Shown here: positions 1 through 39,615 of the stretch, in pieces | Layout of the letters: every line of letters starts with the position of its first letter | Numbering within the stretch: position 1 is the first letter of the stretch | DNA from: Flavobacteriaceae bacterium | GTDB lineage: Bacteria > Bacteroidota > Bacteroidia > Flavobacteriales > Flavobacteriaceae | DNA length: 39,615 nt | Assembly (NCBI GenBank): GCA_016780345.1 | Contig: JADHLZ010000013.1 | Location: 1 to 39,615 of the forward strand | Reading direction: 5' to 3' | Notes under the pieces: generated by a model | Database searches by the model: none | Seen by the model: only the letters and a program-made list of their open reading frames with translations | Told to the model about the DNA's origin: nothing | Position numbers and translations under genes: made by a program

Positions 1-1
1 A

Positions 2-736
2 ATCTTTAAAAGAACAGGGTCATTATCCAAGCTACAAAAAGCTATGGGGCATTCAAGTTTAAACTTAAGTTTAAACTACTTACGTGGATTAGAAGTTGCT
101 GAATTAAAAAAAGAAGATAATGGATATTATATTTCAACAAAATTTTTTCTGCCTAGTGTAAATGCATATTCAATTTTAGATTATCATATTTCATACGATG
201 GAACCCTATTAGTGACAAATAAATTAGACTTTAAGGGTGAATTCGATGGAAACGAAATCCCTAGAATTGGAACCAGTTTTCAGTTAAATTCACTATTTGA
301 TTACGTCGAATGGTATGGTCGAGGTCCACATGAAAATTATATCGACCGTAAAGAATCTGCTTTTATGGGCTATTACACTAAAAGAATATCTGAGATGAAG
401 TTTGAGTACGCTAGACCACAAGAAAACGGCACCCGAATTGATACAAAAAAATTAATTCTAAAAGATGATAAAGGCAAAGGAATAATTTTTGAAGGACTAC
501 CAAAGTTTTCATTTAGTATTCATCAAAACACCATAGCAGATTATGATGGAGGAATTGAAAAGGCACAAAAACACTTAAATGATATTAAACCTAAAGACCT
601 AATTCAAGTAATTATTGATAAAAAACAAATGGGTGTTGGCGGTGATGACTCTTGGGGGGCAAAGCCACATCAAAAATATATGATCAATTCAGATGACTTC
701 ACTCACTCATATAAAATAACTCCTATTTTTAAATAA
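2..736 (+). CDS. Beta-galactosidase (GH2), C-terminal part, cut by window start
   Basis: The reading frame is open from base 2, so the gene starts outside the window and only about 244 C-terminal residues are seen. The segment matches the last domain of long LacZ-type GH2 enzymes (beta-galactosidase small-chain domain): YGRGPHENY, then RPQENGTR, and near the end MGVGGDDSWG, whose Trp lines the galactose site in E. coli LacZ. The enzyme would hydrolyse terminal beta-galactosides. In Bacteroidota such proteins are usually exported to the periplasm, but the signal peptide would lie upstream. A GH43-like lipoprotein gene follows 16 bp later on the same strand, which suggests a shared glycan-use operon. 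Family confident; substrate unknown. Confidence 0.9.
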   Translation: MFKRTGSLSKLQKAMGHSSLNLSLNYLRGLEVAELKKEDNGYYISTKFFLPSVNAYSILDYHISYDGTLLVTNKLDFKGEFDGNEIPRIGTSFQLNSLFDYVEWYGRGPHENYIDRKESAFMGYYTKRISEMKFEYARPQENGTRIDTKKLILKDDKGKGIIFEGLPKFSFSIHQNTIADYDGGIEKAQKHLNDIKPKDLIQVIIDKKQMGVGGDDSWGAKPHQKYMINSDDFTHSYKITPIFK

Positions 737-752
737 TTTTAAAATTCTAAAA

Positions 753-1685
753 ATGAAAATAATTAAATTTCTATCACTGGCTTTAATATTAATGTGTTTA
801 AGTTGTAATGATTTAATAAGTAAAGATGTTTTTATGTTTTCATATTTTAAAAATAATGGAGAGGATGGCTTACATTTAGCCTATAGTATGGATGGTCTAA
901 AATGGAAGGCTTTAAATAACGATCAATCTTTTTTAGAGCCTAAGCTAAGTAAAGATAAATTGATGCGTGATCCTTGCATTATTTTTGGTCCCGACGGAAA
1001 ATATCATATGGTATGGACAGTAAGTTGGGGAGAAAATGGTATTGGCTATGCTAATTCAATAGATTTAAAGAATTGGTCTGAACAAAAATTTATCCCTGTT
1101 ATGCAGCATGAAAAAGGAACAAGAAATTCATGGGCACCCGAATTGTTTTATGATGATAAAGAAAAACAATATTTAATATTTTGGGCAAGTACTGTTTCTG
1201 ACAAGTTTAATAATACTAGAAACCAAACTGAGGATGGTTATAATCATCGCATGTATTACACAACCACCAAAGATTTTGAAAATTTTTCAGAAACTAAGCT
1301 TTTTGTTGAACCTGGATTTAATGTAATTGATGCTACAATAACTAAAAACGGAAACGAGTATTTTATGATCATTAAGGATGAAACACTAGTTCCAGAAGCT
1401 AAAAAAAGTCTTCACTTACTTTTGTCAGATAATCTTTACGACTGGAATGTTCCTTTTTCTGATGCAATTTCCTGGAGTTGGGTAGAAGGTCCAACGGTTA
1501 CTAGAATTGGTGATGAATGGGTCATTTATTTTGACCAATATAGGAAAGGGTCATTTGGTGCTTTAAAATCAAGAGATCTTGTAAACTGGGAAGATATTTC
1601 TGATTCTATTTCATTCCCTGATGGAATTAGGCATGGTACTGTTTTTAAGGTTTCACAAAAAGAGTTACTTAACCTAAGAAAATAA
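753..1685 (+). CDS. GH43-like five-bladed beta-propeller glycosidase, lipoprotein
   Basis: 310 residues. An N-terminal lipoprotein signal ends at LSC (Cys18), so the protein is predicted to be membrane-anchored. The body resembles Bacteroidota proteins annotated as family 43 glycosylhydrolase or arabinosidase: YFKNNGEDGLHLAYS near residue 31, MRDP with Asp73, WAPEL in the middle, and WVEGPTV with Glu near 245. In GH43 enzymes an early Asp, a mid Asp and a late Glu are catalytic; Asp73 and Glu245 are good candidates for two of them. It lies 16 bp after a GH2 beta-galactosidase and probably shares its transcript, suggesting joint trimming of a galactose- or arabinose-containing glycan. The linkage cut cannot be deduced. 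The start is fixed by the signal peptide. Confidence 0.75.
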   Translation: MKIIKFLSLALILMCLSCNDLISKDVFMFSYFKNNGEDGLHLAYSMDGLKWKALNNDQSFLEPKLSKDKLMRDPCIIFGPDGKYHMVWTVSWGENGIGYANSIDLKNWSEQKFIPVMQHEKGTRNSWAPELFYDDKEKQYLIFWASTVSDKFNNTRNQTEDGYNHRMYYTTTKDFENFSETKLFVEPGFNVIDATITKNGNEYFMIIKDETLVPEAKKSLHLLLSDNLYDWNVPFSDAISWSWVEGPTVTRIGDEWVIYFDQYRKGSFGALKSRDLVNWEDISDSISFPDGIRHGTVFKVSQKELLNLRK

Positions 1686-1713
1686 TTGTAAATTGTATTT
1701 AATTATAACTTTA
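1686..1713 (+). promoter_or_regulatory. Possible flavobacterial promoter
   Basis: TTG (1686-1688), 17 bases, then TAACTTTA (1706-1713), close to the Bacteroidota pattern TTTG...TAnnTTTG. The following ATG is at 1727. It begins directly after the stop of the GH43-like gene, so the NTF2-like lipoprotein gene may be transcribed separately. Sequence match only. Confidence 0.3.
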
Positions 1714-1726
1714 ATCTTTCACTAAA

Positions 1727-2266
1727 ATGAAAAATACTTTTATTTACATAATGCTTGTCATGTTTTTAATCAGCTGTACAAAAAGTCAGCAGCAAAATTC
1801 TGAGTTGAACATAGGCTCTGCTTTGATGGATGGAAATACTGAAATGACTCCAATTGTTGTTGGGGAAACTTCAAATCAGGATATCTGGTTAAAATATATT
1901 CAAGCACATAATGATAAAAATTTAGATATTATTGCGGAAATAAATGCTGAGGACTGGGAAGGTTATACTGCAGACGGTAGTGTAGTAAAAGGGAACCAAG
2001 CACACATCGAAATTTTAGATAATTGGTTTAAAAATGCAAATCCAAAATGGGAAGTAAAATGGATGATTGCTAATGCTGCAAAAAATAAAGATGGTGTCGT
2101 TGAGCAATGGTTAACAACTGGAAATGATTATACTGACATTGATGAGAATGGTAAAGAAATTTTTGAACATAATGTTCACGACATTCTTTTTAAAGATGGC
2201 AAAATAAAGAAAATCAATGTTTATAAAAGAGCAAAAGCTCTAGTTGAAGCAGATTTTTCTTATTAA
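1727..2266 (+). CDS. NTF2-like (SnoaL-type) lipoprotein
   Basis: 179 residues. The signal peptide ends in a lipobox (FLISC, Cys17), followed by about 35 low-complexity residues and then an NTF2/SnoaL-like cone-fold domain (about residues 50-175): IWLKYIQAHNDKNLD, a central region rich in W and D, and a closing strand HDILFKDGKIKKINVYKR. These domains bind small ligands or act as small enzymes, so no reaction can be assigned. It is one of at least three secreted NTF2-like proteins in this window (see also 9241-9684 and 12796-13581). A promoter-like sequence lies just upstream, so it may be monocistronic. The fold call is good; the function is unknown. Confidence 0.7.
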   Translation: MKNTFIYIMLVMFLISCTKSQQQNSELNIGSALMDGNTEMTPIVVGETSNQDIWLKYIQAHNDKNLDIIAEINAEDWEGYTADGSVVKGNQAHIEILDNWFKNANPKWEVKWMIANAAKNKDGVVEQWLTTGNDYTDIDENGKEIFEHNVHDILFKDGKIKKINVYKRAKALVEADFSY

Positions 2267-2343
2267 ATAAATCGGCCTCTAAAATAATTTTTATTCTTTC
2301 ATGCATGTTTTTTAGTAATTTGAGATTTTAACAATTAATCATA

Positions 2344-2559
2344 ATGAAAAAATTAGAAGAATTTATATATTCAGTTAAGTACCTTCCTCAAACATTATAT
2401 TTTGGTTCTCTTGGATTGATTGGATATGACTTCTATTGTTATATTGTTAATGAAACAGAGTTTCTTAATCCTTTCTTAAGATTTCCATTATGGATTATCT
2501 TTTTTTTAATGTCAGGTTTTGGCGTTGAAAGATATAATAAGAATAAAAAGAAAAAATGA
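2344..2559 (+). CDS. Small membrane protein, unknown function
   Basis: 71 residues. Two hydrophobic stretches (about residues 15-35 and 45-62) are joined by a short loop, and the protein ends in a lysine-rich tail (YNKNKKKK), which suggests a cytoplasmic C-terminus. No family recognised. Its stop overlaps the start of the next gene (ATGA at 2556-2559), so the two are probably translationally coupled and the small protein may act with the Kazal-domain lipoprotein. No obvious ribosome-binding site. Confidence 0.55.
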   Translation: MKKLEEFIYSVKYLPQTLYFGSLGLIGYDFYCYIVNETEFLNPFLRFPLWIIFFLMSGFGVERYNKNKKKK

Positions 2560-3113
2560 AAAAAATTATTCTATTGTTTCTATTTATTTCATTTATATTT
2601 TCTTGTTCCAATACTGATGATGTAAGTAAAACACCTGAAATTAAGGGTCAATATATTCTTCAAAATGTAAGTTGCTTTTGTAACCTCGATAACTATGATT
2701 TTACTAAAAATCAACTTTGGTTTTTCCCTGAACAGGATTTGTTAGTTAGTAAAGGAGATATTAACGATGGCATATTTATTAGCAAACCCAATGAACCCTC
2801 AAAATTTTTGATTTATGATGGGGTTTTAACTTTAAATGATAACGAGAGAGAATATACAATTGAGGCTAAACAAAATGAAATAATTTTATCATACATTGAC
2901 AATCCTAATATCGCTGATGATGAAATTACATATGTATTTAAAAAAGGAAATGCCGAAATAGAATGTATAAACCCTAAAGCTATTTCAATTGATACTATGT
3001 GTACAAAGGAATATGACCCTGTATGCGGATGTGATGGATATACTTATTCCAATCCTTGTGTTGCAAAAAATTATGGAGTTAGTTCATATAAAATGGGTGA
3101 ATGTTCAAACTAA
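2556..3113 (+). CDS. Lipoprotein with C-terminal Kazal-like domain
   Basis: 185 residues. The signal peptide ends at FIFSC (Cys17). Residues 30-130 form a beta-rich, lipocalin-like region (strands such as YILQNVSC and ILSYID) that I cannot name. The last 40 residues show the Kazal-type protease-inhibitor cysteine pattern: DPVCGCDGYTYSNPC, then Ala-Lys and a final GEC. Kazal domains usually block serine proteases and are known in some bacterial secreted proteins; whether this one inhibits anything is inference. It overlaps the upstream membrane-protein gene by 4 bases (ATGA). Its stop codon is the first three bases of a 31-bp repeat that recurs inverted after clpB. Confidence 0.7.
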   Translation: MKKIILLFLFISFIFSCSNTDDVSKTPEIKGQYILQNVSCFCNLDNYDFTKNQLWFFPEQDLLVSKGDINDGIFISKPNEPSKFLIYDGVLTLNDNEREYTIEAKQNEIILSYIDNPNIADDEITYVFKKGNAEIECINPKAISIDTMCTKEYDPVCGCDGYTYSNPCVAKNYGVSSYKMGECSN

Positions 3114-3141
3114 ACCATAGGCATATCTTCTTCTTTTAATT
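3111..3141 (+). repeat. Left arm of 31-bp inverted repeat around clpB
   Basis: Positions 3111-3141 are the reverse complement of 5919-5949 with a single mismatch (3115 against 5945), including 26 uninterrupted matches (3116-3141 with 5919-5944). The core reads CATAGGCATATCTTCTTC. The arm includes the stop codon of the Kazal lipoprotein gene and lies 200 bp before the clpB start. I see no direct target duplication outside the two arms. The 200 bases between arm and clpB contain no gene and no CIRCE element. Confidence 0.9.
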
Positions 3142-3341
3142 AAGTAAAACTGTATGCAAGCTGAGAAGAATCAATCAAGTAATTCTTGTAATGGATAAAG
3201 CCTATTTTGTAGATTAAATATTTTAGTAATAAACATATTTGATAACACAACATTATGTCGTGGTTTTCAATTGTTTATATGTCATAATGGCACATTAAAT
3301 CTTAAGGAATATATTTTGATTACAAAAAAGTAAAAAGAAGT

Positions 3342-5924
3342 ATGAAAACAGATCAATTTACTTTTAAAACACAAGAGATTCTTGAAGAATCACAACAAAA
3401 CGCATTAGAAAAAAATCATCAAACTGTAGAAAATACCCATATATTGAAATCTATTATTGAAAATGATAAAAACATTTTTCCATATGTATCTAACCAGTTA
3501 GAGATTGATGATAAATTAGTTAGTAAGACTATTGATAAGATGATTGATTCCATTCCGATTGTGAAAAGTGAATTTGCTGGGTTTTCACAGAACTCATCAA
3601 AAACACTAATGAAGGCAATCAGTCACTCTAAAAAAATGGGTGACAGTTATGTTTCAGTAGATCACCTTTTAATTTCATTAATTGATTCTAACGATGAAAT
3701 ATCGAAGGTCCTTACTGGATATGGTTATACTCTAGATAAAGTAAAAAAAGTATTAAGTAATATGAGAAATGGAGAAAATATAAACTCATCCTCCTCAGAT
3801 ACAAATTTTAATTCAATTGAAAAATATGCAGTTAACTTAGTTCAAAAAGCAAGTGAAGGTAATTTAGACCCCGTCATTGGAAGAGATGATGAAATTAGAA
3901 GGGTATTACAAATACTTTCAAGAAGATCTAAAAACAATCCAATACTTGTAGGCGAACCAGGAACTGGAAAAACAGCAATAGCTGAGGGTCTAGCAAAAAG
4001 AATTATAGAAGGTGATGTCCCAGAAAATTTAAAAGATAAATTAATTTTTGCTTTGGATATGGGGGCATTAATTGCTGGAGCAAAATACAAAGGTGAATTT
4101 GAGGAAAGATTGAAATCAGTAATAAGGGAGGTTGTTGAAAGTGATGGTAGAATAATTTTATTTATTGATGAGATTCACACTCTTGTTGGAGCTGGAGGAG
4201 GTCAAGGAGCAATGGACGCTGCAAATATTTTAAAACCTGCATTAGCGAGAGGAGAGCTAAGAGCAATTGGCGCAACTACCCTAGATGAGTTTCAAAAATA
4301 TTTTGAAAAAGATAAGGCTCTTGAAAGAAGATTTCAAAAGGTATTTGTTGATGAGCCTAATATTGAAGATTCTATATCGATATTGAGAGGAATCAAAGAA
4401 AAATATGAAGCACATCATAAAGTAAAAATATTAGATGAGGCATTAATTGGAGCTGCAAAATTATCTAGCAGATATATTTCTGATAGGTTTCTTCCAGATA
4501 AAGCAATTGACCTTATTGATGAAGCAGCTTCAAAATTAAGATTAGAAATAAATTCAAAACCTGAGGAACTAGACAACTTAGAAAGAAAGATAAGACAAAT
4601 AGAAATTGAATTAGTTGCAATCCATAGAGAGAAAGACAATACAAAAATAAAAGAATTAAAAGATCAATTATCAAAACTCAAAGAAGATAGAAATTCAATT
4701 TATACTAAATGGGAAAATGAAAAAAATGTAATTGATAAGGTTCAGCAAACAAAAATAAATATAGATTTATTAAAATCTGAATCTGATAAATATGAAAGAG
4801 ATGGTAACTATGCAAAAGTAGCTGAAATAAGATATGGAACTTTAAAGGAGCTTCAAATGAAACTGAAAGAATATGAAGAAGAAATGGCCAAACAATTTAG
4901 TGAAAACTCATTATTGAACGAAGAAGTAACTTATGATCATATAGCAGAGGTTGTATCTAAATGGACGGGGATTCCAGTTTCTAAAATGCTACAATCTGAA
5001 AAATCTAAGCTTCTTGAATTAGAGAAAGAAATATCAAAAAGAATGGTTGGTCAAATGGAAGCTGTTCAATCAGTCAGTGATTCAATAAGAAGAAGTAGGT
5101 CTGGGCTGCAAGATGAAAATAGACCAATAGGAAGTTTTTTATTTCTTGGAACAACCGGTGTTGGAAAAACAGAGCTTGCTAAATCCTTAGCAGAAATCTT
5201 GTTTGACGATGAACAAAACATTGTTAGAATTGATATGAGTGAATATCAGGAACAACACTCTGTAAGTAGATTAATAGGTGCACCTCCTGGATATGTAGGA
5301 TATGATGAAGGTGGTCAGTTAACAGAAGCTGTAAGAAGACGACCCTACTCTGTTATTTTACTAGATGAAATTGAAAAAGCTCACCCTGATACTTTTAATA
5401 TTCTCCTTCAATTACTAGATGAGGGTAGACTTACAGACAGTAAAGGTAGAACTGCAGATTTTAGAAATACTATTGTAATAATGACAAGCAATATTGGAAG
5501 TAGCGAGATTCAAAAATCATTTGAGGAAATTGTAGATTTTGATAAGGCAAAAAATGAAGCAAAAGAAAGATCAATGACATTATTAAAAAAATCTTTAAAA
5601 CCTGAATTTTTAAATAGAATAGACGATATAATATTATTCTCACCATTGACAAAAAAAGAAATCAGAAGGATTGTTGAACTTCAATTTCAAAAAGTTTCAA
5701 GTAAATTAAAAAATAGAGAAATTGAAATATCTATAACCGAAGAAGCATTAAATAAACTTTCAGAATTAGGTTTTGATCCAGAATACGGTGCGAGACCAGT
5801 CAAAAGAGTTATACAAAAGAATATACTTGACAATCTTAGTAAAATGATTCTCTCCGAAAAAGTAAATTCAAAAAATGAACTTATAATTGATTGTTTTAGT
5901 GATGAAATTGTAGTTAGAAATTAA
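3342..5924 (+). CDS. clpB: ATP-dependent disaggregase chaperone ClpB
   Basis: 860 residues, the normal length of ClpB. It extracts and refolds aggregated proteins with DnaK/DnaJ as a cytoplasmic hexameric AAA+ ring. Domain order is complete: Clp N domain (1-145), first AAA+ module with Walker A GEPGTGKT near 204 and DEIH, a charged coiled-coil middle domain (about 395-525) that separates ClpB from ClpA/ClpC, and a second AAA+ module with GTTGVGKT near 603, the pore loop GYVGYDEGG and sensor GARPVKR. The N domain looks divergent. It stands alone on its strand and its last codons and stop lie inside a 31-bp repeat arm, so the gene and its promoter sit between inverted repeats. Whether the genome has a second clpB cannot be seen here. 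Confidence 0.97.
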   Translation: MKTDQFTFKTQEILEESQQNALEKNHQTVENTHILKSIIENDKNIFPYVSNQLEIDDKLVSKTIDKMIDSIPIVKSEFAGFSQNSSKTLMKAISHSKKMGDSYVSVDHLLISLIDSNDEISKVLTGYGYTLDKVKKVLSNMRNGENINSSSSDTNFNSIEKYAVNLVQKASEGNLDPVIGRDDEIRRVLQILSRRSKNNPILVGEPGTGKTAIAEGLAKRIIEGDVPENLKDKLIFALDMGALIAGAKYKGEFEERLKSVIREVVESDGRIILFIDEIHTLVGAGGGQGAMDAANILKPALARGELRAIGATTLDEFQKYFEKDKALERRFQKVFVDEPNIEDSISILRGIKEKYEAHHKVKILDEALIGAAKLSSRYISDRFLPDKAIDLIDEAASKLRLEINSKPEELDNLERKIRQIEIELVAIHREKDNTKIKELKDQLSKLKEDRNSIYTKWENEKNVIDKVQQTKINIDLLKSESDKYERDGNYAKVAEIRYGTLKELQMKLKEYEEEMAKQFSENSLLNEEVTYDHIAEVVSKWTGIPVSKMLQSEKSKLLELEKEISKRMVGQMEAVQSVSDSIRRSRSGLQDENRPIGSFLFLGTTGVGKTELAKSLAEILFDDEQNIVRIDMSEYQEQHSVSRLIGAPPGYVGYDEGGQLTEAVRRRPYSVILLDEIEKAHPDTFNILLQLLDEGRLTDSKGRTADFRNTIVIMTSNIGSSEIQKSFEEIVDFDKAKNEAKERSMTLLKKSLKPEFLNRIDDIILFSPLTKKEIRRIVELQFQKVSSKLKNREIEISITEEALNKLSELGFDPEYGARPVKRVIQKNILDNLSKMILSEKVNSKNELIIDCFSDEIVVRN

Positions 5925-5949
5925 AAGAAGAAGATATGCCTATGATTTA
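5919..5949 (-). repeat. Right arm of 31-bp inverted repeat around clpB
   Basis: Reverse complement of 3111-3141 with one mismatch. It covers the last two bases-plus-stop of clpB and 25 bases beyond. Read on the - strand it ends in a pyrimidine-rich run (TCTTCTTCTTTTAATT). The distance between the arms is 2777 bp, almost exactly one clpB gene with its upstream region. Confidence 0.9.
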
Positions 5950-6073
5950 AGGAAGGTTTTTGTTTTGGAATTTAAAAGCGAAAAGGTTTGAATGAGAGCT
6001 AACCATAGCAATCAAACAAACCAATTCATTTTGGGAAGTGCGAATGTACAATAAATAAAAAGATTAATTTAAA

Positions 6074-6265
6074 TTAATTTTTTAAGTTTTTCTTTTTAAA
6101 TAAGTTTTTCCAATCATTCCAACTCATAGCAAGACCTCCAAAAATAAAACCTAAACCAATTAAAAACTCATTATTAGATAATTCATATAGTCCCCATGCT
6201 ATAGCACCTAAAGAAACAAGTATTGAAGTTATAATTAAAGATTTTGCATATTTTACTTTTTTCAT
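6074..6265 (-). CDS. Small two-helix membrane protein
   Basis: 63 residues with two clear hydrophobic helices (about 8-29 and 33-48), a basic N-terminus (MKKVKYAK) and a basic tail (LFKKKNLKN). No family recognised. It lies 36 bp after another small membrane-protein gene (6302-6424) on the same strand, and the two may be co-transcribed. The amphipathic layout and clean start argue for a real gene, but the product is uncharacterised. Confidence 0.55.
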   Translation of the reverse strand: MKKVKYAKSLIITSILVSLGAIAWGLYELSNNEFLIGLGFIFGGLAMSWNDWKNLFKKKNLKN

Positions 6266-6301
6266 AATCTATGATTTAATAATTAATACTATTATGTTTC
6301 A

Positions 6302-6424
6302 TTAACGATTTCTATTTCTAAAATAGAAATAAATAATCACAACAATTAAAATGATTAAAATATGCTCAATTTCCCAATCCATTTGTCCATAAGAATAAGG
6401 ACGTTGATAAATTAAGTTTAGCAT
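6302..6424 (-). CDS. 40-residue single-helix membrane peptide
   Basis: ATG at 6424-6422, stop at 6304-6302. The peptide has a polar N-terminal half (MLNLIYQRPYSYGQMDWEIE), one very hydrophobic helix rich in Ile, Leu and Val, and a short basic end (FRNRNR). The helix-then-positive-tail layout is typical of real small membrane proteins and is unlikely in random A+T-rich DNA. It sits between two - strand genes and may be co-transcribed with 6074-6265. Function unknown. Confidence 0.45.
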   Translation of the reverse strand: MLNLIYQRPYSYGQMDWEIEHILIILIVVIIYFYFRNRNR

Positions 6425-6477
6425 AAGTATATATTATTAGTTTTTATTTATGACTGTAACTAATAAAAGTGAAAAAA

Positions 6478-7302
6478 TTATAATTTAATTTTCATTAACC
6501 TTGCGCTAGAGCTGCTCTTTTCATCTTCAGATGTTATCCAAAAAGTATTTGAATCAATTATTTTTATTGCTTCAACTTGAGTTTTACCAATTGGAATTTC
6601 ATACATTTTTATTTTATAATTCGTTTTATTTTTTAAAGTAAAGTTTTCAATCTTCAAAATATAATACTCATTAAAAAAAAGAGTTCCTGTTAATGCTAAT
6701 AGTTTACTTTTAGAGTCATAATCTGCTCCAGTTATAATAGATTTAGTATTTAAAATTCCTATTTTTTTTGCCTCATATTTACCTGCTTTTTTTGGTAATG
6801 TATAGATTTCTGTAATTTTTTTAAGCTTATTCTTTGTAAATATTATCAGTTTATCATCAATGGAAATTAAAGCTTCAGCGTCATACTGAGAAGAATTATA
6901 TGGCGTAGTAAATTTAATTTGCTCTGGATAATGAAATTCGATTGTTTCTACGTCATTTAACATGGGGTCTATAGGGACTTTAAATATTGACAAATTCTTT
7001 CGAGTATCAAAATTGTTACCCATGTTAGCAACATAAATATATTCTTCATCTCTGGTTATGTCTTCCCAATCATTATTTTTAGCTCCCTTAAGAATTCTTT
7101 CAAAAACTATCTTTCCTTTTTTATCTAAATAATATAATTTAGGATCTCCTCCTGAGTCGTTATGTGTTATGAATTGACCATCTATAATTTCTAAACCTGA
7201 TGTTTCATCAATTTTTTTTGAAAGACTGATGTCCTTAACTATTTTTTGTGAAAATAATGAGTTAAAAAAGAAAAGCGTAAGGACTGTAAATAGTATTCTC
7301 AT
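6478..7302 (-). CDS. Secreted beta-propeller-like protein, unknown function
   Basis: 274 residues. A cleavable signal peptide is predicted (hydrophobic core then SLFSQ). The body has repeated short beta-strand units with motifs seen in secreted propeller proteins related to SdiA-regulated or phytase-like folds: ETSGLEIIDG, THNDSGGDPKLYYLDKKG, NDWEDI, YDAEALI and an ending VEAIKIIDSNTFWITSEDE. Each unit pairs an internal variable with a Gly/Asp turn. This points to an exported protein with a ligand- or ion-binding propeller; no catalytic role can be assigned. A 28-codon reading frame lies 3 bases upstream, and the MerC-like gene upstream is on the same strand, so a three-gene transcript is possible. 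Confidence 0.6.
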   Translation of the reverse strand: MRILFTVLTLFFFNSLFSQKIVKDISLSKKIDETSGLEIIDGQFITHNDSGGDPKLYYLDKKGKIVFERILKGAKNNDWEDITRDEEYIYVANMGNNFDTRKNLSIFKVPIDPMLNDVETIEFHYPEQIKFTTPYNSSQYDAEALISIDDKLIIFTKNKLKKITEIYTLPKKAGKYEAKKIGILNTKSIITGADYDSKSKLLALTGTLFFNEYYILKIENFTLKNKTNYKIKMYEIPIGKTQVEAIKIIDSNTFWITSEDEKSSSSARLMKIKL

Positions 7303-7305
7303 TTA

Positions 7306-7392
7306 TTAATTTATAATTTTATTCCAATCAACTAATTTAAAATTTTGATTCAAAACGTCATTATCATCATCTTGAGCTATTAAAAAACCCAT
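7306..7392 (-). CDS. Possible 28-residue ORF, doubtful
   Basis: ATG at 7392-7390 and stop at 7308-7306, filling the gap between the MerC-like gene and the propeller-like gene, with only 3 bases between its stop and the next ATG. The peptide is acidic in the middle (AQDDDNDV) with no membrane segment or signal. Position favours a coupled leader or small protein, but it could be chance. Confidence 0.2.
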   Translation of the reverse strand: MGFLIAQDDDNDVLNQNFKLVDWNKIIN

Positions 7393-7410
7393 ATGGTTGA
7401 AATTATTAAG

Positions 7411-7824
7411 CTATTTATTTTGAGAGCAACACTCTTCATTTTTACATTTACAATATTTTAAATTGTAAATATGTAAAAGGGCTAAAATTGAAGCAAATAA
7501 GTACGTATAATACTCTGGAATATGAAATCCTTTAAAGCCTTCATTTAAAATTAAAAAAGAAAAAGCAAGCCAAAAAACAAACAATAAAACTTTAACAAAT
7601 ATTTTAGTTGAGTTTTGAATAGAAAAATATACTGCTAATGAGGATATTAACAAAAAAAAATAATTCATTGAAAGCCACAAAAATGAAATATCATTAACAT
7701 GAAACAAGTTATGAGCTTGTGTAAAATACAATAATGGAGTTGCTGAGCAATGCAACATACATAATACTGATGCTGCAACTCCGTATTTGTCAGAACTATT
7801 AATTATAAAATTCATTTCAATCAC
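7411..7824 (-). CDS. MerC-domain membrane protein
   Basis: 137 residues with four hydrophobic helices. The first contains VLCMLHCSATPLL, the signature of the MerC family of inner-membrane proteins, where the cysteines of the first helix take part in mercuric ion passage; in Bacteroidota the family is widespread and its metal is often unknown. The C-terminus carries a cysteine cluster (CKCKNEECCSQNK) that could bind a soft metal. No merR, merA or merP lies nearby, so full mercury resistance is not supported. An alternative start is Met4. DUF4396, another Cys-bearing membrane protein sometimes found near metal genes, is 0.8 kb away on the same strand. Confidence 0.75.
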   Translation of the reverse strand: MIEMNFIINSSDKYGVAASVLCMLHCSATPLLYFTQAHNLFHVNDISFLWLSMNYFFLLISSLAVYFSIQNSTKIFVKVLLFVFWLAFSFLILNEGFKGFHIPEYYTYLFASILALLHIYNLKYCKCKNEECCSQNK

Positions 7825-7923
7825 GAAATTAAATTATTTTTAAATAGTTTGATGTTTTTTTTAATTTATATTTTTAATATATAATAAATTTTTAAAAAAT
7901 TAATTTAATAATACACTTTGGCT

Positions 7924-8388
7924 ATGAAAAAAATACTGTATCTGTTTTCGTTTGTTATGTTAATAACTAGTTGTGAAGTAAACCAAGCAACTAAAGAATT
8001 AATTGTATTAGATAACTCTGATTCTGAAGAAATAACATTTATTCTGGAGCTTAATACTAAAGGAAATTCAAAAGAAGATGTTGAAGAATTTACTCAATAT
8101 CTTTCAAATTTTATAGTTGAAAGAGAGCCTTCAACTGTTTATGGATACTATATTTCTGAAGATGGAAATAAAGTTACACTTATTGAAAGGTATAATAATA
8201 GCCAGGATGGTATTAAACATGGTGAAGATTTTATTAACGGACCTAACTTTAATAAGTTTTTTGAAATTTTTGAAATTGAATCTTTTATTACAATTGGAAA
8301 TGCTTCTGATGAATTTAAAAATTTCGCGTCTGACAATGGTTTTGAGATTGAATATAGAGAATCAATAGGTGGATTTGTCAGAAGATAA
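7924..8388 (+). CDS. Small lipoprotein, dimeric alpha/beta-barrel (ABM-like)
   Basis: 154 residues from the ATG at 7924; a TTG two codons earlier would also be in frame but adds nothing. The signal peptide ends at LITSC. The mature part resembles antibiotic-biosynthesis-monooxygenase-like dimeric alpha/beta-barrel proteins: a strand EEITFILELNTKG, a helix with QYLSNFIVEREPST, a strand YGYYISEDGNKVTLIERY, then HGEDFINGPNFNKFFEIFE. Such folds bind heme, quinones or other small ligands; the reaction is unknown. The 100 bases upstream are extremely A+T-rich. The 201 bases downstream (8389-8589) hold no gene that I can support. Confidence 0.6.
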   Translation: MKKILYLFSFVMLITSCEVNQATKELIVLDNSDSEEITFILELNTKGNSKEDVEEFTQYLSNFIVEREPSTVYGYYISEDGNKVTLIERYNNSQDGIKHGEDFINGPNFNKFFEIFEIESFITIGNASDEFKNFASDNGFEIEYRESIGGFVRR

Positions 8389-8589
8389 TTTTAAACTAAT
8401 ATGATACAAGTAAGATATTGAACATTTAATTTTAATTGTTTTTGGGATTCTTCTACTTGAGTTCGACTATTCCAAAAATAACACACTTGAATCATACTAG
8501 ATGTTGTTAATAGGGCTTGGTTTAATGATTATTTTGGGGTAAACGTGTATTTAAAAAAAATAACTTTTTTTATATAATTTGTACTAAAA

Positions 8590-9012
8590 CTAGTGACAAC
8601 TAACATTATATTTTTTTAATCTCCAATAATTGTAAGGAAGTGGAGTTATAAACCCTGTAACTAACATAATTGGAACCACCCACCATGTTAACATCGCCCC
8701 ACCAGTTAGTGCCCAATCTGTTAGGTTCATTGATAATTCCATCGATAACATAGAAATAAAACTCATTCCAAGTGCTGTTTTTAAAGCGATTTTAAAGCTC
8801 ATTTGTTTTAAAAGAATTATTGTTTCTAAAATAATTGATGTAAGAAGTCCATTAATCATAGCAAGACCCATTATTTCAAATGTGTCCCAATTATTATCAA
8901 CATTTTGAAAATAAAAAATAGTTCCAAAATCTCCAATTGAGCAACCTGCCAGGCACCATAATGTATTTATTTTTGCTCTTTTCCAAGTATGCTTGCATTT
9001 CCAACTAATCAT
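8590..9012 (-). CDS. DUF4396 membrane protein
   Basis: 140 residues. The N-terminal part has the family's hallmark spacing: HTWKRAKINTLWCLAGCSIGDFG, abbreviated as HTW near 9, CLAGC near 21 and GD near 27. Three to four membrane helices follow, with a conserved-looking MELSMNLTDW and a final WWVVPIMLVTGFITPLPYNYWRLKK. DUF4396 proteins are polytopic membrane proteins of unknown function, often found near metal-handling genes. The conserved Cys pair and Met-rich helix would fit copper or another soft metal, but that is inference. No partner gene is adjacent. Confidence 0.75.
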   Translation of the reverse strand: MISWKCKHTWKRAKINTLWCLAGCSIGDFGTIFYFQNVDNNWDTFEIMGLAMINGLLTSIILETIILLKQMSFKIALKTALGMSFISMLSMELSMNLTDWALTGGAMLTWWVVPIMLVTGFITPLPYNYWRLKKYNVSCH

Positions 9013-9065
9013 AATAATACGATAATGAAAAGTAAAGTTAGGCTATAATTATTAAATTTAATTTT

Positions 9066-9227
9066 GTGAGAGCTAAATATTGTAAATTATGTGAAAAAGA
9101 ATTTTCTGTAATGTACAGAATACAATATGATTCAACAAAAAAATGGAAATTTGTATGTCAAGCATGTTTACTGATTGTAAAAGAAAACAATTTATACTAT
9201 AGATATGGGGGAACTTGGAAAAAATAA
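9066..9227 (+). CDS. 53-residue zinc-ribbon-like protein, GTG start
   Basis: GTG at 9066, TAA at 9225-9227. The peptide has two Cys pairs (CKLCEKEF near residue 6, then VCQACL near 31) in a zinc-ribbon arrangement and a tail YYRYGGTWKK that I recognise as typical of small conserved flavobacterial proteins. It reads as a compact zinc-binding module, perhaps RNA- or DNA-binding. The GTG start keeps the first Cys pair; the next in-frame ATG (9111) would lose it. A TAATTTTG sequence overlaps the start, so the true transcript start may lie elsewhere. It ends 13 bp before the next gene. Confidence 0.55.
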   Translation: MRAKYCKLCEKEFSVMYRIQYDSTKKWKFVCQACLLIVKENNLYYRYGGTWKK

Positions 9228-9240
9228 TATATTTAAAAAT

Positions 9241-9684
9241 ATGAAAAAAATAGTTCTATTAATTTTAATTCCCTTGCTGTCTTATTCTCAAAGTTCTGAG
9301 ATTAATAATATTAAATCTTCAATTGAAATTTTTTTTGAAGGCTTTCACAAAAAAGATTCTGTACTTATGAAATCTATTTTACATAGATCATTTGGTCTTC
9401 AATCTGTTGCAATACGTGAAAATAAAGTTTCAAAAAAAGATATAAACGGAAATGAATTTATATCTATTGTTGTTAACAGACCAGAAAAACCAATCTGGAA
9501 TGAAAAACTTCTCTCTTATGAAATTAAAGTTGATGGTCCTTTAGCAAACGCTTGGGTAAAATATGAATTTTGGATTGATGAAAAACTTAGTCACTGTGGA
9601 GTTAATTCAATTCATTTACTTAGAGACGGTATTGATTGGAAAATATTCAGTATTTCAGACTCAAGAAGAAAAGATTGTAATTAA
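9241..9684 (+). CDS. Secreted NTF2-like protein (lumazine-binding type)
   Basis: 147 residues from the ATG at 9241. An ATG 36 bases upstream is in frame, but it lies inside the zinc-ribbon gene and would bury the signal peptide. From 9241 there is a good Sec signal (MKKIVLLILIPLLSYSQ). The mature region looks like the NTF2-like 'putative lumazine-binding' family: INNIKSSIEIFFEGFHKKDS, MKSILHRSFG, GPLANAWVKYEFWIDE and a final DGIDWKIFSISDSRRK. The pattern of one helix-rich half and long strands with W and D fits the fold. Such proteins are usually periplasmic with unknown ligands. Co-directional with the zinc-ribbon gene, 13 bp after it. Confidence 0.65.
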   Translation: MKKIVLLILIPLLSYSQSSEINNIKSSIEIFFEGFHKKDSVLMKSILHRSFGLQSVAIRENKVSKKDINGNEFISIVVNRPEKPIWNEKLLSYEIKVDGPLANAWVKYEFWIDEKLSHCGVNSIHLLRDGIDWKIFSISDSRRKDCN

Positions 9685-9737
9685 TATAAATATTATTAAG
9701 AGTTTTTGAAAAAAATATTGATTCCTTATATTTAAGC

Positions 9738-9902
9738 ATGAAAAGATCCGATTATTTTATTTTAGGGGCAGCATTTCTAAGTTTTTTATTTTCTATATCT
9801 CTTTGGTTTTCAGGACAACAACAAGAGGGACTATATGTTGGAATATGGGTGCCTTCCATTTTGGCTGCTGGAGCATATATAAAACAAATTTTTAGAAAAT
9901 GA
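9738..9902 (+). CDS. 54-residue two-helix membrane protein
   Basis: ATG at 9738, TGA at 9900-9902. Two hydrophobic segments (residues about 6-23 and 34-48) with a short polar loop (SGQQQEGL), and a basic end (KQIFRK). Its stop overlaps the next start in an ATGA tetranucleotide (9899-9902), the typical form of translational coupling, which supports both genes. No family recognised. Confidence 0.5.
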   Translation: MKRSDYFILGAAFLSFLFSISLWFSGQQQEGLYVGIWVPSILAAGAYIKQIFRK

Positions 9903-10081
9903 GTGTTGAAATAATTTTTTTTATTGGGGTACTTGTTTTTACAATTTTCATTATTGGAGCTCTATTAATTCCAGGAGAAATTAAAGAAGATGTTAAGGAT
10001 AGAACTAAAACTGATGTAATGGATTATGATGGAATTGGCAATTACGGAAGAATTCCAAATAAGAATTCTAAATTAAAATGA
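9899..10081 (+). CDS. Small membrane-anchored protein
   Basis: 60 residues: a hydrophobic helix (residues 4-26), then a polar cytoplasmic-type tail with EIKEDVKDRTKTDVMDYDG and an ending rich in Asn and Lys. It is coupled to the upstream 54-residue membrane protein by an ATGA overlap and converges with the DoxX gene, overlapping its 3' end by 9 bases. No recognised family; possibly a two-subunit small membrane complex with its partner. Confidence 0.5.
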   Translation: MSVEIIFFIGVLVFTIFIIGALLIPGEIKEDVKDRTKTDVMDYDGIGNYGRIPNKNSKLK

Positions 10082-10516
10082 TAAGAAAATTATTTTTAGT
10101 TTTTGTTTTAGATATTTTAATCCTCCTGTAGACCATAGTGCCCAAAATATTAGTATTGGTTGAAAAAATAATCTCAGGATTCTTTGATTGTTTGAATACA
10201 TTCTTAATCCATCAAGTTCATGAATATATTGATTAATATTTCCAGGAAAAACTAGGACATAAAAAACACCCAAAACTAACCCTGTTTTTGCTTTAAATTT
10301 ACCTCCCCAAACCATCAATATTCCAAAGATAATTTCTATATAACCGGAAATTAAAACGATCATGTCAATAAAGTTTTCATCTGATGTTAACCAACGTGGG
10401 ACTTGAGCTTGAAATTCAATTCTTCTAAAAAATAAATGGGCTATTCCTATATAAATCATAATCAAACCAAGAACAACTCGAAAGATATTTTGAATAATAG
10501 ATGTTTTAGCAATCAT
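10073..10516 (-). CDS. DoxX-like membrane protein
   Basis: 147 residues with four hydrophobic helices. The first has RVVLGLIMIYIGIAHLFF, and the pattern of a helix, a loop with VPRWL, a helix ISGYIEIIFGILMVWGG, then two more helices and a final WALW matches DoxX/DoxD-type small membrane proteins of Bacteroidota. Their role is unclear; some are linked to quinone or redox chemistry. It stands alone on the - strand, converging with 9899-10081 with a 9-bp overlap of coding ends and no terminator hairpin between them. Confidence 0.7.
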   Translation of the reverse strand: MIAKTSIIQNIFRVVLGLIMIYIGIAHLFFRRIEFQAQVPRWLTSDENFIDMIVLISGYIEIIFGILMVWGGKFKAKTGLVLGVFYVLVFPGNINQYIHELDGLRMYSNNQRILRLFFQPILIFWALWSTGGLKYLKQKLKIIFLSF

Positions 10517-10559
10517 ATTAAAAAATTCGGTTAAAAATAATCTTAATTATTAAAACTAG

Positions 10560-10567
10560 TATATTTA
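10560..10567 (+). promoter_or_regulatory. TATATTTA -7-like box close to start codon
   Basis: TATATTTA fits the Bacteroidota -7 pattern TAnnTTTG except for the last base. Only 5 bases separate it from the ATG at 10573, so a transcript starting from it would have almost no leader. The same octamer precedes two other starts in this window. No clear upstream -33 box. Confidence 0.35.
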
Positions 10568-10572
10568 ATTTT

Positions 10573-10755
10573 ATGATTGAACACTTTTTCAATTGTCCTC
10601 ATTGCTGGGAAAATCAATTTAAACTGATTGATCCTTCTATTATAAATCAATGCTTTATTGAAGACTGTGAAGTTTGTTGTAATCCTTTAGAATTTACAAT
10701 TGCTACACAAGACAATAATTTAGTTTCTTTTGATGTAAATTCAATAGAACAATGA
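10573..10755 (+). CDS. CPXCG-type cysteine-rich zinc-ribbon protein
   Basis: 60 residues. It begins MIEHFFNCPHCWENQ and has a second Cys pair (CEVCCNPLEF) about 35 residues on, with a closing hydrophobic strand. This matches the CPXCG-motif cysteine-rich family, a small conserved zinc-ribbon protein of unknown role. Here the motif is CPHCW rather than CPYCG, so the usual Gly is replaced by Trp. A TATATTTA box sits 5 bases before the ATG. The gene is alone on its strand. Confidence 0.7.
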   Translation: MIEHFFNCPHCWENQFKLIDPSIINQCFIEDCEVCCNPLEFTIATQDNNLVSFDVNSIEQ

Positions 10756-10756
10756 A

Positions 10757-10906
10757 CTATTTGTTCATAAATTTTGAGATTATAAAAAATATAATTCCTA
10801 TGACTAGAATCACTAAATAATTTTCCATAAGAAATTCAAAAAAACCTAGAAGAATTCCAAAGAGTATTAATTTTATTCCAACACTTTTTAAATAATAATT
10901 TATCAT
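10757..10906 (-). CDS. 49-residue two-helix membrane protein
   Basis: ATG at 10906-10904, TAG at 10759-10757. Two hydrophobic helices (about residues 9-24 and 29-44) with a short linker (EFLMEN) and a basic end (SKFMNK). Its start lies 3 bases after the stop of the thioesterase gene on the same strand, so it is probably the second gene of that operon. No recognised family. Its end nearly touches the CPXCG gene end. Confidence 0.45.
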   Translation of the reverse strand: MINYYLKSVGIKLILFGILLGFFEFLMENYLVILVIGIIFFIISKFMNK

Positions 10907-10909
10907 TAT

Positions 10910-11323
10910 TTAATTTTTTTTATGTAAAAAAACAGTGTGCATTAGGGTGGTTGCCAACTTATTTTCTGAATTATAAATCTCTCCTTTAATTGAAGCTATA
11001 TTTTTTCCTTGGTGAATTATTTTAGCTAAAACTGTTACTTTACCGTCTAAAAGCGGTCTATGATGAATGCTGTGTAAATTCGTTGAATTTGGATAAAGTT
11101 TACCTCCAGATTCATAAACAAGTAAAATACTTGTAGCATCATCAAGCATTGAAGTCATTTGTCCGCCTTGTACATTTTTATTAGGATTAAACGTTAAAGA
11201 GCTAAATTCTGCACCAAGTTTAAGATATCCTTTTTTGTAGTCAATGAATTCGAAGTTAAATAACTTTCCTGTTCCTTCGTTATTTTTCCAAAATTCCAAT
11301 AACTTATCAAAATCTTCTTTCAC
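10910..11323 (-). CDS. PaaI-type hotdog-fold acyl-CoA thioesterase
   Basis: 137 residues of a single hotdog domain. GGQMTSMLDDATSILLVYES (residues about 52-71) is the central helix with the Gly-Gly and the Asp/Asp positions of PaaI-like thioesterases, followed by LHSIHHRPLLDGKVTVLAKIIHQGKNI. The enzyme should hydrolyse an acyl- or aryl-CoA thioester in the cytoplasm; substrate unknown. The start is the first Met of a short acidic N-terminus. It is followed 3 bases later by a small membrane-protein gene on the same strand. Confidence 0.8.
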   Translation of the reverse strand: MKEDFDKLLEFWKNNEGTGKLFNFEFIDYKKGYLKLGAEFSSLTFNPNKNVQGGQMTSMLDDATSILLVYESGGKLYPNSTNLHSIHHRPLLDGKVTVLAKIIHQGKNIASIKGEIYNSENKLATTLMHTVFLHKKN

Positions 11324-11369
11324 TTTGTATTTATTTTTAAAAAAACATAAAAATAACTGTTTTAGATGG

Positions 11370-11377
11370 TATATTTA
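11370..11377 (+). promoter_or_regulatory. TATATTTA -7-like box close to start codon
   Basis: Same octamer as at 10560 and 23562, here 7 bases before the ATG at 11385 in the divergent gap between the thioesterase gene and the Cys-rich gene. No strong -33 match. Confidence 0.35.
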
Positions 11378-11384
11378 TCTATAA

Positions 11385-11660
11385 ATGAGAAAAATACAAA
11401 CTTTTGATAGTGGACAATGGAATGCTTTCTTTAGATGTTCTAACGATTTATGTAGGGCTTGGTTTCCATACAAAGTTATTGAGACTTATTTCGATGAGTC
11501 TTTAATTAAAGGGAGAGAGGGTAAAACAAAATGGCAAAAAATTTTTCATCATGAAAAATACTCTGGAAATGTCAAAAGAAAAAAATGTAAAAAGTGTAGA
11601 AATGAAATTTTGGTTAGAGAAGTCAATCATGTTGACTCAGGATCAAATTTTGGCTACTAA
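11385..11660 (+). CDS. Small Cys-rich (probable zinc-binding) protein
   Basis: 91 residues. Four cysteines are placed as a zinc ribbon: RCSNDLCRAW near 17 and KKCKKCRNE near 69. Between them lies a basic stretch with FPYKVIETYFDE and GKTKWQKIF. The high charge and ribbon suggest nucleic-acid contact, but I do not recognise the family. It ends 10 bases before the DUF1028 gene on the same strand. Confidence 0.55.
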   Translation: MRKIQTFDSGQWNAFFRCSNDLCRAWFPYKVIETYFDESLIKGREGKTKWQKIFHHEKYSGNVKRKKCKKCRNEILVREVNHVDSGSNFGY

Positions 11661-11670
11661 AACTATTATT

Positions 11671-12723
11671 ATGAAAAAAATATATAATCTTTTTAAAAAA
11701 TCGACAAATTTTAAAATGCTTTTAATCTTTGGTTTGATCAAAAAGCTTATAGTTAGTTTAATACTTATATTGCCCTACTTGTCAAACAGTCAAACTAACG
11801 CATACAAAGACAAATTTGCTCATACTTATTCAATTGTAGCTATGGATGAAAAAACTGGGGAAATGGCTGTTGGTGTACAAAGTCACTGGTTTTCAGTAGG
11901 GACTTTGGTTAGCTGGGGTAAATCTGGTGTTGGTGTTGTTGCTACTCAATCGTTTGTAAATCCAAGTTATGGGCCAATGGGACTTAAAATGATGGAAAAT
12001 GGGATGTCTGCTAAAAATACTTTAAATAAACTTACAAATGAAGATGAGGGAAGAGATTATCGACAGGCAGCTATGCTTGATATAAATGGATCTGTTGGTG
12101 CTTTTACTGGGAAAAGCTGTATAGAAAGTGCTGGGCATTATGTAGGTAAAAATTTTTCTGTACAGGCAAATATGATGTTAAACGATGATGTTATTCCTTC
12201 AATGAAAAAAGCTTTTTTAGAAAACGCACATCTCCCTTTAGCTGAAAGAATAATCACAGTTTTTGAGGCTGCTGAAAAAGTTGGAGGAGATGTAAGAGGA
12301 AAACAATCTGCTGCAATAATTGTTGTAGGAAATAAAAAAACAGAAAACGTTTGGGAAGACAAAAAAATTGATTTAAGAGTTGATGACAGTGATGATCCTG
12401 TTAAAGAAATTAAAAGACTTTTAAAAGTTCACAGAGCATATGAGCACATGAACAAAGGAGATGTTGCAATCGAGGAAAATAATACTGAAAAAGCATTGAT
12501 TGAGTACTCTAAAGCTCAAAGTTTATTCCCAGAAAATCATGAAATGAGTTTTTGGAAAGCAATTGCTTTATTAAATAATGGAGAGAAAGAGAAAGCCAAG
12601 GATATTTTTAAATTTGTTTTTCAAAAAAATATTAATTGGAAAAAATTAATTTACAGATTGCCAAAATCTGGAATAATATCAATGTCTAAAGAAGAACTTG
12701 ACCTTTATTTTTCCGACATATAA
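11671..12723 (+). CDS. Secreted DUF1028 protein with C-terminal TPR-like region
   Basis: 350 residues from the ATG at 11671; upstream in-frame Met codons lie within the preceding Cys-rich gene and are rejected. A later ATG (11716) also gives a clean signal peptide ending SNSQ. The N-terminal 230 residues are DUF1028, an Ntn-hydrolase-like fold: THTYSIVA-like start (AHTYSIVAMDE), MAVGVQSHWFSVG, VGVVATQSFVNPSYGP, DINGSVGAFTG and GDVRGKQSAAI. Then DLRVDDSDDPVKEIKRLL leads into about 90 residues that look like tetratricopeptide helices (AIEENNTEKALIEYSKAQ). DUF1028 proteins are periplasmic or secreted with no proven reaction. Architecture DUF1028-TPR is common in Bacteroidota. Confidence 0.85.
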   Translation: MKKIYNLFKKSTNFKMLLIFGLIKKLIVSLILILPYLSNSQTNAYKDKFAHTYSIVAMDEKTGEMAVGVQSHWFSVGTLVSWGKSGVGVVATQSFVNPSYGPMGLKMMENGMSAKNTLNKLTNEDEGRDYRQAAMLDINGSVGAFTGKSCIESAGHYVGKNFSVQANMMLNDDVIPSMKKAFLENAHLPLAERIITVFEAAEKVGGDVRGKQSAAIIVVGNKKTENVWEDKKIDLRVDDSDDPVKEIKRLLKVHRAYEHMNKGDVAIEENNTEKALIEYSKAQSLFPENHEMSFWKAIALLNNGEKEKAKDIFKFVFQKNINWKKLIYRLPKSGIISMSKEELDLYFSDI

Positions 12724-12762
12724 AATTAATTATATCAAAACATTCCTTTTAGGATTTTTTAT

Positions 12763-12770
12763 TACATTTG
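12763..12770 (+). promoter_or_regulatory. Perfect -7 box TACATTTG
   Basis: TACATTTG matches TAnnTTTG exactly, 25 bases before the ATG at 12796. The -33 region is poor. It follows a weak hairpin (TCCT...AGGA then six T) at about 12744-12760 that could end the DUF1028 transcript. Confidence 0.45.
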
Positions 12771-12795
12771 GTTTCTAAATAAAAAAATTATTACT

Positions 12796-13581
12796 ATGAA
12801 AAACCTTGTGTTAATGTTTCTTGTTTCAGCATTATTTGTCAGCTGTAACTCAAACCCCAATTATGAAAAGAATTTAGCTACTGCTCAAAAATTATTTGAA
12901 TTGCATGGTGAAGAAAAACTTGAAGAACAACTTGCTCTAGTTAGTAAAGACATAGAAATTATCACTCCTATGTATGGTTCTGAACCAGGAAATTATGATA
13001 CTTACGCTACAATGCTCAAAGGGTATCATGATACATTTGAGGATATTAAATATACTCCAACTGTATGGCTTCCAGGATCTAATCCTGAAGGCAAATTAGA
13101 TGGAAGTGTTAGAACATATGGAACTTGGACTGGCAAAAACTCAATCACTGGAAAAGAAATTAATCTTAAGGGTTATTGGTACTTTAACTTTGATGGTGAA
13201 GGTAAAGTAATTACTCAAGGTGACTTTTTTGATATTGGCGGAATGATGCAAGCTGTTGGTCCAAAAACACCTGTTTTAGTAACACTAAAAGTTAAACCTG
13301 GGAAAAAACAAGCCATGATTGATTTACTTAATACTCCTGATGGATTAGATGCTACAAGAAGCTATGATGGAAATTTATCTCTTGAAGCTTTCTTTAATGA
13401 TGCTACTAATACTTATTATGTTTATGGGAATTGGGCATCTTATGATCATTATCAAGCTTATCTTGATTGGAGATTTAATGATGATGAAAGTAAATTAGCA
13501 CAACAAGTTATTGCACTTTGTGAAGGTGGAGAAAAAGGGTTAATTCCTTTATTCCCTAATACAGACTATGCTTCATTTTAA
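12796..13581 (+). CDS. Lipoprotein fusing NTF2-like and ABM-like domains
   Basis: 261 residues. The signal peptide ends at LFVSC (Cys17). Residues 22-150 look NTF2/SnoaL-like (helix NLATAQKLFELHGEEKLEEQ, then IEIITPMYGSEPG, RTYGTWTGKN, YWYFNFDGEGKVITQGDFFD). Residues 155-255 look like an antibiotic-monooxygenase-type dimeric alpha/beta-barrel (TPVLVTLKVKPGKKQAMIDLL, LEAFFNDATNTYYVYGNWAS, YLDWRF). The two ligand-binding folds on one lipoprotein suggest an outer-membrane or periplasmic binding or redox role. It is strongly supported by codon pattern and by the terminator that follows. It converges with a secreted protein whose two halves also look barrel-like. Confidence 0.7.
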   Translation: MKNLVLMFLVSALFVSCNSNPNYEKNLATAQKLFELHGEEKLEEQLALVSKDIEIITPMYGSEPGNYDTYATMLKGYHDTFEDIKYTPTVWLPGSNPEGKLDGSVRTYGTWTGKNSITGKEINLKGYWYFNFDGEGKVITQGDFFDIGGMMQAVGPKTPVLVTLKVKPGKKQAMIDLLNTPDGLDATRSYDGNLSLEAFFNDATNTYYVYGNWASYDHYQAYLDWRFNDDESKLAQQVIALCEGGEKGLIPLFPNTDYASF

Positions 13582-13600
13582 AATTATTATTTAATTAATT

Positions 13601-13632
13601 AAAAAAAGGGATGCAATTGCATCCCTTTTTTA
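13601..13632. terminator. Strong bidirectional Rho-independent terminator
   Basis: An 18-base perfect palindrome GGGATGCAATTGCATCCC (13608-13625) is flanked by seven A on the left and six T on the right, giving a GC-containing stem with a U-tract on either strand. It lies between the 3' ends of two convergent genes (13581 and 13650), as expected for a shared terminator. Confidence 0.93.
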
Positions 13633-13649
13633 TTATAAATTATAAAGAA

Positions 13650-14339
13650 CTAATATCTAGCTAATACTTCAACAATAAAGTCGTGAACATGTTCAACTTC
13701 ACCTCTATTAATAAAATATTGATTCATAGCTTTAGTATAATTATCTTCCAGATCTTGGTGCATACTTAAATGGCCATTTATGTCAGTGCCACCGATTACA
13801 ACCCAATGAGTAGCCCCATTAGGCCTATTAATATCATATGTTCCAAATCCAACAACTCTATTTTCAAAAACATCAGATGCTTGATCAACAATTTTATCGT
13901 GTGCTTTTTTAAATGCTACAGGGTCTTTTGGTGTAATATCCCATATATGACCAAAAGGAAATTCTTTAACATCTCCATCTTGCCAACTCATAATTCTTCC
14001 AGCCTTAGCAGTTCCCCAGCTTTCAATTCGGTTACTAAACTGTCCCCAGAAAGCAGAATTTTCAAATTCTTTCATATCTCCTTCAACTCTTCCTCCGTTA
14101 TTTAGCTCCCAAAGCCAAACTAATCTATGAGTTCGTCCGTCCTCACGACCATGTCTTAATCTTTCTAAGATTATTCCACCAGATTTGAACTTTGCATCTG
14201 CAAAAAACTCATCAAATAATTTTACTAGATTGTCCTGTGAATTTGGCTCAGCAGTTATATCAATTGTGTTAAAAGCCATTTGCTGTGCAGAAAGAGAAAA
14301 AGATAAAAAAGAAAATAGGATAAATAATAATTTTTTCAT
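13650..14339 (-). CDS. Secreted protein with two barrel-like repeats, unknown function
   Basis: 229 residues. Signal peptide MKKLLFILFSFLSFSLSAQ. The mature part has two halves of about 100 residues. The first has FNTIDITAEPNSQDNLVKLF, GGIILERLRHGREDGRTHRL and FWGQFSNRIESWG; the second has FPFGHIWDITPKDPVAFKKA, VVGFGTYDINRPNGATHWVV and HDFIVEVLARY. Each half shows the strand-helix-strand-strand order of dimeric alpha/beta-barrel proteins. The role is unknown. It converges with the NTF2-ABM lipoprotein gene over a shared terminator; both may belong to the same kind of extracytoplasmic ligand-binding family. Confidence 0.6.
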   Translation of the reverse strand: MKKLLFILFSFLSFSLSAQQMAFNTIDITAEPNSQDNLVKLFDEFFADAKFKSGGIILERLRHGREDGRTHRLVWLWELNNGGRVEGDMKEFENSAFWGQFSNRIESWGTAKAGRIMSWQDGDVKEFPFGHIWDITPKDPVAFKKAHDKIVDQASDVFENRVVGFGTYDINRPNGATHWVVIGGTDINGHLSMHQDLEDNYTKAMNQYFINRGEVEHVHDFIVEVLARY

Positions 14340-14397
14340 TGTAATTTTAATTTTTTAGTTAGAAAAATAAATATACTAAAAAAACATTCTTAAAAGT

Positions 14398-15057
14398 ATG
14401 TTAAAGGCTGTAATATTTGATATGGACGGTGTGATTGTAAATAGTGAGCCACTTCATCACAAAGCATACCTACATATGTTTGATGACTTTAATCTAAATG
14501 TTCCCAACAAACTATACGAATCATTTACTGGAAAATCAACCTTAACTATATGCAAAGAATTATGCGAGTTATTCAAACTCAAAAATAATCCTACTGATCT
14601 TGTTAAATCTAAAAGAAAACATTTCAAATTTATTTTTGAAAATGATACGTCGTTTAAAATGATTAAAGGTGCTAGAGAACTAATTGAAGATTATTTTAGT
14701 AATAATCTAAAATTAATTTTAGCATCTTCAGCATCTATGTCGACCATCAACAGAGTTTTTAAAAAATTTGATCTTGATAACTTTTTTACAGCAAAAATTA
14801 GTGGTGCCGATTTAAAAGAATCCAAACCTGATCCAGAAATTTTTTTAAAAGCTGTTAAAATTTCAGGATTTAGCAAAAAAGAATGTATTGTGATTGAAGA
14901 TTCAACAAATGGAATCATCGCTGCTAATTCAGCTGAAATTTTTTGTATTGGTTATAAAAGTGAAAATTCAAAAAATCAGGATTACAGTTTAGCAGATCTT
15001 GTAATCTCAGATTTTACTCAAATTTCTTGGAAAAATATTTCAAAAAAATTTAAGTAA
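14398..15057 (+). CDS. HAD-family phosphatase, beta-phosphoglucomutase-like
   Basis: 219 residues. Motif I is FDMDGVIVNSEPLH (nucleophile Asp8, Asp10), with the alpha-helical cap domain following (about 15-85), motif II ILASSAS, motif III Lys in ESKPDPEIF, and motif IV VIEDSTNGI. This is the subfamily of beta-phosphoglucomutase and sugar-phosphate phosphatases; cytoplasmic. The exact substrate cannot be told; Ser/Thr after the motif-I Asp pair is absent, leaving both phosphatase and mutase open. A 37-codon membrane peptide and a DGHHR protein follow on the same strand (38 bp and then overlapping), so the three may form an operon. Confidence 0.85.
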   Translation: MLKAVIFDMDGVIVNSEPLHHKAYLHMFDDFNLNVPNKLYESFTGKSTLTICKELCELFKLKNNPTDLVKSKRKHFKFIFENDTSFKMIKGARELIEDYFSNNLKLILASSASMSTINRVFKKFDLDNFFTAKISGADLKESKPDPEIFLKAVKISGFSKKECIVIEDSTNGIIAANSAEIFCIGYKSENSKNQDYSLADLVISDFTQISWKNISKKFK

Positions 15058-15095
15058 TGTTTTTAAAAAAAATTAATAAATTTGAATAAAATTCA

Positions 15096-15209
15096 ATGAA
15101 AGAAAAATTTGATTTTCTTATTTCAAACAATATTTATGGTTTTATAATCGTTGGTGCAGTTGTCCTTGTATTAATTGCAGTTGCAGTTGCTTATGTAACT
15201 TTTTATTAA
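15096..15209 (+). CDS. 37-residue single-helix membrane peptide
   Basis: ATG at 15096, TAA at 15207-15209. Polar N-terminus (MKEKFDFLISNN) followed by one long hydrophobic helix rich in Val, Ile and Ala, ending YVTFY. The stop overlaps the next ATG by one base (TAATG, 15207-15211), which implies coupling to the DGHHR protein. Too small for standard gene callers. Function unknown. Confidence 0.5.
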   Translation: MKEKFDFLISNNIYGFIIVGAVVLVLIAVAVAYVTFY

Positions 15210-15667
15210 TGTTCTCCATAGATTTTAATGAATCTTTAATTAAAAGTGTTTCATTTTTAAATATTGATTCTCTTTATCCTCATGAAAAAATAATTAGTGA
15301 AAAATCTTCAACTCTAACTAGTTTTCTAAAATCCTTTGATAATTATATAATTATTTCGTCTATAATTTGTTGTTCAGAAAGTAAAGTAATCATTGATGGT
15401 CACCATAGATATTTCACTTTAAAAAAGATGGGCTACAAACAAATACCTGTAACCCTAATTAATTACTTTTCCGACGATATTAGTACAGGTATTGATAAGA
15501 AAAATATAAAAAATGAAATTATTTCAAATGCTATAAATGGGAAACTTTTAAATCCTAAAAGCACGAGTCACAAAGTATTTTGTCCTAAATCTAAACTGTG
15601 GGAACCAATTATATTATTATCAAGCTTGTCTAAAATAAACATTAAAAACGATCTGGAAAATCAGTAA
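15209..15667 (+). CDS. ParB/SerK-like DGHHR-motif protein
   Basis: 152 residues. The centre reads KVIIDGHHRYFTLKKMGYKQ (near 60-79) followed by IPVTLINY. DGHHR occurs in the ParB-fold serine kinase SerK/SbnI group and in DUF1015 proteins, where this loop binds nucleotide or substrate; an upstream Pro-His-Glu (PHEKI near 24) could match the catalytic Glu of SerK. This protein is shorter than SerK (about 240 residues) and so may be a minimal version or a different branch. It is coupled to a membrane peptide by a TAATG overlap, and its last 26 bases overlap the convergent glycerophosphodiesterase gene. Activity is inference. Confidence 0.6.
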   Translation: MFSIDFNESLIKSVSFLNIDSLYPHEKIISEKSSTLTSFLKSFDNYIIISSIICCSESKVIIDGHHRYFTLKKMGYKQIPVTLINYFSDDISTGIDKKNIKNEIISNAINGKLLNPKSTSHKVFCPKSKLWEPIILLSSLSKINIKNDLENQ

Positions 15668-16397
15668 TAATCCCATCAACTTTTAATAACTTCATTTTCT
15701 TTATATCACTTTTATTATTAACCGTCCAAGTATATATCTTTAAATTGTTTTCGTGAATTATTTTGATATTTTTCTTATTCAAATCTCTATAGTTTGGGTT
15801 AATTGCAACCGCTTTTAATGTTTTTGCCTTTTCAATAGCAAGAAGAGGATCATTTTCGGTAAGTAAAGCTATTTTTACATTGCTATTTAATTCTCTTAAT
15901 TTTTCTAATTCCACCCAATTAAAGCTTGAAAATAAAATATTTTGAGAGCTAATTTTTTTTTGATTTATAAATTCTTCTAAAAGTTCTAAAGTAGCTTTTG
16001 CTGTATTTTTACCTTTTAATTCAATGTTTACAAAAACTTGTTTATCAATAATATTTAAAACCTCTTTTAATGTTGGGATTTTATGATCTGTCCCTAAAAC
16101 ATTCAATTTTTTTAATTCTGAAAGTGTTTTCTTTTCGATTAAACCTTCTCCATTAGTTAGCTTATTTAACTCTTTATCGTGGAATAAAACAATCTCTCCA
16201 GTCAAGCATCTAAAAACATCAACTTCAAATCCATCTGCTCCTAAATCAATAGCTTTTTTAATTGAAGCTAATGTATTTTCAGGTTCGTATCCCATTGCTC
16301 CTCTATGACCAATATTTAATATTTTCTCTTGACCATTAATTCCAATAGAACAAAATATAACCATTATTAATTTTATCATTCCCATTATTAACAACAA
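15642..16397 (-). CDS. Glycerophosphodiester phosphodiesterase
   Basis: 251 residues with a short signal or anchor at the N-terminus (MIKLIMVIFCSIGINGQ; Met6 is an alternative start). The catalytic TIM barrel begins NIGHRGAMGYEPENT (His and Arg of the first motif), then EVDVFRCLTGEIVLFHD (metal-binding Glu/Asp and general-acid His), NIELKG in the middle and a closing TWTVNN with DGIITDFP. The enzyme cleaves glycerophosphodiesters into glycerol-3-phosphate and an alcohol. Predicted to be periplasmic. Converges with the DGHHR gene, overlapping its 3' end by 26 bases, and is divergent from the M24 peptidase gene with only 24 bases between starts. Confidence 0.92.
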   Translation of the reverse strand: MLLIMGMIKLIMVIFCSIGINGQEKILNIGHRGAMGYEPENTLASIKKAIDLGADGFEVDVFRCLTGEIVLFHDKELNKLTNGEGLIEKKTLSELKKLNVLGTDHKIPTLKEVLNIIDKQVFVNIELKGKNTAKATLELLEEFINQKKISSQNILFSSFNWVELEKLRELNSNVKIALLTENDPLLAIEKAKTLKAVAINPNYRDLNKKNIKIIHENNLKIYTWTVNNKSDIKKMKLLKVDGIITDFPDRF

Positions 16398-16421
16398 TTT
16401 ACAATTAATTATCTTTAGTTT

Positions 16422-17096
16422 GTGAATGCAAATTTAAAAGAACTTATTAAGGCTGAAAAGAAAGCTCAATTATTATTTGAAGAAATTGAAAAAAGAACAA
16501 TTTTAATTCCTGGCAACTCAGAATTAAAAATAAATTCAATGATATTTCAACTAGCATTTGAAATGTTTGGAATTGAGAAATATTGGCATAAAAGAATAGT
16601 TAGATGTGGAGAAAACACACTGTTTCCTTACAATGAAAATCCTTCAAATCTAACTCTTAAAAATGACGACATTTTATTTTTGGACTTTGGACCAATATTT
16701 GAAGAATGGGAAGCTGATTTTGGTAGAACCTATGTTATAGGAAACGATCCATACAAAATCAAACTAATAAAAGATATTGAAAAAGCTTGGTATGAGGGAA
16801 AAGAGTTTTTTAAATCTAAAAGCAAAGTTACAGGAGCTGAACTCTATAATCATGCCCAAAATTTAGCATTAAAATACGGCTGGGAGTTTGGAGGAGAAAT
16901 TGCAGGGCATATTATAGGTCAATATCCTCACGAAAAACTTGAAAAAGAAGATAAATCAAATTATATTCATCCTGAAAACCAAACAGACATGTATGGTTTA
17001 AATAAAAAAAATGAAAATAAAAACTGGATTCTTGAAATTCACTTTGTTGATAAAAAAAAGAAAATAGGTGGTTTCTTTGAACAATTAATGGCATAA
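16422..17096 (+). CDS. M24-family metallopeptidase (short Xaa-Pro dipeptidase-like)
   Basis: 224 residues with a GTG start at 16422 preceded by an in-frame stop a codon earlier; no in-frame ATG fits better. Only the pita-bread catalytic domain is present; the N-terminal creatinase domain of longer Xaa-Pro peptidases is missing. Candidate metal ligands are Asp in ILFLDFGP and ADFGRT, His in AGHIIGQYP, Glu in LEIHF, and a Glu near the end (GGFFEQLM). Substrate unknown; cytoplasmic. The 24-bp gap to the divergent glycerophosphodiesterase gene must hold promoters for both or overlap their coding starts; TATCTTTA (16410-16417) fits a -7 box. Confidence 0.8.
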   Translation: MNANLKELIKAEKKAQLLFEEIEKRTILIPGNSELKINSMIFQLAFEMFGIEKYWHKRIVRCGENTLFPYNENPSNLTLKNDDILFLDFGPIFEEWEADFGRTYVIGNDPYKIKLIKDIEKAWYEGKEFFKSKSKVTGAELYNHAQNLALKYGWEFGGEIAGHIIGQYPHEKLEKEDKSNYIHPENQTDMYGLNKKNENKNWILEIHFVDKKKKIGGFFEQLMA

Positions 17097-17123
17097 CTTT
17101 TGAAATAACTAAAAAAAATAACA

Positions 17124-17255
17124 ATGGGAAGTAAATTTTTTGGAAACAGAATGGACAAACAAGTCCCCAATAAAAAAGGTGTTAAACAGAACTTCAAAAA
17201 CAAATCTAACAATGCTAAATCTGGTGGAGTTAGAAAAGTCGGAAGAGGTGGTTAA
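17124..17255 (+). CDS. 43-residue very basic small protein
   Basis: ATG at 17124, TAA at 17253-17255. The peptide is rich in Lys, Asn and Gly (MGSKFFGNRMDKQVPNKKG..., ending GGVRKVGRGG). No hydrophobic or Cys content. The composition suggests an RNA- or ribosome-associated peptide. It resembles small conserved flavobacterial proteins but I cannot name a family. It lies 27 bp after the M24 gene on the same strand. Confidence 0.5.
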   Translation: MGSKFFGNRMDKQVPNKKGVKQNFKNKSNNAKSGGVRKVGRGG

Positions 17256-17284
17256 ACATTCCTACAGTTTATAAATTTAAAATT

Positions 17285-17869
17285 ATGAAAAAATTAAACG
17301 CATTCTTATTATTAAACTTTATTATTTTGTCTATTTCTGCGCAAGAAACAACTATGACAATAGACACTGAAACCAGTTCATTAAATTGGATTGGTAAAAA
17401 AATTACAAATAGTCAACATAACGGATCATTGAAATTTATTTCTGGAGATTTAACAATGTGCACTGATAAAAAAACCTTAAAAACACATGTATGCAAGGGT
17501 AATTTTATTGTTGATATGACTACATTGTTGGTTGAGGATTTAACTGGTTCAAGTAAACAAAAATTGGAAGGCCATTTAAAATCAGATGACTTTTTCTCTG
17601 TTGATAAACACAAAAAGGCCTTCCTTTCAATAAATAGTTCTGAAACAATTGAATCTGGATTTTCTGTTAAAGGATCTCTAACAATAAAAAACATAACTCA
17701 TCCCGTAGAGTTTGAACTTAATAGAAACGCTGGAGGGTTTACAGCTTACATGATCTTTGACAGGAGTAAATACAATGTCAAATACAATTCTGGAAGTTTT
17801 TTTGAAAATTTAGGAGATAGATTAATTCTTGACGATATTGAATTAAGCGCTGATCTTTATTTTCAATAA
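17285..17869 (+). CDS. YceI-family periplasmic lipid-binding-like protein
   Basis: 194 residues. Signal peptide MKKLNAFLLLNFIILSISAQ. The mature part is the YceI lipocalin-like barrel: SSLNWIGKKI near 32, a middle strand KGNFIVDMTTLLVED, LKSDDFFSVDKHKKAFLSI, VKGSLTIKNITHPVEFEL and a closing DRSKYNVKYNSGSFFENLGD. YceI proteins bind isoprenoid or other hydrophobic ligands in the periplasm. A weak AT hairpin terminator follows at 17889. Confidence 0.92.
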   Translation: MKKLNAFLLLNFIILSISAQETTMTIDTETSSLNWIGKKITNSQHNGSLKFISGDLTMCTDKKTLKTHVCKGNFIVDMTTLLVEDLTGSSKQKLEGHLKSDDFFSVDKHKKAFLSINSSETIESGFSVKGSLTIKNITHPVEFELNRNAGGFTAYMIFDRSKYNVKYNSGSFFENLGDRLILDDIELSADLYFQ

Positions 17870-17888
17870 AGACCAATCGCCCTTTTTT

Positions 17889-17910
17889 ATAGATTAATCA
17901 TCTATTTTTA
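17889..17910 (+). terminator. Weak AT-rich terminator hairpin
   Basis: ATAGAT (17889-17894), loop TAATC, ATCTAT (17900-17905), then T-rich. No GC pairs beyond one per arm, so it is weak, but it is correctly placed between the YceI gene and the acetyltransferase-glmS pair. Confidence 0.4.
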
Positions 17911-17923
17911 TAGATAAAATTCT

Positions 17924-17931
17924 TATTTTCG
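17924..17931 (+). promoter_or_regulatory. Possible promoter -7 box TATTTTCG
   Basis: TATTTTCG (TAnnTTTG with one mismatch) 8 bases before the ATG of the acetyltransferase gene. With the weak terminator just upstream it would make the acetyltransferase-glmS pair a separate operon. Confidence 0.3.
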
Positions 17932-17939
17932 TTATTCTA

Positions 17940-18338
17940 ATGAAAATACGTCTTTTAGAATCCAATGATATTAAACAAGTAGTTGACCTTTGGACTTCGT
18001 CCTTTAGTGGAAACTTTAATAATCCAGTCTATACCAATTACTTAAATGACTCCAACTCCATAACAGTTGTTATGTGTGATGAAAAAAAAATATTAGGAGC
18101 AGCATCACTTCATATTATTAAAAAACTTACAAGAACTTTAGGTCTTATTGAGGATGTGGCAGTTAGCAATAAATTTAGAGGGCTTGGAATTGGAAAAAAA
18201 TTAGTTGGAAAATTAATTCAAATCAGTAAAGAAAAAAAGTGTGATAAAATTGTTCTAAGTTCTTCAAAAAAAAACTCAGAATTCTATGAAAAAATGGGGT
18301 TCCAGAAAAAAGAATTTTCAATGGTATTAAGAAACTAA
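17940..18338 (+). CDS. GNAT acetyltransferase, GNA1-like (probable glucosamine-6-phosphate N-acetyltransferase)
   Basis: 132 residues, one GNAT domain. The acetyl-CoA site is KFRGLGIGKKLVGKLI near residue 79, and the C-terminal part reads SSSKKNSEFYEKMGFQKKEF. Before motif A lies LIEDVAV, and the combination IEDV...RGxGxGKKL...NxxFYEKxGF is characteristic of eukaryotic-type GNA1, which acetylates GlcN-6-phosphate. The stop overlaps the first base of glmS (TAATG), so the two are translated together, which fits: GlmS makes the substrate. Typical bacteria instead acetylate GlcN-1-phosphate with GlmU. Substrate is inferred from both the motif and the neighbour. Confidence 0.75.
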   Translation: MKIRLLESNDIKQVVDLWTSSFSGNFNNPVYTNYLNDSNSITVVMCDEKKILGAASLHIIKKLTRTLGLIEDVAVSNKFRGLGIGKKLVGKLIQISKEKKCDKIVLSSSKKNSEFYEKMGFQKKEFSMVLRN

Positions 18339-20182
18339 TGTGTGGGATTGTTGGATATATTGGTAAAAAACCTGTTTATGATATATTAATAAACGGTTTA
18401 AAAAAACTTGAGTATAGAGGTTATGATTCGACGGGAGTAATGATTTATAACCAGAAAGTATTAATAAAAAAATCTAAAGGAAAAGTAACTGATTTAGAAA
18501 GTCTTTTTACAAACTCTGAAGAAAAAAAAGGTAGTGTTGGAATTGGTCATACTAGATGGGCAACTCACGGTCCACCAAATACTGTCAATTCTCATCCACA
18601 TTCTTCAAGTAGTGGAGAAATAACTATAGTTCATAATGGAATAATAGAAAATTACGATTCCATCAAAAAAATACTAATAAAAAAAGGTTACAAATTTCAA
18701 TCAGATACAGATTCTGAGGTACTAGCTAATTTAATTGAAGATGTAAAAAAAACAAAAAAAGTTAAACTTGGAAAAGCAGTCCATTATGCTCTTAAGCAGG
18801 TAGTAGGAGCTTATGCTGTTGTAATCTTTGATTCTTCAAATCCTAACGAAATTGTTGGTGCTAGGCTTGGAAGCCCTTTAGCAATTGGTGTAGGTGATTC
18901 TGAATATTATTTTGGATCTGATGCTACTCCATTTTTAGAATTTACTAAAAGATGTATCTATTTAAACGATAACGAAATGTTTGTAGTTAGTTTAAAAAAG
19001 GGACTTACATTAAGAGAAATAAAAATGGACTCAATAGTTGACCCTTATATTCAAGAATTGAAACAAAGTATTGAAGAAGTTGAAAAAGGAGGGTACGATC
19101 ACTTTATGCTTAAAGAAATTTTTGAACAACCTCAGTCAATTATCGATACATTTAGAGGAAGATTAATTTCGCCCAAAGACCCTATTTCAATATCATCAAT
19201 AGAAAAGCATTTTGAGGTCTTTAAAAATGCTAATAGAATTATTTTTATTTCATGTGGGACATCTTGGCATTCAAGTCTTTTGGCAGAATATTACTTTGAG
19301 GAACTGCTGAGAATTCCTGTTGAAGTTGAATACGCATCTGAGTTTAGATATAGAAACCCAATAATAAATAAAGGTGATATTGTAATTCCTGTTTCTCAAT
19401 CTGGCGAAACTGCCGATACTTTAGCGGCAATTAAATTGGCAAAAGAAAGAGGAGCATTTTTATATGGAATATGTAATGTAGTTGGATCTTCAATTGCTAG
19501 AGAAACTCATACAGGAATTTATACGCATGCTGGGTCTGAAATTGGAGTAGCCTCAACTAAAGCATTTAGTTGTCAAATAAGCCTATTGCTTTTAATGGCT
19601 TTAAAACTTGGCGAAAAACTTGGCACAATTGAGAAAACACGTTATAAAAGAATCCTTGCTGAACTTAATAATTTGCCTAAAAGCATCAGAAAAGTTTTAT
19701 CAAAGAACAACATTATTGAAGACATTTCTAAGAAATTTATAAACAGTAGCAATTTTCTGTACTTAGGACGAGGTTATAACTTCCCTATTGCACTTGAAGG
19801 TGCATTAAAATTAAAAGAAATATCATACATCCATGCAGAGGGTTATCCTGCTGCAGAGATGAAACATGGCCCTATAGCCCTTATTGATGAAAAAATGCCC
19901 GTAGTTGTAATTGCCACTAAAAAAGGTAGTTATCATAAAGTATTAAGTAACGTTATGGAAATCAAAGCTAGAGGAGCAGAAATAATTGCAATCGTATCGA
20001 AAAATGACACAGAAATTATCGATATAGCTGACCATGTAATTGAAATTCCAAACTGTGATGAGCTTATTGCTCCTATATTAGCCAATATACCATTACAACT
20101 ATTATCATATCACATAGCAAATAAAAAAGGCTGTAATGTTGATCAGCCTAGAAATCTTGCTAAATCTGTTACGGTTGAGTAA
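18338..20182 (+). CDS. glmS: Glutamine-fructose-6-phosphate aminotransferase
   Basis: 614 residues, standard length. It converts fructose-6-phosphate and glutamine to glucosamine-6-phosphate and glutamate. The start is fixed by MCGIVGYIG, where Cys2 becomes the N-terminal nucleophile after Met removal. The glutaminase domain (1-220) has HTRWATHGPPN and HNGIIENY; two SIS isomerase domains follow (CGTSWHSS near 306 and SQSGETADT near 351; then GRGYNFPIALEGALKLKE) and the C-terminus ends DQPRNLAKSVTVE as in GlmS. It is coupled to a GNA1-like acetyltransferase by a one-base overlap. The usual flavobacterial glmS neighbours were not seen, so this may be a second copy. Confidence 0.95.
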   Translation: MCGIVGYIGKKPVYDILINGLKKLEYRGYDSTGVMIYNQKVLIKKSKGKVTDLESLFTNSEEKKGSVGIGHTRWATHGPPNTVNSHPHSSSSGEITIVHNGIIENYDSIKKILIKKGYKFQSDTDSEVLANLIEDVKKTKKVKLGKAVHYALKQVVGAYAVVIFDSSNPNEIVGARLGSPLAIGVGDSEYYFGSDATPFLEFTKRCIYLNDNEMFVVSLKKGLTLREIKMDSIVDPYIQELKQSIEEVEKGGYDHFMLKEIFEQPQSIIDTFRGRLISPKDPISISSIEKHFEVFKNANRIIFISCGTSWHSSLLAEYYFEELLRIPVEVEYASEFRYRNPIINKGDIVIPVSQSGETADTLAAIKLAKERGAFLYGICNVVGSSIARETHTGIYTHAGSEIGVASTKAFSCQISLLLLMALKLGEKLGTIEKTRYKRILAELNNLPKSIRKVLSKNNIIEDISKKFINSSNFLYLGRGYNFPIALEGALKLKEISYIHAEGYPAAEMKHGPIALIDEKMPVVVIATKKGSYHKVLSNVMEIKARGAEIIAIVSKNDTEIIDIADHVIEIPNCDELIAPILANIPLQLLSYHIANKKGCNVDQPRNLAKSVTVE

Positions 20183-20218
20183 AGCTACAGGATCAATAAA
20201 ATATTAAAAAAACTTTAA

Positions 20219-20887
20219 CTAAATTATAGATTGTCCATTCTCATCAGTTGTTAAGATTTCAGACATATAATCCAAAAATGGTCTTATAGTTTTTAGGAAT
20301 AAATCTATTTTATTAATAAATTTTTTATCGTAAACTTCTTTGTCTAAAAAATTAATTCGAAAAATAAATTGTTTTTTTCTAATCAAATCAATATTAGGAT
20401 GATTCAAATCAAAATTCCTTGGGGCTGTTTTTAATTCATCGCCTATTAAAGATCCCCAAGTTGAAGTAATTTGATCACTTTCAATTATTGTTCTAATTTC
20501 CAATGAATCGAATACAAATTCTTTTCGAATTCTTTTCAAATCAGCTGGATTTGGATTCCAAAAACCACATGCTAAAAAATTATTTTTTGGAGATATATGC
20601 AAATAATACCCCCCTCTTAACATAGGTTTAACCCTGTTCCAATACAATCCAAAATGAGTTTTATATGGAGTTTTGTCTTTAGAAAACCGTACATCTTTAT
20701 ATATTCTAAAAAGCTTAAATTGGTCAATATTATCATGTTCATTTAATTTGTTTTTTATTTCATTCCCAAACCCTTTAACTTGATTTTCTATTTCTTTAAA
20801 ATGAGTCTTATTTATAGCAAACCAATCCCTATTGTTATTATGTTTTAAATCATTAAAAAATTTAATAATAGATTTTGGTAGTTGCAT
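20219..20887 (-). CDS. DUF2461 family protein
   Basis: 222 residues matching the DUF2461/TIGR02453 family: NNNRDWFAINKTHFK near 18, LFRIYKDVRFSKDKTPYKTH near 59 and GGYYLHISPKN near 92. The family is widespread and uncharacterised; cytoplasmic. It begins one base after the stop of the alpha/beta hydrolase gene on the same strand, so the two are one operon. It converges with glmS across a 36-bp gap without an obvious hairpin. Confidence 0.85.
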   Translation of the reverse strand: MQLPKSIIKFFNDLKHNNNRDWFAINKTHFKEIENQVKGFGNEIKNKLNEHDNIDQFKLFRIYKDVRFSKDKTPYKTHFGLYWNRVKPMLRGGYYLHISPKNNFLACGFWNPNPADLKRIRKEFVFDSLEIRTIIESDQITSTWGSLIGDELKTAPRNFDLNHPNIDLIRKKQFIFRINFLDKEVYDKKFINKIDLFLKTIRPFLDYMSEILTTDENGQSII

Positions 20888-20888
20888 T

Positions 20889-21812
20889 TTAAAGATTAGA
20901 TTTTATAAAATCAACAAATAATTTTAAACTTTCTTCTGGCCTTTCTTCCATAGGAATATGTCCAGTATTTTTCATAATATTTACTTGAGAATTAGGGATT
21001 TTTTCAGCAAAAAGTTTAGCATTTTCTACAGGTATCCATGCATCGTTATCTCCCCACAAAATTAGTGTTGGAATTTTTATTTCATCAAGTCTATCCGTAT
21101 AATCAATGGGCTTATTTCTAGTTCTATAAATAAAAGCTTCTCTGTTATTCTCTCTCAAAATTAAATCCCTGTATGTATCTATTTTTTTATCTGTTAATTT
21201 ACTTTTATCAAAATATACTTCTTTCAGAGTGTTTTTTATAAAAAACCTTGGAGTGAAATACCTTAAAATGTCTTTGACAATTGGTGCTCTAGCTAATTTA
21301 AAAACCATAGGACTTTCTTTTTCTTCATTAAAAAAACCACCGGAATTTAATAAGCTAAGCAATTCTACTTTTTCTTTATTTTCAACAGCATAATACCATG
21401 CTATTGATCCTCCAAGTGAATTTCCGGCAAGAATAAAATTATCCAACTTTAATAGGTCAACAAAAGTTTTTAAAAAACCAGAATAGTCTGGTATTGAGTA
21501 TTTATTTTCAGGATGAGGGCCTGTTAATCCATAAGCAGGTAAATCTAACCTTATAACTCTGTAATCTTTTTTTAATGCCTCTGTCCAACTGTCCCATGTG
21601 TGTAAAGATGCCCCTGTGCCATGTAATAAGATGATTATTTGGCCTTCCCCTTCATCTCTGTAATGTACATTCATTCCATCAACAGAAATAAATTGGGAAT
21701 ATTCATTTGCATATGTTTTTTTAAGTTTTGAAACTGGGATATCTGGGGAAACTACAACTCCACAGCAAACAAATAAAAATAAAACAATTAATAATAAAAC
21801 TCTTTTCAACAT
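20889..21812 (-). CDS. Exported alpha/beta hydrolase
   Basis: 307 residues. The N-terminus is a hydrophobic signal with a Cys pair (FVCCGVV) that could be a lipobox, though the residue before the Cys is unusual. The alpha/beta hydrolase core has the oxyanion motif LLHGTGASLHTWDSW, the nucleophile elbow AGNSLGGS, an acidic LILWGDNDAWIP and the His in NTGHIPMEERPE. The triad is therefore intact. Esters or related bonds are likely substrates; none can be named. First gene of a two-gene operon with DUF2461. Confidence 0.85.
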   Translation of the reverse strand: MLKRVLLLIVLFLFVCCGVVVSPDIPVSKLKKTYANEYSQFISVDGMNVHYRDEGEGQIIILLHGTGASLHTWDSWTEALKKDYRVIRLDLPAYGLTGPHPENKYSIPDYSGFLKTFVDLLKLDNFILAGNSLGGSIAWYYAVENKEKVELLSLLNSGGFFNEEKESPMVFKLARAPIVKDILRYFTPRFFIKNTLKEVYFDKSKLTDKKIDTYRDLILRENNREAFIYRTRNKPIDYTDRLDEIKIPTLILWGDNDAWIPVENAKLFAEKIPNSQVNIMKNTGHIPMEERPEESLKLFVDFIKSNL

Positions 21813-22007
21813 ATAATTTTAACCTAAAATAATAAAAATTACTTGGCACATTATTTGTGTTTAACAAATTAAAGTAAAACAAAATGATTAAAAGATTAAA
21901 GTTTTCACACTTCCTTCTTTTATATAATATTTCAGTTTTGAACTAAAAAAGATTATGACCAACACATCAATGCCTAAAGCTGTTTTTGAAAAAGTGATTT
22001 TACCTTA

Positions 22008-22029
22008 TTAATAATTGTTTAATTATTAA
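22008..22029. repeat. Perfect AT-rich inverted repeat
   Basis: Arms TTAATAATT and AATTATTAA (9 bp each) with loop GTTT. It overlaps the stop of the 18-codon frame and lies 7 bases before the terminator at 22037, forming two adjacent hairpins. Confidence 0.7.
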
Positions 22030-22036
22030 TTCCAAG

Positions 22037-22071
22037 GAGGGTTTTATATTAATATAAAACCCTCTTTATTT
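22037..22071 (+). terminator. Rho-independent terminator, + strand polarity
   Basis: GAGGGTTTTATATT / AATATAAAACCCTC is a perfect 14-bp stem (22037-22064) followed on the + strand by TTTATTTT. On the - strand the sequence after the hairpin (CTTGGAATT) is not U-rich, so the polarity is +. It could still help to end the - strand gene 22078-23529. Confidence 0.8.
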
Positions 22072-22077
22072 TGTAGG

Positions 22078-23529
22078 TTATTCAAAATCTTCCCAAAAAT
22101 CTTTTTTGAACTCCTTTAAATAAATGGGTAAAACTTGATTTTCTTCGTTAATTTCTTCATAATTTTTTTTGTCAATAGCTCTAACTTTGAAAACTTGTAA
22201 TTCCGTATTGTAAACTGAACTAGAGATAAAATCTAGTTTAGCTGAAATTTGATTTTGTTTTTTTCTTCCCTCTACAAACTTGTTTTTTTCAATAATTTTA
22301 AACGGTCTCTTAATAGATATTTTATTTCCTCTTGAACTTTGATAATAACTTAAACTATATTTTTCATTTTCAAATTTTGAAAATACCATCCTTCCCTTTT
22401 CTAAGTTAGAGAATAATGAAACTCCCAATAATTTAAACTTAGTTAAAGGTTTTATATTTTCATATTCTATTCTAACAACAGCATAATCATCAGAATTAAC
22501 ATAAATTGTTCCCTTAAATTTATCTCCTCTTTTAGGATAACATTCAATTACATAAACCAATTCTTTTCCTAAATAATTTAGTTCTGGATTAGAAAAAGTA
22601 TAGTTTTTAGACTTTAGAATAAAGTTTAGTTCAGAATTTGGATTGAAAAATGATTTTGAATAAACATTCTGAATTCTTTCTTTTTGAGCAACTGCAAAAT
22701 TTTCTTTTCTTTTAATTTCTTTTTCTTTAAGTTTTTTTAACTGTTCTTTATCAGTACTATCTATTTCCCAAAGACCGTTAAATGTTAAATCCCCAGAAAA
22801 AGGAAGCCATCCAGATCTTATTTTAAAATAAGAGTTTGATTTTAAATTTTCTCTTAATGATTTCTCTAATTCATCACCTAACGATTTGGATAAATCACTT
22901 TCATTATCATCGTTAGTTCTTCTAGATTTGATAAGTTTAATTTTTGGAACATCTATGTCTGAGTTCACGTAGTAATACGACAAACTTTCAAGCTCATTTT
23001 TACTTTTTTTGGGCAAGTTATCGGTCATACTATACATTGCTTCTGCACTTAAATCTTTAATAGTAGACTTGAATTTATTTAGCTTAAACTTTTCTAAATC
23101 TTGATTGAACTCTTGTCTAAAAAACAGCTTGTTTTCAGTAATTCCAAAATTATAATTACGCTCTATATATAATTTAACACTGTCAATTATTTCAACTGAT
23201 GACAATTGATTGTTAGTTACAATAACATTTTTTAAAGAAATAGTTTTAGGAGATAATCTAATAATCGAGTCATTAAATATATCAAGAGAGAACTGTTTAG
23301 ACTCAAAACCCATTGAAGAAATAAATAACGAATCTTTTTTAGAAAACTGTTCAGAAACTAATTCAAAAAATCCATTTTCATCTGAAATTATTCCATTATT
23401 ATTAGAAAAAAATATTGTGGCGAACGGAACCGGCTCAAAAGAAATTGAATCAATTATTTTAACCTTTTTTGATTGAGCTTTTACGTTAAAAGATATTAAA
23501 ACTAATAGTAGAAAGTATATATGCCTCAC
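22078..23529 (-). CDS. CarboxypepD_reg-like secreted protein
   Basis: 483 residues. Signal peptide MRHIYFLLLVLISFNVKAQ. Residues 22-105 are the carboxypeptidase-regulatory-like beta-sandwich found in many Bacteroidota envelope proteins (VKIIDSISFEPVPFATIFF, GIISDENGFFEL, LFISSMGF, LKNVIVTN). The remaining 370 residues have charged helices and beta-strands with YVIECYPKRGDKFKGTIYVN and VVRIEYENIKPL, a pattern seen in DUF-type outer-membrane-associated proteins related to TonB-pathway components but without a plug or porin barrel. Role unknown; probably periplasmic. A TATATTTA box and the DUF1295 gene lie divergently upstream. Confidence 0.75.
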   Translation of the reverse strand: MRHIYFLLLVLISFNVKAQSKKVKIIDSISFEPVPFATIFFSNNNGIISDENGFFELVSEQFSKKDSLFISSMGFESKQFSLDIFNDSIIRLSPKTISLKNVIVTNNQLSSVEIIDSVKLYIERNYNFGITENKLFFRQEFNQDLEKFKLNKFKSTIKDLSAEAMYSMTDNLPKKSKNELESLSYYYVNSDIDVPKIKLIKSRRTNDDNESDLSKSLGDELEKSLRENLKSNSYFKIRSGWLPFSGDLTFNGLWEIDSTDKEQLKKLKEKEIKRKENFAVAQKERIQNVYSKSFFNPNSELNFILKSKNYTFSNPELNYLGKELVYVIECYPKRGDKFKGTIYVNSDDYAVVRIEYENIKPLTKFKLLGVSLFSNLEKGRMVFSKFENEKYSLSYYQSSRGNKISIKRPFKIIEKNKFVEGRKKQNQISAKLDFISSSVYNTELQVFKVRAIDKKNYEEINEENQVLPIYLKEFKKDFWEDFE

Positions 23530-23561
23530 TGTGTAAAACTACAATTATTTTCAAAGTTTAG

Positions 23562-23569
23562 TATATTTA
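23562..23569 (+). promoter_or_regulatory. TATATTTA -7-like box close to start codon
   Basis: Third instance of this octamer directly before a start codon; 4 bases separate it from the ATG at 23574. Suggests a leaderless transcript for the DUF1295 gene. No strong -33 match. Confidence 0.35.
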
Positions 23570-23573
23570 GATT

Positions 23574-24428
23574 ATGGTAAAAAAAATCATTCAAATTTTA
23601 ATTTCACTATTTGTTTTTGGATTATGTCTATTCTTGGCAACATTAGCTGATACTAATATTGTTTCAGATAATTTTTCGCTCAAAATGTTGATTTTTTATA
23701 TTTTTTTAATTCAATGGTTGGTTTTTGTCCCTTGTTTTATTTTAAGAACTGAAAAAATCTATGATCTAACTGGTAGTTTTAGTTATGTATTTGCAATAAT
23801 TTTTGTCTTATATAATTCATCTCTAAGTATTCCAAGTTTAATACTAGGAGCTGCCATAATTTTTTGGGCTGTTAGACTTGGAGTTTTTCTGTTTTTTAGA
23901 ATTAAAAAAGCAGGAGAAGACAAACGTTTTAAAGAAATTAAACAATCTCCTACAAGATTTTTTTTAGCTTGGTCTCTTCAGGGAATGTGGGTTTCAATAT
24001 GTAGTCTATGTGCTTTAACAGCAATTGCAAGCGAATCAGGTGTTGTTGAAAACATCTATTTTTATACAGGGCTTTTAATATATATTGCAGGGATTTCAAT
24101 TGAAATTATTGCTGATAAACAAAAAATTAGATTTAGATCTCTTGAAAAAAATAAAGATACTTTTATAACCAGTGGACTCTGGTCAAAATCAAGACATCCA
24201 AATTATCTAGGTGAAATTCTTCTTTGGTTTGGGATTTCTGTAATGTCCATCTCATCACTTTCTGGATTTCAATATATAACTCTTATTTCTCCTGTTTTTA
24301 GTTATATTTTAATAGTTTACGTAAGTGGAGTAAGAATTCTTGAAGAAAGCGGTAGGGAAAAATGGGGGCATCTAGATTCTTACAAAGAGTATATAAAAAA
24401 TACACCTGTTTTATTTTTCAAATTATAA
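23574..24428 (+). CDS. DUF1295 / steroid 5-alpha-reductase-like membrane protein
   Basis: 284 residues with seven to eight membrane helices. The C-terminal core reads FITSGLWSKSRHPNYLGEIL near 195-214, then LLWFGI and a final ILEESGREKWGHLDSYKEY, which are the conserved NADPH/sterol-reductase-fold motifs of DUF1295 and the ICMT-like group (RHPNYLGE). The enzyme may reduce or methylate a lipid substrate at the membrane; the substrate is unknown. Its stop is followed after one base by the CDGSH gene, so the two share an operon, and the Fe-S protein could be its electron donor (inference). Confidence 0.85.
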   Translation: MVKKIIQILISLFVFGLCLFLATLADTNIVSDNFSLKMLIFYIFLIQWLVFVPCFILRTEKIYDLTGSFSYVFAIIFVLYNSSLSIPSLILGAAIIFWAVRLGVFLFFRIKKAGEDKRFKEIKQSPTRFFLAWSLQGMWVSICSLCALTAIASESGVVENIYFYTGLLIYIAGISIEIIADKQKIRFRSLEKNKDTFITSGLWSKSRHPNYLGEILLWFGISVMSISSLSGFQYITLISPVFSYILIVYVSGVRILEESGREKWGHLDSYKEYIKNTPVLFFKL

Positions 24429-24429
24429 A

Positions 24430-24606
24430 ATGAAAGAAAATATCCCGCGAATATTTAGAAAGTCAAAAGGACAAATTGTAGTTGAGGGTGATATTAACTT
24501 AACTAGCGAAAATGGAGTTAAAATTAAAGACGGGAAAAGATTTACTCTATGTGGTTGTACAAAATCAAAAAATTTACCTTTTTGTGATGGTTCACATAAA
24601 ACTTAG
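24430..24606 (+). CDS. CDGSH iron-sulfur domain protein (58 residues)
   Basis: ATG at 24430, TAG at 24604-24606. The C-terminal part reads CGCTKSKNLPFCDGSH, which is the full CxC-x2-(S/T)-x3-P-x-C-D-G-(S/A/T)-H signature; the three Cys and final His bind a 2Fe-2S cluster as in mitoNEET and its bacterial relatives. The first 40 residues are a basic N-terminus (IPRIFRKSKGQ) and a strand-rich region. No membrane anchor. It begins one base after the DUF1295 gene stop, suggesting co-translation and perhaps electron supply. Likely missed by length-limited gene calls. Confidence 0.9.
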   Translation: MKENIPRIFRKSKGQIVVEGDINLTSENGVKIKDGKRFTLCGCTKSKNLPFCDGSHKT

Positions 24607-24644
24607 TCTCTTTTAAAAACCTCTACAAAGACTATATCTTTAAG

Positions 24645-24675
24645 TTTGTCTAGATTGAAATATCCGCTATGTCTT
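24645..24675 (+). promoter_or_regulatory. Possible promoter of MFS/dehydrogenase operon
   Basis: TTTG (24645-24648), 19 bases, TATGTCTT (24668-24675). The -33 and spacing are good, the -7 has two mismatches. A better -7 match (TATCTTTA, 24635-24642) overlaps it. Lies 55 bp before the MFS gene. Confidence 0.3.
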
Positions 24676-24730
24676 TTTTAAAAGAAATTAGTATCTTCAA
24701 GAAACCAAAACTCAACAACAACAAATTATT

Positions 24731-25957
24731 ATGGATAATTCAATTTCTAAAAGTAAACTTTTTACTGCGTCGTGTATTTCTTTAATTGTAACTGCAATGA
24801 CATTTGCAATTAGGGCAGGAATTTTAACTGACTTAGGTGTTCAATTTGAACTAAACGATACCCAGCTGGGTTATGTAAACGGTTTAGCTTTTTTCGGATT
24901 CCCAGTTGCAACTGTAATTGGGGGGTTACTTTACAACGTTTTAGGCGCTAGAAAATTAATGATTATTGCTTTTGTTTCTCACATAGTCGGTTTGGTTATG
25001 ACTATTTATGCAGGAGGGTTTGCAACTCTTTTAATTTCCTCATTTTTCATAGGGTTTGCTAATGGTTCTGTTGAAGCTGCGTGTAATCCTTTAATTGCTG
25101 ATATGTATACTGACAATAGAACCACAATGTTAAATAAATTTCACGTTTGGTTCCCAGGTGGAATTGTAATAGGAGCCCTTACTTCAAACTTTATGACTAG
25201 TTTAGATTTAGGTTGGCAATTACAAATTGCTGTAATGATAATTCCAACTTTAATTTATGGATATTTATTCTTTAAAGAAGATTTCCCTGAAAGTGAAAAT
25301 ATTGAAACAGATACATCAACCAATATAAAATCTTTAATTAATCCTTTATTTCTTTTCATAATTGTGTGTATGACCATGACTGCAATCTCAGAATTTGGGC
25401 CTCAACAATGGATTGAAAGAATTCTTGGAAATTCAGGTGCTAACCCAATGCTGGTTCTTGCTTTAGTTACAGGGATTATGGCAGTTGGTCGCTATTTTGC
25501 TGGGCCTATTGTACATAAATTAAACCCTATTGGAGTATTGTTAATGTCTGCTGTTTTAACAAGTATCGCAGTTTATTCAATGAGTACTGCTGAAGGCGGA
25601 ATGATATACTTCGCAGCTATTTTATTTGCTTTTGGGGTTTGCTATTTCTGGCCTACTATGATTGGATTTGTTTCTGAATACATTCCAAAAACTGGTGCTT
25701 TAGGCATGTCATTAGTTGGAGGTGCTGGAATGTTATCAACTACCTTTTGGATGCCTGTAATTGGATCTTGGCTTGATTCAGAGAAAGCAAAAGCCCTAGC
25801 TAGCGGAGTCAGCGAGAATGCTGCTGAACTTGTTGCAGGTCAAGCTGCTCTTGCTAACATGGCCTACTTCCCGCTAGCATTAGTTATTTTATTTGGAATT
25901 TTATTTGCTTTTAGAAATAAGTTAGAAGAAAGAAGAATACATCAATCGGTAAATTAA
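24731..25957 (+). CDS. MFS sugar/polyol transporter
   Basis: 408 residues with about 12 membrane helices. Features include the first-half motif GGLLYNVLGARKLM (between helices 2 and 3), FANGSVEAACNPL in helix 4 and VGRYFAGP in the second half. The type is that of MFS members that sit with dehydrogenase/isomerase genes for sugars or inositols. It would import the substrate of the two enzymes encoded directly downstream (9 bp to a Gfo/Idh/MocA gene, then 5 bp to a TIM-barrel gene). Confidence 0.9.
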   Translation: MDNSISKSKLFTASCISLIVTAMTFAIRAGILTDLGVQFELNDTQLGYVNGLAFFGFPVATVIGGLLYNVLGARKLMIIAFVSHIVGLVMTIYAGGFATLLISSFFIGFANGSVEAACNPLIADMYTDNRTTMLNKFHVWFPGGIVIGALTSNFMTSLDLGWQLQIAVMIIPTLIYGYLFFKEDFPESENIETDTSTNIKSLINPLFLFIIVCMTMTAISEFGPQQWIERILGNSGANPMLVLALVTGIMAVGRYFAGPIVHKLNPIGVLLMSAVLTSIAVYSMSTAEGGMIYFAAILFAFGVCYFWPTMIGFVSEYIPKTGALGMSLVGGAGMLSTTFWMPVIGSWLDSEKAKALASGVSENAAELVAGQAALANMAYFPLALVILFGILFAFRNKLEERRIHQSVN

Positions 25958-25966
25958 GTCAATATA

Positions 25967-27106
25967 ATGAGTAAAAAAATTAGATTAGGAATTTTAGGTG
26001 GCGGTGGTGATTCACTTATTGGTGTTCTTCATAGAGTTGCATCTAGTATGTTTGATAGATATGAAATTGTTGGCGGCGTGTTTAATCCATCTTTTTCTGA
26101 AAATTTAGCTTTTTCAAAAAAACTTGGTTTGGATGAGTCTAGAATTTATGTTGATTTTGAAACTATGATTGAAGAGGAATCTAAATTGGAACCTGAAAAG
26201 CGAATTGAAGTTGTTTCAGTTTTAACTCCAAATTTCCTTCACTATCCAATGGCTAAAAAGTTACTTGAAAATAATTTTCATGTCATTTGTGAAAAACCCT
26301 TAACTACAACATATGAAGAAGCTTTAGATTTAAAAAAAATTCAAAGCTCTAAAAATTTAGTTTTTGCCGTAACTTATACTTACACGGGATATCCTATGGT
26401 AAGGCAAATGACCAAAATGATTTCTGATGGAATCATTGGAAAGCTTCAAAAAGTCGATGCTCAATATTTACAGGGCTGGTTAAATCCTGTTATACATGAA
26501 AAAGATAAAAGAAATTCTACATGGAGATTAGATCCTGAAAAATCTGGAATAAGTTGTTGTGTTGGTGACATTGGTACTCATGCTTTTAATATGGTAGAAC
26601 TTGTTACTGGAATGAAAGTAAAAAAGGTTTTGGCTGATTTAAATACTTTATATGAAGATAATCCAATGGATATTGATGCAAATATTCTGATTAGGTTTTC
26701 ATCAAATATGAAAGGTACTATTCGCTCAAGTCAAATAGCTACAGGAGAGGAAAATAACCTAAGAATAAGTGTTTATGGAGAAAAGGGTGCTCTTAAATGG
26801 GAACAAGAAAATCCAAATTATTTATATCATTTAAAAGACGATCAACCTCTTCAAGTTTTAAAGTCTGGACATGGATACAATAATACTATTTCCTTAGATG
26901 GAACAAAGTTGCCTCCTGGACATCCAGAGGGAATTTTTGACTCAATGGGAAATATTTATAAAGGAGTAGCAAGAGCAATAAAAAAAGAAACTTATTCAAA
27001 ACAGGAGTTCCCTTCAATTGAGGATGGTGTAAGAGGAATGGATTTTATAGAGAAAACTATTGAATCAAATTCAAAAGGTAACGTTTGGGTTGAATTAAAT
27101 AATTAA
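25967..27106 (+). CDS. Gfo/Idh/MocA-family dehydrogenase
   Basis: 379 residues. Rossmann NAD(P) motif GILGGGGDS near 8, the EKP motif in VICEKPLTTT (catalytic Lys110), and the C-terminal beta-sheet domain with GDIGTHAFNMVELVTG (the conserved His of the active site near 205). Gfo/Idh/MocA enzymes oxidise sugars or polyols, often at C3 of a hexose or hydroxyl of an inositol. Middle gene of a three-gene operon between the MFS transporter and an isomerase-type TIM barrel. Length and layout match members that work on free or bound sugars rather than the NDP-sugar group. Confidence 0.93.
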   Translation: MSKKIRLGILGGGGDSLIGVLHRVASSMFDRYEIVGGVFNPSFSENLAFSKKLGLDESRIYVDFETMIEEESKLEPEKRIEVVSVLTPNFLHYPMAKKLLENNFHVICEKPLTTTYEEALDLKKIQSSKNLVFAVTYTYTGYPMVRQMTKMISDGIIGKLQKVDAQYLQGWLNPVIHEKDKRNSTWRLDPEKSGISCCVGDIGTHAFNMVELVTGMKVKKVLADLNTLYEDNPMDIDANILIRFSSNMKGTIRSSQIATGEENNLRISVYGEKGALKWEQENPNYLYHLKDDQPLQVLKSGHGYNNTISLDGTKLPPGHPEGIFDSMGNIYKGVARAIKKETYSKQEFPSIEDGVRGMDFIEKTIESNSKGNVWVELNN

Positions 27107-27111
27107 TAAAA

Positions 27112-28164
27112 ATGAAAACAATTAAAGGTCCTGGAATTTTTTTAGCTCAATTTGCTGGGGATAAACCTCCTTTTAATAATCTGAAAAATATTTGCAAATG
27201 GGCTAGTAATTTAGGCTACAAAGCAATTCAAATTCCAACATGGGAAGAAAGTTTAATTGATTTAAAAAAAGCTGGAGAAAGCAAAACCTATTGTGAAGAG
27301 CTAAAGGGTGTTGTCAATGAATGTGGAATTGAAATTTCAGAATTATCTACACATTTACAAGGTCAGCTTATTGCTTCTCATTATTCTTATGATAAAATGT
27401 TTGATGCTTTTGCTCCAAAGCATTTACATGGTGACGTCAAATCAAGAACTTTGTGGGCAACCGATCAACTAAAACTGGCATCAAATGCAAGTAAACATTT
27501 AGGATTAACAGAAATGGCTACATTCTCTGGCTCGTTACTTTTTCATACTATGTATCCATGGCCTCAAAGGCCTGCAGGTTTGGTTGAAGCTGGATTTAAA
27601 GAACTTGCAAAAAGATGGATACCTATTATGGATCATTTTGACAACAATGGAGTTGATGTATGTTTTGAGATTCATCCTGGTGAAGATTTGCATGACGGAA
27701 TTACATTTGAAAGGTTCTTAAAAGCCTCTAAAAACCACACTAGAGCTAAAATATTATACGATCCAAGTCATTTTGTTTTACAACAAATGGATTATTTAAA
27801 GTATATAGATTACTATCATGAATACATAAAAATGTTTCATGTTAAAGATGCGGAGTATAACGCAAGTGGTAAATCAGGAGTTTATGGAGGCTATCAAGAA
27901 TGGATTGATAGACCAGGAAGATTCAGATCTCTTGGAGATGGTCAAGTAGATTTTAAAAGTATTTTTTCAAAACTTACTCAGTATGGATTTAATGGATGGG
28001 CTGTTTTAGAATGGGAATGCTGTGTTAAATCACCTGAGCAAGGAGCCAAAGAAGGATCAAAATTTATACAAGATCATATTATAGAAGTCTCAGATAAAAC
28101 ATTTGATGATTTTGCTGGAGGAGAAATAAACAAAAAAGATATTAATTCTATACTAGGAATTTAA
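27112..28164 (+). CDS. Sugar phosphate isomerase/epimerase-type TIM-barrel protein
   Basis: 350 residues of the AP_endonuclease_2/xylose-isomerase-like TIM barrel. Candidate metal ligands are Glu in CFEIHPGED, Asp in YDPSHF, His in FHVKDAEY and Glu in AVLEWEC. The start is fixed by the 5-bp gap after the dehydrogenase. Together with the dehydrogenase the enzyme would act on the keto-sugar or inosose product, by isomerisation, epimerisation or cleavage. The family spans IolE-, IolI- and 3-keto-glycoside-type activities, so the step cannot be fixed here. Last gene of the operon. Confidence 0.9.
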   Translation: MKTIKGPGIFLAQFAGDKPPFNNLKNICKWASNLGYKAIQIPTWEESLIDLKKAGESKTYCEELKGVVNECGIEISELSTHLQGQLIASHYSYDKMFDAFAPKHLHGDVKSRTLWATDQLKLASNASKHLGLTEMATFSGSLLFHTMYPWPQRPAGLVEAGFKELAKRWIPIMDHFDNNGVDVCFEIHPGEDLHDGITFERFLKASKNHTRAKILYDPSHFVLQQMDYLKYIDYYHEYIKMFHVKDAEYNASGKSGVYGGYQEWIDRPGRFRSLGDGQVDFKSIFSKLTQYGFNGWAVLEWECCVKSPEQGAKEGSKFIQDHIIEVSDKTFDDFAGGEINKKDINSILGI

Positions 28165-28251
28165 TATCTTTTGTTAGAAATTTGATAAAGATTCAGAATG
28201 AAAAAAAGCAGAATATGCTAATTCAGTGTTTGTTTAAAAAAATAATTAAAT

Positions 28252-28443
28252 ATGGAAACTTATAAGTGTAATCAATGTGGAATGTCCGTAAACGCATCAT
28301 GTGGCAAATGTGGAATTCCACTAGAAAATGGATTTTTAAATTTACATGATGGATCGACCGTTCAGGTTTCTAAATGCCCCTCTTGTGAAGGAAAAATCAA
28401 ATCTCCTTTGTGTTGTGGTGAAGATATGAGCTGCGTGTTATAA
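28252..28443 (+). CDS. 63-residue zinc-ribbon protein
   Basis: 63 residues with four Cys pairs or groups: YKCNQCGM near 5, ASCGKCGI near 16, SKCPSCEG near 41, and LCCGEDMSC near 53. Resembles rubredoxin- or desulfoferrodoxin-like small ribbons, though it lacks the rubredoxin spacing; a double zinc ribbon is most likely. Its last 6 bases overlap the convergent PqqB-like gene. No co-directional neighbour closer than 87 bp. Confidence 0.65.
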   Translation: METYKCNQCGMSVNASCGKCGIPLENGFLNLHDGSTVQVSKCPSCEGKIKSPLCCGEDMSCVL

Positions 28444-29397
28444 AATTAACTCCATTCCCGACTCTGCTACATTAAATCCGTTAGAAATAACTCTTATATA
28501 CTCTTCAGAGTTTTTATTTAGCAACGGATTTGTATGATTCAAGTGAATAAAATAAACTTTAGCTTTGTCAATATCTTCTAACGAGTCTAATAACTCTAAG
28601 CTTTCAATTACGAATGGGTGTGGTATTTCTGAAATATCTCTATTGTTAATTTCTTTTTCGTCAAAAAAAGTACCATCTAAAAGTGCATAATCTACAATCT
28701 TTATCATTTCAGTTATTGAAAAATTCCATTTGGCCCACTTATCAATATCAGGAATATAAAGAGCTGTTTTATTATTTCCTTCAATTATGAATCCAACCGT
28801 TTCTGAATATTCGTCTCTGTGAGGCACTAAAATTGGAGTGAAACTTAAATTACTATGTAAATCAATCTTTTCTTTGTTAGCAATTTTAATAAGTTTAATA
28901 TTATTTAAAGCAACTAGTTGATCCCAAGGCCCATTATTTGAAACATAATCAAAAAATTCAGGCATTAAATAAACTGGAATATTTTTACTGTTTAAAGCTT
29001 CTCTTCCAAAATTTAAAAGCCCTGCATAATGTCCCATGTGTGCATGGGTCAAAAAAATTCCATTAAGATTTTTAGAAGGGTTAGTATTTCCAATTAATGT
29101 GTGCAATTGAAAATTTAAATCAGGAGTTGCGTCAATAATATAATTAGAATTGTATTTAAAATTTGAAACACCAATGCTTGATACTCCAATTCTTACAGAT
29201 TTGCTTTCAAAATATTTTCTACAACATTTTTTGCTACACCCCGTATGAGGGATTCCCCCATCTTGAATGGTCCCTAATACTTTAAGAACCACCTCATCGG
29301 AATAATGATTACTTTTTTTAAATTGCTCAGAGCAACTTGACAAAGTAAAACCCAAAAATGCAACAACAAAATATTTAGAAAAAACAGAACGAATCAT
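28438..29397 (-). CDS. PqqB-like metallo-beta-lactamase-fold lipoprotein
   Basis: 319 residues. A lipoprotein signal ends at LSSC. The MBL-fold core begins VLKVLGTIQDGGIPHTGC, a form shared with PqqB, and the metal loop reads LTHAHMGHYAGL. The canonical HxHxDH is here HAHMGH, with Gly in place of the metal-binding Asp, so the second metal site should be altered. Further ligands may be VPHRDEY (His) and IHLNHTNP (His). A CSKKCCRKYF cluster near 54 may bind another metal. No other PQQ genes are present, so it is not a PQQ biosynthesis gene by context. Last gene of the trpS-started - strand run, 6 bp after the thioesterase gene. Confidence 0.8.
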   Translation of the reverse strand: MIRSVFSKYFVVAFLGFTLSSCSEQFKKSNHYSDEVVLKVLGTIQDGGIPHTGCSKKCCRKYFESKSVRIGVSSIGVSNFKYNSNYIIDATPDLNFQLHTLIGNTNPSKNLNGIFLTHAHMGHYAGLLNFGREALNSKNIPVYLMPEFFDYVSNNGPWDQLVALNNIKLIKIANKEKIDLHSNLSFTPILVPHRDEYSETVGFIIEGNNKTALYIPDIDKWAKWNFSITEMIKIVDYALLDGTFFDEKEINNRDISEIPHPFVIESLELLDSLEDIDKAKVYFIHLNHTNPLLNKNSEEYIRVISNGFNVAESGMELIL

Positions 29398-29403
29398 GTC
29401 GGT

Positions 29404-29913
29404 TTAATCAAATAAAGCTCTGAGTTCAGTAGCATCTTTAGCTTCTAATTTTCCAGCTAAAACCAAACTCAATTGTCTTCTTCTAAGCGCCCCATCATAT
29501 CTTTTTTTCTCAAGTTCAGTTTCTGGGATAATTTGTGGCACTTTTACTGGTTTTCCTTTATTATTTAATGCAACAAAAGTATATATCGCTTCATTAACTT
29601 TTACTTTTTTTGGATTCATTTTATCTTGTTTCCATACGTCAATAAAAACTTCCATAGAAGAATTAAAAGCTCTTGAAACTTTTGCTTCTATAGTTAATAT
29701 GCTTCCAACAGGAACGGGCTCTCCAAATGAAACATTGTTAACTGAGGCTGTTACAACAACCTCCTCAGAGTGTTTAGCTGCAGCAATACTTGCAACTCTA
29801 TCCATTCTAGCTAATAACTCGCCTCCAAACAGACCATTTAAACTGTTTGCATCTGCGGGAAGAACTGAATCTGTGTGAATTGTTTTAGAGCTTTCAGAAG
29901 TTTTAGACTTCAT
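29404..29913 (-). CDS. Acyl-CoA thioesterase (YciA/BACH-type hotdog)
   Basis: 169 residues of one hotdog domain. Motifs are DANSLNGLFGGELLARMDRVA near 21 (the Asn and Gly-Gly hallmark, with catalytic Asp in MDR) and NVSFGEPVPVGSILTIEAKV. This type of enzyme hydrolyses medium- and long-chain acyl-CoA; cytoplasmic. It has an unusual hydrophilic C-terminal extension (about 140-169). Lies 2 bp after the HU/SPOR gene and 6 bp before the PqqB-like gene, in one transcript. Confidence 0.9.
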   Translation of the reverse strand: MKSKTSESSKTIHTDSVLPADANSLNGLFGGELLARMDRVASIAAAKHSEEVVVTASVNNVSFGEPVPVGSILTIEAKVSRAFNSSMEVFIDVWKQDKMNPKKVKVNEAIYTFVALNNKGKPVKVPQIIPETELEKKRYDGALRRRQLSLVLAGKLEAKDATELRALFD

Positions 29914-29915
29914 TT

Positions 29916-30824
29916 CTAATTCTGAGTATTTACATCAAAAATCCAAGCATACTTGTTTTCTTTAGCCTGAATTTCTCTAAGACTTATAATCGCCTCATTT
30001 CTATTTAAAAATCCATCAAAAGCAACAGGAATTAATCCCTTATCATTCAAAGGTAAAATTCTTGATTTATATCCTTTGCTCTTTAAAGAAGAAACAAGAT
30101 TTTTAGCATTTTGCTTTACCCTAAAAGCTCCAGCGATTATAAAATATTTGGGTTGCTGTCTTTTTACATTTATGGTGAGTGAGGGTAATGAACCTAAGTC
30201 AAAAACAGCTTTTTCCACAATTGCTTTTGATTGGTCTCTTAGTGATTGTTCATATGCTATCTTTTGATCAATTAAATCATTGTTAACGTTTATATAAATA
30301 TAACCTGAACCTAAAATTAAACAAGCCCAAACGGCAGCTTGTTTAAGAATTTTAGAGGATATATTGACCAGTCTAAGTGTTTTTCTATCTTCTTTTATAT
30401 TTAAATGTGAAGAAATTTGTTTTACGTTCAATGGAGAAAGTCCAAATGAATCCTTTAAATAATTTTTAGAATGATATGGGTTGAAAATAATTTTTTTTTC
30501 TTTACTTAGGGAAAGTTCTCCAATGTCTTTTAAAAAATATTTTTCTTTATTTAAGGTCTGAATTATTTTAATTACTAAACTGTGAATGTCTTTCAACACA
30601 AAATTATAATCAAGATTCTCATGTGTGCTAATATGTTTAGCTAAAAGACCGTCATTTTTATTAATCTGAGAATTAAAAGAAATATGTTTTGAAGGAGGGT
30701 AAAATTTCTCATTTTTTAAATCATAATGAGCCGGTTTAAAAGTGCTTATGAAACTGCCAAGTCCAGGGATAGTAACACACTCATGGTGGTGTAATAATTC
30801 ACTAATATATTTTGAGAGTTGCAT
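29916..30824 (-). CDS. HU-CCDC81 and SPOR domain membrane protein
   Basis: 302 residues. The N-terminal 130 residues are a HU-CCDC81 module (QLSKYISELLHHHECVTIPG, LGSFISTFKPAHYDL, and a second half with FLKDIGELSL and FNPYHSKNYL). One membrane helix follows (about 165-183), then a linker and a C-terminal SPOR domain (FIIAGAFRVKQNAKNLVSSLKSKGY and a closing ILPLNDKGLIPVAFDGF). SPOR domains bind peptidoglycan lacking stem peptides, typically at the division site, so the protein links a HU-like cytoplasmic fold to the cell wall. This architecture is typical of Bacteroidota. Starts 36 bp after trpS. Confidence 0.92.
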   Translation of the reverse strand: MQLSKYISELLHHHECVTIPGLGSFISTFKPAHYDLKNEKFYPPSKHISFNSQINKNDGLLAKHISTHENLDYNFVLKDIHSLVIKIIQTLNKEKYFLKDIGELSLSKEKKIIFNPYHSKNYLKDSFGLSPLNVKQISSHLNIKEDRKTLRLVNISSKILKQAAVWACLILGSGYIYINVNNDLIDQKIAYEQSLRDQSKAIVEKAVFDLGSLPSLTINVKRQQPKYFIIAGAFRVKQNAKNLVSSLKSKGYKSRILPLNDKGLIPVAFDGFLNRNEAIISLREIQAKENKYAWIFDVNTQN

Positions 30825-30860
30825 TTAATAAAAATACATTTTTTTAATCAAACTTTTAAA

Positions 30861-31841
30861 TTAAATTAATGAATTATAGCCTAACTTTTGTCTAACTCTA
30901 TTTAGGACTTCATTTGCTACAACATTGGCTTTTTCAGCACCACAGCTAAGTATTGAATCTAATTCCTTTTTATTTGTCATAAAATAATTAAATTTTTCTC
31001 TTTCATATGAGTAATTAGACAATATGAAATTCAAAAGCTCTGTTTTTGCATGCCCATAACCAAATCCACCTGACATGTAATTGCGTTTCATTTTATCAAT
31101 AGATTTTTTATCAGCAATTAATTTAAAAATTTTAAAAACATTACAGTTATTATAATCTTTTGGTTTGTCAATTGGTGTACTATCCGTTTGTATGCTCATA
31201 ATTTGTTTTTTCAAAAGCTTTTCTGGTAAAAAAATGTCAATTATATTTCCCTTTGATTTGCTCATCTTTTCTCCATTTGTCCCTAAGACCAATTGTGTTT
31301 CTTTATTAACGTCACCTTTAGGGAGTACAAAGGTTTTTCCATAAATATTATTAAATCTTGAAGCTACATCTCTGGTCATTTCCAGGTGTTGTTGTTGATC
31401 TTTTCCAACTGGGACTTTATCAGCATCATATAACAATATATCTGAAGCCATTAACATGGGATATGTAAAAATACCTACATTAACGTCACTTAATCTCTCC
31501 GATTTATCTTTAAAAGAATGAGCAAGGGTTAATCTTTGAAAAGGAAAATAGCATGATAATATCCATGAAAGCTCAGTTGCTTGGGGAACATCACTTTGTC
31601 TATAAAAAACTGTTTTATCAGTATTTAGACCAAAAGAAAGCCAAGTTGCTGCCGTTGCATATGTATTATTTTTTAATATCCCTTTGTCTTTAATTTGAGT
31701 TAAAGAATGCATATCTGCAATAAACAAAAAAGATTGGTCTTTAGACTTATTGGCTAAGCCAATTGCCGGTATAATTGCTCCTAAAATATTTCCTAAATGA
31801 GGAGTCCCTGTACTCTGTATTCCTGTTAAAATTCTTGACAT
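30861..31841 (-). CDS. trpS: Tryptophan-tRNA ligase
   Basis: 326 residues from the ATG at 31841; a longer frame from 31892 adds 17 residues not found in family members. It charges tRNA-Trp. Class I synthetase motifs: SRILTGIQSTGTPHLGN (HIGH-type, TPHLGN), the KMSKS loop in GEKMSKSKGNIID, and GKDQQQHLEM with the tryptophan-binding region. First gene of a four-gene - strand run (trpS, HU/SPOR, thioesterase, PqqB-like). Divergent from plsC with 69 bp between starts. Confidence 0.96.
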   Translation of the reverse strand: MSRILTGIQSTGTPHLGNILGAIIPAIGLANKSKDQSFLFIADMHSLTQIKDKGILKNNTYATAATWLSFGLNTDKTVFYRQSDVPQATELSWILSCYFPFQRLTLAHSFKDKSERLSDVNVGIFTYPMLMASDILLYDADKVPVGKDQQQHLEMTRDVASRFNNIYGKTFVLPKGDVNKETQLVLGTNGEKMSKSKGNIIDIFLPEKLLKKQIMSIQTDSTPIDKPKDYNNCNVFKIFKLIADKKSIDKMKRNYMSGGFGYGHAKTELLNFILSNYSYEREKFNYFMTNKKELDSILSCGAEKANVVANEVLNRVRQKLGYNSLI

Positions 31842-31910
31842 TTTATTTGTATAATAAGCAAAAGTAATGGTTTTGATAATTATATCCTTCATTTACTTAC
31901 ATTTACAGTC

Positions 31911-32663
31911 ATGATACGATTCTTTAAAATGTGCATATATGGACTTTACAACGTATGGTTTTACATGTTGGCAGCTACAGGAATCATTATTTGTCTTCCT
32001 TTATTTTTTCTAACAAGTGTAAAAGAAGAATGGTACCCATATTTTTATTGGGTAGCAAGAAACATTTGGGCAAAACTTATTCTATACGGAATGGGGCTAA
32101 TTCCAAAAATTGAATTTTCCGAAAGTCTTGAAAAAGGCAAAAACTATATGTTAACGGCCAATCACAAAAGTATGATTGATGTGATGCTTATGCTTCATAT
32201 CAGTAAAAACCCTATTGTTTTTGTCGGCAAAAAAGAATTAGTAAGGCTACCTCTATTTGGACATTTCTACAAAAGAGTAGCAATTATGGTTGACAGAGAA
32301 AGCTCAAAAAGTAGAGCCGCTGTATACAGGCATGCTGAAAGAAGATTAAGCCAAGGCTTAAGCTTATGTATTTTTGCAGAAGGCTTAGTGACTGCTCCTG
32401 AAATTATTCTTGCACCTTTTAAAAACGGAGTATTTAGATTTTCTATTCACTATCAAATTCCTATTGTTCCAATGTCTTTCTACGATTGTGAAAGAAGATA
32501 TCCTTATCACTTTTCCTATAATTATTTTGTAGGAGGTCCTGGTTTTTTAAGAGCTAAAGTTCATAAAAAAATAGAAACAAAAGGTTTAGATGAAAATGAC
32601 ATGGAAGGCTTAAAAAAAGAAGTATATGAATTTCTTTACAAAGATTTAAAACCTATGCTTTAA
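31911..32663 (+). CDS. plsC: 1-acylglycerol-3-phosphate acyltransferase
   Basis: 250 residues. Converts lysophosphatidate to phosphatidate in the inner membrane. Membrane helix near 15-36; then the catalytic NHKSMID (His85, Asp90), a substrate motif near 140 (FAEGLVTAP) and [12 protein letters not shown]. Start chosen as [11 protein letters not shown], immediately upstream of the helix. The gene converges with recA; their coding ends overlap by 11 bases. Divergent promoters with trpS lie in the 69-bp gap. Confidence 0.92.
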
Positions 32664-33651
32664 TAGCTTCTATAATTTTTGATTCAATTTCATCACAAAG
32701 CTCAGGATTGTCTTCCAATATGCTTTTAACAGAATCTCTTCCTTGTCCTAGTTTTGTTTCTCCATAGCTGAACCACGATCCACTTTTTTCAATAATATCA
32801 TTTTCTACCCCTAGATCAATAATCTCACCCATTTTTGAAATTCCTTTGCTATACATAATATCGAACTCACTGACTTTAAATGGAGGAGCAACTTTATTTT
32901 TGACAACTTTAACTCTAGTTTTATTACCTAAGACATTTCCATTTGTATCCTTAATTTGAGTAGATCTTCTAATATCTAATCTAACTGATGCATAAAATTT
33001 TAAAGCATTTCCTCCAGTAGTAGTTTCAGGATTCCCAAACATTACACCAATCTTTTCTCTCAACTGATTAATAAAAATTACAGTACAATTTGTTTTACTA
33101 ATATTAGATGTAAGTTTTCTTAAAGCTTGTGACATAAGTCTTGCATGTAAACCCATTTTAGAGTCTCCCATTTCTCCTTCAATTTCACTTTTTGGAGTTA
33201 AAGCAGCTACTGAATCAATGACAATAATGTCAATTGCACCTGATCTAATTAAATTATCAGCAATTTCTAAGGCCTGTTCTCCGTTGTCAGGTTGAGAAAT
33301 AATTAATTCATCAATATTAACTCCTAAATTTTGAGCATAAAATCTATCAAAAGCATGTTCTGCATCAATAAAGGCAGCTATACCGCCTGTTTTTTGACTT
33401 TCAGCTATTGCATGTAAAGTTAAAGTAGTTTTTCCTGAGGATTCTGGGCCATAAATTTCAATTACCCTGCCTTTTGGATAACCGCCAACACCAAGTGCAT
33501 TATCCAAAGTTAATGAGCCGCTTGAAATAGCTTCTACTTTTTCAAATACAGAGTCTCCCATTTTCATAACCGTTCCCTTTCCATAAGTTTTATCTAATTT
33601 ATCTAAAGTTAGTTGTAACGCTTTTACTTTTGAATCTTTCTCTTTGCTCAT
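32653..33651 (-). CDS. recA: Recombinase RecA
   Basis: 332 residues, standard length. Binds single-stranded DNA and ATP for strand exchange and SOS induction. Walker A GPESSGKT (68-75), the loop region with [20 protein letters not shown], Walker [11 protein letters not shown], and the DNA-binding loop [17 protein letters not shown]. No intein or truncation. No LexA-type operator was recognised upstream; the - strand has TACTTTAG, a poor -7 box, near 33680. Its last 11 bases overlap plsC. Confidence 0.98.
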
Positions 33652-33722
33652 AAAAATTTGGAATTAAATTACCTAACTAAAGTACAATATATTTGATTTA
33701 AGTCATAGAATTATTACCATGA

Positions 33723-33754
33723 TTTTTCTGATAATTTTTAAAATATTACTTTCG
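33723..33754 (+). promoter_or_regulatory. Possible promoter of trhO
   Basis: TTTTTCTG (33723-33730), 16 bases, then TACTTTCG (33747-33754), close to TTTG...TAnnTTTG. The trhO ATG is 19 bases further. Lies in the divergent gap between recA and trhO. Confidence 0.4.
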
Positions 33755-33773
33755 CTTATTGTATAATTAGACA

Positions 33774-34811
33774 ATGCTTCTTTATAACAAACTTAGCGCT
33801 ATAGAAAGAGCCGCTCTCATTGAAAAAGCAGGTGATAAACGCATTACTTTATCTTTTTACAAATACCACCAAATCTTAAACACTTCCCTTTTTAGAGACT
33901 ATCTTTTTCAAGTGTTAGATAAGATTGAAGTTTTAGGTAGGATTTATGTCGCTTTTGAAGGAATAAACGCACAGCTTTCTGTCCCCTCAAAATATTTTGA
34001 AACTTTTAAAAAAACACTTGATGAAATAGATTTTTTAAAGAGTGTGAGACTTAATGTTGCTATTCAACAAGATAATTTTTCGTTTTTAAAACTTAAAGTA
34101 AAAATTAGAAATAATATTGTTGCAGATGGGTTAAAAAAAAACAGTTTTGATCTTTCAAATACTGGAAAGCATGTAAGTGCTTCTGAATTTAATAGATTAT
34201 CAGAGGACCCCAATACCTTACTAATTGACATGAGAAATCACTATGAAAGTGAAATTGGACATTTTAAAGGGGCTATTCTACCTGATGTTGATAGTTTTAG
34301 AGAATCTTTGCCAATTATTGAAAAAAAATTTCAAAAAGTCAAAAAATCAAAAAATATATTGATGTACTGTACTGGCGGTATCAGATGTGAAAAGGCTAGT
34401 TCATTTTTAAAACATAAAGGGTATAAAAATGTTTTTCAACTTGAAGGAGGAATAATTGAATATGCTAGGCAAGTTGATAAAGAAAAAATAGAGAATAAGT
34501 TTTTAGGCAAAAATTTTGTTTTTGATAATCGAAGAAGTGAAAAAATTTCTGATCAAATTATTTCCAATTGTCATCAGTGTGGAGAAAAATGCGATACTCA
34601 TGTTAATTGTGAAAATGAAGCTTGTCATCTGCTTTTCATTCAATGCCAAAAATGTGCTGAAAAATACGACAACTGTTGCTCAAAAGATTGTTCTGACATA
34701 AATAAGCTTCCTTATGAAGAACAAAAGAAACTTAGAAAAGGGAAAAAAAATAGCAACAAAATATTTAAAAAAGGAAGATCAAAAGCTTTAAGGTTCAAAA
34801 AAACATCTTAA
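33774..34811 (+). CDS. trhO: tRNA uridine-34 hydroxylase TrhO (rhodanese-related)
   Basis: 345 residues. Uses oxygen to hydroxylate U34 of certain tRNAs. The N-terminal acylphosphatase-like domain (about 25-115) leads into a rhodanese domain with the catalytic Cys in MYCTGGIRCEKASSFLKHKG (Cys near 199). The C-terminal region has a Cys-rich zinc-binding cluster (CHQCGEKCDTHVNC, CQKCAEKY, CCSKDC) and a Lys/Arg-rich tail that may contact tRNA. Full length. Lies 32 bp before the PSP1-domain gene on the same strand. Confidence 0.93.
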   Translation: MLLYNKLSAIERAALIEKAGDKRITLSFYKYHQILNTSLFRDYLFQVLDKIEVLGRIYVAFEGINAQLSVPSKYFETFKKTLDEIDFLKSVRLNVAIQQDNFSFLKLKVKIRNNIVADGLKKNSFDLSNTGKHVSASEFNRLSEDPNTLLIDMRNHYESEIGHFKGAILPDVDSFRESLPIIEKKFQKVKKSKNILMYCTGGIRCEKASSFLKHKGYKNVFQLEGGIIEYARQVDKEKIENKFLGKNFVFDNRRSEKISDQIISNCHQCGEKCDTHVNCENEACHLLFIQCQKCAEKYDNCCSKDCSDINKLPYEEQKKLRKGKKNSNKIFKKGRSKALRFKKTS

Positions 34812-34843
34812 TTAACTAACTTTATAAGATAATTCTTAAAAAA

Positions 34844-35974
34844 ATGAGTTGTAACAGCTGTTCTTCAAATGATTCACCAGCAGGTTGTAAAAACAATGGT
34901 ACTTGTGGAACTGATAGCTGCAATAAACTAACTGTTTTTGATTGGCTTGAAAATATGGAGCCTGTTATAGATCAAAATCTTCAAAATATATTTGAAATCA
35001 GATTCAAAAATGGGAGAAAACAGTTTTATAAGAATTCTAATGACCTCACCTTAAGTATTGGAGACCTTGTAGCGGTAGGGGCTGAAAAGGGTTTCGACAT
35101 TGGGTTTATAACTCTCAAAGGAGGCTTAATTCCAATTCAACTAAAAAGAAAAAAAATAGACCATAATTCAACAGAATTCTATAATATTATAAGAAAAGCT
35201 TCTCAAGCTGATATTGACAAATGGAAAAATTCTAGAGAAAGAGAGGAAAAAGTAAAAAAAAAGTCAAGAGAGCTAGCAATTTCCCTTAAACTAAAAATGA
35301 AAATCTCTGATGTTGAGTTTCAGGGAGATGGCACAAAAGCAACATTTTATTACACCGCCGCAGGTAGAGTTGATTTTAGACAACTTATAATAAGCATGGC
35401 TAGAGAATTTAACACCAGAATTGAAATGAAACAGGTTGGTTTAAGAGAGGAAGCTTCTAGACTTGGAGGAATTGGTTCTTGTGGAAGAGAACTCTGTTGT
35501 TCATCATGGCTAACTGATTTTAGGACAGTAACATCATCAGCGGCAAGATATCAACAGTTGTCCTTAAACCCCCAAAAACTAGCAGGACAGTGCGGAAAAT
35601 TAAAGTGTTGCCTAAACTATGAACTTGATTTATATCAAGAAGCTCTCAAAGATTTTCCAAAATCTAATACTAAACTTTTAACTGAAAAAGGAATCGCTTA
35701 TTGTCAAAAAATTGACATTTTTAAAAAGATACTTTGGTTTGTATATAAAAACGACAGCGTCAATTGGCACAAAATTAGTGAAGAAAATGTAAAGAAAATT
35801 ATAAAAATAAATGAATCAGGAAAAAAAATTGAGGCGCTTGAAGATTACACTGTTTATGAAATTGACTCAACTTTGGACTTTGAAAATGTTGTTGGGCAAG
35901 ACAGTTTGACAAGGTTTGATAAAAAAAAGAAAAGAAAAGGAAAGTTTTCAAAAAGAGCTAAAGATGCTAAATAA
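34844..35974 (+). CDS. ricT: PSP1/RicT-family protein
   Basis: 376 residues. An N-terminal Cys-rich tract (SCNSCSSNDSPAGCKNNGTC) precedes the PSP1 core (about 50-290): VGAEKGFDIGFITLKGG, REFNTRIEMKQVGLREEASR and GRELCCSSWLTDF, with LAGQCGKLKCCLNYELD. This is the family of YaaT/RicT, which in Bacillus joins RicA and RicF to control RNA maturation and development. Here no ricA/ricF are seen, and the gene instead precedes gldH, the usual arrangement in Flavobacteriaceae. Role in these bacteria is unknown. Its last 11 bases overlap gldH. Confidence 0.9.
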   Translation: MSCNSCSSNDSPAGCKNNGTCGTDSCNKLTVFDWLENMEPVIDQNLQNIFEIRFKNGRKQFYKNSNDLTLSIGDLVAVGAEKGFDIGFITLKGGLIPIQLKRKKIDHNSTEFYNIIRKASQADIDKWKNSREREEKVKKKSRELAISLKLKMKISDVEFQGDGTKATFYYTAAGRVDFRQLIISMAREFNTRIEMKQVGLREEASRLGGIGSCGRELCCSSWLTDFRTVTSSAARYQQLSLNPQKLAGQCGKLKCCLNYELDLYQEALKDFPKSNTKLLTEKGIAYCQKIDIFKKILWFVYKNDSVNWHKISEENVKKIIKINESGKKIEALEDYTVYEIDSTLDFENVVGQDSLTRFDKKKKRKGKFSKRAKDAK

Positions 35975-36422
35975 AACTTGTTTTTTTTTATTTATTTTAA
36001 CACTTTTTTCATGTAATAATCCATCATTTCTAGAATTTAAAAACTTTAAAAATGGATGGAATAAATATGAAGAATTAGAATTTAGGCTTATTACTGAAAG
36101 TCCAAATACTTCAAAAGATATTTTTTTCATTCTTAGGCACAATCAAGACTACCCTTTTTCAAACATTTTTTTAATTTCTGAACTTTACTTTGAAAACAAC
36201 GAAATTGAAATAGATACTTTTGAGTTTAAACTGGCTAACGCTAGAGGGGAATGGTTAGGGCAAAAAAAAATTAGTGTAGTTGAACATCGCCTGCCATTTA
36301 AAAAAAATTTTATATTAAAAAATAATAAATTAAAAATTCGAACCTCAATGAGATTAAATAATAGCTCAGAAGAAATTGAAAATCTTCTAGGTATTACTAA
36401 TTTTGGAATATTAATAAACTAG
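35964..36422 (+). CDS. gldH: Gliding motility lipoprotein GldH
   Basis: 152 residues from the ATG at 35964; the longer reading frame from 35916 lies inside ricT and lacks a signal. From 35964 the lipoprotein signal MLNKTCFFLFILTLFSC is clear. GldH is one of the Gld lipoproteins needed for gliding and, with type IX secretion, found only in gliding-type Bacteroidota; its biochemical role is unknown. Recognised from the ending LRINNS-type pattern (NSSEEIENLLGITNFGI), the EFRLITESPN strand and the ricT-gldH-pbp1A order, which is conserved in the family. Ends 6 bp before the PBP1A gene. Confidence 0.9.
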   Translation: MLNKTCFFLFILTLFSCNNPSFLEFKNFKNGWNKYEELEFRLITESPNTSKDIFFILRHNQDYPFSNIFLISELYFENNEIEIDTFEFKLANARGEWLGQKKISVVEHRLPFKKNFILKNNKLKIRTSMRLNNSSEEIENLLGITNFGILIN

Positions 36423-36428
36423 ATTACG

Positions 36429-38747
36429 GTGTCTAAAAAAAAGAAAGCCTTGCCAAAAGTATATAGAAAATTTTTCTACGGCTTTTGGGTTTTATTTTTT
36501 TTAGGAATATTTTCATTTTCAAGTATTTTTTACTTAGCATCTATCGGATATCTAGGAGAAATGCCTGATTTTAGACAGCTAGAAAATCCTAAAACAAATT
36601 TAGCCACTCAAATTATTTCTTCAGATAATAAGGTTTTAGGGAAATTTCATTTTGGAGAAAATAGAATTCCTGTTCAATTTGAAGATCTTCCTAAAAATTT
36701 AATTGATGCACTTATTTCAACTGAAGATGAAAGATTTTATAGTCATTCTGGAATTGATTTTAAAGCAACCTTCAGAGCTATTTTGTTTTTAGGGAAAAGA
36801 GGTGGTGCAAGCACTATTTCACAACAACTTGCTAGACAACTTTTTGTTGGTATTAGATCAAAAAATATCTTTGAAGCACTTTCTCAAAAATTTAAGGAAT
36901 ATGTTATTGCTGTAAGACTCGAACGTCAGTATACAAAACATGAAATCATTTCAATGTATTTAAATATTTATGACTTTGGTTACAATGGAGATGGAATAAA
37001 ATCTGCATCAAACATCTATTTTGATAAGGAATTAGACAGCCTAAGAATTGAGGAATCTGCAGTGCTTATTGGTATGCTTAAAAATTCCTCTTATTACAAC
37101 CCTTTACGACGACCAGAACTTGTAAAAACCAGAAGAGACGTTGTTTTTAATCAAATGCAAAAAAACGGTCATTTAGATCAAAAAACTGTAGATTCTCTTA
37201 GACAAATTCCGCTTTCAATTAACTATACTCCACAATCTCACAGGGAAGGTATTGCTACATATTTTAGGGCTTACCTTCAGGATTTTATGAAAGAATGGAG
37301 CTCTAAGAACTTAAAAAAAGATGGGTCAAAGTACAATATTTATTTAGACGGTCTAAAAATTTATACTACAATAAATTATGAAATGCAGAAATATGCCGAA
37401 GAGTCTGTTAAGTTGCACATGGCCAATCTACAAGAAGAGTTTTTTAGGCAAAACACACCAAAATTAAATCCAACTGCTCCCTTTTTAGATCTAGAATCTG
37501 AAGATTCAATAAAGATTTTTAAAAATGCCATGAAACGTTCTGAAAGATGGAGAAAAATGAGGGAAAGCGGAAAATCAGAAGAGGAAATGTTTGAAGTTTT
37601 CGAAAAAAAAGTTCCAATGACTATTTTTTCTTGGAAAGGAGAAATTGATACTGTCATGAAACCTGTTGATTCCATTCGTTATTACAAACATTTTATGCAA
37701 GCTGGAATGATGTCAATGGAACCACAAACGGGTCATGTAAAAGCATGGGTAGGTGGTATAAATTATAAACATTTTCAATACGATCACGTTAAACAAAGCA
37801 AAAGACAGATTGGCTCTACTTTTAAACCCTTTCTGTACGCAACAGCTATTGATCAATTAAAACTTTCACCTTGCGATTCTCTTCCGGATGCCATTTATTG
37901 TATTGAGCCTAACAAGTATGGAAACCCTGACCCTTGGTGTCCAACAAATTCTAGTGGAAATTATGGTGGATTTAGAACCTTAAAAAATGCATTGGCTAAT
38001 TCAAAAAATACTATTAGTGCCCAATTAATGGATAAAGTTGGTCCTAAGCCTGTTGCGGATCTAGCAAGAAACTTAGGAATAGAATCATACGTTCCTGAAG
38101 TGCCTGCAATTGCTCTTGGAACGCCTGATTTAAGTGTATTTGAAATGGTTGGAGCTTACGGTGCTTTTGCCAATCAAGGTATTTATGTCAAGCCCTCTAT
38201 GATTTCGCGAATTGAGGACAAAAATGGTACTCTTTTATATGAATCAGTTCCTGAAACAAAGGATGTTATTAGCGCACAATCTGCATACGTTACCTTAAAC
38301 CTTCTTGAAGGTGTTACTAAATTCGGATCAGGTGCTAGATTAAGACACGACATTCCTGAAGAAGAAAGAAACCCTGTGTACAGGGATGTTGTCACTGGAT
38401 ATCCTTACAAATTTGAAAATGCTATAGCAGGTAAAACTGGAACAACTCAAAATCAAAGCGATGGATGGTTTATGGGAATGGTTCCTAATTTGGTTACAGG
38501 AGTTTGGGTCGGTGCAGAGGACAGGGCTACTCACTTTGAGACTATCGCTTATGGTCAAGGAGCAACAATGGCTTTGCCCATATGGGCAATGTTTATGAAA
38601 AAATGCTATGAAAATGAAGAATTAGGAGTCTCTAAAGAAGATTTTATTGGCCCTGAAGAATTAACAATTCCTGTTGATTGTGAAGCTATTCAATCATTAG
38701 AACAAGACTTGTCTGAAGCAAAAGACTTAGAAGGTTTAGGGCTATAA
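36429..38747 (+). CDS. Penicillin-binding protein 1A (transglycosylase/transpeptidase)
   Basis: 772 residues with a GTG start at 36429. One N-terminal membrane helix (about 13-36) anchors the protein. The transglycosylase (GT51) domain has STEDERFYSHSGID with its catalytic Glu near 99, and GGASTISQQLARQLF. The penicillin-binding domain has RQIGSTFKPF (nucleophile Ser near 462), SKNT (SxN) and AGKTGTTQNQSDGWFMG (KTG near 669). The enzyme polymerises and crosslinks peptidoglycan in the periplasm. Class A PBP1 is common in flavobacteria next to gldH. Last gene of the ricT-gldH operon, 6 bp after gldH. Confidence 0.96.
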   Translation: MSKKKKALPKVYRKFFYGFWVLFFLGIFSFSSIFYLASIGYLGEMPDFRQLENPKTNLATQIISSDNKVLGKFHFGENRIPVQFEDLPKNLIDALISTEDERFYSHSGIDFKATFRAILFLGKRGGASTISQQLARQLFVGIRSKNIFEALSQKFKEYVIAVRLERQYTKHEIISMYLNIYDFGYNGDGIKSASNIYFDKELDSLRIEESAVLIGMLKNSSYYNPLRRPELVKTRRDVVFNQMQKNGHLDQKTVDSLRQIPLSINYTPQSHREGIATYFRAYLQDFMKEWSSKNLKKDGSKYNIYLDGLKIYTTINYEMQKYAEESVKLHMANLQEEFFRQNTPKLNPTAPFLDLESEDSIKIFKNAMKRSERWRKMRESGKSEEEMFEVFEKKVPMTIFSWKGEIDTVMKPVDSIRYYKHFMQAGMMSMEPQTGHVKAWVGGINYKHFQYDHVKQSKRQIGSTFKPFLYATAIDQLKLSPCDSLPDAIYCIEPNKYGNPDPWCPTNSSGNYGGFRTLKNALANSKNTISAQLMDKVGPKPVADLARNLGIESYVPEVPAIALGTPDLSVFEMVGAYGAFANQGIYVKPSMISRIEDKNGTLLYESVPETKDVISAQSAYVTLNLLEGVTKFGSGARLRHDIPEEERNPVYRDVVTGYPYKFENAIAGKTGTTQNQSDGWFMGMVPNLVTGVWVGAEDRATHFETIAYGQGATMALPIWAMFMKKCYENEELGVSKEDFIGPEELTIPVDCEAIQSLEQDLSEAKDLEGLGL

Positions 38748-38767
38748 ATTATTTGTAATTTAAATAA

Positions 38768-39615
38768 ATGAACTCAAGACTAATTTCTTTAGATTTTTTT
38801 AGAGGACTCACCATTGCCGCAATGATTGTCGTTAATGACCCTGGAAGTTGGTCTCATGTCTATTCACCTTTGAGACATGCAGATTGGCATGGTGCTACTC
38901 CAACTGATCTTGTATTTCCTTTCTTTTTATTTGTTGTTGGAGTCTCAATATCACTGTCTCTTTCAAAAAGAAAAATAAGTGGCAACCTTTATTTTAAAAT
39001 TATAAAAAGATCTATTATCATTTTCCTTCTTGGAATTTTCCTTGCTTTATTTCCAAACTTTGATTTTGAAAATTTAAGAGTAGTCGGTGTGCTCCAGAGA
39101 ATTGCAATTGTCTATTTAGTCTGTGCTTTATTATATCTAAACACCTCGTTTTCCAATCAGCTTAAAATTGGTATTGGAATGCTCGTTGTTTATTGGATAA
39201 CTATGATGTTTGTTCCTTATGGTGGAAACATAGCCGGGACTCTTGAGCCTGGTAATAATTTTGCTGCATGGGTTGATAGCTTTATAGTGCCTGGAAGAAT
39301 GTACCAAGGAACTTGGGACCCTGAGGGTTTTTATAGTACAATTCCCGCCATATCTTCTGGAATTTCAGGAATGATATCAGGAAAAATAATTTTGAATACC
39401 AATAATTCTATAAAGGATAAAATCATCAAATTGTTTTATTGGGGAACTTTGATGTTGATTACAGGTCATTTTTGGGATTATATTTTTCCAATAAACAAAC
39501 ACATTTGGACAAGTTCGTATGTACTATTTAGTTCAGGAATTGGTATGATGATACTTGCTATGTCAATATGGATTATTGATGAAAAAAAACACACAAGCAA
39601 TACTAAATTTGGACT
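38768..39615 (+). CDS. HGSNAT-like membrane acyltransferase (DUF5009), cut by window end
   Basis: The first 282 residues, open to the window end. It begins MNSRLISLDFFRGLTIAAM, a hallmark of the heparan-alpha-glucosaminide acetyltransferase-like (NagX/DUF5009/HGSNAT) family, then WHGATPTDLVFPFFLFVVG, RSIIIFLLGIFLALFP, LRVVGVLQRIAIVYL and DPEGFYSTIPAISSGI. Multiple membrane helices. Known or predicted members move an acetyl group across a membrane to a sugar amine. The DPxG and RxxRIxxxY patterns are intact in the part seen. It is co-directional with PBP1A, 20 bp downstream. Confidence 0.9.
   Translation, partial: MNSRLISLDFFRGLTIAAMIVVNDPGSWSHVYSPLRHADWHGATPTDLVFPFFLFVVGVSISLSLSKRKISGNLYFKIIKRSIIIFLLGIFLALFPNFDFENLRVVGVLQRIAIVYLVCALLYLNTSFSNQLKIGIGMLVVYWITMMFVPYGGNIAGTLEPGNNFAAWVDSFIVPGRMYQGTWDPEGFYSTIPAISSGISGMISGKIILNTNNSIKDKIIKLFYWGTLMLITGHFWDYIFPINKHIWTSSYVLFSSGIGMMILAMSIWIIDEKKHTSNTKFG

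Follow-up and report, generated by a model that had tools for sequence, protein, structure and literature searches.

A 31-bp inverted repeat around clpB as a probable pair of recombination sites of an integron-like gene-cassette system in Flavobacteriaceae-type bacteria

Why is a chaperone gene enclosed by two inverted copies of a 31-bp sequence, each of which covers the stop codon of a gene? This arrangement was noticed in contig JADHLZ010000013.1 of the Flavobacteriaceae bacterium assembly GCA_016780345.1, of which a stretch of 39,615 nucleotides was analysed (termed the window in the following). The initial annotation proposed three readings: an inversion switch, a small cargo element, or two copies of a dispersed 3' element. 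From the comparison of genome sequences, we consider it probable that the two arms are sites at which a gene-cassette system of Flavobacteriaceae-type bacteria, similar to integrons, recombines DNA, with clpB as its likely cargo. The features discussed are listed in Table 1.

Table 1 Features of the clpB locus and of the neighbouring part of the window
Feature	Position	Strand	Properties
Recombinase tail, 39 codons near its end	2..118	+	At contig edge; site broken after GAAGATA
Lipoprotein gene, SnoaL-like (Pfam, below cut-off)	1727..2266	+	No site beside the gene; 85% to a G004 protein between two sites
Kazal-domain lipoprotein gene	2556..3113	+	Pfam Kazal_1, 1.6e-7
Site 1 (first arm)	3111..3141	-	31-bp site, minus-strand reading AATTAAAAGAAGAAGATATGCCTATGGTTTA; weight-matrix score 55.7 bits
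Region from Kazal stop to clpB start	3114..3341	.	Past the site, without DNA match to other compared loci (blastn, E 1e-8)
clpB (860 aa)	3342..5924	+	Sole gene between both sites; TIGR03346 1229.8 bits, slightly short of the cut-off of 1232.1
Site 2 (second arm)	5919..5949	+	Opposite orientation to site 1, one base different; weight-matrix score 47.6 bits
Right flank of site 2	5950..6069	.	Recurs in G005 beside a tRNA-His gene and a further site of this type
Gene	8590..9012	-	83% to a protein of G156 (another genus) within an inverted site pair
Gene	9205..9684	+	55% to a G012 cassette protein
Gene	10073..10516	-	62% to a G007 cassette protein

The arms are reverse-complementary at 30 of 31 positions (a run of 26 matches, one mismatch, and four matches), as had been described, and the claim that such a match exceeds random expectation holds: allowing up to three mismatches, a 19-base segment of the arm was expected 0.02 times in shuffled versions of the window and was observed twice, both times free of mismatches. 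The location on two stop codons was likewise seen correctly, since the first three plus-strand bases of site 1 are the TAA stop of the Kazal gene and the TAA stop of clpB (5922-5924) lies inside the left end of site 2. The annotation had also described the enclosed DNA as one gene with its upstream region and no transposase, which agrees with our inspection: the clpB start is preceded by 228 bp after the Kazal stop, and the listed open reading frames (at least 80 aa) between the arms include no transposase, the only one besides clpB being an antisense frame within it. By eye, no target duplication was seen outside the arms, and a motif upstream of clpB (TGTCATAATGGCACA, position 3280) was found 5' of the clpB gene in none of 29 relatives (231-291 bp searched in each). 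A third copy of the arm in the same genome (C34:3310-3340) carries two mismatches and begins at the stop codon of a gene. The inverted repeat around clpB is genuine and beyond chance, yet the element is not confined to clpB.

Searching the genome and its relatives for the 31-mer, as the annotation had suggested, revealed, in addition to the third genomic copy, sites in 19 of the 22 genomes of the genus, with no match to the reversed pattern, and in 20 of 349 genomes of a family sample, with 329 lacking them. The third reading, a dispersed 3' element present twice, is correct within its limits, as the arm recurs at gene 3' ends in the genus. The copies form rows in which most face the same way; they lie at the 3' ends of small genes and often provide the stop codon. 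Orientation and flanks were compared for sites with at most four mismatches, in stretches fetched for containing sites. Among 156 sites in such stretches from 32 genomes, 66 pairs are neighbours at a distance of up to 5 kb, of which 61 share one orientation and five are inverted; besides the pair around clpB, four inverted pairs enclose other genes. The 61 same-orientation intervals have a median site spacing of 961 bp and contain exactly one open reading frame of at least 60 aa in 28 cases, none in 6, and two or more in 27, and 91 of the 104 reading frames in these intervals are aimed at the right edge of the site. Of 141 sites with a final TTA, 44 have a reading frame of at least 50 aa that stops exactly on their last three bases, compared with 60 of 3315 control GTTTA words. 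Read in the typical gene direction, the site carries stops in all three frames, and typical arrays have their genes directed at the recombinase and terminating in the site.

In other genera, a gene for a lambda-type tyrosine recombinase ends in the same 31 bp. Ten full-length recombinases from such genera were examined, four of which end exactly at the stop of the site, while the remaining six comprise two with variant ends, one run-through, one divergent end, and two that lose the tail earlier. The genomes of the genus, G000 included, yielded fragments only and no full-length recombinase with the site tail; a different integrase of 420 aa is intact in G000. The tail at the window edge is fused in frame with a C-terminal lacZ piece (119-736). 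Genomes with a recombinase tail have extra sites in 11 of 23 cases and those without it in 8 of 326 (Fisher 4e-10), an association that is partly circular because some tail matches are site remnants; 11 of the 23 tail-positive genomes have no site at up to two mismatches. Codons for the same residue are conserved in 156 of 189 pairs at the recombinase end compared with 615 of 966 upstream, the pairs being not independent and drawn from eight chosen ends with a clear tail (7 of 13, plus a G011 fragment). A related recombinase (1e-30) was present in 2 of 395 genomes of a phylum sample, in another family. In viral contigs, neither a perfect match to a 27-base segment of the site nor a relative of the recombinase was found, and phages and plasmids yielded only distant recombinases (<30% identical) and no match to one site searched with its flanks.

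At the site, the flanking sequences switch. In 25 site pairs with a homologous right flank (65-100% identity; 10 gene groups), the left flank was common in none, when only sequence beyond 60 bp from the site was compared and at least 200 bp were required there. In another count, 76 pairs have differing right flanks and left flanks that match to some extent; this number is loose because the recombinase genes themselves and overlapping neighbours are included. Differences within the core of flank-sharing pairs are contradictory as to the crossover point.

Because the 31-bp copies are dispersed in arrays, equal a recombinase 3' end, and are the points at which flanks switch, the most fitting interpretation of the arms is that of recombination sites. 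In the mechanism that we propose, the final codons and the stop of the recombinase gene would form the site, and the recombinase would exchange DNA between site copies, so that units, often consisting of one small gene, could be gained, lost, and reordered, presumably moving as circles; clpB would have been brought in by this system and now lies between two inverted sites. We lean, with limited confidence, to the fuller proposition that some Flavobacteriaceae have a cassette system of an origin separate from that of integrons, in which the own 3' end of a lambda-type recombinase, including its stop, serves as the site, the 31-bp tags shuffle genes across species and genera, and clpB was re-acquired in one species of a genus otherwise without it. 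No description of such a system was found in the literature searched, bioRxiv and most subscription journals lying outside the search.

The assignment of clpB as probable cargo is based on its presence in only 1 of the 22 genomes of the genus, its unusual divergence, and its position among homologues of cassette genes. Compared with 29 ClpB proteins of the family, its median identity is 63%, whereas the same comparison gives medians of 80-85% for 24 of those 29; the closest relative found, from the same family, reaches 65%. Of the small cargo element initially suggested, the cargo part stands, as clpB was probably acquired, whereas the repeats flank many genes and are not the ends of one transposon. 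A transposon with terminal inverted repeats was rejected, as no transposase lies between the arms and the arm is a genus-wide site. A retained, fast-evolving clpB is possible because its composition is ordinary (30.3% GC compared with 29.5% for the window) and its closest relative found belongs to the same family. Simple cassette excision would not free clpB, since the sites are inverted and the gene runs opposite to the usual direction. As to the neighbouring genes, the stretch 3054-3147, with the last 60 bp of the Kazal gene and the site, matches G021 at 95% as far as the end of the G021 contig, where the far side of the site bears a recombinase tail; in G009, a homologue of the Kazal lipoprotein (55%) lies between sites. 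With the recombinase tail left aside, 5 of the 12 reading frames of the window before 10.6 kb match proteins between sites elsewhere, compared with 0 of 30 later ones, in a count restricted to reading frames between two sites less than 6 kb apart; because of this restriction, DNA matches of window positions 10964-12999 to array loci fall outside the count. A weight matrix detected no decayed sites beside the cassette-like genes of the window.

Alternatively, the 31-bp sequences could be passive repeats at which genes are swapped by homologous recombination, their likeness to the recombinase tail reflecting past spread only. In the genus, an intact recombinase of the type was not detected, some of the same signs would be expected from homologous recombination between short repeats, and many sites keep longer recombinase-tail remnants that could act as short homology (class A, 48 of 132 sites, these being the sites with full flanks among 137 with up to five mismatches). 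However, the sequence common to sites of unlike classes, or to pairs whose left flanks differ, is only the core of about 31 bp, which is short for homologous recombination. The single prevailing orientation, the stop placement, and the higher codon conservation at the recombinase end also speak against passive repeats and suggest selection on the site DNA itself. We regard this alternative as unlikely.

As established for tyrosine recombinases, such an enzyme can in principle flip the DNA between two of its sites in inverted orientation. The arms match at 30 of 31 bases, and the initial annotation considered a switch flipping clpB and its promoter. This idea gained no support: the genome (78% complete) yielded the tail at the window edge and no intact recombinase of this type, the inverted layout is confined to 5 of 66 neighbouring pairs, and the other inverted pairs enclose other genes. 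Moreover, flipping would not obviously silence clpB because the gene keeps its own upstream region. An active inversion switch appears quite improbable.

In the pdif or dif modules of Acinetobacter plasmids, genes are bounded by short inverted sites acted upon by the host XerC/XerD, a layout like that around clpB, and the 31-bp sites could correspondingly be dif-like sites of the housekeeping enzymes. Within the genus, to which the survey was confined, integrase-family matches were found in 21 of 22 genomes and taken as the chromosomal Xer pair in most, and sites were found in 19 of 22. XerC/XerD are expected nearly everywhere in the family, whereas the site is missing from most of the family sample; the recombinase whose gene ends in the site is longer and distinct from them, neighbouring sites rarely alternate in orientation, and a search of a plasmid collection with one site and its flanks found no match. 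A dif-like nature is very improbable. That the site, located at gene 3' ends, is only a common transcription terminator or 3' RNA element without a role in recombination is scarcely credible, given that no terminator-like site was found within 3000-6300, the window has no Rfam match, six site strands form no stable fold as DNA, and the flanks switch at the site.

Among known systems, integrons likewise have cassette arrays, the cassettes often holding a single gene, with a recurrent site at the gene 3' ends that keeps one orientation; they too have a tyrosine recombinase of their own, and arrays lacking an intact one occur in both. Unlike in integrons, the site is here the end of the recombinase gene and the genes aim at the recombinase. 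Moreover, four of the recombinases scored 18.5-28.3 bits with TIGR02249 (IntI), compared with a cut-off of 265, and in the predicted structure, in which an extra strand-rich N-terminal part is present and domain placement is uncertain because of a pTM of 0.51, the best match was lambda integrase (1z1b), with IntI (2a3v) ranking twelfth. Whereas attC folds as a single-stranded hairpin, six strands of three site types showed no stable fold as DNA (0 to -0.4 kcal/mol, z 0.9 to 1.6), and attC-like folding was rejected. As the recombinase is not IntI and the sites are without such a fold, the site system is not an integron. By eye, the site ends bear some likeness to integron R boxes, on which we base no claim. 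Complete integrons seem to be very rare in the phylum, the IntegronFinder 2.0 report naming one in Bacteroidetes proper, in Salinibacter ruber M1 (PMC9024848). If the proposed system is real, the capture of gene cassettes evolved on more than one occasion, here with another enzyme, another type of site, and genes facing the opposite way. The system would then help to account for gene turnover in small-genome flavobacteria and show how a housekeeping chaperone can move about in cassette form, and its short site would make it a new tool for site-specific recombination.

A recombination site overlapping the 3' end of its recombinase gene, which was found exactly in the four genes mentioned above, has a parallel in the integrase of myxophage Mx8, whose attP lies within the int coding sequence at the 3' end, so that exchange changes the protein tail (PMC6070905); the case is also named in the Islander paper (PMC4383910). 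Mx8 integrates one prophage, whereas here the site repeats beside many unrelated genes. Some sites follow a shared flank just 3' of tRNA or tmRNA genes and in this respect resemble tRNA-integrated islands, among which tycheposons are counted, but most lie away from tRNA genes, with 13 of 155 sites within 500 bp compared with 5.5% of random positions, a weak association.

The inverted repeat that the initial annotation had placed around clpB was recovered: the two arms are reverse complements at 30 of 31 bases, 26 of them in a row, the stop codon of the Kazal-domain lipoprotein gene lies at the edge of site 1, that of clpB lies inside site 2, and in shuffles of the window 0.02 matches were expected for a 19-base part of the arm with 3 mismatches allowed, in line with the claimed non-chance origin. 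When the 31-mer was sought in the genome and in relatives, one of the readings offered earlier, a dispersed element, was borne out, the arm belonging to a family of scattered copies. Three of them, counted within 3 mismatches, lie in the window's genome (1.39 Mb, 78% complete), and copies occur in 19 of the 22 genus genomes (51-93% complete), with at most 10 per genome, a single contig often carrying several; as a control, the reversed pattern matched nothing in these 22 genomes. Within the family, 20 of 349 genomes carry the site within 2 mismatches, and when named genome records were scanned for exact matches to a 32-base form, 21 stretches came up, each under the title of a Bacteroidetes lineage (Marinoscillum in one case) and derived from MAGs or similar. 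From the record names, we take the organisms behind these stretches to be marine.

Positions of the features in the window and in two fetched loci (L168, L219)
Feature	Location	Strand	Remark
Recombinase tail fused in frame to C-terminal lacZ piece	2-736		At window start
Kazal-domain lipoprotein gene	2556-3113	+	
Site 1	3111-3141	-	
clpB	3342-5924	+	
Site 2	5919-5949	+	
Small hairpin	5986-6017		Adjoins site 2
Hairpin copy in genome G005	L219 2999-3030		
Second inverted pair, first copy	9034-9064		
DNA matches to array loci	10964-12999		Outside the strict count of between-site ORFs
Second inverted pair, second copy	30858-30888		Ends gene 30861-31892
Recombinase end fused in frame behind helicase-like sequence (by eye)	L168 4260-5978		Genome G311

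The 31-bp site corresponds to the 3' end of a tyrosine recombinase gene. In one frame it reads LKEEDMPMV-stop, many copies are preceded by TYLRGLEVAE, and in the genus genome G011 the last 77 amino acids of the recombinase stand at a contig start and end in the site. Ten full-length recombinase genes (347-369 amino acids) from other genera of the family were inspected; four end exactly at the site's stop (G156, G208, G361, G343), two have variant ends (G296, G334), one runs through (G143), one diverges (G300) and two lose the tail at an earlier point in the gene (G040, G190). Rearranged genes ending at the same stop are a shortened one in G361 and a fused one in G311. Four recombinases tested match Phage_integrase (PF00589) at 3e-10 to 3e-13 and score far under the XerC, XerD and integron integrase cut-offs. 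The predicted model (mean pLDDT 84, pTM 0.51) combines a strand-rich N-terminal portion with helical and catalytic ones, and its best structural match is lambda integrase. Among eight recombinase ends, synonymous codons agree in 156 of 189 same-residue pairs over the last nine codons versus 615 of 966 upstream, the pairs not being independent. The fusion at the window start may have arisen when DNA integrated into lacZ, or may be chimeric sequence at the edge of the contig; LacZ-type frames of 974-1100 amino acids occur in nine genus relatives. The recombinase end fused behind a helicase-like sequence in G311 (L168) may be another recombination product or an assembly error.

The stretches fetched from 32 genomes contain 156 sites, arranged in arrays. 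Neighbouring sites within 5 kb share their orientation in 61 of 66 pairs, with a median spacing of 961 bp; exactly one ORF of 60 amino acids or more lies in 28 of these 61 intervals, and of the 104 ORFs in all 61, 91 run towards the right edge of the site. Read in this direction, the site has stops in all three frames, and an ORF of 50 amino acids or more stops exactly at the site for 44 of 141 TTA-ending sites; among control words this holds for 60 of 3315 (Fisher 4e-36). The whole system is present in G156 (L161), where a recombinase gene ending in the site stands tail to tail with a gene stopping in the same site, with more sites and genes beyond. Besides the clpB pair, four inverted neighbouring pairs enclose other genes. 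Near-identical signal peptides (MKKLILLLLFIPLVSFGQ and close forms) begin 43 ORFs in L066, L068, L076, L078 and other array loci, many of which look otherwise dissimilar by eye, as if leaders were common to different cassettes.

Sequence homology changes at the site. A homologous right flank is common to 25 site pairs in 10 gene groups, reaching 400 bp at 100% (G002 versus G004), and in none of these 25 does a common left flank extend beyond 60 bp. Conversely, 76 pairs have some left flank in common and a different right one, a loose count that includes recombinase genes and overlapping neighbours; among all sites compared, no pair has both flanks in common. At the clpB locus, a match to G005 (82%) begins exactly at the left edge of site 2 and extends to 6069; G005 carries another gene in clpB's place. 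A 94-bp match to G021 (95%) covers site 1 and the Kazal gene end and stops where that contig does; in G021 a recombinase tail lies on the opposite side of the site.

These patterns suggest an integron-like cassette system in which the recombinase would exchange DNA between copies of its own gene's 3' end; the inverted pair around clpB would permit inversion, not deletion. The proposed working mode is like that of integrons, whereas two defining features differ, namely the enzyme, which is not an integron integrase, and the site, which shows no attC-like fold. The layout around clpB resembles that of dif modules. A site inside the integrase gene is a trait common to this system and phage Mx8 (PMC6070905). 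In the portions of the literature searched, including PMC8618304, PMC9024848, PMC9668308, PMC8138268, PMC6070905, PMC4383910 and PMC3478194, no description of this system was found. An intact recombinase of this type was not recovered from the 22 genus genomes, so their arrays may lack activity or rely on an enzyme missing from the assemblies; the integrase that is intact in G000 is of another type.

A full-length ClpB query (1e-200) matched one of the 22 genus genomes, the window's own. With a C-terminal query, this genome gave its own ClpB and a second, weaker match, 18 others gave a single weaker match (1e-77 to 1e-107), which we read as ClpC, and three gave none. In other genera of the family, ClpB is present at 59-65% identity in 48 of 50 genomes. 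The window's ClpB has a median identity of 63% to 29 family ClpBs fetched as loci, which in the same comparison reach medians of 80-85% (24 proteins) or 70-79% (five), and their genes have no site in the 231-291 bp before them or in about 1.5 kb after them. In base composition clpB is like the window (GC 30.3% versus 29.5%). On balance, acquisition of clpB is likelier than retention, short of proof. Before 10.6 kb, five of 12 window ORFs (the recombinase tail left aside) match between-site proteins of other species, one being 83% identical to a protein of another genus; after 10.6 kb, none of 30 does.

In L216, L230, L235, L241, L243, L247 and L249 a common flank (60 to about 200 bp) separates the site from the 3' ends of different tRNA/tmRNA genes and resembles the end of a tRNA-integrating island; L080 has the same flank, and no tRNA was found there. 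The second inverted pair in the window (31 nt, 90%) has just one match elsewhere in the genus, in G015 with 3 mismatches. In the G005 copy of the hairpin, a paired change from GCTA/TAGC to ACTA/TAGT keeps the stem.
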